From Bacillota bacterium (GTDB lineage Bacteria; Bacillota; Clostridia; Acetivibrionales; JAMNXU01): a stretch of DNA of 64,000 bases. Location: the NCBI GenBank assembly GCA_023623175.1, contig JAMNXU010000039.1:1-64000 (forward strand). Direction: 5' to 3'. A model generated the notes under the pieces. The model had not been told where the DNA came from and made no database searches. It saw nothing but the letters and a program-made list of their open reading frames with translations. A program made the translations under genes and the position numbers. This document shows positions 1 to 64,000 of the stretch, piece by piece. Every line of letters starts with the position of its first letter. Positions within the stretch are counted from its first letter, which is position 1.

Positions 1-262
1 AATGTTATTCAAAGAGACCTCTCCTTCCTTGGTGGTTTTTGTTTGGTTAATTTAATTATACCAAAGAAGATTGGTCTCTTTTACTTTTATCCTACAACTA
101 TTTTACACCGAGTATAATTATTTCCATGCATTCCCATAAATATTCTGTGAATTGACCGGCAATCAATCGGTTGCCTGCTTTCCCTTTTTGTGTTATAACT
201 GCCTTGACGGTATAAAAAACGGTACAAAAAAGCGTATCAATCAATAAAACGGGTGATTCAGG

Positions 263-1276
263 ATGGCTGAAAAAGCTGACAATCCCTATGTTAAATGGGG
301 AAAATGGCAGGGTGAAACCGCGGTTTATTTCGGAGCGGGCGGATATGAAGCCGTATTGCTCCCGGAAACAGGCGGAAACCTTGTATGTTTGAAAAATGAT
401 GCGTTAAATGTCGACATTTTGAGATGGCCTTCGGACATGGAAGTGTTCAGGGGAAGACCCCAAGTATACGGAATACCGGTTTTGTTTCCTCCCAACAGGA
501 TAGAGAAGGGAACTTTTACAAGGGCGGGAAGAACATATCATTTCCCCGTTAACGAACCGGGGGGCAAGAACAATCACATTCACGGCATTCTGCGCACAAA
601 AAAATGGGACGTTACAAAGGCGGAGGCGGACGAAAACGGGACCGTCGTTGAAATCTGTTTCAGCGCCGGACCCGACGCGGATTTTTATTCATTCTTTCCC
701 CATTCCTTCGTTTTCAAAATTCATTATACCCTGTCTTCGACAGGCCTCGGGCAGAAAATAAGTATCAGTAATACGGGCAGTGAGCCCATGCCCATGGGGC
801 TGGGATTTCATACGGCTTTCAGGGTGCCCTTCCACGCCATGGGAAATGCCGATGCCTGCAGGCTGAAGGTTACCGTGGGAGAGCAGTGGGAGCTCGATGA
901 AAATATCCTTCCAACGGGCAAACTGACGCCGGTTGACGGCGAGATCAGCCAAAAGGGAATAAAACCCCAGGGAGAGCCGTTTATGGACCATTACAGGTCA
1001 AAACCGATGAAACTCGGCGACAGGCTTTTCAACGGAGCGATACTCGAAGACTCTTCCGTGGGAATGCGCCTGGTTTATGAGGTAGGCAACAGCTTTATGC
1101 ACTGGGCTCTCTGGAACGAGGACGGCAGGGGCGGTTTTGTATGCCCGGAACCCCAGACATGGGCCATAAATGCGCCCAATATAAACCTGCCCGATGAAAT
1201 CACCGGTTTCAGGTTCCTTGAACCCGGCGAAATTTACGAAGATTATTGCTCTATAAAAGTGGAAGATATTAAATGA
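263..1276 (+). CDS. aldose 1-epimerase (galactose mutarotase) family protein
   Basis: 337-aa ORF; galactose mutarotase-like residues (GIPVLFPPNRI, NHIHGILR, LGFHTAFRVPF). Confidence 0.8.
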   Translation: MAEKADNPYVKWGKWQGETAVYFGAGGYEAVLLPETGGNLVCLKNDALNVDILRWPSDMEVFRGRPQVYGIPVLFPPNRIEKGTFTRAGRTYHFPVNEPGGKNNHIHGILRTKKWDVTKAEADENGTVVEICFSAGPDADFYSFFPHSFVFKIHYTLSSTGLGQKISISNTGSEPMPMGLGFHTAFRVPFHAMGNADACRLKVTVGEQWELDENILPTGKLTPVDGEISQKGIKPQGEPFMDHYRSKPMKLGDRLFNGAILEDSSVGMRLVYEVGNSFMHWALWNEDGRGGFVCPEPQTWAINAPNINLPDEITGFRFLEPGEIYEDYCSIKVEDIK

Positions 1277-1339
1277 AGAAGTATTAATTGATGAAGAAGT
1301 ATTGACCTGGCAATCGGCGCACAAAACAAGGGGGAAAAG

Positions 1340-3502
1340 ATGAACCACGGGGAAGTTTTGTGGATATATAATAAATATGAAGACAGTGAAGTGGAGGAAC
1401 TATCACGCCGCCTGGGCATATCACGCCTGCTGGCAAAGGTGTTCCTGAGCCGCGGTATAAGGGATGGAGAATACATAGGAAAATTTCTCAATCCATCTAT
1501 CGAAAGCTTGCACGATCCATTCCTGCTCAGGGATATGGACCGGGCGGTGGAAAGGGTAGCAAGGGCCGTAAAGTCCGGAGAAAAGATACTCATTTACGGG
1601 GATTACGACGTGGACGGGATTACGAGCACGTCAATGCTGTATGATTTTCTTTCGGGACTCGGAGCCCAGGTGGAATACTACATACCCGACAGGTTCGAGG
1701 ACGGTTACGGGCTTTCCGCCGGCGCAATCGAAAAATTCATTGCAAGAAGGCCTTCGCTCGTAATAACGGTGGATTGCGGTATAACATCGGTAGATGAAGT
1801 GGAAATGCTGAAGGAAAACGGCATGGATGTTGTCATTGCCGACCACCATGAATGCAGGGAAATGCTTCCTGCGGCATGGGCAGTGGTAAATCCCAACAGG
1901 CCCGACTGCAGCTACCCGTTCAGGGAGCTCGCGGGAGTGGGTGTTGTTTACAAGCTCATTTGCGGCATATGTGCCAGGCTCGGCCTTGGGGATGCGCATC
2001 TGAGGTACCTGGACCTCGTAGCCCTGGGTACCGTGGCCGACGTGGTAAGTCTGACCGATGAAAACCGTGTAGTCGTAAAATATGGACTCGAAATGCTCCA
2101 GGGAACCGTCAGGCCCGGTTTGAAGGCTCTTATCGAAGTTTCGGGGCTGAAAAATAAAAAGATCGACTCATGGAGTATTGGTTTTGTACTGGCACCGCGA
2201 ATCAACGCGGCAGGACGTATGGGCGATGCATCAAGGGCGGTAAGGCTTCTTACGACGCGCGATAAAGAAGAGGCTTATAAAATTGCGGCTGAGCTCAACG
2301 AGGAGAACCGGTACCGCCAGGAAGTGGAAAACGACATACTGAACCAGGCGTCGGGTATTATAGATTCCGACGAATCCCTTAAAAAAAGCAGGGTGCTTGT
2401 TGTAGCCGGTGAAGGCTGGCATGAAGGAATAATTGGCATAGTGGCTTCCAAGCTGATGGAAAGGTACTATAAACCGGTTATCCTGATTTCAGTGGAAGGC
2501 GAATACGGCAAGGGTTCCGGGCGCAGTCCCGAAGGTTTCAACCTTTTCAAGGCGCTCTGCAGTTGCGGGCAGTTGCTCGAAAGATTCGGGGGGCATGAGT
2601 TTGCGGCCGGGCTGTCGATACGCGCTGATATGATTGACGGGTTCAGGCAGGCTGTTAACTCTTACGCCGATTCGGTAACGGAAGGGAAGGAACTTGTGCC
2701 CAGTCTCAAAATTGACGTTGTGCTTGATAAGGAAGATATAACTGTTGAAAACGTCAGGGAGCTTGAACTGCTTTCTCCTTTCGGCGCAGGCAACCCAAGC
2801 CCGGTATTTGCCTACAGGAGAATTGGCGTCCGGGATATAAGGACGGTGGGTGACAACAGGCATTTGAAGATGACGCTCCAGGACGGGGAATTCTGCATTG
2901 ACGCGATAGGTTTCAACATGGGAGATCTGTGCCGGAATTTTGGCGAAGCGGATTTGCTCGACGTGGCCTGTTCACTGCAGATAAATTCCTGGAACAACGC
3001 CGAAACGGTCCAGCTTAATTTGAAATGTATAAAACTGTGCGAGGAATGGCTCGAAAAAAACAGGTTCTATTATATGCTGGACAAGTCTATTGTTTTCAAA
3101 GATACAAATGACTATAATAAAGATATTACAAATGTTACAAAGGTTTTGAGTTTTGAAGATATAGACGGGCTCATTCCTGAAAGAAGCGACCTGGCAGCCC
3201 TGTACCGGTATCTGAGGGCGGCCGGCGGGTTGCCGGTCAGGATTGACGACCTGTTTTCCTTTTCGCGAAGGATTTCAAGGAGTTTGAGGCTCGACTTCAA
3301 TTTCTTCAAGTTGAAAAAAAGCCTTGAGATATTCCAGGAACTGGGACTGACCGAGAATGAGCCTTACGGCGAATACGGGATGATTGTGAAGTTCAACCAG
3401 GGCGCCAGGAAGACTGACCTTGAAAAGTCCGTGCTGTATAAGACTCTTCAGGGACTCAAAAACCGCTGTGCTGAAGCTAAGCGGGTTGCGGAAGCTAAAT
3501 AG
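1340..3502 (+). CDS. recJ: single-stranded-DNA-specific exonuclease RecJ
   Basis: DHH/DHHA1 motifs (YGDYDVDGITSTSML, VITVDCG, IADHHE, GSGRSPEGFNLFKAL, GGHEFAAGLS). Confidence 0.95.
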   Translation: MNHGEVLWIYNKYEDSEVEELSRRLGISRLLAKVFLSRGIRDGEYIGKFLNPSIESLHDPFLLRDMDRAVERVARAVKSGEKILIYGDYDVDGITSTSMLYDFLSGLGAQVEYYIPDRFEDGYGLSAGAIEKFIARRPSLVITVDCGITSVDEVEMLKENGMDVVIADHHECREMLPAAWAVVNPNRPDCSYPFRELAGVGVVYKLICGICARLGLGDAHLRYLDLVALGTVADVVSLTDENRVVVKYGLEMLQGTVRPGLKALIEVSGLKNKKIDSWSIGFVLAPRINAAGRMGDASRAVRLLTTRDKEEAYKIAAELNEENRYRQEVENDILNQASGIIDSDESLKKSRVLVVAGEGWHEGIIGIVASKLMERYYKPVILISVEGEYGKGSGRSPEGFNLFKALCSCGQLLERFGGHEFAAGLSIRADMIDGFRQAVNSYADSVTEGKELVPSLKIDVVLDKEDITVENVRELELLSPFGAGNPSPVFAYRRIGVRDIRTVGDNRHLKMTLQDGEFCIDAIGFNMGDLCRNFGEADLLDVACSLQINSWNNAETVQLNLKCIKLCEEWLEKNRFYYMLDKSIVFKDTNDYNKDITNVTKVLSFEDIDGLIPERSDLAALYRYLRAAGGLPVRIDDLFSFSRRISRSLRLDFNFFKLKKSLEIFQELGLTENEPYGEYGMIVKFNQGARKTDLEKSVLYKTLQGLKNRCAEAKRVAEAK

Positions 3503-3546
3503 ATGTGAAAGCTAAAACAAACAAGAAGTAAACCGGAGGAATTAAT

Positions 3547-4065
3547 ATGGATTTGAAAAACAAACTCAGGCATGTTATGGATTTTCCGAAAAAAGGCATT
3601 GATTTTATTGACATTACCACGGTGCTGCAGGATGCCGGCGCATTTAAGCAGGCCCTTGACGAAATGAAACAGATGGCGCTGTCTTATGGCGATTTTGACA
3701 TAATTGTCGGAACAGAATCAAGGGGTTTTGTATTCGGCGCTCCCCTGGCCTATGCCTGCGGCAAGGGTTTTGTGCCGGTTCGAAAGCAGGGAAAGCTTCC
3801 GTACAGGACTATCAGGCAGGAATATGATCTGGAATACGGCACGGATGTCCTCGAAATACACGAGGATGCCATAAAACCCGGGCAGAAGGTTGTCATCGTG
3901 GATGACCTGCTTGCCACGGGAGGAACTACGCTTACAAATATAAAGCTCGTGGAAAAGCTCGGAGGACAGGTGCTCGGACTGGTGTTTTTCATAGAACTCA
4001 GCTACCTTAACGGCAGGGAGAAACTCAAGGGCTACGACGTGAAATCTGTCGTTCAGTTTGATTAA
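3547..4065 (+). CDS. apt: adenine phosphoribosyltransferase
   Basis: PRPP motif VVIVDDLLATGGT; GTESRGFVFGAPLAY; SD accggagg. Confidence 0.97.
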   Translation: MDLKNKLRHVMDFPKKGIDFIDITTVLQDAGAFKQALDEMKQMALSYGDFDIIVGTESRGFVFGAPLAYACGKGFVPVRKQGKLPYRTIRQEYDLEYGTDVLEIHEDAIKPGQKVVIVDDLLATGGTTLTNIKLVEKLGGQVLGLVFFIELSYLNGREKLKGYDVKSVVQFD

Positions 4066-4094
4066 TTAGCTTGATTGGATGTTGGGGGGATTTA

Positions 4095-6269
4095 ATGGCT
4101 GACGGGTTTGAACGCTTGGTTAACAGAATAAAAAGTTATAATCCCGAGTGCGACCTCAGCTTGATCAAAAAGGCGTATGACCTGTCCAAGACGGCTCATA
4201 ACGGCCAGCAAAGGGAGTCAGGAGAGCCTTTTATTATCCATCCCGTCGAAGTGGCCATTATTCTGACTGAGCTTGAAGTTGACTGTACCACGATTATTGC
4301 TGCCTTGCTGCATGATACGATCGAGGACACAACGTGCACCTACGAAAAGATCAGGGAGGAATTCGGCGATGAAGTCGCATTGCTCGTGGACGGAGTAACC
4401 AAGCTGAAGAAAATCCCCTACACACCAAAGGAGGATCAGCAGGCTGAAAACTTAAGGAAAATGTTCCTCGCGATGTCCAAGGACATCAGGGTCATATTGA
4501 TCAAGCTTGCAGACAGGCTTCACAACATGCGCACACTCAAGTACAAGAGCCCGGACAAGCAAGTTGAAAATGCGAAGGAAACACTTGAGATATATGCTCC
4601 CCTGGCCCACAGGCTCGGTATATCCAAGATCAAGTGGGAACTCGAGGACATTTCCCTGAGGTATATAGATCCCGAAGGTTACTACGACCTTGTGAATAAA
4701 ATTGCCTCCAAGAGAAGGGAAAGAGAGGCATATATAAAGCAGATTGTTGAGACCCTCGAGGAAAAAATCAGGGAAATGGGCATTGAACACGCCCATATTG
4801 AAGGAAGACCCAAGCATTTTTACAGCATATACAAAAAGATGAAGGAACAGAACAAGACGCTGGACCAGATATATGACCTTTTCGCGGTGCGCATCATAGT
4901 CAATTCAGTGAAAGACTGCTATGCCGTCCTTGGTCTTGTTCATGAGCTTTACAAGCCCCTTCCGGGCAGGTTCAAAGATTATATAGCGATGCCCAAGCCC
5001 AACATGTACCAGTCGCTGCACAATACGCTCATCGGCCCCGGGGGGCAGCCCTTCGAGGTGCAGATAAGGACCTGGGAGATGCACAGGATCGCGGAAGTAG
5101 GTATAGCAGCCCACTGGAAGTACAAGGAAGGGCACGGGCAGTTAAGCGAACTTGACAACAAGCTCGCATGGCTCAGGCAGCTTTTGGAATGGCACAAGGA
5201 AATGAAGGATGCCCGGGAATTTGTAGAAACTCTTAAAGTGGACCTTTTTTCCGACGAAGTTTTCGTGTTCACTCCCAAGGGCGACGTGATCAACCTGCCC
5301 GTCGGTTCAACGCCCATTGATTTTGCCTATGCAATACACAGCGCCATAGGCAACAGCATGATGGGCGCAAAGGTCAACGGCAGGATAGTACCGCTGGATT
5401 ATGAGCTGAAAAACGGGGATATAGTAGAAATATTAACCTCTGCCAGCGTCCACGGGCCGAGCCGCGACTGGCTCAAAATAGTCAAGAGCTCCCAGGCGAG
5501 AAGCAAGATAAACCAGTGGTTCAAGAAGGAAAGGCGCGAGGAGAACATCGCGCGCGGAAAGGAACTGGTGGATAAGGAGCTCAAAAAGCAGGGATTCACG
5601 GCTGCCCAGCTTTTCAGGAACGAATGGCTGGAGCCCATTTTGAAAAAATACACGTTCAACACCGTTGACGACCTCTATGCGGCGATAGGTTACGGAGCCA
5701 TCACGGCGAACAAGGTCATTTCAAGGCTCAGGGAAGAGTACAGGAAGAATGTTAAACCCGAGGAGCAGGTTGAAACCGTCCAGGACGCCGCTCGGAAACA
5801 GGAAAAGAAACCGAGGCATACGCCCGAAAAGGGTGTTATCGTCAAGGGAATAGAAAACTGCCTTGTGCGCCTGTCAAGATGCTGCAACCCCGTGCCGGGG
5901 GATGAAATAATCGGGTATATCACGAGGGGCAGGGGCGTTTCCGTTCACAGGGCCGACTGCCTTAACCTTAAAAACCTCGCGGACGAAGACAGGCTGATCG
6001 AGGTCAGCTGGCATATGGCCAAGAATGTCGCCTACCAGGCGGATATAACGGTTATGGCCAATGACAGGACAGCCCTGCTCATGGAAGTCACCAACACCAT
6101 AGGAGAGGCAAAGGTGCCTCTGAAGGCCATAAATGCCAGGACGACCAAGGAGCATATAGCCATCATGAATATAACGCTGGAAATAACCGATACGGAACAG
6201 CTGGAGCGCATAATTAAAAAGGTGAAAAAAATAGACAGCGTATTTGAGGTAACAAGAAACAAGGTGTGA
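4095..6269 (+). CDS. relA: bifunctional (p)ppGpp synthetase/hydrolase RelA/SpoT
   Basis: HD domain (AALLHDTIEDT), synthetase, TGS and ACT domains; length ~724 aa; ATG at 4095. Confidence 0.96.
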   Translation: MADGFERLVNRIKSYNPECDLSLIKKAYDLSKTAHNGQQRESGEPFIIHPVEVAIILTELEVDCTTIIAALLHDTIEDTTCTYEKIREEFGDEVALLVDGVTKLKKIPYTPKEDQQAENLRKMFLAMSKDIRVILIKLADRLHNMRTLKYKSPDKQVENAKETLEIYAPLAHRLGISKIKWELEDISLRYIDPEGYYDLVNKIASKRREREAYIKQIVETLEEKIREMGIEHAHIEGRPKHFYSIYKKMKEQNKTLDQIYDLFAVRIIVNSVKDCYAVLGLVHELYKPLPGRFKDYIAMPKPNMYQSLHNTLIGPGGQPFEVQIRTWEMHRIAEVGIAAHWKYKEGHGQLSELDNKLAWLRQLLEWHKEMKDAREFVETLKVDLFSDEVFVFTPKGDVINLPVGSTPIDFAYAIHSAIGNSMMGAKVNGRIVPLDYELKNGDIVEILTSASVHGPSRDWLKIVKSSQARSKINQWFKKERREENIARGKELVDKELKKQGFTAAQLFRNEWLEPILKKYTFNTVDDLYAAIGYGAITANKVISRLREEYRKNVKPEEQVETVQDAARKQEKKPRHTPEKGVIVKGIENCLVRLSRCCNPVPGDEIIGYITRGRGVSVHRADCLNLKNLADEDRLIEVSWHMAKNVAYQADITVMANDRTALLMEVTNTIGEAKVPLKAINARTTKEHIAIMNITLEITDTEQLERIIKKVKKIDSVFEVTRNKV

Positions 6270-6308
6270 AAAAGGCTGAATTATGGCAACAGACATGGGA
6301 GGTATGCA

Positions 6309-6758
6309 ATGAGAGCCGTAGTTCAAAGAGTTACACAGGCCAGGGTTACTGTCGACGGGGAAGTTGTCGGCGAGATAGGTAAAGGTTTCGTCGTCCTGCT
6401 GGGCGTGGGAAAAGAGGACACGGAAACCGACGCTGAATACCTGGCGGATAAGATAGTGGATTTGCGTGTATTTGAGGATGAAAACGGCAAATTGAACCTA
6501 TCTTTGAAAGATACGGTCGGATCCCTGCTGGTGGTCTCGCAGTTCACGCTTTACGGCGACTGCAGGAAGGGCAGGAGACCCGGATTTGATCAGGCGGCCA
6601 GGCCCGAGCAGGCGGAAGCGCTGTATAATTATTTCGTCGAACGATGCCGGAGTCACGGCGTAAAGGTTGAAACCGGCAGATTCCAGGCTGTGATGATGGT
6701 TGAGATTCACAATGACGGGCCTGTGACGATGCTGCTCGATTCAAAGAAGCTTTTCTGA
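6309..6758 (+). CDS. dtd: D-aminoacyl-tRNA deacylase
   Basis: [45 protein letters not shown]. Confidence 0.97.
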
Positions 6759-6774
6759 CGCAGTGGAGGAACAG

Positions 6775-7404
6775 ATGATTTTTGAGGTATTTACCGACGG
6801 GATGTTTGAATCCAATTCCTATTTAATAGGAGACTCGGGAGAGGGAGCTGTCATAGACGCCGGGGCTCCGCCGGAAAAAATAGCAGGAGCGGCTGAAAGG
6901 CATGGCCTGAAAATAAAATACATTTTGCTGACCCACGGTCATATAGATCATATATGTTCAGTTGACGCAATAAGACGCATCGTCGGAGGCAAAGCGGCCA
7001 TCCACCGCAGTGAAGCGCGCGCACTGACCGATCCGGCGGTTAATCTTTCAGCGTTTTTCAGTTTCCCTGAAAGCTTTGAAGCTGCGGACATGGAGCTTGA
7101 CGGCGGTGAAAAGCTGAAAGTGGGGAATATTGAAGTCGAGGTAATCCACACTCCCGGCCATACGCCGGGAGGCGTATGTTTTAAAGCTGGAAGCATTGTT
7201 TTTACCGGTGACACCCTTTTTGAAATGAGCATTGGCAGAACGGATTTCCCGGGCGGAGACGCGTCGCTCCTGCTGCGGTCCATACGGGAGAAGCTGCTGA
7301 CGCTCGATGACGATACGCGGGTTTTTCCCGGTCACGGTAACCCGACGAGCATAGGCCGGGAAAAAAGGATTAACATTTTTTTGAGGAAACATGGTGAGAC
7401 ATGA
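6775..7404 (+). CDS. MBL-fold metallo-hydrolase (glyoxalase II-like)
   Basis: THGHIDH, HTPGHTPGGVCF, FTGDTLF, FPGHGNPTSIG motifs. Confidence 0.9.
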   Translation: MIFEVFTDGMFESNSYLIGDSGEGAVIDAGAPPEKIAGAAERHGLKIKYILLTHGHIDHICSVDAIRRIVGGKAAIHRSEARALTDPAVNLSAFFSFPESFEAADMELDGGEKLKVGNIEVEVIHTPGHTPGGVCFKAGSIVFTGDTLFEMSIGRTDFPGGDASLLLRSIREKLLTLDDDTRVFPGHGNPTSIGREKRINIFLRKHGET

Positions 7405-8879
7405 TTGTAGTAATTTTGGACGGACATGAATTTGAAAACGAGGCTCGGGACGTTATCAGGCTGTTTTTTCCGGAAGGCGAAATATGTATTGCACATGGCA
7501 ATCCAGGGGATAGTGTCTCCGGGATTTTATTTTATACTTCGGTAAAGAAAGATGGCGCGGGAACAATGGTCAGCTGCGGCATAAAAACCGGCGAATATGA
7601 GAGGACCGTATCGGCTCCCGCCAGTGCCTCGTATCCACCCGTGGATATGAAAAGCAAAAAGACGGTGAAATGGGAACTTAAAAGGCAGCTGTATCACCTG
7701 CTGTCTGAATATACGGGATCGGAGCAGCCCTGGGGAATGCTCACGGGCATCAGGCCGGCCAAAATAGTGCACGAAATGCTCGACAATAACGCTGACTTTT
7801 CCGAGATCTGGGACTTCCTGGGGAATTACTGCCGCGTTTCCGATGAAAAAATCGAGCTCGTCCGGAAGGTGACAGAAACCCAGAGGAAAATTTTCGATAT
7901 AACGGCGGACAACATGATAAGCCTCTACATAGGCATACCTTTCTGCAAAACGCGCTGCCTTTACTGCTCGTTTATTTCCGATACCGTGGCAAGGTGCTCG
8001 CACCTGCTGGAAAGGTATATGCAGGCGCTAAGGCATGAGCTTGAAGGAATCGGCAGAATCATTGAGAAAAAGGGGCTTGTACTGCAGAATATCTACATCG
8101 GGGGAGGACCCCCCACCTCCATAGGGGCTTCGCTGCTTGATGAACTTCTTGTCCATATCGGGAAAGTGTTCAACCTTGATGAACTCATGGAATTTACTCT
8201 CGAAGCCGGTCGCCCTGACAGCATAAATGAAAGTATCCTCGATGTGGTCAGGAAAAGCAGGGTGAACAGAATCAGCATCAATCCCCAGTCAATGAATGAC
8301 GAGACGCTCAGGACGATCGGAAGAAACCATACGGCAAAGGAAGTTGAAAGGGCTTTTTTCCTCGCAAGGGAGATGGGTTTCAACAATATAAACATGGATG
8401 TAATAGCGGGACTGCCCGGTGAAACCATCGGGCATTTCAGATACACGATGGACAAAATTGCCGAACTCGGGCCCGAGAGCCTGACAGTGCATACTCTTTC
8501 GATCAAGAGGGGATCCGAACTCCACGAAAGAAAAGTCGATTTCGCATCCCTTGATGCGGAAGCCGCCGAAGCCATGGTTGAAGAGGGAAGGAGATACGCC
8601 GAGCTCATGGGCATGCATCCCTATTACCTGTACAGGCAGAAATACATCCTCGGCAACCTCGAGAATACGGGGTATTGCAAGCCGGGGTATGAGAGCATAT
8701 ACAATGTGCAGATCATGGAAGAAAGGCAGACTATCATCGCGGCGGGGGCAAATGGCGTGACAAAAGCTTACTTTCCGAGCGAGAACAGAATAGAGAGGGC
8801 ATTTAATGTCAAAAATCCGGAAGAATATATTAAAAGGATAGATGAAATGCTCGGGCGCAAAGAGGCAATTCTGTCTTGA
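7401..8879 (+). CDS. hemZ: radical SAM coproporphyrinogen dehydrogenase HemZ
   Basis: IGIPFCKTRCLYCSF radical SAM CxxxCxxC; position after dtd/MBL; HemZ N-terminal domain. Confidence 0.88.
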   Translation: MIVVILDGHEFENEARDVIRLFFPEGEICIAHGNPGDSVSGILFYTSVKKDGAGTMVSCGIKTGEYERTVSAPASASYPPVDMKSKKTVKWELKRQLYHLLSEYTGSEQPWGMLTGIRPAKIVHEMLDNNADFSEIWDFLGNYCRVSDEKIELVRKVTETQRKIFDITADNMISLYIGIPFCKTRCLYCSFISDTVARCSHLLERYMQALRHELEGIGRIIEKKGLVLQNIYIGGGPPTSIGASLLDELLVHIGKVFNLDELMEFTLEAGRPDSINESILDVVRKSRVNRISINPQSMNDETLRTIGRNHTAKEVERAFFLAREMGFNNINMDVIAGLPGETIGHFRYTMDKIAELGPESLTVHTLSIKRGSELHERKVDFASLDAEAAEAMVEEGRRYAELMGMHPYYLYRQKYILGNLENTGYCKPGYESIYNVQIMEERQTIIAAGANGVTKAYFPSENRIERAFNVKNPEEYIKRIDEMLGRKEAILS

Positions 8880-8904
8880 CATGCCCAGAATTGTGTAGTA
8901 AATT
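8876..8904 (+). promoter_or_regulatory. sigma-A-type promoter for the IMPDH gene, overlapping the hemZ stop codon
   Basis: TTGACA (8876-8881) - N17 - TAAATT; TGA of hemZ lies inside the -35 box. Confidence 0.55.
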
Positions 8905-8923
8905 ATATAGAAATTTCTATATA
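8904..8923. promoter_or_regulatory. 20-bp perfect palindrome TATATAGAAATTTCTATATA, operator candidate
   Basis: perfect inverted repeat immediately downstream of the candidate -10. Confidence 0.5.
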
Positions 8924-9025
8924 TTGAACGCAAAGTCAGCGAAAATCGGCGGATAAACATCTGATTCAGTTGTTTGAAGCAGGTTGTACCATAATGTTCA
9001 TTAACGGAAACGGAGGAGGAGGCAA

Positions 9026-10534
9026 ATGGCTTTTTATTATAACGAACCTTCAAGGACGTTCAGCGAATATCTTTTGATTCCGAACCTTACAAGGAAGGAA
9101 TGCGTACCGGAAAACGTGGACCTCAGGACACCGATAGTCAGGTTCAGGAAGGGCGAAAAGCCGCTTTTCATGATAAACCTGCCCGTTGCTTCCGCCATAA
9201 TGCAGGCAGTGTCGGACCATAACATGGCCATTGCCCTGGCAAGATGCGGAGGCATTTCTTTTATTTATTGTTCCCAGCCAATAGAAAGCCAGGCTGAAAT
9301 GGTAAGGAAAGTAAAAAAATACAAGGCAGGTTTTGTTGTCAGCGACTCAAGCCTGACACCTGAACACACCCTCAGGGATGTAATCGCGCTGACGAGAAAA
9401 ACAGGTCATACAACGATAGCCATTACGGAGGACGGAACGCCGACGGGCAAACTCGAGGGAATCTTGACGAGCAGGGATTACCGCCCCGACAAGACGCCGC
9501 TCGAAACCAAGGTAAAAGAGCTTATGACTCCTTTTTCGCAGCTGATTTACGGCATGGAGGGCATCACGCTCAGCGAGGCCAATGACATGATATGGAGGCA
9601 CAAGCTCAATTGTCTTCCCATCATTGACAAGAACCGCAACCTGAAATACCTGGTGTTCAGAAAAGACTACAAGGAACACAAGGAAAATCCCAACGAGCTC
9701 GTGGACAGCGAAAAGAGGCTCAGGGTCGGCGCGGGCATCAATACGCGCGACTATACCGAAAGGGTACCGGCGCTGGTTGAAGCCGGCGCGGACATACTCT
9801 GCATAGATTCCTCCGATGGTTACAGCGAATGGCAGAAGGATACCCTTGAATGGATCAAGAATAAGTATAACGGGGAAGTAAAAGTCGGGGCGGGCAACGT
9901 GGTTGACCGCGAGGGATTTTTATACCTGGCCGAAGCCGGGGCGGATTTCGTCAAGGTGGGCATCGGCGGCGGTTCCATTTGTATAACGCGCGAACAGAAA
10001 GGTATAGGAAGGGGCCAGGCGACGGCACTCATTGAAGTAGCCCAGGCCAGGGACGAATACTTCGAAAAGACCGGCATTTATGTGCCGATATGCTCCGATG
10101 GCGGTATCGTGTTTGACTACCATATGGTCCTTGCCCTTGCAATGGGCGCGGATTTCCTGATGCTGGGCCGCTACTTCGCAAGATTTGACGAAAGCCCGAC
10201 AAAGAAGCTGCTAATAGGCGGCAACTATTACAAGGAATACTGGGGCGAGGGTTCCAACCGCGCGAGAAACTGGCAGAGGTACGACCTGGGCGGCGAAGAC
10301 AGGCTGAGCTTTGAAGAGGGCGTGGATTCATACGTTCCCTATGCGGGCAAGCTAAAGGACAACCTCGATATAACCATATACAAGATTAAATCGACCATGT
10401 GCAACTGCGGCGCCCTGTCAATCCCGGAGCTGCAGAAAACCGCGAGGATAACGCTCGTGTCTTCGACAAGCATAGTCGAGGGCGGAGTGCACGATGTAAT
10501 ACCCAAGGACAGCGGCGTAAACAATCCCCTGTAG
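9026..10534 (+). CDS. guaB: IMP dehydrogenase (CBS-domain containing)
   Basis: [64 protein letters not shown] region. Confidence 0.88.
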
Positions 10535-10551
10535 GCGCCTTGTAAGAAAAC

Positions 10552-10608
10552 GGCAGGGTGAATAACGGGAACAAGCCTCTCGTCCCTTGCCGGGACAGAG
10601 GTTTTTTT
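10552..10608 (+). promoter_or_regulatory. attenuator-like terminator/anti-terminator immediately upstream of hisS
   Basis: terminator CCTCT-C-GTCCC..GGGAC-AGAGG-T7 (10576-10607); alternative pairing GGCAGGG (10552-10558) with CCCTTGCC (10584-10591). Confidence 0.6.
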
Positions 10609-10623
10609 CATAAGGAGGTTAAA

Positions 10624-11946
10624 ATGAGCAGGAATTACGTTACACCGTCAATACTGCCCGGTTTCATGGAATTGCTGCCGGCTGAACAGATGCTGTTCAA
10701 TAAACTTCTGGATACCATAAGGTCAAGCTATGAATTGTTCGGGTTCATACCCCTTGACACACCGACCATTGAAAAGTCTGAAATTCTGCTGGCAAAGAGC
10801 GGTGGAGAAACGGAAAAGCAAATCTACCGATTTACAAAGGGAGACAACGACATAGCGCTGCGGTTCGACCTGACCGTTCCGCTGGCGCGCTACGTTGCGC
10901 AGCATTTCAATGAGTTGACCTTCCCGTTCAGGAGATACCACATAGGAAAGGTTTTCCGCGGAGAAAAACCGCAGAAGGGACGTTTCAGGGAATTTTACCA
11001 GTGCGACATAGACATCGTGGGCAACGGAAGTTTAAGCCTGATAAATGACGCGGAAATACTAAATGTCATATATTATACATTCAAGGCCCTCGGGTTCGAC
11101 CGGTTCACCGTCAGGATAAACAACCGCAAGATACTAAACGGCCTGTTTGAGTCCATGGGCATTGAAAACAGTACTGAAGTGCTGAGGGCAATTGACAAGC
11201 TTGAAAAAATCGGCGAAAAGGGCGTGCTGGACGAGCTGGAAGAAGCCGGCATCGACAGGGCCACGGGAGAAAAAATACTGGAGTTTATCCGGATAAAGGG
11301 CCAGCCTGCCCAAATTGTCGGGGAGCTGAAAAACCTCGGCATAAAAAACGGGCTCTTTGAAACGGGAGTTGCGGAACTCGCGGAGGTCATCGAATACATA
11401 GGGCATTTTGGCATACCTGAAAGCAATTATGCCGTTGACCTGACCATAGCGCGCGGGCTTGATTACTACACGGGCACCGTGTACGAAACGATTCTGAACG
11501 ACTATCCCGGGATTGGCAGCGTCTGCTCGGGAGGACGATACGACGACCTCGCGGGCAACTATACGAAGCAAAATCTGCCGGGAGTCGGTATTTCCATAGG
11601 TTTAACGCGCCTTTTCTACCAGCTCGTGCAGGGAGGAATTATCGAAAAGGGCAAAAAGGCGACGCCGACCAACCTGCTTTTAATCCCCATGGCCGACACC
11701 CTCGGGCATGTGCTGGAGATTTCAACGAAAATCAGGAAAGCGGGAATACCGACGGAAGTTTATTTCAACGAGGGAAAACTCGGAAAGAAGTTTGCCTATG
11801 CCGACAAGCTGGGAATACCCTATGCCGTGGCAATAGGCGAAGATGAAATCCGGACGGGACGCTACAGGCTTAAAAACATGATTACCGGCGAGCAGAAGGA
11901 ACTGGGTCTTGAGGAACTGATAGAGGAAGTCAGGGCAAATACATAG
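10624..11946 (+). CDS. hisS: histidyl-tRNA synthetase
   Basis: class II aaRS motifs (RFDLTVPLARYVAQH, FRRYHIGKVFRGEKPQKGRFREFYQCDID, ARGLDYYTGTVYE); SD aaggagg. Confidence 0.97.
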   Translation: MSRNYVTPSILPGFMELLPAEQMLFNKLLDTIRSSYELFGFIPLDTPTIEKSEILLAKSGGETEKQIYRFTKGDNDIALRFDLTVPLARYVAQHFNELTFPFRRYHIGKVFRGEKPQKGRFREFYQCDIDIVGNGSLSLINDAEILNVIYYTFKALGFDRFTVRINNRKILNGLFESMGIENSTEVLRAIDKLEKIGEKGVLDELEEAGIDRATGEKILEFIRIKGQPAQIVGELKNLGIKNGLFETGVAELAEVIEYIGHFGIPESNYAVDLTIARGLDYYTGTVYETILNDYPGIGSVCSGGRYDDLAGNYTKQNLPGVGISIGLTRLFYQLVQGGIIEKGKKATPTNLLLIPMADTLGHVLEISTKIRKAGIPTEVYFNEGKLGKKFAYADKLGIPYAVAIGEDEIRTGRYRLKNMITGEQKELGLEELIEEVRANT

Positions 11947-12108
11947 GTAAGCGTCATCAGGAACAGTTACGTTAATGCCTGGTGTGACTTTATAAAAATA
12001 TGACGGTATAATAAGCATTGGACATTAAAGCGGCACGATAAAGAATGCAGCAATTTCATATTTTTCGGAGACCTACACAATCAAACATTTAATACGGAGG
12101 CTGAACTT

Positions 12109-13917
12109 ATGGGAGAATCCTTGCAGGGAATGAAAAGAACCCACATGTGCGCTGAACTTGACGTTTCAAATGTAGGCGAAACGGTTACGGTGATGGGCTG
12201 GGTACAGAGAATGAGAAACCTGGGCGGTCTTATTTTCATCAGTCTCAGGGACAGGACCGGAATTTTGCAGGTGGTTGTCGACAGTTCATCTAATGCGGAT
12301 ATTTTCAGCAGGGCTGAAAAAATAAGAAGCGAATTTGTTATCGCTGTTTCGGGCAAGGTTTCGAAAAGGGCTCCCGAAGCCATAAACCCCAAAATGAAAA
12401 CGGGCGAGATAGAGGTCATCGCCGAGGAACTCAGGATACTCAGCAAATCCGAGACACCTCCCATATATATAGAAGAGGATTTGGACGCCAATGAAGCCGT
12501 GCGCCTGAAGTACCGCTACCTGGACCTCAGGAGGCCCGACATGCAGAAAAACCTCATGCTGAGGCACAGGGTGGCGCAGATAACGCGTGACTATTTTGAC
12601 CGACACGGTTTCCTGGAAATCGAAACGCCGATGCTTACAAAGAGCACTCCCGAGGGTGCCAGGGACTATCTCGTACCGAGCAGGGTCCATCCCGGCAAAT
12701 TTTACGCTCTGCCCCAGTCGCCGCAGATTTTCAAGCAGCTTTTGATGGTATCAGGATTTGACAGGTACATGCAGATAGTGAAGTGTTTCCGCGACGAAGA
12801 CCTCAGGGCCGACAGGCAGCCGGAGTTTACCCAGATAGATATTGAAATGTCTTTTGTCGATGTTGACGATGTCCTGGCAATAAACGAAGGATTTATAAAG
12901 AGATTGTTCAGCGAAGCCCTTGGAGTGGATATAAAGACGCCTTTCCCGAGGCTGACTTACCGTGAAGCCATGGAGAGGTTTGGATCCGACAAGCCGGATA
13001 CGAGGTTCGGCCTGGAACTTGTCGATGTTTCCGACCTTGTTGCACGGTGCGGTTTCAGGGTGTTTTCCGACGCCGTTGCTTCAGGAGGCAGCGTCAGGGC
13101 AATAAATGCGAAGGGATGCGCCGGCTTTAGCAGAAAGGAAATTGACAGCCTTACTGAAGTGGTTAAAACCTACAGGGCAAAGGGCATGGCATGGATTGCG
13201 GTCGGAGAGAACGAGCTGAAATCTTCGATAACAAAATTTTTCAGCGATGAAGAAATAAAGGCCCTGCTCGAAAGGGTGAAAGCTGAACCCGGCGACCTGG
13301 TCTGCTTTGTGGCGGACAGGAACGAGGTGGTGCTGGAGTCCCTCGGCCAATTAAGGCTTGAGATTGCGCGCAGGCTTGACCTGCAAAAGGATAAAGGCTG
13401 GAATTTCCTGTGGGTGACGGAATTCCCGCTGCTCGAATACAGCGAGGAGGAAAATCGCTGGGTTGCCATGCACCATCCGTTTACCTCGCCGATGGACGAA
13501 GACATAGAACTGCTTGACACCGATCCCGGGAGGGTACGCGCCAAGGCTTACGATATGGTGCTCAACGGGGTGGAAGTAGGCGGAGGCAGCATTAGAATCC
13601 ATGACCAGGAACTTCAGCAAAAAATGTTCCGGCTGCTGGGATTCAGCGAGGAAGAGGCCTGGGCGAGATTCGGGTTCCTGCTCGAAGCTTTCAGGTACGG
13701 GACGCCGCCCCACGGAGGAATAGCCTACGGGCTGGACCGCCTTGTAATGCTGATGGCCGGCAGAAACAGCATTCGGGATGTTATTGCGTTCCCCAAGGTG
13801 CAGAACGCGTCGGATCTCATGACCGGAGCCCCTGACTTTGTCGACGACAGGCAGCTTGAGGAACTCCACATAAAAACCGAAATCAGCCCGGAAAAACAGG
13901 TTCACGAAACGGAGTGA
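12109..13917 (+). CDS. aspS: aspartyl-tRNA synthetase (AspRS/AsxRS)
   Basis: class II aaRS with OB fold and GAD domain; FRDEDLRADRQPEFTQIDIEMSF; GIAYGLDRLVMLMAG. Confidence 0.97.
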   Translation: MGESLQGMKRTHMCAELDVSNVGETVTVMGWVQRMRNLGGLIFISLRDRTGILQVVVDSSSNADIFSRAEKIRSEFVIAVSGKVSKRAPEAINPKMKTGEIEVIAEELRILSKSETPPIYIEEDLDANEAVRLKYRYLDLRRPDMQKNLMLRHRVAQITRDYFDRHGFLEIETPMLTKSTPEGARDYLVPSRVHPGKFYALPQSPQIFKQLLMVSGFDRYMQIVKCFRDEDLRADRQPEFTQIDIEMSFVDVDDVLAINEGFIKRLFSEALGVDIKTPFPRLTYREAMERFGSDKPDTRFGLELVDVSDLVARCGFRVFSDAVASGGSVRAINAKGCAGFSRKEIDSLTEVVKTYRAKGMAWIAVGENELKSSITKFFSDEEIKALLERVKAEPGDLVCFVADRNEVVLESLGQLRLEIARRLDLQKDKGWNFLWVTEFPLLEYSEEENRWVAMHHPFTSPMDEDIELLDTDPGRVRAKAYDMVLNGVEVGGGSIRIHDQELQQKMFRLLGFSEEEAWARFGFLLEAFRYGTPPHGGIAYGLDRLVMLMAGRNSIRDVIAFPKVQNASDLMTGAPDFVDDRQLEELHIKTEISPEKQVHETE

Positions 13918-14471
13918 GGCGCTTGTTCAAAAGCGTAAAAAATCCGGTTCTCAGGGAAATTTTGGACTGGGGCGCGCATATACTGGCGGCGCTGCTCGCG
14001 GGTTACCTGATTGTCACCTTTGTGCTGCAGAGAACCATTGTGCAGGAATATTCAATGGAGCCGACGCTTTTTGAGAACGACAACCTCTGGATAGAGAAAA
14101 TCAGCCCGAGATTTGGATGGCTCAAGCGCGGGGATATAATAACCATCCGCGCAGGACAGCATCTTGAACCCGGGAAAAAATACCTTATCAAGAGAATTAT
14201 CGCGCTCGAAAACGAGACCATCGAAATAAAGGACGGCAGGGTTTACATAAACGGAGAACTCCTCGAGGAGGACTATATTAACAATGCTGAAACCCTGCCG
14301 GTGGATCCTCAATATGCAAAAATGAAAGTTCCCGAAGGCCATGTTTATGTTATGGGTGATAACCGGGACAACAGCCTTGACAGCAGGACCATCGGTCCCG
14401 TCCCGGTGAAGGATATTGCCGGGAAAGCATTCGTAAGATTCTGGCCGCTGAGCCGTTTTAAACTGCTGTAA
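13914..14471 (+). CDS. lepB: signal peptidase I
   Basis: QEYSMEPTL, RIIALENETIEIKDG, VMGDNRDNSLDSR; GTG start overlaps the aspS stop. Confidence 0.95.
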   Translation: MRRLFKSVKNPVLREILDWGAHILAALLAGYLIVTFVLQRTIVQEYSMEPTLFENDNLWIEKISPRFGWLKRGDIITIRAGQHLEPGKKYLIKRIIALENETIEIKDGRVYINGELLEEDYINNAETLPVDPQYAKMKVPEGHVYVMGDNRDNSLDSRTIGPVPVKDIAGKAFVRFWPLSRFKLL

Positions 14472-14662
14472 GACCGGTGTTTTAAACTGCTGCAGCGGAT
14501 TGTAACAACCTGCTGGCGCCTTCCCTGAGTTGATATATGCGGATGATTAAATTAAAATAGTATGTATGATTTATGTATAATTCAAAAATATTGCGCTCTT
14601 TATTTTAGAACATTTTAAATTCCGTCAGTTTGCACGGATTCATTTTATTATAAGGGGTCAAT

Positions 14663-14701
14663 ATGTTGGGAGGGAGGAATATAACCGGAAGGTTATATTA
14701 A
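14663..14701 (+). CDS. candidate 12-codon leader peptide (MLGGRNITGRLY)
   Basis: ATG preceded by AGGGG; stop 3 nt before the 14705 start codon; same frame. Confidence 0.35.
   Translation: MLGGRNITGRLY
14678..14699 (+). promoter_or_regulatory. 9-bp stem with GGAA (GNRA) tetraloop between SD and start codon
   Basis: AATATAACC-GGAA-GGTTATATT, flanked by GGGAGGGAGG (14668-14677) and ATG 14705. Confidence 0.6.
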
Positions 14702-14704
14702 CCT

Positions 14705-17700
14705 ATGAGCGGACTGCTTCATCTCGGGATAGATGTCGGTTCTACCACTGTAAAGCTGGTTGTGCTCGATCGCAATGATAATTTGATTTACAGTGAATAC
14801 GAAAGGCATTATTCTGACATAAAAAAGACCATATATGAATTGATAAACAGGACATGTGAAAGGTTTGAGAACGAAAGCGCAACCGTTATGGTGACAGGAT
14901 CGGGCGGAATGTCCGTATCCCAGTGGCTCCGCCTGCCGTTTATCCAGGAGGTTATTGCAGGCGCCGAAGCAGTTCAGAGATTCATTCCCCAGACGGATGT
15001 GGCCATTGAGCTTGGCGGAGAAGATGCCAAGATTACTTATTTCAGGGGCGGCACGGAACAGAGGATGAACGGCACCTGCGCAGGCGGAACCGGAGCGTTT
15101 ATTGACCAGATGGCGTCACTGCTCAATACCGACGCGCAGGGACTCAATGAGCTGGCAAGGGGATACAGGGTGATATATCCCATTGCCGCGCGATGCGGAG
15201 TTTTTGCGAAATCCGACATACAGCCGCTCATCAATGAAGGAGCGGCGAGCGAGGACATAGCGGCTTCGGTGTTCCAGTCCGTCGTAAATCAGACTATCAG
15301 CGGGCTTGCCTGTGGGAAACCCATCCGCGGAAAAGTGGCGTTCCTGGGGGGCCCTTTAAATTTCCTGTCCGAATTGAGAAAAAGATTCATTGAAACCCTG
15401 GGTTTATCCGATGATGAGGTCATTTTCCCAGAAAATTCCGAGCTTTTTATTGCCATCGGAGCGGCTCTTGCCTCAAAAACGACTCCGGCGATTGCCTTCA
15501 GAGCTCTGAAGGATCGCCTGCCGACTCTTGAAACCGTGGAAATGAATGAGGTTGAAAGGCTCAGGCCGCTTTTCACCGATGAATCAGAACTGGAAGAGTT
15601 CAGGAAAAGGCACGGGAAAAACAGGGTAAAAAGAAGGGACCTGAAAACATTCGAAGGCAAATGTTTCCTTGGAATCGACGCCGGTTCCACCACGACGAAG
15701 GCGGTCCTGATAGACGCTGAGGGCAACCTGCTTTACAGCCGGTACGGCAGCAATGAAGGCAATCCTTTAAACAGCGCAATCAGTATCCTGAAGGATTTAT
15801 ATGAACAACTGCCCGAAAAGGCCGTTATTGCCAATTCCACTGTGACCGGGTACGGCGAGGGGCTTATCCAGGCAGCTTTGAACATTGACATCGGAGAAAT
15901 AGAGACCATAGCCCATTACAAGGCAGCCCGTCAGTTTCTGCCAGGAGTGGATTTCATCCTGGACATCGGCGGCCAGGACATGAAATGCATGAAGATAAAA
16001 AACGGCGTCATCGACAGCATAATGCTGAACGAGGCGTGTTCTTCAGGCTGCGGTTCATTTATAGAGACTTTTGCGAAATCACTGAACATGGACGTGGAAT
16101 CCTTTGCGCGGGAGGCTTTGCTGGCCAGGCAGCCCGCCGACCTGGGATCAAGGTGCACCGTTTTCATGAACTCAAAAGTCAAGCAGGCCCAGAAGGAAGG
16201 CGCGACAATAGGGGACATTTCCGCCGGCCTGTCTTATTCCGTTGTCAAAAATGCGCTGCAAAAGGTCATCAGGATAAAAAATCCCAGGGAACTCGGAGAA
16301 AAGATTATCGTACAGGGTGGAACTTTCTGCAACGAAGCCGTGCTGAGGAGCTTCGAACTCGTATCCGGAAGGGAAGTGGTGCGGCCGGATATCGCGGGTC
16401 TCATGGGAGCGTACGGCGCTGCGCTGATAGCCCTGGAAAGGTACGAAGAAGGCCATGTCAGCACGCTTCTTAAAAAAGATGAACTGTACGGTTTTGAGGT
16501 AAAAACCGAAATGAAACGCTGCGGACTTTGCGGGAACAATTGCCTGCTGACGGTTAACAGCTTCCCCGGAGGGCGCAGGTTTGTTTCGGGCAACCGCTGC
16601 GAGAGGGGAGCAGGGGTTGAAAGCAGGAGCGAAGACATTCCGAACCTGTATGAATATAAATACAGGCGGCTTTTCGGATACAGACCGCTCGACGCGGATA
16701 AGGCCGAGAGGGGTACGGTGGGAATACCAAGGGTTCTGAACATGTACGAAAATTATCCCTTCTGGTTTACCTTTTTTACAGAGCTCGGGTTCCGCGTGGA
16801 GCTTTCGCCACGCTCCTCCAAAAAGATTTATGAACTCGGCATTGAGACGATGCCGTCCGAATCGGTATGCTATCCTGCCAAGCTGGTTCACGGCCATATT
16901 GCGAGCCTCGTAAACCGCGGAATCAGGTTCATATTCTACCCGTGCATTTCCCATGAGAGAAAAGAGGACGAGGGAGCCGACAACTGCTATAACTGCCCTA
17001 TTGTTACTTCCTATTCTGAAGTTGTCGGTAAAAACATTGATATGCTGAGGGACAACGGTATTAAGTTCCTCAATCCTTTTTTGCCTTACAATAACCCGGA
17101 AAAGCTTAAAAAGCGTCTGTACCAGGTGCTGAAGGATTTCAACATTTCCGGGAGTGAAATTTCCAGGGCCGTCGACAAGGCCCTCGAGGAAGATCTGAAT
17201 TTTAAAAATGACATCCGGAAAAAAGGCGAAGAGGTGCTTGAGTACCTTGAAAGGACCGGGAAACACGGGATTGTGCTCGCGGGCAGGCCATACCATGTAG
17301 ATCCCGAGATAAACCACGGGATACCGGACCTCATAACGAAGTTCGGAATGGCAGTCCTGACCGAGGATTCCATATCCCATCTCGGAAAGGTGGAAAGGCC
17401 TCTCAGGGTCGTGGACCAGTGGATGTACCATTCCCGGTTATACGCCGCCGCTTCCTTTGTCAGGGAACACAGAAATCTCGACCTGATCCAGCTGAATTCC
17501 TTCGGATGCGGCCTGGATGCCGTTACCACCGACCAGGTGCAGGAGATTCTAAGCGCTTACGATAAAATCTATACGGTATTGAAAATTGATGAAGTAAGCA
17601 ATCTCGGGGCCGCAAGGATTCGCATACGCTCCCTCAAGGCCGCCATAGAGGAGAGGAACAGGAACGGATTTACCCCCGAAAGAAAAGCCTCGCGCATAAC

Positions 17701-18994
17701 AAAACCTGTCTTTACCGAAGAGATGAGGCACAAACATACAATACTGGCGCCCCAGATGTCTCCGATACATTTTGAACTGCTGCAGGAGGCATTCAGGGCT
17801 TCGGGCTACAATATAGTCGTGCTGCCGTCGGTGGACAGGCAGGCAGTGGACGAAGGACTGAAGCATGTAAACAACGATGCGTGCTATCCGTCGATTATTG
17901 TGACGGGACAGCTGATAGAAGCTTTAAAATCGGGAAAATATGACCTTAATAATACGTCGGTGGTTATCACCCAGACCGGCGGCGGTTGCAGGGCGACCAA
18001 TTATATAGGGTTTATTCGGAAAGCCCTGGCCGATGCGGGCTTCGGATTTGTTCCCGTCATATCGCTGAATGCCCTGGGACTGGAAAAGCAACCCGGTTTT
18101 AAATTCACCCCGGGACTTCTCAACAAATGCCTTATTGCGCTGGTGTACGGCGATCTCCTGATGAGGGTGCTGTACAGGGTGCGACCCTACGAAAAAATCA
18201 AGGGGTCTGCTAACCTGCTTTACAGGACCTGGGCCGAGAAGTGCAAGGAATCCGTAAGAACCGGAAACCATAGGACATTCAGGGAGAATGTTTATAAAAT
18301 AGTTGAGGATTTTGACAAGCTTGAAATTATTAATGTGAAAAAGCCAAGAGTAGGTCTTGTGGGCGAAATCCTCGTGAAGTTCCACCCCACCGCCAATAAC
18401 GAGATTGTTGACATAATCGAGCGGGAAGGCGCCGAAGCGGTTATGCCCGACCTTATGAGTTTCTTTTTCTACTGCGCTTACGATGCAAATTTTAAGTACA
18501 AGTATACGGACGGAACTTTTAAAAAATTCATAGCGAGTAATGCCGCTATAGCGGCAATGGAGTATTACAGGAGGCATATGAAAAAGGCTCTGAAAAAGAG
18601 CCGTCGGTTCAATCCGCCGTCAAGTATTTACGAACTGGCCGAAGAGGCTTCAAAGATCTGTTCGCTGGGTATCCAGACCGGCGAAGGCTGGCTTTTGACG
18701 GCGGAAATGGTGGAACTGATACAGGAAGGAGCCAATAATATCGTATGCATGCAGCCCTTTGCGTGCCTGCCCAACCATATAACGGGAAAGGGCATGATAA
18801 AGGAAATTAAAAGGAAGTATCCCGAAGCCAATATTGTGGCCGTGGATTATGATCCGGGAGCCAGCGAGGTCAACCAGCTTAACCGGATCAAGCTGATGTT
18901 GTCGGTCGCCTTTAAAAACCTCAATGCCTCACCCAAGTACAAGATGAGCGATTCCGTCGATGAACATCTGCTTGACAGTGCCAGGACAAACTGA
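14705..18994 (+). CDS. fused acyl-CoA dehydratase activase-like protein: two BadF/BcrA-type ASKHA domains plus C-terminal DUF2229/HgdB-like region
   Basis: 1429 aa; two ASKHA modules ([32 protein letters not shown] and [32 protein letters not shown]); CGLCGNNC and CYNC motifs. Confidence 0.85.
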
Positions 18995-19040
18995 AAAGCT
19001 CTGGTTAACCAACCTGAAATCTGGTTAACTAACCTGAAAT

Positions 19041-19217
19041 TTATCTTTTCGTGCCCGGGACCCTGCTCTCGGACATGTATTTATTTCTGCCTTTTTTCTT
19101 TTTTTGTTTTTGCTTTGCTTTTGATTCATACCTTTTGATTGAGAAGTACATACCAATTCCGAGCCCGGCAAAGCACAGAACCGAAACAGCGAGGAAAATA
19201 ACCTGTGCAGTCTGCAT
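19041..19217 (-). CDS. 58-aa small single-TM protein with Lys-rich cytosolic tail
   Basis: MQTAQVIFLAVSVLCFAGLGIGMYFSIKRYESKAKQKQKKKKGRNKYMSESRVPGTKR*; SD aaaggtgat; below the ORF-track length cut. Confidence 0.55.
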   Translation of the reverse strand: MQTAQVIFLAVSVLCFAGLGIGMYFSIKRYESKAKQKQKKKKGRNKYMSESRVPGTKR

Positions 19218-19440
19218 GTTATCACCTTTTCGTGTAGATTTTCATTCGTCGGATAATAATTACCCTGTAAAAATTTTTTCATTGTAAACAATAATCCCAT
19301 TATATAAGCTGAGACGCTGTAAATCAACACTCGGGGCAATACCTTCTTTTGTCATAATTCCTCGGCCGACGGAATAATATCTAAAGAAGATCGGTATTTA
19401 CCAAACTGCATGTCCAAAATCTTCACGCCGGAGGAAGCAA

Positions 19441-20700
19441 ATGAGGTACAAGCGTATGAACAAAAGAGAGAAGGTCCTTTACACGATTATCAGGGTTGCG
19501 GCATTCATAGCCGTATCCTTGCTTGCTGTCCAGGCAGGTGTTATTGCAGGGAACGCAATAAGCACGGTTGACGCGAAACTGATCGAAAATGTTGACGTCG
19601 TAACGTTTAAGTCGGCGCTCAATGCATCTCTTCCGATTATTGACACAACATATAACAGCGGCAGGGTGAATGTCTCCTATGGCTCTGAATTAAAAAGACT
19701 GGTAAATAGCATATTCGGTTTTGATATGGACACGCCCGCGACGATACTAAATGCGGCTTCGCCGTGGCTTGATTCCTATTACAGCGGGGCATACCTGGCC
19801 ATGAAAGCTGAACAGGACCGGACGGCGGGCCAGGGTGAAATCGCATACTGGGAAATGTACGGCGATATTTACAGTGATAATGTTTCGAGAGGGGACTCGC
19901 GCGCAGACGGTTATCTTACGGATTACAGCAGCATCAGCACCGAGGATGAAGACCGGGAGAACCGGGACTATTCGCGCGACAACATAACACCCGTGGGGAA
20001 AATAGAGATCCGCAACAATACATCAAAAGTCATATCCGATTCGCTGATTAAAACCCTGCTCAATGAACCTCTGAAATTCAGCTTTGACAAGAACGGACCC
20101 AAGGTTTTGATCTACCATACGCATACCACGGAAGCATATCTTAAAAACCTTTCGGAACTGGGCAGGAATGTTCCCAACTGGACGCTGGATGAGCGCTACA
20201 GTGTAGTGAGGGTGGGAGATGAACTCGCAAACCAGCTTAGCAGGGTTTTTGGCATTGACGTGATTCACAACGGAACGATTCATAACTATCCCAACACCAC
20301 CGGGTTTTATACAAGGTCGAGGGAAACCGTGCAGAGAATATTAAAGGGAAACCCGTCCATAAGACTGCTGATTGACTTGCATCGCGACGGCGTCAGCGGA
20401 AGCAAGCTCAGGGTGACCAGGAACATCGGCGGAAAGACTGTTGCCCAGATCATGTTTGTGGTGGGAACCGCCAATCCCTCATGGAGGGAAAATTTCAAGC
20501 TTGCGCTGAAGCTGCAGAACAAGCTGAACGAGATAGCTCCGGGCATTGCGAGGCCAATATATCTCGACAATTACACGTACAACCAGGACCTTGGTTACGG
20601 GGCGCTGATTGTGGAGATGGGCGGCGACGGAAACGTGATTACCGAAGCCGTGGAATCAGCAAAATATCTCGCCCAGGCCATCAGCGAGGTAATGAGGTAA
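19441..20700 (+). CDS. spoIIP: stage II sporulation protein P
   Basis: N-terminal TM; VLIYHTHTTEAYL, VLIDLHRDGV-like (LLIDLHRDGV), VVGTANPSWREN. Confidence 0.92.
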   Translation: MRYKRMNKREKVLYTIIRVAAFIAVSLLAVQAGVIAGNAISTVDAKLIENVDVVTFKSALNASLPIIDTTYNSGRVNVSYGSELKRLVNSIFGFDMDTPATILNAASPWLDSYYSGAYLAMKAEQDRTAGQGEIAYWEMYGDIYSDNVSRGDSRADGYLTDYSSISTEDEDRENRDYSRDNITPVGKIEIRNNTSKVISDSLIKTLLNEPLKFSFDKNGPKVLIYHTHTTEAYLKNLSELGRNVPNWTLDERYSVVRVGDELANQLSRVFGIDVIHNGTIHNYPNTTGFYTRSRETVQRILKGNPSIRLLIDLHRDGVSGSKLRVTRNIGGKTVAQIMFVVGTANPSWRENFKLALKLQNKLNEIAPGIARPIYLDNYTYNQDLGYGALIVEMGGDGNVITEAVESAKYLAQAISEVMR

Positions 20701-20934
20701 ATTCCATGGGTTGCGCCTTGTATAAATTCGGCCGGTTCATAAATTGTTTGGTTAAAGCCTGTTTGCCGGGGAATTTCCTGACACACTGAAAAATGCTGAA
20801 CAATTTGAACGGAATAAGCAAATAATTTGAATATATTGCACAATATTGATAATAAAACCGTTTTCGGCGGGAATAATAGACAAAAGCGGAGCAAACGCAA
20901 CGCACAGAAGAGAAATCGGGGGAAAGGGAATTCG

Positions 20935-21237
20935 ATGGACAGCAGGGTGGAAAGATACAGGCAGGCCCGCCTGATGAAAAGAAGGTTCAGGCTTGTTATT
21001 TTGCTTTCATTTTTCATACTTGTGGCGGGAGTATGCGTAGTCGATTACTCCGTCAACGCGCTCGTCAGGAACGAGAGAAAAATCAGCGTCATATCTTTTT
21101 CAAAATACGATGAACACCGTTACACGGCGAGTTTTTTCAATAAAACTTTTTTGATAGACACCGGCAAAATTAGCCGCGATCTGTCGGGACTGAAAAGAAA
21201 AGCCGCAGAGGTTATCAGCGATATTCGCTTATTTTGA
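20935..21237 (+). CDS. hypothetical single-TM protein
   Basis: 100 aa, MDSRVERYRQARLMKRRFRLVILLSFFILVAGVCVV. Confidence 0.6.
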   Translation: MDSRVERYRQARLMKRRFRLVILLSFFILVAGVCVVDYSVNALVRNERKISVISFSKYDEHRYTASFFNKTFLIDTGKISRDLSGLKRKAAEVISDIRLF

Positions 21238-21548
21238 CGCGCTTTCTTTTGCTTAAAAACCAATTATGCAAGGGTCCATCCGGTCCTGTGGCTGTTGTAT
21301 GCTTATTTTATTCTATATAAAAAAACTGTCTGGCTTTGAACATAAAATTTTCGTCTTATCCTCATAAAAAATCCCAGTTTCTTTTTATGTATTCACGATT
21401 GTGTTATAATCTTATAACGTAATTTCAAACAAAAAACGTCAAATTTATCCTGACTATTGATTTGAAAGCCGTCGTTGTAGATAATGATTTTAGCCATGGC
21501 TGTTTTTTGATTCTATAGCCGGAACAGCTTCTTTGATAACACGCAATT

Positions 21549-21610
21549 GCAGCAGGGTCGGACCGTACCGGCCGCGAAAGCATCACCGGGGAAAGCAGCG
21601 CATAGGAGTT
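21549..21610 (+). ncRNA. candidate structured leader RNA element upstream of lepA (class unknown)
   Basis: GC-rich island in an AT-rich ~540-bp intergenic region; GGTCGG-accgta-CCGGCC stem, adjacent GC-GAAA-GC, CACCGGGGAAAGC. Confidence 0.3.
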
Positions 21611-21779
21611 AATATTTTAATTTATACAAGTTTTATAAACATTATAATTATAGGTATAAATAATAAGAACAACATATAAATTATTCGTCATATTAGGAGA
21701 AACTATCAGATTTATGAACTTGACATTGATATAAATACTGACAAACTAAATGCAGATCTGTATGGAAGGGACAGGAAAC

Positions 21780-23591
21780 ATGATTGATGAAAGGCAGAAA
21801 AGAATCAGGAATTTTTGCATCATAGCCCATATAGACCACGGCAAGTCCACGCTGGCCGACCGGCTTCTAGAACTTACGGGAGCCCTGTCTTCCAGGGAAA
21901 TGGAAGAACAGGTCCTTGACAGCATGGATATTGAAAGGGAACGCGGCATCACCATAAAGGCCCATGCCGTAAGGATGCTGTATAAAGCCGATGACGGGGA
22001 GGAGTATATCCTTAACCTTATAGACACTCCCGGGCATGTGGATTTCAATTACGAGGTGTCGAGGAGCCTTGCCGCGTGCGAAGGCGCAATCCTCGTCGTT
22101 GACGCGGCGCAGGGCATAGAAGCCCAGACACTGGCGAATGTATACCTCGCGCTGGAACACGATCTCGAAATCATACCGGTTATCAACAAGATTGACCTGC
22201 CGAGCGCCCAGCCCGAAGTGGTAAAGAGGGAAATAGAAGATGTCATAGGGCTTGATGCAAGCCAGGCACCGCTTATTTCCGCGAAGAACGGCGTTAATAT
22301 CGAAGAAGTCCTCGAGAGAATTGTAAAGGATATTCCACATCCCTCGGGAGACGTGGACGCGCCTCTCAGGGCCCTGATATTCGATTCCTACTACGACAGC
22401 TACAAGGGCGTCATAGTTCATGTCCGCATCAAGGAAGGCTCGGTCAGGCCGGGACAGACCATCAGGATGATGAATACCCAAAAGGAATTCCTTGTAACGG
22501 AAGTTGGATATTTCAGGCCTGGGGCCCTGATCCCGGCTTCCGAGCTTCTTGCGGGAGAAGTCGGCTACATTGCCGCAGGTATTAAGAATGTCAGGGATAC
22601 GCGCGTCGGAGATACGGTGACGCTCGCGGACAATCCCGCGGCACAGCCGCTTCCGGGTTACAAAAAGGTTAATTCAATGGTATTCTGCGGAATTTATCCT
22701 GCCGACGGCGCCAGGTACGAAGACCTCAGGGATGCCCTGGAAAAACTGCAGCTTAATGACGCTTCCCTTGTTTTCGAGCCAGAGACTTCGAATGCGCTTG
22801 GATTTGGCTTCCGTTGCGGTTTTCTCGGGCTGCTGCATATGGAAATAATACAGGAGCGCCTCGAAAGGGAATACGACCTGGACCTCGTGACCACGGCGCC
22901 GAGCGTTATATACAAGGTTATAAAAACCAACGGGGAAGTGCTGAATATTGACAACCCCACAAACATGCCGCCGCCGGCGGAAATAAATAAGATGCAGGAA
23001 CCCGTGGTCAGGGCGTCCATCATGACGCCCACGGAATTTGTAGGAAATATCATGGAGCTCTGCCAGGACAGGCGTGGCGTCTACAAAGACATGACCTACA
23101 TTGACGAAGGCAGGGTTATGCTTACCTACGAAATACCGCTTAACGAAATTATTTATGACTTCTATGATGCGCTGAAATCAAGGTCAAGGGGATATGCATC
23201 GCTGGATTACGAGTTTATTGGATATAAAGATTCGGACCTCGTCAAACTTGATGTGCTGATAAACAATGAGATAGTCGACGCCCTCTCGTTCATAGTGCAC
23301 AAGGACAAGGCCTATGCAAAGGGCAGAAGGATCGCGGAGAAACTCAAGGAGACCATTCCGCGCCAGCAGTTTGAAGTGCCCATACAGGCGGCTATTGGCG
23401 GAAGGATTATTGCCCGGGAAACGGTCAGGGCGTACAGGAAGGACGTGCTCGCCAAGTGTTATGGAGGCGACATAACGCGTAAGAAAAAGCTTCTTGAAAA
23501 GCAGAAGGAAGGAAAGAAGAGGATGCGCCAGATAGGCACGGTGGAAGTACCCCAGGAAGCCTTCATGAGCGTTTTGAAGCTGGATACATGA
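21780..23591 (+). CDS. lepA: elongation factor 4 (LepA)
   Basis: [34 protein letters not shown]; LepA C-terminal domain. Confidence 0.97.
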
Positions 23592-23605
23592 CAGGGGCCG
23601 GCGAC

Positions 23606-23648
23606 TAGAAGTTAGAGATTAGAAATTAGAGAGAGAAATTAGAGATTG
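23606..23648. repeat. short tandem heptad-like repeats (RTTAGAR)
   Basis: AGAAGTTAGAGATTAGAAATTAGAGAGAGAAATTAGAGATT. Confidence 0.6.
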
Positions 23649-23679
23649 ATAGCCAGAGGTTAGAAGTCGGAGGTTAAGG

Positions 23680-24870
23680 TTGGAGGAAAATCGTAAAACG
23701 AAGGCTAACTGCATATCCGAAAACAGCGACGAAGGCCGCGAAGTCGGGCTGTACGTGCACATCCCGTTTTGCAGGAGAAAATGCCTGTACTGCGACTTTT
23801 CTTCCTACCCTTCAATGGAGCGGCATATACCAGCATACCTGGCCGCGCTGAAAAAGGAACTGTCCGAAATAACAGGGGACCGGAAAGGCTTGGCGGTAAA
23901 AAGCATATTTATTGGCGGAGGAACGCCTTCCCTCCTTGGAGCGGAGGAAATTGACGGTTTGCTCAGGCACATAAGCCGTTGTGTTGTAATAAAGTCCGAT
24001 GCGGAGATAACGCTGGAATCTAATCCCGGAACCCTCGACGAGAAAAAACTGCGTGGTTACCGCGCCGCGGGAGTGAACAGGCTCAGTATCGGGCTCCAGG
24101 CATGGCAGGACCGCCTGCTGAAAACCCTGGGAAGAATACATACATCTGAAGAATTTGTGGAAGGTTTCAGGTCCGCAAGAAAAGCGGGATTTGAAAACAT
24201 AAACGTGGACCTGATATTCGGAATACCAGGGCAGGCGCCGGGCGACTGGGAGGAAACCTTAAGCAGCGTTGTGGCGCTTGGACCGGAGCATCTTTCATGT
24301 TACAGTCTCATTATTGAACAGGGCACGGTATTCGGCGATTTATACGAAAAAGGCGAATTGCAGCCCGTCGATGACGAACTTGACAGGGCAATGTACCGAA
24401 AGGCGATAGAATACCTTACAGCCAGGGGTTACCGGCATTACGAGATTTCGAATTTTGCCATGGAGGGCTTTGAATGCCGGCACAATCTTATTTACTGGAA
24501 AGCGCAGGAGTATATTGGGATAGGCGCCGCCGCCCATTCATATATTGACGGTGTGCGGCGCGCAAATACCGCTGACGTGCTGAGCTATATCGAATCAATA
24601 AACAACGGTGTGCTGCCGGTTGTTGAAAGGCAGAATATAGACACCCGCGAATCCATGTCTGAATATATGATACTGGGACTCAGGCTTATAAAGGGCGTAA
24701 GTTTTTCTGAATTTTTCCGGCGCTACGGCGTCGGCGTTGGAGACATATTCGGCGAGCGGATTGACAGGCTTGTTGAAAGGGGTTTACTTATAAAGGATGA
24801 CGACAGAATATTTCTGACAGAAAAGGGACTGGACCTGGCAAACAGTGTCTTCCTGGAATTCATCGATTAG
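23680..24870 (+). CDS. hemW: radical SAM family heme chaperone HemW
   Basis: VGLYVHIPFCRRKCLYCDF, IFIGGGTPSLL, HYEISNFA; probable TTG start. Confidence 0.92.
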   Translation: MEENRKTKANCISENSDEGREVGLYVHIPFCRRKCLYCDFSSYPSMERHIPAYLAALKKELSEITGDRKGLAVKSIFIGGGTPSLLGAEEIDGLLRHISRCVVIKSDAEITLESNPGTLDEKKLRGYRAAGVNRLSIGLQAWQDRLLKTLGRIHTSEEFVEGFRSARKAGFENINVDLIFGIPGQAPGDWEETLSSVVALGPEHLSCYSLIIEQGTVFGDLYEKGELQPVDDELDRAMYRKAIEYLTARGYRHYEISNFAMEGFECRHNLIYWKAQEYIGIGAAAHSYIDGVRRANTADVLSYIESINNGVLPVVERQNIDTRESMSEYMILGLRLIKGVSFSEFFRRYGVGVGDIFGERIDRLVERGLLIKDDDRIFLTEKGLDLANSVFLEFID

Positions 24871-24910
24871 CTGTGATCTGCATCAATTTCAAATATTATC
24901 CTTAAACCTC

Positions 24911-24939
24911 TTGACAAAAAAAGTACGCGGTGGTATTTT
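24911..24939 (+). promoter_or_regulatory. sigma-A promoter of the hrcA operon
   Basis: TTGACA-N17-TATTTT immediately upstream of CIRCE. Confidence 0.6.
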
Positions 24940-24949
24940 TAAAGTATAA

Positions 24950-24976
24950 TTAGCACTCTTCTTGGTCGAGTGCTAA
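24950..24976. promoter_or_regulatory. CIRCE element (HrcA operator)
   Basis: TTAGCACTC-N9-GAGTGCTAA perfect match. Confidence 0.98.
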
Positions 24977-24991
24977 CAAAGAGGTGAGGCG

Positions 24992-26041
24992 ATGTTGTTG
25001 GATGAAAGAAAAAAAAGAATACTGCATGCTGTAGTGGACGATTATATTAATACGGCTGAACCTGTAGGTTCAAGGACAATAGCGCGCAAACATGAACTTG
25101 GCCTCAGCTCAGCCACCATCAGGAATGAAATGGCAGACCTCGAAGACATGGGGTATTTGTCCCAGCCACATACGTCAGCGGGAAGGGTGCCTTCAGACAA
25201 GGGGTACCGTTTTTATGTGGATGAGCTTATGAATGTAAGGGAGCTTACCGCGGAGGAAGCCGAAAGCATAAAGGTCGCTCTTGAAAACAGGATAAATGAG
25301 ATAGGCGAACTCGTAAGGCGAGCTTCCAAGATCATGTCGACGATCACAAATTACACGTCAGTGGCTGTTACGCCCCAGATCAGGCGCGTGACAATCAAAA
25401 CCGCGAGGGTCGTGCCCGTGGATTCCGAAAAAGCGCTTGTTATTGTTGTAACAAGCGGGAATATTATAAAAAACAGGATTATAAAACTGCCTGAAAGTAT
25501 TTCCGACAACACGCTCAACAGGATATCCAATATCCTTGAAGCTCACCTTGTTGGAAAAACGCTGGAGAAAGCCAATCTTCCTGCCATTGTCAGCACGCTG
25601 GAGCGCGATTATATGCCCCGGGTGCAGCTGGCTCCGATCATCGAAGCTTTGGAATATTGTTTTAATCAGCTCAATGAATCGGAACTCTACCTCGAAGGAG
25701 CTACGAACATATTCAACTTCCCTGAGTTCAGGGATGTATTCAAGGCAAGGGAATTTCTGAACGTCCTGGATGAAAAGCAGACATTGCGCAGGATTTTGGG
25801 ATCAGCTGCCAACAAGAACGGCATCACGGTCCAGATAGGAGAAGAAAACGAGCTGGATGCCATCAAGAACTGCAGTTTAGTCACGGCCACCTACAGTTTC
25901 GGCGATAATGTCATAGGTTCCATCGGGGTTCTCGGACCCACGAGGATGGAATACTCCAAGGTGGTTTCATACATGAATTTCATCCGTAAAAGGATAAATA
26001 TCGAAATAAACAGGATTTTCGGTGAAAATACCGACGAATAG
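24992..26041 (+). CDS. hrcA: heat-inducible transcriptional repressor HrcA
   Basis: N-terminal wHTH (ATIRNEMADLEDMGYLSQPHTSAGRVPSDKGYR); CIRCE upstream. Confidence 0.97.
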   Translation: MLLDERKKRILHAVVDDYINTAEPVGSRTIARKHELGLSSATIRNEMADLEDMGYLSQPHTSAGRVPSDKGYRFYVDELMNVRELTAEEAESIKVALENRINEIGELVRRASKIMSTITNYTSVAVTPQIRRVTIKTARVVPVDSEKALVIVVTSGNIIKNRIIKLPESISDNTLNRISNILEAHLVGKTLEKANLPAIVSTLERDYMPRVQLAPIIEALEYCFNQLNESELYLEGATNIFNFPEFRDVFKAREFLNVLDEKQTLRRILGSAANKNGITVQIGEENELDAIKNCSLVTATYSFGDNVIGSIGVLGPTRMEYSKVVSYMNFIRKRINIEINRIFGENTDE

Positions 26042-26082
26042 CGTCTTTCAGTACAGATGAAACGGAGGTTTACTTTAGGAAA

Positions 26083-26769
26083 ATGGATATAAAAAAAGAA
26101 ACGACGGGCAAAATGGAACAGGGTGAAGGCAATACGGACCTAAATCTCGAAAAGGAATCCGGAGAGATCAGGTCTGAAACGGAGGTTTCAGAAAGCAGCT
26201 GCGACGCAGGCAATAATTCATGTAATGAAGCTGATGACGCAGCAAACAATGTAGTCGATGAAGCAGCAAACGGCGCAAATGAAGCAAAAACTGAGGATGA
26301 AATTGCGGAGCTCCGGAAAGCCATTGAAACAATAACCGCCGAGCGTGACAGGTATTTCGAAGCGCTTCAGAGAACCGCGGCGGAGTTCGACAATTACAGG
26401 AAGAGAACGGCGAGGGAAAAGGAAGCCATTTACATAGACGCTCTCAGTGATACGTTCAAGGCGTTCCTGCCCGTTATTGACAGCGTGGAAAGGGCTGTCC
26501 TGGCATGTTCGGCAGAAACGGAAGCGGACGCCAGGTCGCTCAGGGAAGGGATCGAGCTGATTTACCGTCAAATCAAGGATGTCATGAAAAATCTCGGGGT
26601 GGAAGAAATAAAAGGAGTAGGAGAGCAATTCGATCCCGAGCTTCATAATGCCGTGATGCACATAGAGGATGAAGCATACGGGCAAAACGTCATCGTGGAA
26701 GAATTCCAGAAAGGTTATAGGCACAAGGACAGGGTAATTCGTCACAGCATGGTAAAGGTTGCCAACTGA
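26083..26769 (+). CDS. grpE: nucleotide exchange factor GrpE
   Basis: AEFDNYRKRTAREKE, FDPELHNAVM, GYRHKDRVIRHSMVKV; position. Confidence 0.95.
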   Translation: MDIKKETTGKMEQGEGNTDLNLEKESGEIRSETEVSESSCDAGNNSCNEADDAANNVVDEAANGANEAKTEDEIAELRKAIETITAERDRYFEALQRTAAEFDNYRKRTAREKEAIYIDALSDTFKAFLPVIDSVERAVLACSAETEADARSLREGIELIYRQIKDVMKNLGVEEIKGVGEQFDPELHNAVMHIEDEAYGQNVIVEEFQKGYRHKDRVIRHSMVKVAN

Positions 26770-26823
26770 CAACCGTTAGCCTTGATTTTTAAATACTTTG
26801 CTGTTGAGATTGCAATATTTTTT

Positions 26824-28733
<1,910 letters not shown>

Positions 28734-28768
28734 GCGCCGTTGTTTGTCCGATACCGATGATTAAAGCT

Positions 28769-28815
28769 TTTAAGCCGAAGTCATGCAAAGGTGGCTTTGG
28801 CTTAAAAATTTTTAT
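28769..28815 (+). terminator. intrinsic terminator downstream of dnaK
   Basis: TTTTAAGCC...GGCTTAAAAATTTTT. Confidence 0.6.
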
Positions 28816-28922
28816 ATGATGAAACGGTTTACGAAAAAATTTATTTATCTACATTTTGTATTTTTTTGAATATGCTATAATATTGCAGGCATGTTTAAAT
28901 TCAGAACGGAGTGTTGTCCAAC

Positions 28923-30068
28923 ATGGCAAACAAAAGGGATTACTATGAAGTCCTGGGGATTGATAGAAACGCTTCTGAGGCCGATATAAAAAAGGCTTAC
29001 CGGAGACTTGCGAAAAAATATCACCCCGACGTAAATCCCGGCGACAAAGAAGCTGAAGCAAAATTCAAGGAAATAAACGAAGCCTATGAGGTGTTAAGCG
29101 ACCCCGAAAAACGTGCCCGCTATGATCAGTTCGGACATGCTGGTGTGGATCCCGGAGCCGGTGGTTTTGACACCTCCGGGGCAGGCTTTGATTTTGATTT
29201 CGGAGGCCTAGGCGATATATTTGAAAGCTTTTTCGGAGGATCGCCCTTTGGAAGCCGCGCGAAAAGCAGGAGCGGTCCCAGGAAGGGCGCCGACTTGAAA
29301 TATTCACTGGAAATAAGCTTTGAAGAAGCAGCTTTCGGTGTTGAAAAGGAGATTACCGTAAACAGGATGGAAATGTGCCATACCTGCCACGGAACCGGTT
29401 CCAGGCCAGGGACGTCGCCGACCACGTGCCGCAACTGCAACGGCACGGGACAGGTGCAATACAACCAGAACACGGCATTTGGTCGGTTTGTAAACATCAG
29501 GACCTGTGAAGTCTGCCACGGCGAAGGGAAAATCATAACTGATCCCTGCGCGACATGCGGAGGCAAGGGCAGGGTAAGGAAAAACGTAAAGATAAGGATC
29601 AAGGTCCCGGCAGGCATTGACGACGGTCAGACCATTTCGCTCAGGGGCGAAGGCGAGCCGGGGTATAAAGGCGGCCCCGCCGGCGATTTGTTTGTAACAA
29701 TAAGGGTAAGGCCGCATCCGCTGTTCCAGCGCCGAAATTTCGACGTTGTTTGCGAGATACCGATAACCTTCGTTCAGGCCGCATTGGGCGCCGAACTGGA
29801 GGTGCCGACTCTCGACGGCCGGGTAAAATATACTATACCGGAGGGAACGCAGTCGGGCACCGTTTTCAGGCTGAAAAACAAGGGCATACCGTATCTCAGG
29901 GGCAGCGGCAGGGGGGACCAGTACGTGAAGGTTTATATAGACGTGCCCAAAAAACTTAATGAAAAGCAGAAAGCGCTATTGAGGGAGTTTGCCGAAATCA
30001 GCGGCGAGGAAAACTATGAACAGCGAAAAAGCTTTTTTGACAAGATGAAGGACGCCTTCGGAATGTAA
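28923..30068 (+). CDS. dnaJ: molecular chaperone DnaJ
   Basis: J domain with HPD, GF region, four CxxCxGxG zinc motifs. Confidence 0.99.
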
Positions 30069-30123
30069 TGAGGCTTTCAGGACAAAATACACAGAAGACA
30101 CGACAAAATATACAGGAGGAAAA

Positions 30124-31074
30124 ATGAACTGGCGGGAAATAACGATAATTACAACCAGCGAAGCTTCCGACGCCGTTTCCGAAATGCTTAATTCCTTCGG
30201 CGCCGGCGGTGTTTCAATAGAGGACCCTTACGACATAAAGAAGGAGATAGAAAGGAAAGGTTTGCTGGATTACGCCGATGAGAGCTTTCTTTCGCGGCTG
30301 GGCGAAGATGTCACCGTCAAGGCCTATTTCAGCGAAGACAGCGACATTGAAGCAATTGTCGCGGGCATAAAGGAGAAACTCGGGGAGATTGGCAAATACC
30401 TTCCCGTCGGCAGGGGATTTGCCGGGGTTTCAATTGTCAACGAAGAAGACTGGGCCAATGCCTGGAAGAAATATTACAAACCTTTCCGCATCTCGGACCG
30501 CGTAGTGATCAAGCCTTCGTGGGAAGACTATGTACCGGAGGGAAAAGAGATAATTGTGGAACTGGATCCGGGAATGGCTTTCGGCACCGGGTCCCATGAA
30601 ACCACGAGGATGTGCGCTGTTCTGCTTGATAAGCATATAAAGCCCGGCGACACCGTCATGGACGCCGGATGCGGATCGGGCATACTGTCGATCATTGCTG
30701 CAAAACTGGGAGCGGGCAGGGTTGTGGCTTTTGACATAGACGGCACTGCCGCAAGGGTTGCCCGCGATAATGTTGAAAAAAACGGCGCCGGTGACGTAGT
30801 GGAAGTGTCCAGGGGCACGATTGAAGATGTGCCGGATTTCGCTTTCAACATTATTGTTGCCAATATAATAGCGGAAGTGATTATCTCCATGGCGCCGCAG
30901 GTTCCCCGTTACCTGGAGTCGCGCGGACTGTTCATAACCTCGGGAATAATACGGGAGAGAAGGCAGGATGTTATAGACGCCTGCGAAAAAACCGGGTTTG
31001 AGCTGGCGGAGGAAAAGGCTGAAGGCGAATGGGTCGCCCTCGTATTCCGCAAACAGGGTGGCGCGAATGGCTAG
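30124..31074 (+). CDS. prmA: ribosomal protein L11 methyltransferase
   Basis: DPGMAFGTGSHETTRM, DAGCGSGILSI, NIIVANIIAEVI. Confidence 0.96.
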   Translation: MNWREITIITTSEASDAVSEMLNSFGAGGVSIEDPYDIKKEIERKGLLDYADESFLSRLGEDVTVKAYFSEDSDIEAIVAGIKEKLGEIGKYLPVGRGFAGVSIVNEEDWANAWKKYYKPFRISDRVVIKPSWEDYVPEGKEIIVELDPGMAFGTGSHETTRMCAVLLDKHIKPGDTVMDAGCGSGILSIIAAKLGAGRVVAFDIDGTAARVARDNVEKNGAGDVVEVSRGTIEDVPDFAFNIIVANIIAEVIISMAPQVPRYLESRGLFITSGIIRERRQDVIDACEKTGFELAEEKAEGEWVALVFRKQGGANG

Positions 31075-31804
31075 GTTTTTTGTGAGCAGGGATGATATCC
31101 AGGGCGATATCGTTTATATCCGCGACAGTGATGCAAGGCATATCAGGCAGGTTTTGAGAATGGTTCCCGGAGAACGCCTGACTGTATGTGATGGCGCAGG
31201 CATGGATTATCACGGGCACATTGACGCCATCGACAAAGACATGATCATTGTCAAAATAACGGAATCCGAAGTAAACAGGACCGAGCCGCCCGTTGAAATC
31301 ACGCTGTACCAGGGCATTCCCAAGTCGGATAAAATGGATTACATAATCCAGAAATGCACCGAGCTTGGTATCAGGAAAATTGTGCCGGTGCTTACGGAAA
31401 GGACGGTAGTCAAGCTCTCTGCGGATAACAGCGGTCCGAAAATAACAAGGTGGAGAAGAATAGCCGCCGAGGCGGCCAAGCAGTGCCAGAGAGGGAGAAT
31501 ACCTGATATTGCCGAGCCCTGTGGTTTCGCAGTTTCAGTGGAACAGGCATCCCGGGAGGGAATGGCGATAATTCCCTACGAAAATGAGAAAAGCACCGGT
31601 ATTAAAAGCATAGTTGACAGGTACAGGGATGGCGGCATATCAATATTGATAGGTCCCGAAGGAGGTTTTTCGGAAAGGGAGATAGGGTTTGCCGTGGAAT
31701 CGGGCATTATTCCGGTGACACTGGGTCCCAGGATCCTGCGGACCGAAACGGCAGGGGTTGCGGCTTTGACCGTACTGATGTATGAATTCGGTGACCTGGG
31801 ATGA
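31067..31804 (+). CDS. rsmE: 16S rRNA (uracil1498-N3)-methyltransferase RsmE
   Basis: MARFFVSRDD, IGPEGGFSEREI, LGPRILRTETA. Confidence 0.95.
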   Translation: MARFFVSRDDIQGDIVYIRDSDARHIRQVLRMVPGERLTVCDGAGMDYHGHIDAIDKDMIIVKITESEVNRTEPPVEITLYQGIPKSDKMDYIIQKCTELGIRKIVPVLTERTVVKLSADNSGPKITRWRRIAAEAAKQCQRGRIPDIAEPCGFAVSVEQASREGMAIIPYENEKSTGIKSIVDRYRDGGISILIGPEGGFSEREIGFAVESGIIPVTLGPRILRTETAGVAALTVLMYEFGDLG

Positions 31805-31991
31805 AACCGGGCATGAAACGGTTGTTTTTCGACATCGTTCATAAAACAGAGTAAACGGAAGAAAATAAGAAGAAACAGGGCAAATTTAATTAAACGGGCT
31901 TTATTTTCTGTTTTTTTGTGTTATAATACATAGATGAATCGGCAGCATTTTGCAACAAAGGAAAAGTTGCTTGACAAGGAAGGTTTTTTTG

Positions 31992-32870
31992 ATGATTCGC
32001 AGCATGACAGGTTATGGCAGAGGGGTATCGCGCGACCAGGGGAAAGAGTTCCTCGTAGAGATAAAATCGGTGAATCACAGGTATTCCGATATTTTCGTCA
32101 AATTGCCGAAGCATCTGTCCTTCCTGGAGGACAGGGTCAGAGAAACGGCGGGGAAAAATCTTTCGAGAGGTAAAATTGACATATATATTACGTATACCGA
32201 CACGGGAGAAGACTCAAAGGTTGTTTTGCTTGACGAACCTCTTGTAAGCGCATATATCAGGGCTCTCAACGAACTCAGGGACCGGTTCGGCCTCAAGGAC
32301 GACATCTCGGTGTCACTGGTGTCAAGGTTTCCCGATGTACTCAGGGTTGAAAAAGCCGAGGAAGATGAGGAAAAGCTCTGGGAACTCCTAAAAAGGGCGC
32401 TTGACGAAGCGATTGATTCCCTTGTCAGGATGAGGGAGAACGAAGGAGCCAAGCTGAAAGATGACCTGTTAAACAAGACTGTATACATAGACAGCATCAT
32501 CAGTGAAATAGCTTCAAGGGCTCCCGAAGTCGTAAAGGAATACAGGAAACGTCTTGAAAGCAGGATCAGGGAACTTATCGATCAGCAGCCCGTAGATGAG
32601 ACGCGTATAGCCATGGAAGTAGCGATTTTTGCAGATCGCTGCAGCATAGATGAGGAACTGACACGGCTGCGGAGCCACATCAGCCAGATGCGGCAGGCTT
32701 TTGAGCTGGAAGAACCTGTGGGCAGGAAACTGGATTTCCTGGTCCAGGAAATGAACCGGGAGATCAACACCATAGGTTCCAAGGCCAACGATTTGTTTAT
32801 ATCAAAATGTGTTGTGGAATTGAAAAGTGAAATGGAAAAAATAAGAGAACAGGTCCAAAACATAGAGTAA
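31992..32870 (+). CDS. YicC/YloC family endoribonuclease
   Basis: [44 protein letters not shown]. Confidence 0.94.
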
Positions 32871-32887
32871 TGGAATGGAGGGATTTT

Positions 32888-33160
32888 ATGAAGCTCATTA
32901 ACATTGGATTCGGCAATATAGTTTCGGCCGACAGGCTGATAGCAGTAGTGAGCCCCGAATCCGCTCCTATAAAGAGGATTATTCGGGAAGCTCAGGACAG
33001 GGGTATGTGCATAGACGCCACGTATGGCAGAAGGACCAGGGCTGTCATAATTACCGACAGCGACCACGTGATTTTGTCCGCTGTTCAGCCTGAAACGGTA
33101 GCTCACAGGCTTAATGCAAAGGATACCGACGATACCACGGTTACAGGTATTGATGAATAG
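32888..33160 (+). CDS. remA: DUF370/RemA family regulator
   Basis: [53 protein letters not shown]. Confidence 0.92.
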
Positions 33161-33241
33161 ATAAACAGTTAACACAACAAACAACAGGATGTTGGATATG
33201 TAAAAATGAATACGCACCGATTTTCCCAGGAGGTTTTGCAA

Positions 33242-33478
33242 ATGAACGATTTCGCTCGCAAAGAGCTTTCGATGATTGAGCCGCCGATTCATGAGTTGCT
33301 CGAAAAGGTGGACAGCAGATACACTCTTGTGGTAGAAACAGCAAAACGCGCGCGTCAGCTGGTTAACGGGGCGCAGAAACTCGTGGATGTAAATTCCGAC
33401 AAGCCGGTTACCATAGCCGTACATGAGATAAACAAAAAAAAGATCACCTATTTGAGAACTAAGCACGGCATAAAATGA
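33242..33478 (+). CDS. rpoZ: DNA-directed RNA polymerase omega subunit
   Basis: SRYTLVVETAKRARQLVNG; position after remA; start could also be upstream at 33206. Confidence 0.88.
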   Translation: MNDFARKELSMIEPPIHELLEKVDSRYTLVVETAKRARQLVNGAQKLVDVNSDKPVTIAVHEINKKKITYLRTKHGIK

Positions 33479-33512
33479 TTTATTCCCTTTGACGCCGTTT
33501 TTTTCTGAAAAG

Positions 33513-33556
33513 ACTGGGAAAAGTGTAGCCTTGCTACGGCTTTCTCAGCCTTTTTA
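33513..33556 (+). terminator. intrinsic terminator after rpoZ
   Basis: CTGGGAAAAGTGTAGC-CTT-GCTACGGCTTTCTCAG-CCTTTTT. Confidence 0.75.
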
Positions 33557-33851
33557 ATTTAACGATACATTTTCGACCGGATTGATACTATTATGTCGCA
33601 TTGATATTGCAACGCGGCGAATTTTTGTACTATATTGTATATATTGTTTTGCATTGTTTTGGAGTTCATTGAATTTTCATATAAGATGTTGCATCAGCAT
33701 TGCTGACCTGCATCATGGGTTTAAAACTGTGCCGATTGTGTTGAATTGCTGCGTTTTGACTATCCTGTATTATTTGATGTTGATTTGCTTTTACAGGACT
33801 TTTTCATGTATGACACAATTTGCGCACGGCCGCCAGGGGGTGATAAAAACG

Positions 33852-34250
33852 ATGGCGGATTTGAAAGCCCTGGTTTCACAGATAATCAGGTTTGGCCTGG
33901 TTGGCGTGCTCAACACGGTTATTACCCAGGGATTGATTTTTCTGCTGCAAAATTTTGCCGGCGTGCATTATGTGGCGTCAAATGTCGTGGGTTATGCCGC
34001 GGGCATAACGAACAGCTACATATGCAACAGGATATGGGTTTTCAAAAGCAGGGGTTCAATCAGGACTGAAACGATGAAGTTCCTTGTTGTCACGGGAGCG
34101 TGTTATCTTCTGCAACTGGGATTTCTCGTAATTTTAAAGGAAGGTTTCAATGTGGGAAAGAACGCTGCACAGCTCATATCAATGGTTTTTTATTCGTGCC
34201 TCAATTTTGTAGGGCAGAGGACGTTTACATACTCTGACAGGGAACAATAA
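33852..34250 (+). CDS. GtrA family membrane protein
   Basis: RFGLVGVLNTVITQGLIFLL, NSYICNRIWVFKS, FVGQRTFTYS; ATG 33852 preferred over the upstream ORF start. Confidence 0.82.
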   Translation: MADLKALVSQIIRFGLVGVLNTVITQGLIFLLQNFAGVHYVASNVVGYAAGITNSYICNRIWVFKSRGSIRTETMKFLVVTGACYLLQLGFLVILKEGFNVGKNAAQLISMVFYSCLNFVGQRTFTYSDREQ

Positions 34251-34306
34251 TATTTTGATGATATACAAACATGATATACTAACCACATAGACTGGAGGGA
34301 ATATTT

Positions 34307-35695
34307 TTGGCTGTTGAAAAAACCATGGAAAAAATTGTAGCATTGGCGAAGAACAGGGGCTTTGTATTTCCCGGATCGGAGATATACGGAGGATTGGCCA
34401 ATGCCTGGGATTACGGACCGCTTGGAGTGGAACTGAAAAATAACGTGAAAAAAGCCTGGTGGAAAAAATTCATACAGGAAAACCCTTACAACGTGGGAGT
34501 GGACTGCGCCATTCTTATGAACCCCCAGGTATGGGTGGCTTCAGGACATGTCAAGAGCTTCAACGATCCGCTTATTGACTGCAAGGACTGCAAGGCGAGG
34601 CACAGGGCGGACAAGATGATAGCGGACTGGAACAGCGAAAAAGGCATAGATATAAAGGTTGACGGCTGGAGCAACGGGCAGCTGATGCAGTATATCCGCG
34701 ACAATGACTTAACATGTCCCAAGTGCGGCTCGAAAAATTTCACCGAGGTAAGAGACTTCAACATGATGTTTAAAACATACCAGGGCGTTACCGAGGATTC
34801 CAAGGCCGAGATTTATTTGCGTCCTGAAACTGCCCAGGGTATTTTTGTGAATTTCAAGAACGTAGCGAGGACTACGAGGAAAAAGCTGCCTTTCGGAATA
34901 GGCCAGATAGGCAAAGCTTTCAGGAATGAAATCACGCCGGGTAACTTTACGTTCAGGACGAGGGAATTCGAGCAGATGGAGCTTGAATTCTTCTGCGAAC
35001 CCGGTACGGACCTCGAATGGTTTGAATACTGGAAGGAGTTTTGTATAAACTGGCTGCTGGACCTGGGCCTGAAAAAGGAAAACATCAGGACGAGGGACCA
35101 TTCAAAGGAAGAGCTGGCCTTTTACAGCAATGCGACCACCGATATCGAGTACCTGTTCCCCTTTGGTTGGGGCGAATTGTGGGGAATTGCGGACAGGACC
35201 GACTACGATCTTAAACAGCATATGGAGTATTCAAAGGAAGATCTTTCGTGGTTTGACCCTGCAACGAACCAGAAATACGTGCCCTATTGCATTGAACCTT
35301 CGCTGGGAGCGGACAGGGTAACGCTGGCGTTCCTGTGTGACGCCTACGACGAGGAGCAGCTTGCAGAGGACGACGTGAGGACGGTGCTCAGGTTCCATCC
35401 TGCGCTGGCCCCGGTAAAAATAGCAGTGCTGCCGCTTTCCAAGAAACTTGGAGATGAAGCGTACAAGATTTATGAAAAACTGATCAAAAAATATGTATGC
35501 GAATATGACGAGACGGGCAGCATAGGCAAGAGGTACCGCAGGCAGGACGAAATAGGCACTCCCTACTGTATCACCTTTGATTTTGATTCCCTCGAAGACG
35601 GCTGCGTTACAGTAAGGGACAGGGACACAATGCAGCAGGAAAGGATAAAAATAGACGCGCTTGACGAATATTTTAACGGCAGGTTCGATTTTTAG
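34307..35695 (+). CDS. glyS: glycyl-tRNA synthetase (single-chain)
   Basis: [61 protein letters not shown] start. Confidence 0.96.
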
Positions 35696-35904
35696 AACGA
35701 ACAGGCAACAGGTATAAACGGAAGAAGAAAAGGGAAATTTTAAAATAACGATTATGAAGGGTTTTCCACGTAAAAAATAATGAAATTTCTGAAATTTATG
35801 TTATAATATTATAGGTTTTTTTGGTTTTTGTTTCAGTATGCGAACGGGGCAGTATCTGTTAATGTATTCTCATGTTGAATTAATTTTGGTATAGGAGGTA
35901 ACTT

Positions 35905-38544
35905 ATGACGAAATATGTCTATCTCTTCAGCGAAGGCAATGCCTCGATGAGGAATCTTCTGGGCGGAAAAGGCGCGAATCTGGCTGAAATGACCGGTTTG
36001 GGGCTCCCGGTGCCAAGAGGTTTTACTGTTACAACTGAAGCGTGCACAAGGTATTATGCCGACGGGCAGACTATTGCACAGGAAATACAGGATCAGATTT
36101 ATGAGGCTCTGGCAAAAACCGAGCAAATTGTCGGAAAGAAATTCGGCGATCCCTCGAATCCGCTGCTTGTATCAGTGCGTTCCGGAGCGAGGGCTTCCAT
36201 GCCGGGCATGATGGATACAATTCTTAACCTGGGTATAAATGACGAGGTTGTGGAAGGCCTTGCGAAGCTGACCAACAATCCCAGGTTTGCTTATGACAGC
36301 TACAGAAGATTCATACAGATGTTCAGCGACGTCGTAATGGAAATCGAAAGGCTCAAGTTCGAAAATATTCTGGATGATGTGAAGCGTGCAAAGAACGTGG
36401 AACACGACACGGAACTCACGGTCGACGACCTGAAGGAAGTTGTGCGCAGGTACAAGGAATTATTCAGGAAGGAGAAAGGTTTTGATTTTCCGCAGGATCC
36501 CAGGGTACAGCTGATGGAAGCCGTGAAGGCCGTTTTCCGATCCTGGGAAAATCCGCGCGCAGTCGTTTACAGGAGGCTTAATGACATCCCGAGCGACTGG
36601 GGTACTGCTGTAAACGTGCAGGAAATGGTCTTCGGAAACATGGGCAATGACTCAGGTACGGGCGTTGCATTCACCAGGAATCCTTCCACGGGTGAAAAGA
36701 AGCTTTACGGAGAATTCCTGATGAATGCCCAGGGCGAAGATGTCGTCGCAGGTATAAGGACGCCCCAGTCTATTGATCAGCTCAGGGAGATCAACCCTGA
36801 AATCTACAACCAGTTCGTGGAAATAGCAGAAAAACTGGAAAAGCATTACAGGGACATGCAGGACATGGAGTTTACCATTGAAAGAGGCAAGCTGTTCATG
36901 CTCCAGACCAGGAACGGCAAAAGAACTGCTGCAGCGGCGCTCAAGATTGCCGTAGACCTCGTCAGGGAAGGCATGATAACCAAGGAAGAGGCCGTTCTGA
37001 AGGTCGATCCGAAACAGCTTGATACGCTGCTCCATCCGACCTTTGATCCCGCGGCTTTGAAAAAGGCCGTGCCCATTGCGAAGGGACTGCCGGCTTCACC
37101 CGGAGCCGCAACGGGCAAGATTTACTTTACGGCCGAGGATGCCGTCAATGCGGTCAAGAACGGCGAAAGCAAGGTTATCCTTGTAAGGCTTGAAACTTCA
37201 CCGGAAGATATCGAGGGAATGCATGTTTCCCAGGGTATACTCACCGGACGCGGCGGCATGACCTCCCACGCTGCGGTTGTAGCGCGCGGAATGGGTACCT
37301 GCTGCGTTGCGGGCTGCGGTGAAATCAGGATCAATGAAGAAGAGAAATACTTCATAGACAAGAACGGCAAGAAATACGTTGAAGGCGACTGGATTTCCCT
37401 TGACGGTTCCACGGGCAACGTGTACGGCGAACAGCTGCCTACGGTCGCGCCTGAAATGGTCGGCGATTTTGCGACCCTCATGAGCTGGGCCGATGAAATC
37501 AGGGTTCTCAAGGTCAGGACCAATGCCGACACGCCGGCAGACGCAGCCCAGGCTTACAAGTTCGGTGCCGAAGGTATCGGTCTTTGCCGTACGGAGCATA
37601 TGTTCTTCGAACCTGACAGAATTCCCGCAATGAGGGAAATGATTGTTGCAAGGTCCCTGGAACAAAGAAAGAAAGCCCTTGAAAAACTGCTGCCGATGCA
37701 GAGGAGCGACTTTGAAAAGATATTTACTGAAATGAAGGGTCATCCCGTTACAATCAGGTTCCTGGATCCCCCGCTTCATGAATTCCTGCCCCAGGACGAT
37801 GAAGACATAGCGGCTCTTGCAAAGGAAATGGGCATGAGTTATGAAGATTTGAAGGCAGTGGTCAATGACCTGCATGAATTCAACCCGATGATGGGCCACA
37901 GGGGATGCCGCCTTGCGGTTTCCTATCCTGAAATAGCCGAAATGCAGACAAGGGCTGTCATTGAGGCTGCCATCAATGTAAACAGGAAAGGCATGAATGT
38001 CGTTCCTGAAATCATGATCCCGCTCGTGGGCGACGTCAAGGAACTGAAATATATCAAGGATGTTGTGGTAAGGACTGCTGACGAGATAATCAGGAATTCC
38101 GGAATCAAGCTCGAATACAAGGTCGGAACAATGATAGAGATTCCGAGAGCTGCAATTACCGCCGATGAAATCGCACGGGAAGCCGAGTTCTTCTCCTTCG
38201 GAACCAACGACCTGACCCAGATGACATTCGGATTCAGCCGTGACGACGCAGGCAAGTTCCTCGAGGAATATTACAGCAAGAAGATCTACGAATTCGATCC
38301 GTTTGAGAAGCTTGACCAGAACGGCGTAGGCAAGCTGATGGAAATGGCTGTAAAACTCGGAAAATCGACAAGACCGGATATCAAGCTCGGTATCTGCGGA
38401 GAACACGGCGGAGATCCTTCGTCGGTGGAATTCTGCCACAGGATTGGCCTCGATTATGTCTCCTGCTCGCCGTACCGCGTGCCGATTGCAAGGCTTGCGG
38501 CTGCACAGGCCCAGGTTAATTATCCGAGGGAGAAAAAACAATAA
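35905..38544 (+). CDS. ppdK: pyruvate, phosphate dikinase
   Basis: GGKGANLAEMTGLGLPVPRGFTVTTEAC, GGMTSHAAVVARGMGTCCVAGC, GICGEHGGDPSS. Confidence 0.98.
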   Translation: MTKYVYLFSEGNASMRNLLGGKGANLAEMTGLGLPVPRGFTVTTEACTRYYADGQTIAQEIQDQIYEALAKTEQIVGKKFGDPSNPLLVSVRSGARASMPGMMDTILNLGINDEVVEGLAKLTNNPRFAYDSYRRFIQMFSDVVMEIERLKFENILDDVKRAKNVEHDTELTVDDLKEVVRRYKELFRKEKGFDFPQDPRVQLMEAVKAVFRSWENPRAVVYRRLNDIPSDWGTAVNVQEMVFGNMGNDSGTGVAFTRNPSTGEKKLYGEFLMNAQGEDVVAGIRTPQSIDQLREINPEIYNQFVEIAEKLEKHYRDMQDMEFTIERGKLFMLQTRNGKRTAAAALKIAVDLVREGMITKEEAVLKVDPKQLDTLLHPTFDPAALKKAVPIAKGLPASPGAATGKIYFTAEDAVNAVKNGESKVILVRLETSPEDIEGMHVSQGILTGRGGMTSHAAVVARGMGTCCVAGCGEIRINEEEKYFIDKNGKKYVEGDWISLDGSTGNVYGEQLPTVAPEMVGDFATLMSWADEIRVLKVRTNADTPADAAQAYKFGAEGIGLCRTEHMFFEPDRIPAMREMIVARSLEQRKKALEKLLPMQRSDFEKIFTEMKGHPVTIRFLDPPLHEFLPQDDEDIAALAKEMGMSYEDLKAVVNDLHEFNPMMGHRGCRLAVSYPEIAEMQTRAVIEAAINVNRKGMNVVPEIMIPLVGDVKELKYIKDVVVRTADEIIRNSGIKLEYKVGTMIEIPRAAITADEIAREAEFFSFGTNDLTQMTFGFSRDDAGKFLEEYYSKKIYEFDPFEKLDQNGVGKLMEMAVKLGKSTRPDIKLGICGEHGGDPSSVEFCHRIGLDYVSCSPYRVPIARLAAAQAQVNYPREKKQ

Positions 38545-38588
38545 AATTTTGCAGCAGAATAATAAGCAAAATATCAGCGGCAGATAAG

Positions 38589-38640
38589 AGACGGGGACGG
38601 ATCTCATGTTTCATGAGGCATGAGACCGTCCCCTGTATTT
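38589..38640. repeat. REP-like palindrome (GGGGACGG...CCGTCCCC), also usable as the ppdK terminator
   Basis: GGGGACGG-a-TCTCATG-loop-CATGAGA-CCGTCCCC, 15 bp paired with one bulge. Confidence 0.6.
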
Positions 38641-38873
38641 AAAAAAATATAAATGCAGAGTCTTTATTTTTAACAAATGCTTAATTTAAGAAGCTCGTGA
38701 AATTCCGGAATTTATGCTATATTGCTGAAGACGGGATTGATCCGAAAGAGAAGATTGATACAGAAAAACATCCTGGTTGCCATGCATCCTGGATAAAATA
38801 AAGTTCTGAATTTTCTTTAAATTTCCCAATGGAATTTAATTTGATTGCACTTTATTAGCGGGAGGTGAAAAAA

Positions 38874-40421
38874 GTGGACTATGGGCGCATAACCGGCATG
38901 CTTGACAGGACTTTCGCGTGGTCGCTTGCCCGTACCTTTTCCCGGGAAGAGGCGGAGGAGCTGACACAGGAAATCCTGTTCCAGGCAATCAAAAGCATCG
39001 GAGAGCTTCGTGACGACAGCAAATTTGAACCGTGGTTCTGGCGCCTTGCCGAAATAACGTTGAAAGTTTTCAAGCGAGGCAGGGCAAAAAATCGCAGTAC
39101 CATGTCCTTTTATGAAGTAACGTACCTGGCTTTTGAAGATGAATACAATTTTGAAGCCGACGAGGAATATCAGAATCTGCGCCGGAGTATAGCCCAGCTG
39201 TCCGCAGTTTACCGGGATATTATCGTGATGCATTATTATGACGGTTTATCCTGCAGGGACATCTCCCAAAAGCTGGGCCTGCCCGAGGGCACGGTCACGT
39301 ACAGGCTCTCGCTGGCCAGGAACAAATTGAAAGAGAGGTGCGATCAAATGAATGAAACAGCATTAAAACCGGTAAAATTAATGATCAACATTATCGGGAG
39401 CGGCAATTACAACGGCGAAGACAGGCCATTTCCAAGCCAGTATATCAATGATGCGTTGTCGCAGAACATCCTGTGGTACTCTTACCGCGAACCCAAGACC
39501 GTGGAAGAGCTCTCTTCGATCACCGGAGTGCCGGCCTATTTCATTGAGGAAAGAATTGACAACCTCGTCCGGCGCGAAGCTGTAATCCAGCCGACGAGGA
39601 AAACAGTGCAGACCAGTTTCCTCATTTTTGACAAAGAAACAGCGGAATATGTTTTTAACAATTCAGGGGATTTTGTTTCTGCAGTGTCGGAAGATTTTTA
39701 CCGCTTGTCCGTCGAACTCACTGAAAAAATGCTGTCATCAGGACTGAAGGCTGCCAATCGTACAAGGGGCGAGATCCAATGCCTGCTTTCAGTCAGACTT
39801 CTGGAAGAATTCGCGGCAGATTACAGTCCCGTCCCATACAGGCAGCTTGAAAGGCGATATGACGGCGGAAGGTGGGATTACCTGGGATTTACTGAAGACG
39901 GAATGGCCAGAGGCAAATTATTCATCAGTATAGAAAAGAGCATGAACGGGTTTGAGGCAGGAAAGCTTGCCCATTATTCCCATCATTTCGAACCCTTTGC
40001 CTACAGGAGGATGATGTATTGCAATGAAATTGATGTTTGCGATGCTGTTCTGCGGGGACAGGAATTGACAGACAAGCAAAAGGAAATTGCCGCAGAACTC
40101 ATTGCGAACGGATACCTTTCAAGGGATGAGTCGGGCAGGATCTTATGCACCATTCCCGTGTTTACCAGGGAGCTGGATGAATTGTTTACCGCAGAGGCAA
40201 AATCAATATTTGCTGACTTCCTGCCTTTTTATGCAGAGGAAGCCGGGAAATACCTGGACGGTTTCCTGAAACTTTTCCCGAAGCATATCAGGGATAAGGC
40301 CAAATGGTTCAGTGCGTATATTTTTGTTTCATTATTCAAGGAAATTGCAAAAGACTGGCATGAAAAAGGCAGGATAAACATACCGCGCGGCGCGGTGTGC
40401 GATGTACTGGTTATGATGTAA
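38874..40421 (+). CDS. ECF-like sigma-70 family factor with ~340-aa C-terminal extension
   Basis: N-term: sigma region 2 (FSREEAEELTQEILFQAIKSIGEL) and region 4 (IVMHYYDGLSCRDISQKLGLPEGTVTYRLSLARNKLKE); then an unassigned region with wHTH-like segment (EPKTVEELSSITGVPAYFIEERIDNLVRREAV). Confidence 0.82.
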   Translation: MDYGRITGMLDRTFAWSLARTFSREEAEELTQEILFQAIKSIGELRDDSKFEPWFWRLAEITLKVFKRGRAKNRSTMSFYEVTYLAFEDEYNFEADEEYQNLRRSIAQLSAVYRDIIVMHYYDGLSCRDISQKLGLPEGTVTYRLSLARNKLKERCDQMNETALKPVKLMINIIGSGNYNGEDRPFPSQYINDALSQNILWYSYREPKTVEELSSITGVPAYFIEERIDNLVRREAVIQPTRKTVQTSFLIFDKETAEYVFNNSGDFVSAVSEDFYRLSVELTEKMLSSGLKAANRTRGEIQCLLSVRLLEEFAADYSPVPYRQLERRYDGGRWDYLGFTEDGMARGKLFISIEKSMNGFEAGKLAHYSHHFEPFAYRRMMYCNEIDVCDAVLRGQELTDKQKEIAAELIANGYLSRDESGRILCTIPVFTRELDELFTAEAKSIFADFLPFYAEEAGKYLDGFLKLFPKHIRDKAKWFSAYIFVSLFKEIAKDWHEKGRINIPRGAVCDVLVMM

Positions 40422-40433
40422 CATTTGCAGCGA

Positions 40434-40476
40434 AGGGCATTGTTCCCGGAAATCAAGGGGCAATGTCCTTTTTTAT
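40434..40476 (+). terminator. intrinsic terminator after the sigma factor gene
   Basis: GGGCATTG...CAATGTCC-TTTTTT. Confidence 0.7.
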
Positions 40477-40653
40477 TTTGCCTGAAAAAGGGCTCCTGCC
40501 AAAATTAAGCAATAATATTAAGCAAAAATATTACGCAAAAAAAGGATGGCACATTTTGGTTAAAAAATAAAAACGGTGGTACAATCTATATTGAAGAATA
40601 ATAAAATTTTATCCGGATTATTCGTCCAACTACATATCAAAGGAGTTAGTGCC

Positions 40654-41301
40654 ATGAGCTCAAAGGATCTTTCGCTGATTTATGTATGGGATGCCTACTG
40701 CGGATGGTGCTACGGCTTTTCGAAAAGCCTTCGCATTTTTCATAAAAACCATCCTGAACTCCCGCTGACAGTATTGTCTGGAGGCCTGTTCCTGGGAGCC
40801 AAGAAGCTGCCCATTTCCTCTTTTCCAAGCCTCCAGGAAGGCTGGAAGAGAATCAGCCAGCTTACGGGCGCGGTGTTTGGGGAGCCTTATCTCAGGCTTC
40901 TTGAAGAAGGCTCCTTTGTAATGGATTCAGAAGCGGCTGCGAAAGGTTTTGCAGCGCTGCGCCACTTTGCTCCGGAGCGTGCCTATGATTTGGCCGCAGC
41001 CATGCAGCACGCGTTTTATTTTGAAGGAAAAAGCCTCAGCAGCCCGGAAACTTACCGCGAGATCGCCATTGCCCATAATCTTGACCCGGAAAAAGTACTT
41101 GCCCGGTTTGGGGATGAAGTTACCACCGGGGAAGCCTATGAGGATTTTGCAAGGGTCAAACAGCTTGGCGTCGACAGCTATCCAACGCTTCTGCTGCAAA
41201 AGGACGGCGAAATTATCAGGCTTGCCGGTGGAGCCATGACCGCGGAGAAAATAGAGGACCGGCTTAAAAATATCCTGGCCGCTGAACAAAGAGCTGAATA
41301 A
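40654..41301 (+). CDS. DsbA family (thioredoxin-fold) protein
   Basis: WDAYCGWCYGFSKSL (CxxC active site), VKQLGVDSYPTLLLQ; SD aaaggag. Confidence 0.85.
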   Translation: MSSKDLSLIYVWDAYCGWCYGFSKSLRIFHKNHPELPLTVLSGGLFLGAKKLPISSFPSLQEGWKRISQLTGAVFGEPYLRLLEEGSFVMDSEAAAKGFAALRHFAPERAYDLAAAMQHAFYFEGKSLSSPETYREIAIAHNLDPEKVLARFGDEVTTGEAYEDFARVKQLGVDSYPTLLLQKDGEIIRLAGGAMTAEKIEDRLKNILAAEQRAE

Positions 41302-41330
41302 ACGGATTAATAAGCAAAAAACAGCGGTTT

Positions 41331-41402
41331 AATGAACAGCCTAATGAACAGGTTGATAAACAGCTTAATGAACAGCTTTATGAACAGCCTAAAAAACAGT
41401 TT
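41331..41402. repeat. six tandem degenerate 12-bp repeats (AATGAACAGCYT)
   Basis: aatgaacagcct/aatgaacaggtt/gataaacagctt/aatgaacagctt/tatgaacagcct/aaaaaacagttt. Confidence 0.8.
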
Positions 41403-41670
41403 ACCAGGCGGCCCAGCAAGCGGCTCAACTGGCAGTTCCGGTTACTTTTTTCATGCATTATACAAAAAACCAGGAACAAACAAAAAATATTTGACAGCTT
41501 GCAAAAAATCGATTATTCTATCATTAAGTCAGGAAACTGCAAATTTATTAATTTGATTGCAATTTTATAAATTGACTGGTACAATTTTTATAGTTGACCA
41601 ATAGTTGACCGATGCAATTTTTATAAATTGAAGCATTTCAGTAAGCGCAATTAAATAAGCTCCCTTTAAT

Positions 41671-41757
41671 TTTAGTCCTGAGAGGCTGGAAAGGGGCAAA
41701 GATCAGCTGGTTTTTACCGGTTCATCCAGCCTGTCTCCCTTGGACAGGCCTTTATTT
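41671..41757 (+). promoter_or_regulatory. PyrR-type attenuator 1 (binding loop + terminator)
   Basis: AGTCCtGaGAGGCT anti-antiterminator motif; terminator GCCTGTC-tccctt-GGACAGGC-CTTTATTT. Confidence 0.8.
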
Positions 41758-41775
41758 ATAATATAACTCCTTTAA

Positions 41776-41862
41776 GTTAGTCCGGAGAGGCTAATAAGGA
41801 GGTTTTAAAAGGATAAGGTATAATACCGCGCTTTTTAGACCTCCTGCCCGGAGGTCTTTTTT
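41776..41862 (+). promoter_or_regulatory. PyrR-type attenuator 2 (binding loop + terminator)
   Basis: AGTCCgGaGAGGCT; terminator AGACCTCC-tgccc-GGAGGTCT-TTTTT. Confidence 0.85.
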
Positions 41863-41893
41863 CATAACCTTTTTGTCGTGGAGGTTCGCAATC

Positions 41894-42829
41894 ATGTTAA
41901 GGAACAAGGATTTATTGGGACTCAGGGAAATGACAGCGGATGAAATCAACCTGATCCTGGATACTGCCGCATCAATGAAAGAGATTATAAGGCGCGATAT
42001 AAAGAAAGTCCCCACGCTGAGGGGCAAGTCCATGGTCACGCTGTTTTACGAGCCCAGCACGAGGACAAGGACTTCCTTTGAACTGGCGGGCAAATATCTC
42101 AGCGCTGACACGACAAGCATCGCGGTGGCGACAAGCAGTGTTGCAAAGGGTGAATCCCTTATTGACACCGGCAGAACAATAGAGGCCATGGGTACCGATG
42201 TAATAGTCATCCGGCACAGTGCCGCGGGAGCTCCGCACCTGTTGGCGCGCAACGTGAAATCAAGGGTTGTAAATGCCGGGGACGGAATGCATGAACATCC
42301 GACGCAGGGGTTGCTTGACATGTTTACCATGCGTGAGAAAAAAGGGGATCTGGCGAACCTGAAGGTGGCCATCATCGGGGACATAATGCACAGCCGCGTA
42401 GCCCGCTCAAACATCTGGGGACTGATAAAATTCGGGGCCGAGATCCGCATAGCGGGTCCGTCAACGCTGATTCCGGCGGAGGTTGAAAAAATGGGAGTCA
42501 GGGTGTTCAACAGCGTGGAAGAGGCTGTAAAGGGCGTGGATGTCATAAATGTATTAAGAGTGCAAAAAGAGAGGCAGAAAAAGGGACTGCTGCCGTCCAT
42601 GGATGAATACGCGAGGCTGTATGGACTGAACAAAAAGAGAGTAGCGCTGGCAAAACCCGATGCGCTCATCATGCATCCGGGACCGATGAACCGCGGTATA
42701 GAGATAGACGCCGAAACTTACGGGATGAGTCAATCCGTAATTGATGAACAGGTAACCAACGGTGTAGCGGTAAGAATGGCAATATTATATCTGCTTATGG
42801 GAGGTAGGAGCAATGAAGCTGTTAATTAG
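41894..42829 (+). CDS. pyrB: aspartate carbamoyltransferase catalytic subunit
   Basis: [42 protein letters not shown]. Confidence 0.98.
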
Positions 42830-44108
42830 GGGAGGAAGATTGATTGATCCGGCCAACGGAATTGACGGCCAATATGATGTGCTGGTAGAGAACGGCCTGA
42901 TAAGCAGGGTTTCAGAGCGAATATCCGATGAGACGGCCGAGGTGCTGGATGCGGAAGGGAAAATCGTCGCGCCCGGCCTGATTGACATGCATGTACATCT
43001 CAGGGACCCCGGTTTGCATCACAAGGAGACCATTGAGACCGGGACCGCCGCGGCGGCGGCAGGCGGATTTACCGCCGTTGCCTGCATGCCCAACACGGTG
43101 CCGCCCGTCGACAACCGCGCCGTGGTGCGCTATATAATCGAACGGGCACGAAATGCCGGCATTGTAAAAGTATACCCTATAGGAAATGTGACAAAGGGCG
43201 GCGAAGGCGGAGAACTGACGGAAATAGGGGAGCTGAAGGAGGCCGGGGTCGTCGCGCTGTCCGATGACGGCAATCCGGTGGTGAACAGTGAAATAATGAG
43301 GCGAGCGATGGAATATGCGAAAATGTTCGGGCTGACCATCATTGATCACTGCGAGGACCCCTATCTTAAAGCAGGCGGAGTCATGAACGAAGGATACATG
43401 GCTACATTGTTGGGCCTTCGGGGTATACCCGACGCCGCCGAGGAAGTCATGGTTGCAAGGGACATTATTCTCGCGGAAATGACGGGATGTCCCGTGCATA
43501 TTGCCCATGTCAGCACTGCCGGCTCTGTCAGGATGATCAGGGAGGCCAAATCAAGAGGAGTGCGCATAACGGCGGAAGCCACTCCCCACCATTTTACACT
43601 GACCGACAAAGCCGTTGTCGGGTATGACACCGCAACGAAGGTAAGTCCGCCGCTGCGGAGCGAAAAAGACAGGGAAGCCGTTCTCGAAGGATTGGTTGAC
43701 GGCACGATAGACGTGATTGCCACTGACCACGCACCCCATGCCAGGGAAGAAAAGGAAGTGGAATATGATTACGCGCCGTGCGGAATGGTGGGACTGGAAA
43801 CGGCAGTGCCCCTGGTTGCAGAACAGCTGGTAAACGGGAATATCCTCAGCTGGAGCGACGCCATCAGGAAAATGACGGTGGAACCGGCCAGGATACTCAA
43901 TTTGCCGCTTGGAACGCTGGGCACAGGCGCTCACGCTGATATTGTGATAATTGATCCCGAGATGGAAGCGGTCGTCGATCCGGATCGGTTTTACAGCAAG
44001 GGTAAGAACACTCCTTTTAAGGGATGGAAACTGAAAGGCTGGCCGGTGTGCACCATCGTGGACGGTCGCATAGTTATGAAGGACAAACGGGTCTTGGCAG
44101 GCAGGTGA
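42813..44108 (+). CDS. pyrC: dihydroorotase
   Basis: [27 protein letters not shown]. Confidence 0.97.
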
Positions 44109-44113
44109 TTTAC

Positions 44114-44914
44114 TTGGTTGTAAAAACTTCGGGAATGGTACTGGAGCATGTTGAAGTTGCAAACGGTATAAAGTATTTGAAACTTGAGGCGCCGGACATA
44201 GCCCGCAGCGCAAGGCCCGGCCAGTTCGTGCAGGTCAGGTGCGCAGCCGGCTGCAGCCCGCTTTTGCGGAAACCTTTCAGTATCCACGAAATTGACAGGG
44301 CAAACGGCACGATAGGTTTGTTGTATGAGATAAAAGGGCACGGCACGCAAATGCTTTCCGGTTCCAGGGCAGGGGAAAGCATGGAGATCACAGGTCCGTC
44401 GGGCAACGGATTTACGCTGCCGGGCGACCCCGGCGAAGAATGCAATGCGCTGCTTGTCGGAGGGGGATTGGGAATTGCGCCGCTTCTGCCGTTGGCCGCG
44501 GAATTAAGGGAAAAAGGCCATAAAACGACGGTTATACTGGGGTTCAACGATGCCTCCCGCCTGTGCAGGACAGAAGCCTTTGCCCGTGAAGCGGACCGGT
44601 TGATAGTTACCACGGTGGACGGAAGCAGCGGCGAAAAGGGATTGGTCACCGATCCAATGTCCGGGTTGATGAAACGGGAAAAAATAAATGTTATATACGC
44701 CTGTGGGCCGGAACCGATGCTGGCGGCTGTAGCGCGCATAGCGGAAGTTCAACGGGTGAAATGCGAGGTTTCGCTTGAGGCTTACATGGCCTGCGGCGTC
44801 GGAGCATGCCTCGGATGTGTATGCAGAACAAAAAGCATTGGAGGCAAGCCCTACGCAAGGGTTTGCACGGAAGGTCCGGTATTTGACAGCCGGGAGGTGA
44901 TCTGGAATGGATGA
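44114..44914 (+). CDS. pyrK: dihydroorotate dehydrogenase electron transfer subunit
   Basis: FAD/NAD reductase fold; C-terminal [13 protein letters not shown] 2Fe-2S ligands; TTG start. Confidence 0.92.
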
Positions 44915-45995
44915 TGCGAGAAGTGACAGCGAAGCCGGTTTGAGGACTGATGTGAAAAACTGCGGGAAAACCGGTTTTATAACTTGCAGGGAAGACGGTT
45001 TGAAGGTTGAAGTGAAAGCTGGTATGAAAAATAAAATTAGAACTGATATGGAAGAAGATATGAAAACTGATATGACAGCAAATGCAAAGGTTAACATGGA
45101 AGTTGAAATAGCGGGTTTAAAACTGAAAAATCCTGTTTTGACGGCTTCAGGGACTTTCGGTTTCGGGAAGGAATATTCGCCTTTCCTGGACTTAAACCGG
45201 CTCGGTGCAGTCGTGGTCAAGGGACTTACCCTGAATCCCAGGGAAGGGAATCCTCCGCCGAGAATAATCGAAACGCCTGCGGGGCTTTTGAATTCCATCG
45301 GCCTGCAGAATCCGGGAGTTGATTATTTCCTTGAATACATACTGCCGGAACTGGCCGCCTACGATACGAATTTTATTGTAAATATTTCGGGCAACACGCC
45401 GGAAGAATACGGCCTGCTCGCAGCCAAACTGTCGGTGCCCGGCGTAGCGGCCCTCGAAGTCAATATATCATGCCCCAATGTAAAGGCGGGAGGCATGGCG
45501 TTTGGTACCGATCCTGAAATGGCCGCTGAAGTTGTTGCCAATGTGAAAGCCAATACGAGACTCCCGGTAATAGCAAAACTGTCGCCCAATGTGACCGATA
45601 TCGCCGCTGTCGCTTCAGCGGTGGAAAAAGCCGGGGCCGATGCCGTATCCCTGATTAACACGCTGTTGGGCATGGCCATTGACATAAAGAAAAGAAAACC
45701 GGCGCTTGCCAATATTATGGGAGGGTTGTCCGGGCCCGCCGTAAAGCCCGTTGCGCTGCGCATGGTATGGCAGACGGCTGAAGCCGTTCGCGTGCCCGTT
45801 ATAGGAATGGGCGGAATTGTAACGGCCGAAGATGCGCTGGAATTCATTTTTGCGGGGGCAAGGGCCGTTGCAATAGGAACGGGGAATTTTATCGATCCCC
45901 GGGCAACAATCAGTGTCATAGAGGGCCTGGAGAAGTATTGCCTGGAAAACGGCATTGAAGATATAAACCAGCTTGTAGGAGCGGCCCGGAAGTAA
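44907..45995 (+). CDS. pyrD: dihydroorotate dehydrogenase B catalytic subunit with unusual ~63-aa N-terminal extension
   Basis: [24 protein letters not shown] core begins at 45096; [20 protein letters not shown] opens at 44907 with its own SD (gggaggtg). Confidence 0.93.
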
Positions 45996-46018
45996 AGCCG
46001 TACAGGAATCCCGAAAGA

Positions 46019-46189
46019 ATGAACAGGTACCCCGGAAAAACCTATCAGGGATTGTTTGCCGGAAAATCATTTAAAAATAACGCTGAAAAAAAGAGAAAGC
46101 TGATAGAGAACTGGCAAAAAAAGAATTTTGAAAAAAAGTCGCAAAAAAAGGCTGAGAAAAAAGCTGATACAAAAAAGGCTGGCAAATAA
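46019..46189 (+). CDS. candidate 56-aa Lys-rich basic micro-ORF between pyrD and pyrF
   Basis: MNRYPGKTYQGLFAGKSFKNNAEKKRKLIENWQKKNFEKKSQKKAEKKADTKKAGK*; below the ORF-track length cut. Confidence 0.35.
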   Translation: MNRYPGKTYQGLFAGKSFKNNAEKKRKLIENWQKKNFEKKSQKKAEKKADTKKAGK

Positions 46190-46229
46190 GAGGTTGGGAA
46201 TTAAGAGGAACAAAGGAAAGGTGATTGAC

Positions 46230-46955
46230 ATGCAATCCATGAAAGAACGTTTAATTATAGCGCTGGATGTGGACACCGCTAAGGAGGCAATGGAGCTGGT
46301 CCGGTTACTGGGCTCCCATGTTGGAATGTTTAAAGTCGGCCTCCAGCTTTTTACGGCCATGGGTCCCGGTATCATTGAAATGATACATGCCCATGGGAGC
46401 AGGATATTTCTTGATCTCAAGCTGCACGACATCCCGAACACCGTGGCCCGGACCTGTCGCGTTTTAACGGGTTATGGAGTGGACATGTTCAATGTTCACG
46501 CTTCCGGCGGTTTTGCCATGATGCAGAAAGCGCGGGAGGCCGTATTTGAAGAAGCGGAGAAAAAGGGAATTATTAAACCGGCGCTGATTGCCGTGACGGT
46601 TTTAACAAGCCTGGACCGCGACGAACTGGCTGAAGCCGGGTTTGCCGGGACTCCGGAAGAAACGGCTGTAAAACTGGCTTTACTGGCACAGCGCGCTGGG
46701 CTGGACGGAGTGGTTTCTTCTCCGAGAGAAACCGGCCTCATCCGGGATGCGTGCGGCAGTAAATTTTTAATAGTGACGCCCGGGGTGAGACCAGCCTTTT
46801 CGGAATCAGGAGATCAGAAAAGGACTGCTACGCCGCGTGAAGCCGTCGCAGCCGGCTCATCCTGCCTCGTCATAGGAAGACCGGTTACCGCCGCGGCGGA
46901 CCCGCTGGAGGCGGTTGAAAAAATAATTGCTGAAATGGAGGATGGATTGTGTTAA
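46230..46955 (+). CDS. pyrF: orotidine 5'-phosphate decarboxylase
   Basis: RLIIALDVDTAKEAMELV, FLDLKLHDIPNTV. Confidence 0.96.
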   Translation: MQSMKERLIIALDVDTAKEAMELVRLLGSHVGMFKVGLQLFTAMGPGIIEMIHAHGSRIFLDLKLHDIPNTVARTCRVLTGYGVDMFNVHASGGFAMMQKAREAVFEEAEKKGIIKPALIAVTVLTSLDRDELAEAGFAGTPEETAVKLALLAQRAGLDGVVSSPRETGLIRDACGSKFLIVTPGVRPAFSESGDQKRTATPREAVAAGSSCLVIGRPVTAAADPLEAVEKIIAEMEDGLC

Positions 46956-47524
46956 GCGCAAAAGAAACCGAGAAAATATTCATGAATTCTGAAGCCCTCT
47001 TAACAGGGCATTTCAGGCTTACTTCCGGAAGACACAGCAACCGGTATATTCAATGCGCCAGGGTGTTGCAGTATCCTGCATACGCGGAAGTTCTGTGCAA
47101 AGGCCTGGCACAGAGATTTATGAATGATCGGATTGACGTTGTGGCCGGCCCGGCCATGGGAGGGATTATAGTTGCCTATGAAACGGCGCGCCACTTAAAT
47201 GTAAGGGCAGTTTTCTCCGAACGTGAGGAAGGCATCATGCAGTTCCGCCGCGGATTTTCCATCAGGCCGGGAGAGAGAGTGCTGGTGGTGGAAGACGTTA
47301 TTACAACGGGAGGATCGGTTAAGGAGGTAATCGAGGCCGTAAGGAATCTCGGCGGAGTTGTGGCCGGCGTGGGTGCGCTTGTGGACCGCAGCGGCGGAAA
47401 AACTGACCTTGGCGTAAAGACCGAAAGCCTGCTGACGCTGGAAGTGCAGTCCTTCCTGCCGGAAGAATGCCCTTTGTGCAGAGAAGGTTTGCCCCTTGTA
47501 AAACCGGGAAGCCGAAAAATATAA
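46949..47524 (+). CDS. pyrE: orotate phosphoribosyltransferase
   Basis: GHFRLTSGRHSNRYIQCA, VLVVEDVITTGGSVKEVIE. Confidence 0.97.
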   Translation: MLSAKETEKIFMNSEALLTGHFRLTSGRHSNRYIQCARVLQYPAYAEVLCKGLAQRFMNDRIDVVAGPAMGGIIVAYETARHLNVRAVFSEREEGIMQFRRGFSIRPGERVLVVEDVITTGGSVKEVIEAVRNLGGVVAGVGALVDRSGGKTDLGVKTESLLTLEVQSFLPEECPLCREGLPLVKPGSRKI

Positions 47525-47539
47525 TATCATTGCACACCA

Positions 47540-47572
47540 AGGCCCTTATTCCGAGAAATGAGGGCTTTTTTG
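47540..47572 (+). terminator. intrinsic terminator of the pyr operon
   Basis: GGCCCTTAT-tccgaga-AATGAGGGC-TTTTTT. Confidence 0.75.
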
Positions 47573-47714
47573 CCGTAATAACAGTTTTTTACAATCATGT
47601 CGGGTACGGTTCAGGGATATGCGGATTTCTGCAGAGGCAGATGGTTTATTTTGATGTTTGTTTATTGCAAGAATTGTATGTCTGTTTATTACAAAAATTA
47701 TACTAAGTTTTTCA

Positions 47715-47743
47715 TTGAATTAAATGGAAAGGGAACATATAAT
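47715..47743 (+). promoter_or_regulatory. sigma-A promoter for the propeller/GH operon
   Basis: TTGAAT-N17-TATAAT. Confidence 0.6.
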
Positions 47744-47822
47744 ATTTATAATAACTGGTTTTTGCCGTTTGGAAGTTCAATTTGCCGAACAGGGAATCTC
47801 AATGGCGAAAGGAGATCAATAA

Positions 47823-48908
47823 ATGCAGAAGTACCGCGTGGTTAAAGAACGCTTTACTGAGCACGGAGCGGTTGCCATTACTTCAATTGTCAAGGGCAAA
47901 AATAACAAGCTCTATATCGGATTTACATCCATGGATCATACCGTTGTGGAGTATGATACAACGACCGGCGAATACAGGGATATCGGCCTGATGTTCAACG
48001 CGCCGGAGAATAAAATGCCCCTGCACGACAAGGTGCACAACTCGCTGGCCATGGATGAAAACGGTATATTGTACATAGGACAGGGATTAAACATCAACTG
48101 GGACGCCGGACCGTACAGGTATGACCTTCGCAGGTTCGGCGGCGGGCACTTGTACGCTTATGACACAAACACCGGAAAGATTGAAGATTATGGCGTAATG
48201 GTTCCGCTCAACGCTATCCACGGTATCACATATAATCCGGAAACAAGGCGCATATACGGATACACCATTCCCGACAACCATTTCTTCCGTTTTGATATAG
48301 ACACAAGAAAGGTTACCGATTACGGCAAGATTTCAAACTATGCATGCCATAACCTGATCAGCGACAGCAGGGGCAACTGCTATGGCGCATGGCTCAAAAT
48401 CGGCGCCTACGATGAAAGCGAAAAAGGCAGAAAATTTATTCCAAAGGGCACTTTCCTGCTGAAATACGATGCTGAAAAGGATGAACTGGTAAGGACAAGG
48501 AATATGATAGTGTACGGCCTCGAATACGATATTTTCGGCAACGTGGGAGTCGATACATGGATAAGGACGAAACGCGGAGAAATATTCGGAGGAACGGCCA
48601 TCGGCGGCGGAATATTCAAAGTTAACCCCGATGACAGCATACAGTTTGTAGGCAAGCCGGTGCTTGGTCCGAGGCTTACTTCCATGACCGAAGGAAACGA
48701 CGGGTTGATTTACGGCTGCGCCGGATTCCCCCACATGTCACTCTTCTCGTTTAATCCTGAAACCAACGAAATAAAGGATCTCGGCGTAATATCCACCGAG
48801 AGCGACCACTGGTACCTGCACTGCATCACCATGGGCGACGACGGAATCATTTACGGCGGAGAGACGGACGGAGGCAATGCGTGCCTGTTTAAGATCATTC
48901 CGGAATGA
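47823..48908 (+). CDS. beta-propeller protein (SMP-30/Vgb lyase-like repeats), cytosolic, function unknown
   Basis: repeated blades (GKNNKLYIGFTSMDHTVVEYDTTTGEYRDIG, DENGILYIGQG, RGEIFGGTAIGGGIFKVNPDD, NDGLIYGCAG, DDGIIYGGETDGGNACLFKI); strong SD, no signal peptide. Confidence 0.65.
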   Translation: MQKYRVVKERFTEHGAVAITSIVKGKNNKLYIGFTSMDHTVVEYDTTTGEYRDIGLMFNAPENKMPLHDKVHNSLAMDENGILYIGQGLNINWDAGPYRYDLRRFGGGHLYAYDTNTGKIEDYGVMVPLNAIHGITYNPETRRIYGYTIPDNHFFRFDIDTRKVTDYGKISNYACHNLISDSRGNCYGAWLKIGAYDESEKGRKFIPKGTFLLKYDAEKDELVRTRNMIVYGLEYDIFGNVGVDTWIRTKRGEIFGGTAIGGGIFKVNPDDSIQFVGKPVLGPRLTSMTEGNDGLIYGCAGFPHMSLFSFNPETNEIKDLGVISTESDHWYLHCITMGDDGIIYGGETDGGNACLFKIIPE

Positions 48909-48981
48909 TTGCGTACTTTCCCGGTTATGCATTTCAAGCCGATTATAGCAGAGATATTCTGCCGGCAGGAGGGGTGTTGTT

Positions 48982-50958
48982 ATGTGGCTGAAAGAAAACG
49001 GATTTGTGCTTGCTTCATCCCATGAACCGCTGAGCTTTATGATCCGGTCGGGCAAGACGACGATTTATTCGGCAGAGAATTATGAAAAGCTCCATTCGGA
49101 AGAAACCGTGCTGAAGCTCAAAAAAATGGGAGTTACGATGCTCAGGTTTCATTTCCACAAGGGAATGGGATATGAATTTGAAAGGGAAGACCGCGAGCGG
49201 ACGCGTGAATTTGTCAAGCTGTGCCACAAGCACGGTCTCAAGGTCCAGCTGTACGTTCAGTTCGGCACGCTGATGCCAGAAACCTACAGGGTCGAAGAAC
49301 CGGATTATGACAACTGGATCAAGAAGGATGAGCACGGCAAGCCGGTTACGCTGCTGTATTCCCATCAAAATTTCCGCAACCACCCGTGCCTGAATCAGCC
49401 GGGTTACTGGGAGCATCTGAGGAAAATTCTCAAGGAGGCCATAATTGATTGCGAGGCCGATGCAATCGGATTTGACAACGTTTCAGGGGCTGAAGAACCC
49501 GATATATGCCATTGCGATGCATGCAAGAAGGCTTTTGTCGAGTTTCTCAAAAAGCGCTATCCCACGGAAGGAGCAGCAAAGGCAAGGTTTGGCCACGCCA
49601 ACCTTGATTATATAACGCCGCCCGTATGGAATTATTACAATCATCACTTCAACCTGACGGAGATAAGGAACCCCGTGATCCAGGAGTGGGCCGAATTCAG
49701 GGCGGCCAGTCTGAAGAGACGCGTGGACGAATTGTATGCCGCGTGCAAATCCCTGAACCCCAACGTGTTTGTTGAAATTAACGCTTTCAGGCAGACAGGC
49801 CAGAATACTACTTTCCATACGGGCCTTTATGTTGACGACCTCAGCAGCGGATGCGACGGTTTCTGGGGCGAGATGGAGCCAAGGCCGGGATACCGCAACG
49901 GGGTTCTTCATCATAAGGTCAGGGCTTACAAGAATACTGCATCGTTGGGCAAATTACTGTTTACCGGCCACGGATGGGATGGCTCCGCTGAAAACCTGAA
50001 GTATTACAAGCTTGCCATGAGCGAAAGCATGGTATTTGAATACGGAAGCATCAACTGCATTAAGGCGATAGTCAATTATAAGCTGGTTGATGATCAGGAG
50101 ATGCCCCACGTGCCCCTGTGGAAGTTTTCCCAGGCCAACCGCGACATTTATCTCGCGGAACCTGTGCCTTTCGTGCACGTGTATGAATCCCGGGCATCAT
50201 TGTCCTACAGCAATTTTGAAAGCCATTACCAGAACATCCTGGCACAGCAGGTACTCCTGAGGGAAAAACTGCCTTACGCGATACTTCATAACCTTAACTC
50301 GATAGATAATTGCAGGACTATATTACTTCCCGGCTCGATGTGCCTGAGCGACGACGAGATAAACAGGCTTGTTCGGTTTGTCGAAGAGGGCGGCGGACTC
50401 GTAATAATCGGGGAAGCGGGAGAATACGATGAATGGTACCGCGGATGGGAAGACAGGAGCCTCAGGGCAAGACTCGGCATCAACAGGTCCAATACGGCTA
50501 AATTGGCCAGGGTAGGCAAGGGAAGGGTTGCATCTTTCCCGAGACTGTCTTCAAGGCATGATTTCAACTCGTACCAGTGGGTGTATACGGCCTTTGAGCA
50601 GTCGCAGCTCTGGGTCAAGCACGACAGCTGGGAAGCCCCGTTTAACATGCGCGAAGTTGCCGACGCAATACGCTGGACCCTGAAAAATGAACTGCCGGTG
50701 GTTGTAAAAGGTCCGGAAGCTGTTGTTTGCGAACTCACGAAAAATGACAAATATTTATACCTGCACCTGCTGAATTATGATGTAGACAACAAGGCCAGAT
50801 CCGTGACCGCCGCATTTGGCGATAAAATTGAAAAAGCCGAGCTCCTGATACCGGAAACCGGTGAATCCAGGGAACTTGATATTGTATCCGGCGGCGTGGT
50901 CGTTGATGAACTGGATATATATGCCATAGTGAGAGTAATGGTTAAGAAGGAGCATTAA
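48982..50958 (+). CDS. divergent TIM-barrel glycoside hydrolase-like protein with glutamine amidotransferase-like (beta-galactosidase trimerisation-type) domain
   Basis: 658 aa; MGVTMLRFHFHKGMGYEF, DAIGFDNVSGAEEPDICHCDACKKAF, ILLPGSMCLSDDEINRLVRFVEEGGGLVIIGEAGEYD; no signal peptide. Confidence 0.65.
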   Translation: MWLKENGFVLASSHEPLSFMIRSGKTTIYSAENYEKLHSEETVLKLKKMGVTMLRFHFHKGMGYEFEREDRERTREFVKLCHKHGLKVQLYVQFGTLMPETYRVEEPDYDNWIKKDEHGKPVTLLYSHQNFRNHPCLNQPGYWEHLRKILKEAIIDCEADAIGFDNVSGAEEPDICHCDACKKAFVEFLKKRYPTEGAAKARFGHANLDYITPPVWNYYNHHFNLTEIRNPVIQEWAEFRAASLKRRVDELYAACKSLNPNVFVEINAFRQTGQNTTFHTGLYVDDLSSGCDGFWGEMEPRPGYRNGVLHHKVRAYKNTASLGKLLFTGHGWDGSAENLKYYKLAMSESMVFEYGSINCIKAIVNYKLVDDQEMPHVPLWKFSQANRDIYLAEPVPFVHVYESRASLSYSNFESHYQNILAQQVLLREKLPYAILHNLNSIDNCRTILLPGSMCLSDDEINRLVRFVEEGGGLVIIGEAGEYDEWYRGWEDRSLRARLGINRSNTAKLARVGKGRVASFPRLSSRHDFNSYQWVYTAFEQSQLWVKHDSWEAPFNMREVADAIRWTLKNELPVVVKGPEAVVCELTKNDKYLYLHLLNYDVDNKARSVTAAFGDKIEKAELLIPETGESRELDIVSGGVVVDELDIYAIVRVMVKKEH

Positions 50959-50968
50959 CAGTAAATTA

Positions 50969-51016
50969 AATTGAAAAGACTGTTCATCCATCCGGCAATG
51001 AACAGTCTTTTCAATT
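50969..51016. terminator. perfect 19-bp inverted repeat, probable terminator of the propeller/GH operon
   Basis: AATTGAAAAGACTGTTCAT-ccatccggca-ATGAACAGTCTTTTCAATT. Confidence 0.6.
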
Positions 51017-51304
51017 GCGTTATTAAAGCCTGTTTTGGGTTTCGAATGTTCAAAAATTGTTCATTATTTTGATACAATATTGCTGACTTTTATCGCTATT
51101 TTTAGATGGAATTGTTTTATTTCCTTCCCGATGTTAGAATAATATTAACCTCCAATAAAGGATATTCAGTATTTTCGGACATGAGAGAAAAATTATGGAG
51201 ACTTGCAAGAAAAATGTTTGGGGCTGTATAAAATGTTCTGCCTTTTTATTGAAAAGGACAGACGGCTTTAATACGGCTCCGACTGTGGGAAGGAGAAATG
51301 GCAA

Positions 51305-51514
51305 TTGAAAGCTGACCGTGTTAAAGTCACCGAATTGATGAATCAGTACTACAACGGCAATTACAGCAGATTTGCCAAGGATCTGGGAGTCGACATTTCC
51401 CAGCTTCACAGATTTCTCACAACTGGCGTAGGAGGCGGTAAAAAGATACTTGGCGCCATCATCAAGTTCTGCATTAACAAGGGACTGGATTTTGAGGATT
51501 ATATCGAACTTTAG
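51305..51514 (+). CDS. small helix-turn-helix protein (69 aa)
   Basis: YNGNYSRFAKDLGVDISQLHRFLTTGVGGGKKILGAIIKFC; SD gggaaggag; TTG start. Confidence 0.65.
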   Translation: MKADRVKVTELMNQYYNGNYSRFAKDLGVDISQLHRFLTTGVGGGKKILGAIIKFCINKGLDFEDYIEL

Positions 51515-51651
51515 AGCAAGTTGTCCGTAATACCGTCTGGAGCAGCGCTATACGGATTTATCCGCAATAAAACACCAAAAATAAACTCTTGCAATGAAAA
51601 CATGCATGTGATATAATTCTCTACGTCGCTCGGAAAAAAGAGCGAATGTAT

Positions 51652-51725
51652 TGCGGGATAGTGTAATGGTAGCACTACTGACTCTGGATCAGTCTGTGAG
51701 GGTTCGAATCCTTCTCCCGCAGCCA
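51652..51725 (+). tRNA. tRNA-Gln (anticodon CUG), CCA encoded
   Basis: acceptor TGCGGGA/TCCCGCA + G + CCA; anticodon arm ACTGA-CTCTGGA-TCAGT; GGTTCGAATCC T-arm. Confidence 0.97.
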
Positions 51726-51728
51726 TTC

Positions 51729-51779
51729 AGGTCCACAATGCTGGTGTATCCAAAATGGCATTGTGGGCCGTTTTTTTTG
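51729..51779 (+). terminator. intrinsic terminator after tRNA-Gln
   Basis: GGTCCACAATGC...GCATTGTGGGCC-GTTTTTTTT. Confidence 0.85.
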
Positions 51780-52216
51780 CAAATGTCAGCTGCACGAAAG
51801 CATAAAAAAACCAGTAGGTCCTGCGGCATTTAAATGCTGAAAACATGAGAAGAGCCGAATAATCACTTATTCAGCTCCTGCTCGTTGAGTCAGTTTTTAA
51901 CATCCGGGTTAAAGAGAGATTCCGTTCTTTAGAGAAGTGTTTATATTATACAAGTCTGAAGCTTCGTTGTCAATAACCAGAATGCCAGGATTTGGCTCGC
52001 GGTGGAAAAACTTCGTAATGTGATATAATAAATATGGGTATATTACAATTTGGGAAATTCGCATCGCTGGCTGATAATAATTATGTTTGTCCCTGAGTTG
52101 TGATATAATATATTAGCTGTTTGCCCTTTAACAGGTTGCGGACCTGCCATACACCCTGCTCCGGTTTACGAGGATGTATGTTTAGTATACAAAATATGGA
52201 AAGTGGAGGTTAGATA

Positions 52217-53884
52217 GTGACAAAGAACAAAAACAAGTTAAAAGTCGTGCCTTTGGGAGGACTGCAGGAGATAGGAAAGAACATAACAGTATTTGAGTAC
52301 GATGATGATATTATTGTTGTGGACTGCGGTTTGGCTTTCCCTGAAGATGAAATGCTGGGTATCGACCTTGTCATACCCGATATTACTTATTTGCTGAAAA
52401 ATAGGGACAAAGTGCGCGGAATAATTTTAACCCACGGCCACGAAGACCACATAGGCGCATTGCCTTATGTTTTGAAAGAAATCAATGTGCCCGTTTACGG
52501 TACAAAACTGACACTGGGACTTCTTGAATACAAGCTTGAAGAGCATGATATGCTGCCCGATGTTACCCTGAAAACCGTAAATCAGGGAGATACGATTGAA
52601 CTGGGAGCTTTCAGGGTGGAATTCATACGCTCGACCCACAGCATCGCCGATTCCGTGGCGCTGGCAATCTATACGCCTGTGGGGATCATTGTGCACACTT
52701 CGGATTTTAAAATTGACTACACCCCCATCGAGGGAGAACCGATGGACCTTTCGAGGCTGGCTGAGCTTGGCAGGAAAGGCGTCCTGCTCCTCATGTGCGA
52801 CAGCACAAATGTCGAAAGGGAAGGCTACACGATGTCCGAGAGGACCGTGGGAGACACCTTTGAAAACATATTCAAGAATGCGAGAAGCCGTATACTTATA
52901 GCGACCTTTGCATCCAACGTCCACAGGGTGCAGCAGGCTATAAACGCCGCCGTAAAATTCGGGCGCAAGGTGGCAATTTGCGGCAGGAGCATGATAAACG
53001 TGATGAACGCGGCGATAAAACTGGGCTATCTCAATGTCCCCGAAGGCGTCCTGATCGATATTGACAGCATCAACAGGTATAATCCCGACCAGCTTGTCAT
53101 AATCACCACGGGAAGCCAGGGCGAGCCCATGTCCGCGCTGACGAGGATGGCGGCTTCGGAACACAGAAAAGTTGAGATTGTCCCGGGAGATCTCGTGATA
53201 ATATCGGCCAACCCGATACCGGGCAACGAAAAGCTGATTTCGAGAGTAATAAACGAACTGTTCAAGAAGGGCGCCGATGTAATATATGAAGCGCTTGCGG
53301 ATATACATGTGTCAGGCCACGCCTGCCAGGAGGAACTGAAACTCATTCACTGCCTTGTTAAACCCCGTTATTTTATGCCGGTGCACGGTGAATACAGGCA
53401 CCTGATCCAGCATGCGAACCTTGCAAAGAAACTCGGCATGCCTCCGGAAAATATTTTCGTAGTGGAGAACGGCAAGGTTATTGAATTCACACAGAATTCA
53501 GCCAAGGTAAACGGCAGTGTACCTGCGGGCAATATTCTCGTAGACGGACTGGGAGTGGGCGACGTGGGCAACATCGTCCTGAGGGACAGGAAACTTTTAT
53601 CCCAGGACGGCCTGATCATTGTCGTCATCACGATTGAAAACGAATCGGGCAATATAGTGGCCGGTCCCGACATTATATCGAGGGGTTTTGTATACGTTCG
53701 GGAATCGGAGGATCTCATGGAGCAGGTCAAGGAAGTGGTCAAAAACGCCCTCGAGAAGTGCGAGGACAGGAAAAGGATGGACTGGGCAACAAGGAAAAAT
53801 GTCATAAAGGAAGACCTCAGGGACTACATTTACGAAAAAACCAAGAGGAAGCCGATGATCTTGCCGATAATCATGGAAGTATGA
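52217..53884 (+). CDS. rnj: ribonuclease J (beta-CASP MBL RNase)
   Basis: LTHGHEDHIGALPYVL, DSTNVEREGYTMSERTVGDTF, GSQGEPMSALTRMA, MPVHGEYRHL. Confidence 0.95.
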   Translation: MTKNKNKLKVVPLGGLQEIGKNITVFEYDDDIIVVDCGLAFPEDEMLGIDLVIPDITYLLKNRDKVRGIILTHGHEDHIGALPYVLKEINVPVYGTKLTLGLLEYKLEEHDMLPDVTLKTVNQGDTIELGAFRVEFIRSTHSIADSVALAIYTPVGIIVHTSDFKIDYTPIEGEPMDLSRLAELGRKGVLLLMCDSTNVEREGYTMSERTVGDTFENIFKNARSRILIATFASNVHRVQQAINAAVKFGRKVAICGRSMINVMNAAIKLGYLNVPEGVLIDIDSINRYNPDQLVIITTGSQGEPMSALTRMAASEHRKVEIVPGDLVIISANPIPGNEKLISRVINELFKKGADVIYEALADIHVSGHACQEELKLIHCLVKPRYFMPVHGEYRHLIQHANLAKKLGMPPENIFVVENGKVIEFTQNSAKVNGSVPAGNILVDGLGVGDVGNIVLRDRKLLSQDGLIIVVITIENESGNIVAGPDIISRGFVYVRESEDLMEQVKEVVKNALEKCEDRKRMDWATRKNVIKEDLRDYIYEKTKRKPMILPIIMEV

Positions 53885-53886
53885 TG

Positions 53887-55248
53887 TTACAGCCTAACAA
53901 TATTGGACGTGTATTCCTGGCCCCCTTTTCTGAAAAGGGGGTTATCATATCCCAGGACATATATGTCCGTAGCTGTCGCTTCAATTTCCAGCATTCTTCT
54001 TACATAAGGATTGTCGCTGTTTTTGTGGTCGGCCGTTTTTGTGATCACGGGCAGCGACGCCTTTTTCTTTATGCGTGAGAGCAGATCTCTTCCTTTTTGG
54101 CTGAAACCCAGGATCCTGATATACTGGGGACCTCCGTTCTGCATGAAATCTTCAAGTTCTGAAGCCCTGAGTCCCGTCAGCATGCTTATCAGCGCCCTCT
54201 GTATCCTCGTGCGCGGATATCTTTTTGTTGAGGCGTTTTCAAGGAACTCCGCGAGGTTTCCGGAATTTTCGGCGGCGGTTTTCATCCTGTTTTCAAGGCC
54301 CTCGGAAACGTAGGGGAGCGCAGCAATCTGCTCCAGGGCCATTTTTCTCAGTGTCATGAAAATTAAGTTTTCAAAGGATTCGAGGCGGACAGGCCCGCGT
54401 CCCTGTTCCATTTCCCTGGTGAGAACGCGGCGGGAGCACTCGGGCATTACTTCCTTCAAAACCGGGTCATCGGCCTTCAAAACCGCGTTGTCTGCCGGTG
54501 GCGATTTATCGCTGTCCGAGCTTGTGTGCATGCAGCCGGTAAATATGTAGTTTCTTATAGCCGTGGCACTTGAAAAGGTGCCCGTCAGGTTTTCATCGTT
54601 ATAGGAGCTGGACACTCTTTTGATGGACGTTGGGCGGATATTGCTACCGATTTTTTTCAACGCTTTAAGATACTCAATTGCCAGTATGTTATTTGACTGC
54701 GCGAGCAAACTGGATATCGATCCGGGTTCTGCGCTTTTGCCGCCTGAAGACGACAGGGACCCGAGCCTGGAACAAAGGTCGGGAGCATGAGCGCTTATAT
54801 AGTCGGCGAGGGCTTTTTCCCTCGCGGAAGGGTAGGAAATGCCCGTGGAAAGGTGCTGTTTCAGCAGTGATTTGTAGTTTTGCGGCTCCGACACGAGGAT
54901 GTCCGCAATGGCATTCAGAATGTCAACATCTCCGGCCTCACTGCCGAAGCAAATATAGTCAACGATACCCAAGCTGTCGAGGATTTTGACGGCCCCAAAG
55001 GCGAAATACTCCGCGCTTGCGGCAGCAAAAACAGCCGGCAGCTCAATTACAAGATCGGCTCCGGCGGAAAGGGCGATTTCGGTCCTTGCCCACTTGTTAA
55101 TAATAGCGGGTTCGCCGCGCTGGATGAAATTGCCGCTCATCACGCACACAACGCCATCGGCGCCCGTAATCTCCCTTGACATGCGCATGTGGTATGCATG
55201 GCCGTTGTGAAAGGGATTGTATTCGGTGACAAGTCCAACAACAGTCAT
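53887..55248 (-). CDS. tmcAL: tRNA(Met) cytidine acetate ligase-type nucleotidyltransferase (YlbM/TmcAL)
   Basis: VVGLVTEYNPFHNGHAYH, GVVCVMSGNFIQRGEPAIINKWARTEIAL. Confidence 0.9.
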   Translation of the reverse strand: MTVVGLVTEYNPFHNGHAYHMRMSREITGADGVVCVMSGNFIQRGEPAIINKWARTEIALSAGADLVIELPAVFAAASAEYFAFGAVKILDSLGIVDYICFGSEAGDVDILNAIADILVSEPQNYKSLLKQHLSTGISYPSAREKALADYISAHAPDLCSRLGSLSSSGGKSAEPGSISSLLAQSNNILAIEYLKALKKIGSNIRPTSIKRVSSSYNDENLTGTFSSATAIRNYIFTGCMHTSSDSDKSPPADNAVLKADDPVLKEVMPECSRRVLTREMEQGRGPVRLESFENLIFMTLRKMALEQIAALPYVSEGLENRMKTAAENSGNLAEFLENASTKRYPRTRIQRALISMLTGLRASELEDFMQNGGPQYIRILGFSQKGRDLLSRIKKKASLPVITKTADHKNSDNPYVRRMLEIEATATDIYVLGYDNPLFRKGGQEYTSNIVRL

Positions 55249-55284
55249 AACATCTCTCCGCACAACAATTACAGATTAAACCCG

Positions 55285-55316
55285 GACAAAAAAGCCGCCA
55301 GGCTGCAAAGCGGCCG
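55285..55316 (-). terminator. intrinsic terminator, minus strand, between the lipoprotein gene and tmcAL
   Basis: minus strand GCCGC-tttgcagcctg-GCGGC-TTTTTT. Confidence 0.65.
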
Positions 55317-55418
55317 GGGAGCGTCAAACTTCCGTCGCCTGCTGGAAATATTATAACCGATAGCCGTTGCTTTAGGAAGAAGAAGGTTGTCAAAGCGGCT
55401 CCGGTTACGAATTGACCG

Positions 55419-56414
55419 TTATTGGATTTGTCCTATCTCGCTTTTTTTCTGAAGGTCCTTTTCAAGTACCCGTATATTGGCCAGCATTACATTGCCCTTT
55501 ATTTCGGTCAGGTTCTGGTTCTTTTCGGCAACAACCTTTTCCAGTTCATAAATCGAATAATCTAGTTTGCCTGATGTGGTTTCGTGTTCCTTGTCCAGCG
55601 TGTTTTTGAAAAGCGACCATGATGACCTCAGGTTGGTGATTGTTGTTTCCACGCGCGACCATTCGCCGGTTTTGGAATATAATATGATTTCCCTTGTATA
55701 GTGCCTGATGCGCTTTATTTCGGGAGAAACACCCGATTTATACAGCGAATAGAAATCGGGAATGTTGGAATAAAGCTCGCTCAGTGCCAGCAGGCTTTCC
55801 GCGGTGTTCTTTTTGGAAATAATGTTTGTGAACTTGTTGAGCGAGTTGCCGAAATTATCTATAAGCGCCTTGTTTGCGCCTTTTTTTCCTGCTTCGGGCA
55901 TAAAACCGTTCCATTTGAAATGCAGGCCGTTAACCAGCGTGGATACCTTTTGCCACGGATCGGCAGGCTGTTGCTGTTTTTGCCCGCCCTGCGCCTGGTT
56001 CGGCCCCGATTCGCCGGTCTGGTTCTGGCCTCCGCCTTGTTGTTGTCCCTGCTGTTGCTGTTCGCCGTTCTGCCCCTGGCTTTGATTCTGTCCGCCGGTT
56101 GTGTTTTCCGTTTCTTCGTGTTCTTCGTCCCTTTCTTCCAGTATTACGGCGGGACCCTTAAGCTCCTCGAATATTTTCTCGATGTCGTTTTCAATATCCT
56201 TGAGCAGCTGCGGTATTTTTTCCTGCTGGTTTTGCTGATTCGTTCCCTGCTGCTGGGGCTGCGGCCCGGATTGGTCCCGGGAGCATGCGGACAGCAGAAG
56301 CAGCAGGACAAGTATTGCAGCAGTTTTTGCGCATATTTTTGCTATCATGGCGTTTCCCGTGCCGGACGGCATTTTTTTGGCTCCGGGCTTTCGTACGGTT
56401 AACAAGTTTTTCAT
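55419..56414 (-). CDS. lipoprotein with Q/G/N-rich low-complexity linker and alpha-helical C-terminal domain
   Basis: lipobox LLLLSAC; QNQSQGQNGEQQQQGQQQGGGQNQTGESGPNQAQGGQKQQQP linker; start codon uncertain. Confidence 0.75.
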   Translation of the reverse strand: MKNLLTVRKPGAKKMPSGTGNAMIAKICAKTAAILVLLLLLSACSRDQSGPQPQQQGTNQQNQQEKIPQLLKDIENDIEKIFEELKGPAVILEERDEEHEETENTTGGQNQSQGQNGEQQQQGQQQGGGQNQTGESGPNQAQGGQKQQQPADPWQKVSTLVNGLHFKWNGFMPEAGKKGANKALIDNFGNSLNKFTNIISKKNTAESLLALSELYSNIPDFYSLYKSGVSPEIKRIRHYTREIILYSKTGEWSRVETTITNLRSSWSLFKNTLDKEHETTSGKLDYSIYELEKVVAEKNQNLTEIKGNVMLANIRVLEKDLQKKSEIGQIQ

Positions 56415-56639
56415 TTTGGCTAAAGCTGTTCTCCTCCCGTGATTTATATGGAATTGCAGTATTATTATTTCAATACATTAAATAATCATACCTTTGTACG
56501 GATGAGCGCGACTGCAAGAAAAAATTACATAAAGGGATTTTAAAAGATTTGTCTAATAACATTATGTAAACATGCTTTTTATTTTTTGCCCGGATGCAAA
56601 TCCGGCTTTAAAAATTTATACGGAAACCAGGAGGATAAA

Positions 56640-56948
56640 ATGGCTATTACGGTTAATTTATGGTCCGACAAGGCGGGAGAGATCAAGCGGTTCCTTGAAA
56701 AGTATTATGAAAAGGACATAAAGATGGACGATGACGTTGAACAGTTGATATACGTTTATGAAAAGCCCCTTGAAGCCGTGGACCTGATAAGCGTGGTTAT
56801 GGACAATAAGGACAAGTACAGGCTGTCGCTTTGCATACAGGTTGATTCCCATGACATTCATCCTGTAACTGCAGAAAACCACAATGACATAATCAAAGGG
56901 ATGTTCTGCCTTTATTACAAGGAGCCGGAGGATTCGGCGCAGAACTGA
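56640..56948 (+). CDS. conserved hypothetical protein, 102 aa
   Basis: MAITVNLWSDKAGEIKRFLEKYYEKDIKMDDDVEQLIYVYEKPLEAVDLISVVMD; SD aggagg. Confidence 0.75.
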   Translation: MAITVNLWSDKAGEIKRFLEKYYEKDIKMDDDVEQLIYVYEKPLEAVDLISVVMDNKDKYRLSLCIQVDSHDIHPVTAENHNDIIKGMFCLYYKEPEDSAQN

Positions 56949-56960
56949 ACGCGGTTTTTA

Positions 56961-56992
56961 CATAGCAGGCTTATTGGCCTGCTTTTTTTTAT
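56961..56992 (+). terminator. intrinsic terminator
   Basis: AGCAGGC-ttattg-GCCTGCT-TTTTTT. Confidence 0.85.
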
Positions 56993-57161
56993 TAAAAAAG
57001 CATATAAATATATCAGACACAGGATGAATTCCTTCGTATATTAAATTGATTAAAAAAATTAATACAACTATTGAATATATTAATAAATATATTTAAAATA
57101 TTAATTAGTGGTATATATTGATATTGAAAGAATAAAAATATATCTGAAAGGAAGGTTTTAT

Positions 57162-57644
57162 ATGACGTTATTTGACAGTTTCACAAGGAAGGTGACCGAC
57201 AAGGCCAGGGCCGCGGCCAGGAAATCCTCTGAACTGGTTGAAGCCACAAAGCTAAAGATGAGTATCAGCGTTGAAGAAGACAAGATTGAAAAGCTTTACG
57301 GGGAAATAGGAAAGGCTGTCTACGAAAGCTACTGCGCCGGGAAAGAGGTAAGCGACGAGGTCAGGGAATTGTGCGACCGCATAGAGGCTCACTTTGCAGC
57401 GATCGAAGACATGAAAAAGAAGATAATGGAACTCAGCAGGATCAAAAAATGCCCGGCCTGCGGAGCGGAAATAGACCTCGACGTTGCTTTCTGCCCGAGA
57501 TGCGGCGAAAAACAGCCTGAACCCGAACCAGAGCCCGAACCGGAAGAAACAAGGGAAGAGCAGGGGCCGAAGGTCTGCGCTTCATGCGGAACGGAAAATT
57601 TCCCGGGTTCGAATTTCTGCAGGGAATGCGGAGCAAAACTTTAA
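57162..57644 (+). CDS. coiled-coil / double zinc-ribbon protein
   Basis: CPACGAEIDLDVAFCPRCG and CASCGTENFPGSNFCRECG separated by PEPEPEPEPEE linker; SD aaaggaagg. Confidence 0.8.
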   Translation: MTLFDSFTRKVTDKARAAARKSSELVEATKLKMSISVEEDKIEKLYGEIGKAVYESYCAGKEVSDEVRELCDRIEAHFAAIEDMKKKIMELSRIKKCPACGAEIDLDVAFCPRCGEKQPEPEPEPEPEETREEQGPKVCASCGTENFPGSNFCRECGAKL

Positions 57645-57706
57645 AGAGTGCGCCAGGTTACTTATTGCGAAAAGGGAAAAGATTACCTGTTACAGCTTAA
57701 ATAAGG

Positions 57707-57742
57707 AAGGGAGGGAAAATGCGCCCTCCCGCCTTTTCTTTC
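57707..57742 (+). terminator. intrinsic terminator
   Basis: GGGAGGG-aaaatgcg-CCCTCCC-GCCTTTTCTTT. Confidence 0.65.
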
Positions 57743-57863
57743 CGGGTTGTTTTTTGATTTAATAACGGGTTTTTGATTTTTATTTTGATTAATTAAAATA
57801 TTTATTTTACTTTCTTACTATTTCACCCGTATTATCGTTCCATGCCTGTTCCGCCGACCAATA

Positions 57864-59135
57864 TTACATTTTCTCGATTACATTTTCGCGGTTCGGCCCG
57901 TTTCCGATATACCGGATCGGCACGCCGACATTTTCCTCGATCAACCGTATATACAGTTTTGCGTTTTCAGGCAGTTCGTCAAAACTGGAACAACGTGTTG
58001 TATCGGTCATCCAGCCCGGCAGTGTTTCATATACGGGCTCCACGCGGTAAAGATCGCGGGTGTTTGGCATATTGGTGATTATCCGGCCGTCAAGCCTGTA
58101 ATGGGTGCATACCCTGATTTCATGGAGCGTATCCAGCTTGTCAAGCTTTGTCATCGCCAGTTCATCAAAACCGTTAATCGCGTTGGCATACCGCAGGACG
58201 GGAAGATCAAGCCAGCCTATACGGCGCGAGCGCCCCGTCCTCGCCCCGTATTCATCGTCGGGATTGGCTCCCGTTCCGCGCAGCAATGCCGCGTCGGCTT
58301 CATCCATCTCGGTGGGAAACGGTCCGGCGCCCACTGCGCTGGAAAAAGCCTTGAAGACACCGATTACACTGTCAATCCTTTTGGCGGGAAATCCGCCGCT
58401 GACAGCTGCATAGGCGGCAACAGGATGGGACGACGTTACATACGGATATATTCCGAGGTCGATATCCTTCATTGCACCGAGCTGACCTTCAAATATTATG
58501 TTTAGATTATCCGACAGTGCGGTATGAATGACTTCAAACGGATCCCGGAGGAGAGGCAGCAGTTTTTCCCTCCAGGCCAGGATTTTCTCCATGTTTTCTT
58601 TTTCTGAAAAAGGAGCGGATCCGTAATAGGCAAGCTGCGCATTTACATATTCCAGGCAAGGATTGAGTTTTTCGCGAAAAACGTCCGGATCGCGCAGATC
58701 TTCGGCACGGAAGTTCCTGCGCAGGTACTTGTCGGCATAGGCCTGCCCGATACCGCGCTTTGTCGTTCCTATTCCTCCTGTACTTTCCATCGCTTCATCG
58801 AGGGCGGGATGCCATGGCATGATAAGTTGCGCTTTTTCCGAAAGCATGAGGTTTTCGAGGCCGATGCCCGCATTTTGCAACGCTTCCATCTCTTCAATCA
58901 GTACGTCGGGATTTACAACGGTGCCCGTTCCTATAAGGCATTTGCAACCAGGCCGGAATATCCCGCACGGAACCAGGTGCAGCCTGAAAACTCCGTGTTC
59001 GTTTATAACCGTGTGCCCTGCGTTGTCGCCTCCCTGGAAGCGCACCACCATATCGGCACAGCCCGAGAACCAGTCAACCATCTTACCTTTTCCTTCATCT
59101 CCAAACTGAGCGCCTACTACCACTTTAACAGCCAT
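57864..59135 (-). CDS. purA: adenylosuccinate synthetase
   Basis: VVVGAQFGDEGKGKMVDWF, GGDNAGHTV, TTKRGIGQAYADK; ATG at 59135 with SD aggggag. Confidence 0.96.
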   Translation of the reverse strand: MAVKVVVGAQFGDEGKGKMVDWFSGCADMVVRFQGGDNAGHTVINEHGVFRLHLVPCGIFRPGCKCLIGTGTVVNPDVLIEEMEALQNAGIGLENLMLSEKAQLIMPWHPALDEAMESTGGIGTTKRGIGQAYADKYLRRNFRAEDLRDPDVFREKLNPCLEYVNAQLAYYGSAPFSEKENMEKILAWREKLLPLLRDPFEVIHTALSDNLNIIFEGQLGAMKDIDLGIYPYVTSSHPVAAYAAVSGGFPAKRIDSVIGVFKAFSSAVGAGPFPTEMDEADAALLRGTGANPDDEYGARTGRSRRIGWLDLPVLRYANAINGFDELAMTKLDKLDTLHEIRVCTHYRLDGRIITNMPNTRDLYRVEPVYETLPGWMTDTTRCSSFDELPENAKLYIRLIEENVGVPIRYIGNGPNRENVIEKM

Positions 59136-59240
59136 GAACTTCATCTCCCCTCTTAGAATTTCGCTTTTACACTTGCAGTATACCTGATTAAAAGTGATAA
59201 AAATAATATATATTATATATAATATTGATAAATCTGATTT

Positions 59241-60161
59241 ATGGATGTGAGTAGCATGAAGGGAATTTCCCTTGAATTGTACAGGATTTTCCGCGAGATC
59301 GGCAGGACCGGCAATCTTACGCGCGCCGCTGAAAGACTGTACGTATCCCAGCCGAATATCAGCGCCGCGCTGAGATCCCTGGAAGAGCAACTGAACACGA
59401 CTCTATGCGTCAGGACAAAGAAGGGAATAACGCTGACCTACGAGGGACAGGTACTGTTCGAGGAACTCGAAAAGGCTTTTTACCACATTGAACTGGCCGA
59501 AACCAGGATAGAAAAGCTCGTCCACATGGAAAGCGGCAAAATATCCGTCAGCGCCGGCGATACGATCTGCAACTATTTCCTTTTGCCGTACATAACCGCA
59601 TTTACCAGGAAATACCCGGGAGTTCGGCTCGAGATAACAAACCGGACTTCGCTTGAAACCGCTGATTTGCTGAAAAGGGGCCAGATTGATCTTGGATTTG
59701 TAAACCTGCCGTACAGTGACGACTCGATTCGCGTTACGCAATGCTGCGAAATTCACGATATACTGATCGGCGGCACGGATTACAGGCATCTTTCCGAAAC
59801 CGGCATATCAGCCGCCGAACTGTACGGGTATCCGCTCGTCATGCTTGAACGCAAAAGCATCAGCCGGTTATTTATAGACGAGTATTTTGAAAAAGCGGGA
59901 ATAACGCTGTCGCCCGTTCTTGAACTGGGAAGCCTCGATCTGATCGTGAGCTTTGTGAAGAACAACATGGGCCTGGCTTTTATCCCGATGGAGCTGTGCG
60001 GACATTACATAAATAACGTGGACATATTTCAAATCCCGATGGAAAACCCGCTGCCCGTGCGCGGCATAGGTCTTATTGAGATGGTGAATCCCGTGTACTC
60101 CATTGCGGCAAAGAAATTCAAGGAATTCATTTTAAGCGGACCGCAGGCCGCCGGCCTTTAG
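59241..60161 (+). CDS. LysR family transcriptional regulator
   Basis: ELYRIFREIGRTGNLTRAAERLYVSQPNISAALRSLEEQLNTTLCVRTKKGITLTYEG. Confidence 0.94.
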   Translation: MDVSSMKGISLELYRIFREIGRTGNLTRAAERLYVSQPNISAALRSLEEQLNTTLCVRTKKGITLTYEGQVLFEELEKAFYHIELAETRIEKLVHMESGKISVSAGDTICNYFLLPYITAFTRKYPGVRLEITNRTSLETADLLKRGQIDLGFVNLPYSDDSIRVTQCCEIHDILIGGTDYRHLSETGISAAELYGYPLVMLERKSISRLFIDEYFEKAGITLSPVLELGSLDLIVSFVKNNMGLAFIPMELCGHYINNVDIFQIPMENPLPVRGIGLIEMVNPVYSIAAKKFKEFILSGPQAAGL

Positions 60162-60213
60162 TTTCCGCCGGGGCCGGCAGTTTTTTATTATTGCGGGGGA
60201 AGGCTGATGTGGT

Positions 60214-60233
60214 ATTATATTATATAATATAAT
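60214..60233. promoter_or_regulatory. 20-bp perfect AT palindrome ATTATATTATATAATATAAT upstream of cobT
   Basis: direct inspection. Confidence 0.4.
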
Positions 60234-60282
60234 CTCACTGATTACGTAAACAAGTCATCAGGGTCAGGCAGGTGGAAATACA

Positions 60283-61341
60283 ATGAAACTGGAAGAAGCG
60301 ATTTCTTCGATAGGCGAACTGGACACCGACGCGATGGCCAAAGCGTCAAAGAGGCTCGACAGCCTTGCAAAACCCCTCGGCAGCCTCGGAAAGCTGGAAG
60401 ACCTGGTAAAGCAGCTTGCCGGCATTACGGGGAAAGTTTATCCTGATGTGGACAAAAAAACCGTGATAATAATGTGCGCCGACAACGGCGTCGTGGAAGA
60501 GGGAGTCAGCTCCTGCCCGAAGAGTGTGACTGCTGCTGTTACTCGCAACTTCACGAGGGGCATTACGGGCATAAATGTATTTTCGGGCCTTGCGAAAGCC
60601 GATATCGTTATAGTGGATATCGGCGTGGATGACGACCTGGAGTATGGCGTCATCCTGGACAGAAAAATCAGGAAGGGAACCTGGAATATTGCAAAAGGGC
60701 CTGCCATGACCCGGGAAGAAGCGATCAGGGCCATTGAAACGGGGATTGAAATAGTCGCCGGCCTTCGCGAAAAAGGCGTTAACATTCTCGGTACCGGAGA
60801 AATGGGAATAGGCAACACGACCACGAGCAGCGCCGTAGCCTGCGCGCTCACCGGCAGACCTGCCTGCGAAATGACGGGCAGGGGCGCGGGTTTAAGCAGG
60901 GAGGCCTATGAAAATAAAAAGCGAATCGTGGAAAGGGCAATTTCCGTAAACAGGCCTGATCCCGGCGATCCTCTTGATGTCCTGGTGAAAGTCGGGGGTT
61001 TTGACATCGCGGGGCTCGTCGGATGCTATATAGGAGCGGCAGCTTACAAGATCCCGATAATGCTCGACGGGTTTATTTCTTCGGTCGCTGCGCTTGTGGC
61101 TGTAAAATTCAATCCGAAAATCCGGAATTTCCTCATACCGTCCCATACCTCGGCAGAACCAGGAACCCGCGCGGTAATGCAGGAGCTGCAGTTTGAGCCC
61201 ATGCTGAACCTCGGCATGAGACTCGGGGAAGGAACTGGCGCCGCGCTTGGATTTCTGCTGATTGATGCCGCAATGGCGGCATATACGCGCATGGGCACGT
61301 TCGACGATGCGAGGATTGAGCAATATGTCCCCCAGGAATAG
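60283..61341 (+). CDS. cobT: nicotinate-nucleotide--dimethylbenzimidazole phosphoribosyltransferase
   Basis: LAKPLGSLGKLEDLVKQLAGI, ADNGVVEEGVSSCPKSVT, GTGEMGIGNTTTSSAV, EPGTRAVMQEL. Confidence 0.95.
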   Translation: MKLEEAISSIGELDTDAMAKASKRLDSLAKPLGSLGKLEDLVKQLAGITGKVYPDVDKKTVIIMCADNGVVEEGVSSCPKSVTAAVTRNFTRGITGINVFSGLAKADIVIVDIGVDDDLEYGVILDRKIRKGTWNIAKGPAMTREEAIRAIETGIEIVAGLREKGVNILGTGEMGIGNTTTSSAVACALTGRPACEMTGRGAGLSREAYENKKRIVERAISVNRPDPGDPLDVLVKVGGFDIAGLVGCYIGAAAYKIPIMLDGFISSVAALVAVKFNPKIRNFLIPSHTSAEPGTRAVMQELQFEPMLNLGMRLGEGTGAALGFLLIDAAMAAYTRMGTFDDARIEQYVPQE

Positions 61342-61369
61342 CAAAATTCTGCAATAAGGAGCTGCGAAA

Positions 61370-63193
61370 GTGAAATACAATATTACGGTCAATTACAACG
61401 GACGCACAATCAGCAAAAAAGCGGAGGCAGGTGCCAATCTGCTTGATTTTCTCAGGAGCTGCGGATTTGAAATGGACTTTCCGTGCGGAGGCAAGGGCAC
61501 GTGCGGCAAATGCAGGGTCAAGGTCAGCGGGATGACGGACACACCGTCGGACAACGAAAGGAAACTGCTGGGCAAAGCCCTCGATGAAGGAATAAGGCTT
61601 GCGTGCCACTGCACCGTTAACTCGGACATTGAGGTATACATGGAATCAAAAAGCGACGGCGCGCAGATTTCCACCGACACAAGGCAGTTCGTACAGGAGC
61701 TCGATCCGATTGTAAAAAAACGCGCGGTAAGGCTTGAGAGACCGGACATTGAAGACCAGAGAACGGATATTGAGAGGCTCATGTCCGCGGCCCGGTGTCT
61801 TGAGAACCGGCTTGGCATTGACGCGGTCAGGGAGCTTCCTCGCATATTGAGGGACGCTGATTTCAATGTTACGCTTGTATACTCGGGCAGTGACCTGTTT
61901 TGCGTCGAACCCGGCGATACCGGCGGGAAATGCTTCGGAATCGCCGTTGACATCGGCACAACGACAATCGCGGCCTACCTTTATGACCTGGTATCGGGCA
62001 GGCGAGCCGATGTGCACTCAACGCTCAATCCCCAGAAAAAATTCGGCGCCGATGTTATTTCGCGCATTGAATATGCGTCGTCCTCCACCGAAGCCGCACG
62101 GGAAATGCACCGCGAGATCGTGTCGTGCATTAACCGCATAGTTTCCGATTTTTCGGAGAGAAACGGCATTGGCGTTGACGATATATACGCGATTACATTT
62201 GTGGGGAACACCACGATGATGCATTTTCTTCTCAATCTGCCCGCAGGCAATATCGCCGTGTCTCCGTTCATTCCCGTTTCCACCGACACGTTTTTGATAA
62301 AGGCTGCTGAAACAGGTCTGCAAATAAATAAAAACGGACTGATAGCGGTTCTGCCGGGAGTTTCGGCCTACGTTGGCGCCGATACGGTAGCTGCCGTACT
62401 TTCAAGCAGTATGCACGAAAGCGATGAAATAACGCTGCTCGTTGATATCGGAACAAACGGCGAGATAGTCCTCGGAAACAAAAAATGGATGTATTCCTGC
62501 TCCGCGGCAGCCGGCCCGGCTTTTGAAGGGGCAAATATCCGGAACGGGATCGGGGGTGTACGCGGCGCCATTGATAAAATTGAGATAGGCGACAGCGTCA
62601 GGTACACCACCATAGGCAAAGAACGCGCCAAAGGCATATGCGGCTCGGGAATTGTGGACGCGGTGGCGGGACTTCTGAAGGCGGGCATAATTGATGAAAC
62701 GGGCAGAATAATAAGCCGCGATGAAGCGGACGGACTTCCGCCGAGACTTCTTGAAAGACTTATTGAAATTGACGGCAGGAATGCCTTCCTGTTGCTTCAC
62801 AGCAGCGAGTGCGACTCGGAAATTGATATAGCCATAACCCAGAAGGACGTAAGGGAACTGCAAAATGCAAAGGCTGCAATTGCCGCGGGCATTAAAATAC
62901 TGATAAAACAGGCCGGCATCGACGTGTCGGATATTGACAGGGTTTACCTTGCCGGGGGTTTCGGCAATTATATAGACAGGGACAATGCAGTAGTTATAGG
63001 GCTTTTGCCGCGCGAACTGAAGGACAGGATCGAGTCCATAGGAAACGCGGCTGGAGCAGGAGCCGTCGGAGCGCTGCTGTCACAGAAGCAGATCGCTCGT
63101 GCCGCCGAGATAAAGAAAATGATAAAGTATGTTGAACTGTCCGCGTGTCCCGAATTCATGGACGAGTTTGTAGAATCCATGCTGTTTGGGTGA
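61370..63193 (+). CDS. ASKHA/2Fe-2S protein of the DUF4445 / RACo family (corrinoid reductive activator-like)
   Basis: N-terminal ferredoxin CGGKGTCGKCRVKVSG...C; VDIGTTTIAAYLYDL, VDIGTNGEIVLGN, AGGFGNYIDRDNAV. Confidence 0.88.
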   Translation: MKYNITVNYNGRTISKKAEAGANLLDFLRSCGFEMDFPCGGKGTCGKCRVKVSGMTDTPSDNERKLLGKALDEGIRLACHCTVNSDIEVYMESKSDGAQISTDTRQFVQELDPIVKKRAVRLERPDIEDQRTDIERLMSAARCLENRLGIDAVRELPRILRDADFNVTLVYSGSDLFCVEPGDTGGKCFGIAVDIGTTTIAAYLYDLVSGRRADVHSTLNPQKKFGADVISRIEYASSSTEAAREMHREIVSCINRIVSDFSERNGIGVDDIYAITFVGNTTMMHFLLNLPAGNIAVSPFIPVSTDTFLIKAAETGLQINKNGLIAVLPGVSAYVGADTVAAVLSSSMHESDEITLLVDIGTNGEIVLGNKKWMYSCSAAAGPAFEGANIRNGIGGVRGAIDKIEIGDSVRYTTIGKERAKGICGSGIVDAVAGLLKAGIIDETGRIISRDEADGLPPRLLERLIEIDGRNAFLLLHSSECDSEIDIAITQKDVRELQNAKAAIAAGIKILIKQAGIDVSDIDRVYLAGGFGNYIDRDNAVVIGLLPRELKDRIESIGNAAGAGAVGALLSQKQIARAAEIKKMIKYVELSACPEFMDEFVESMLFG

Positions 63194-63278
63194 AGGGAAA
63201 AAATCCAGGTAACAGGATGGGAACCAGCATGGCGCCGGGACTGACAGGTCCGGTGCTGTTGCGTATAAAGGCGGGAGG

Positions 63279-63890
63279 ATGAGAGCAATAGACAGGCAAG
63301 ATTTTAAAACGACTAACAAGGCTGAATTAAGAAGGGAAGCCAGAAAGCGAAGGGACGAACTTTCCGCCCCGGACGTATCCCAAAAGGGGGAGGAAATCAC
63401 AAGGCGCCTGCTGGAACTGGATGAGTTTGTCAACGCAGGAACGATAATGTGCTACTTAAGTATCGGCAACGAGGTTCCCACGTGGGACCTGGCCAGGTAC
63501 ATTCTCAATGCCGGCAAGGTTCTCACCGTGCCAAAAATAACGGCGCCGGCGGGAGAGAGCAAAAGGATGATCGCGTGCAAAATCACCGATCTCGAAAGCG
63601 GTCTCAAACCTGGAAGTTTCGGAATAATGGAACCGGCTGACGAGTCTTTGCAGCCCGTTCCGATACCGGATATCGATCTTGTAATCGTACCGGGGCTCCT
63701 TTTTGACAGAAGGGGCTTCCGCATTGGCTACGGAGGCGGATTTTACGACAGTTTTCTGAGAAATAAGGGCGCCGGCTGCACCAGCGTGGGAATCTGCTAT
63801 GAGTTACAGCTTGTGCCGGAGCTGCCCGCGGAAGAGCATGACGTGCCAGTGGATATTGTAATAACCGAGTCGGCGGTCTACAGAATTTGA
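63279..63890 (+). CDS. 5-formyltetrahydrofolate cyclo-ligase
   Basis: KAELRREARKRRDEL, VPGLLFDRRGFRIGYGGGFYDSFL. Confidence 0.94.
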   Translation: MRAIDRQDFKTTNKAELRREARKRRDELSAPDVSQKGEEITRRLLELDEFVNAGTIMCYLSIGNEVPTWDLARYILNAGKVLTVPKITAPAGESKRMIACKITDLESGLKPGSFGIMEPADESLQPVPIPDIDLVIVPGLLFDRRGFRIGYGGGFYDSFLRNKGAGCTSVGICYELQLVPELPAEEHDVPVDIVITESAVYRI

Positions 63891-64000
63891 TACGCTGTGT
63901 CCTTTTTTGCTGTTTTTGGTTTGTCACTCCTGTCCCCCGATAATAAGCGCGCGTCGAGGGCTATATAATTATAGTGTATAACCTTTTAGGGGTGACAGCC

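Follow-up and report, generated by a model that had tools for sequence, protein, structure and literature searches.

The sigma factor gene and its surroundings

The window, a stretch of 64,000 nucleotides from the start of contig JAMNXU010000039.1 of a Bacillota bacterium (assembly GCA_023623175.1), contains a gene for an ECF-type sigma factor that carries a C-terminal extension of ~350 residues (Table 1). The gene has a strong ribosome-binding site, is preceded by a pyruvate phosphate dikinase gene and is followed by a gene for a DsbA-like thioredoxin-fold protein. A preliminary description, made from the sequence alone, had named the DsbA-like gene as the sole codirectional neighbour; this has to be corrected, since the upstream pyruvate phosphate dikinase gene is also on the forward strand. 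The same description placed a terminator before the DsbA-like gene. A hairpin followed by a T run is indeed present there, but matches of this type in the hairpin scan, this one included, occur near the chance rate. No anti-sigma gene adjoins the sigma gene, as had been stated. Between the DsbA-like gene and the next gene, identified by sequence as pyrB, lies an imperfect 12-bp tandem repeat (TTAATGAACAGC, ~6 copies) at 41329-41403.

Table 1. Features of the sigma factor locus and the paralogues in the host genome (positions in the window unless a contig is given)
Feature	Position	Strand	Remarks
Pyruvate phosphate dikinase gene, upstream neighbour	35905-38544	+	identified by sequence; ends 329 bp before the sigma gene
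-35-like block CCCAATGGA	38825..38833	+	CCAAT invariant in 8/8 clade members
-10-like block CACTTTATT	38848..38856	+	CACTTT invariant in 8/8 clade members; 14-nt spacer constant
Ribosome-binding site GGGAGGTG, strong	38860..38867	+	sequence
ECF-type sigma factor gene with ~350-residue C-terminal extension	38874..40421	+	515 aa; GTG start codon at 38874, stop codon ends at 40421
Sigma region 2, residues 16-60	38919..39053	+	Pfam PF04542; alignment to AlgU/SigW
Sigma region 4, residues 100-152	39171..39329	+	Pfam PF08281
First winged-helix-like unit, residues ~192-252	39447..39629	+	profile matches to MarR/ArsR/Rrf2 wHTH structures
Variable insert with R/Y-DGG-x-W motif, residues ~270-375	39681..39998	+	least conserved part of the extension
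Second winged-helix-like unit and subsequent helix, residues ~393-464	40050..40265	+	hhalign repeat; local AlphaFold2 pLDDT 63-82
C-terminal helical end, residues ~465-515	40266..40418	+	conserved PKH and GxIxxP motifs
Terminator-like hairpin, then T run	40455..40471	+	hairpin scan
DsbA-like thioredoxin-fold protein gene, downstream neighbour	40654-41301		CGWC active site; codirectional
Paralogue in the host genome (G000)	C5:20723-22324		545-aa frame; own ECF-type promoter; perfect palindrome GAAACCGGTTTC near +1
Paralogue in the host genome (G000)	C28:33786-35471		608-aa frame; own ECF-type promoter; perfect palindrome ATCATTCATGAATGAT near +1

The N-terminal part of the protein is an ECF-like sigma factor with regions 2 and 4, in agreement with the preliminary description. 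The NCBIfam model sigma70-ECF spans residues 15-155 with 69.6 bits (cut-off 42.9), and the Pfam model Sigma70_r4_2 scores 54.9 bits, above its cut-off, while Sigma70_r2 barely passes with 24.2 bits against a cut-off of 24.0. Regions 2 and 4 together occupy residues ~16-154, region 3 is absent and the linker is short, which is the layout of an ECF (group IV) sigma factor. The region 2.2 segment AEELTQEILFQAIKSI aligns with solved ECF sigma factors such as AlgU/SigH and SigW, indicating that the core-binding region has been kept. Hydropathy analysis gave no transmembrane helix, the 19-residue maximum being 0.65 in the window protein and at most 1.91 in its relatives. The seven cysteines are scattered over the whole ORF.

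The C-terminal extension

Residues ~160-515 contain no Pfam, NCBIfam or PDB domain above cut-off, which bears out the earlier view of a large uncharacterised extension. A Pfam search with the full protein gave a weak TrmB-type winged helix-turn-helix (wHTH) signal at residues 205-239 (E 0.046), which was not recovered when the extension was searched alone. When a profile built from 33 homologous extensions was run against the PDB, its first part gave weak matches (best E 0.003-1), mainly to wHTH proteins. These signals agree with the wHTH-like segment that had been pointed out previously; a second unit had been overlooked. In profile-profile comparison by hhalign, residues ~404-464 repeat residues ~226-286 with a probability of 95.4%, where 40 column-shuffled controls gave at most 2.2% and a reversed control 0.7%. 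The HTH of the first unit also resembles the HTH of the family's own sigma region 4 (hhalign probability 91%). AlphaFold2 modelling from an alignment of five sequences showed a helix-helix-strand-strand-helix order in the second unit, the overall models being too poor (pLDDT 39.8 for the full protein and 45.8 for the extension).

The extension is laid out as two related winged-helix-like units flanking a variable insert. The preliminary description of a helical region without SnoaL or TPR motifs holds insofar as neither family was matched, but the region is not simply helical. The poorly conserved insert is the natural candidate for a putative sensing surface.

Family and distribution

Profile searches revealed ~74 distinct relatives in Clostridia and related Firmicutes, most of them 500-660 aa long, and a peptide-pattern search of GTDB genomes yielded four close relatives. 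Among 391 Clostridia genomes, 33 gave matches to alignment A1, the weakest of them covering the sigma part only. Profile A4, which is broader, added full-length relatives from further genomes of the phylum; most of its 154 matching genomes have only ordinary short ECF sigma factors that match the first ~165 positions. With the extension as the only query, up to 11 matches per genome were obtained (in G105 and G368). An extension-only profile, run on 17 genomes or records, returned almost exclusively ORFs of 500-600 aa in which the sigma part is present as well, and the few shorter extension-only matches resemble fragments or contig ends; the extension is fused to a sigma part in essentially every relative of the genomes checked. 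The host genome itself has two paralogues, and WP_013483710.1, encoded on the 353-kb plasmid pRUMAL02 of Ruminococcus albus, is a full-length family member. About 25 family neighbourhoods were inspected by sequence, with a Pfam check on a subset. They differ from one another, and neither an anti-sigma gene nor a shared neighbour was recognised in them by eye.

Several relatives lie in rearranged loci. In Clostridiales GWF2_38_85 (L020, 5938-7884), the extension breaks off after ~420 residues and continues in frame as a segment that by eye is HsdS-like (type I restriction specificity), in a mobile-element setting; a viral contig locus (L075, 5001-6326) is similar. A ~6.1-kb near-identical tandem duplication in G071:C46 (L060), either real or an assembly artefact, holds sigma genes at 2195-3853 and 8283-9941 and also carries an XRE-type regulator and a weak NlpC/P60-like gene. 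In G368:C39 (L065), a second-extension fragment at 5239-5535 immediately upstream of a family sigma gene represents a decayed tandem paralogue. A relative from the window clade (G266:C2:310498-311997; L031/L059) has an in-frame stop near its start and an intact promoter; the stop is possibly a sequencing error or the sign of a young pseudogene.

A conserved predicted promoter upstream of the sigma genes

Comparison of upstream sequences revealed a bipartite element that is conserved throughout the family. The version of the window clade, CCCAATGRA (CCCAATRRA)-N14-CACTTTATA, ends right before the ribosome-binding site. Its invariant CCAAT and CACTTT are shared by eight members whose proteins are only ~35-65% identical, and the spacer columns of these eight are mostly variable (38-88% majority). 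The family-wide element consists of a -35 TAACC or CCAACC, a 14-nt spacer and a -10 CACTATATA, also written (C/G)ACTATATA. The bipartite motif scores more than 6 bits upstream of 73 of the 74 relatives, with an identical spacer in 59; since 2-3 of the 73 matches, at distances of over 110 nt from the estimated start, are probably unreal, about 70 of the 74 can be said to have the promoter. Classical ECF promoters have a geometry such as the TGAAAC-N16-CGTA of SigW, with which the AACC-N16-CACT of the family agrees.

The exact core CCCAAT-N17-CACTTTA was searched for in eight genomes. It occurs once per genome and at the sigma gene only in the host genome, G105, G162, G266 and G311; the sigma genes of G368 and G071 have it with one mismatch, and the contig of G069 begins inside the gene. 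An N18 version of the pattern recovered none of the promoter sites. A matrix trained with the window clade left out placed the promoters of this clade correctly (p = 5e-6 against 138 upstream regions of neighbouring genes). The corresponding value for the other family members against the 138 background regions is p = 5e-29, but these sat in the training set. Taken alone, the window promoter scores 10.4 under the leave-clade-out matrix and five of the 138 background regions score higher, which we count against it. The CAAT/CACTTT variant of the promoter coincides with one fully supported clade in the tree, as expected if promoter and sigma factor changed together, though this amounts to a single event only.

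From this conservation we strongly infer that an ECF-type promoter lies directly upstream of the gene and is recognised by the protein's own regions 2 and 4. Judged by sequence, a promoter before the own gene, one of the marks of an ECF sigma factor, is present in the large majority of the relatives, and it is very likely that the sigma factor activates its own gene. The -10 block nearly adjoins the ribosome-binding site and would leave a leader of just ~15 nt, which counts against autoregulation. The DsbA-like gene yielded no family-type promoter in the scan and no sign of sharing the sigma promoter. Neither the promoter nor the internal duplication of the extension nor the paralogues had been noticed in the preliminary description.

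Other copies of the promoter were sought in several genomes. The core was sought with one mismatch in the eight genomes and with two mismatches in the host genome, where no other gene has a convincing copy; the matches did not exceed those of a reversed-pattern control, and those inspected lie mostly inside genes (nearly all of the one-mismatch sites) or have no ORF after them. A search for AACC-N17-ACTATAT in seven genomes returned just the family's own promoters and background. On pRUMAL02, a scan of the whole plasmid found the promoter and its adjoining palindrome (see below) at the plasmid's own sigma gene only. The only candidate target is a transglutaminase-like gene in G311:C94 (L066, 4976-5954), directly before a family sigma gene, with a promoter copy CCTAACAAA-N14-GACTATACA that scores 17.9. 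A general role as target was rejected for this gene, as none of the 23 other genomes searched has a homologue.

The support for a self-promoter is conservation, and an element found before other genes in one candidate case only would also suit an operator. It might accordingly be read by another sigma factor or belong to an unrelated regulator, with no autoregulation of the gene. We consider this quite improbable, because the element has the -35/-10 geometry typical of ECF promoters, accompanies relatives in many unrelated genomes that have no neighbour in common, shifts in sequence with the sigma clade and recurs in the G311 gene beside a family member.

The conservation of promoter and ribosome-binding site also bears on whether the gene is functional at all. 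The family is patchily distributed, and some relatives have stop codons, are truncated or are fused to other genes, as would be seen if the gene were decaying or neutral and without function today. For the window gene this is highly improbable: its frame of 515 aa is intact, and purifying selection acts on sigma part and extension alike (0.12-0.26 nonsynonymous versus 0.74-0.81 synonymous differences per site).

A palindrome around the expected transcription start

Of 69 relatives, 24 carry a perfect palindrome no shorter than 12 bp, with its centre 8-17 nt past the -10, about the expected transcription start. Dinucleotide shuffles predict 0.43 such cases; in the control region, upstream of the -35, 2 of the 69 have one, and other pre-start regions have 1 in 131. 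When each cluster is reduced to one representative, a palindrome of at least 10 bp is found in 6 of 20 (shuffle mean 0.24, maximum 3 in 1000). The palindromes differ between clades and keep a constant position (TGAAAGCTTTCA, ATCATTCATGAATGAT, TTGAGTGCGCACTCAA, GAAACCGGTTTC, AATCATCGATGATT, TAATCATGATTA and others). They are spread over many deep clades of the tree, both other members of the host genome included, and the window clade is without one. It is possible that the palindrome is an operator. Its similarity between relatives, corrected for overall similarity, correlates most with the recognition segment of the first wHTH (partial 0.23) and also with the C-terminal end (0.21) and sigma region 4 (0.15).

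The number, position and phylogenetic spread of the palindromes, together with their correlation with the first wHTH helix, would fit a sigma-regulator hybrid in which the fused winged-helix units bind DNA and read the family-specific palindrome around +1. One protein would then combine the sigma factor with the repressor or specificity factor that binds its operator, and in genomes with as many as 11 paralogues, whose -35 and -10 boxes are similar, the palindrome would distinguish one promoter from another. We hold this as a tentative possibility. The window clade has no palindrome and about two thirds of the relatives lack a perfect 12-bp one; the correlation is weak and is shared by other parts of the protein; a separate repressor could occupy the palindrome; and the acidic character of the putative recognition helix (YIEE/YVEE) speaks against simple DNA binding. 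Slightly more doubtful is a scheme for the whole family, namely sigma factors with an operator module of their own. Every paralogue would have a three-part promoter, with the shared -35/-10 read by regions 2/4 and a paralogue-specific +1 palindrome read by the tandem winged-helix units, and the window clade would be derived, lacking the palindrome and bearing a new promoter sequence. Such a protein would amount to a merger of a sigma factor with a one-component repressor. Should the fused domain indeed read the palindrome, transcription initiation would here be controlled by a new architecture, which would also be a source of orthogonal sigma-promoter pairs.

The acidic helix agrees with yet another role of the extension, that of a fused anti-sigma-like or protein-interaction domain which senses no ligand and whose release depends on a second protein or on proteolysis. 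A winged helix can serve as a protein-binding module, and mechanisms of this kind have been proposed for other ECF groups with large extensions, ECF42 or the proteolysed groups, according to a review of the 2021 ECF classification (PMC8999054). For the present family we regard it as unlikely, given that no zinc-binding anti-sigma motif was noted, no transmembrane segment, TPR match or WD40 match was found, and the ~25 neighbourhoods hold no conserved partner gene.

Proposed mode of action

An autoregulated one-component ECF sigma factor is the best reading of these data, and we believe it to be probably correct. The constant fusion of extension and sigma part, the lack of a recognised anti-sigma gene in ~25 neighbourhoods and the lack of a transmembrane helix point to a cytosolic protein of the one-component type, and the purifying selection is consistent with it. 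The proposal of a one-component sigma factor in the preliminary description is therefore retained, and direct sensing of a signal by the extension, which it also suggested, is kept as a possibility. We propose that regions 2 and 4 bind the RNA polymerase core and recognise CCCAATGRA-N14-CACTTTATA ahead of the gene's own ribosome-binding site, a step for which the conservation argues strongly. The ~350-residue cytosolic extension would stand in for the anti-sigma factor and may toggle the sigma factor on and off in reaction to an intracellular ligand or partner, and the active sigma factor would boost its own synthesis.

Within bacterial signal transduction, little is understood of the branch formed by ECF sigma factors that carry fused regulatory domains. 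The family described here has many paralogues in several Clostridia, and its extension has no named domain in Pfam or NCBIfam. With a cognate promoter predicted for each clade, reporter assays that were formerly barred by the lack of a target can now be built, and the putative self-promoter gives direct experimental access to a still unstudied type of bacterial sensor.

Comparison with known ECF groups

The review of the 2021 classification counts 26 ECF groups with extensions, 15 of them unstudied, and its Table 2 lists ECF262, with the model protein SFB89493.1 of Ruminococcus albus, among the groups with an unstudied regulatory extension (PMC8999054). As far as this table entry goes, ECF262 resembles the window family in that it has a regulatory extension, lacks an anti-sigma factor and has been assigned no mechanism, and R. 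albus also hosts WP_013483710.1. The window family may be ECF262, compared by the table entry only; the R. albus family member need not be the model of the group. The suggestion of the preliminary description that this is an undescribed ECF subgroup is accordingly doubtful, given a catalogued group with an R. albus model and a family member on an R. albus plasmid.

The window protein has the fused extension of a one-component sigma factor and no anti-sigma gene in its neighbourhood. It shares with ECF41 (SigJ, Ecf41Bli) a fused C-terminal regulatory domain in place of an anti-sigma factor; the extension of ECF41 is SnoaL-like, whereas that of the window family comprises ~350 residues with winged-helix-like repeats. 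SnoaL is not among the families matched by the 33 extensions, which sets aside the SnoaL types ECF41, ECF56, ECF205, ECF294 and ECF295. ECF42 likewise has a large fused C-terminal extension and no anti-sigma factor. According to the review, the ECF42 extension is of the TPR type and accompanied by a conserved partner gene (PMC8999054), whereas the window family has neither, and the absence of TPR from the families matched by the 33 extensions argues against the ECF42 type. Fused sensory extensions are also found in ECF238 (CorE) and ECF288 (Blautia), the latter likewise from Clostridia. These extensions are cysteine-rich, unlike the window ORF with its few scattered cysteines, and the cysteine-rich types ECF238, ECF287 and ECF288 were rejected for that reason. 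The membrane-fused types ECF48, ECF52 and ECF53 were rejected on the hydropathy maxima given above. The MarR/ArsR/Rrf2 winged-helix regulators show weak profile similarity to the first extension unit (E 0.003 to 1), but they are not fused to sigma factors, and the E-values are too weak for the window family to be assigned to them.

In the literature searched, we found no description of a sigma factor fused to winged-helix domains, nor of an extension with winged-helix repeats, a self-promoter and a palindrome. An ECF sigma factor with a regulatory extension is a known kind of protein; the winged-helix-repeat extension, the predicted self-promoter and the palindrome around +1 are the new parts that this family adds to it.
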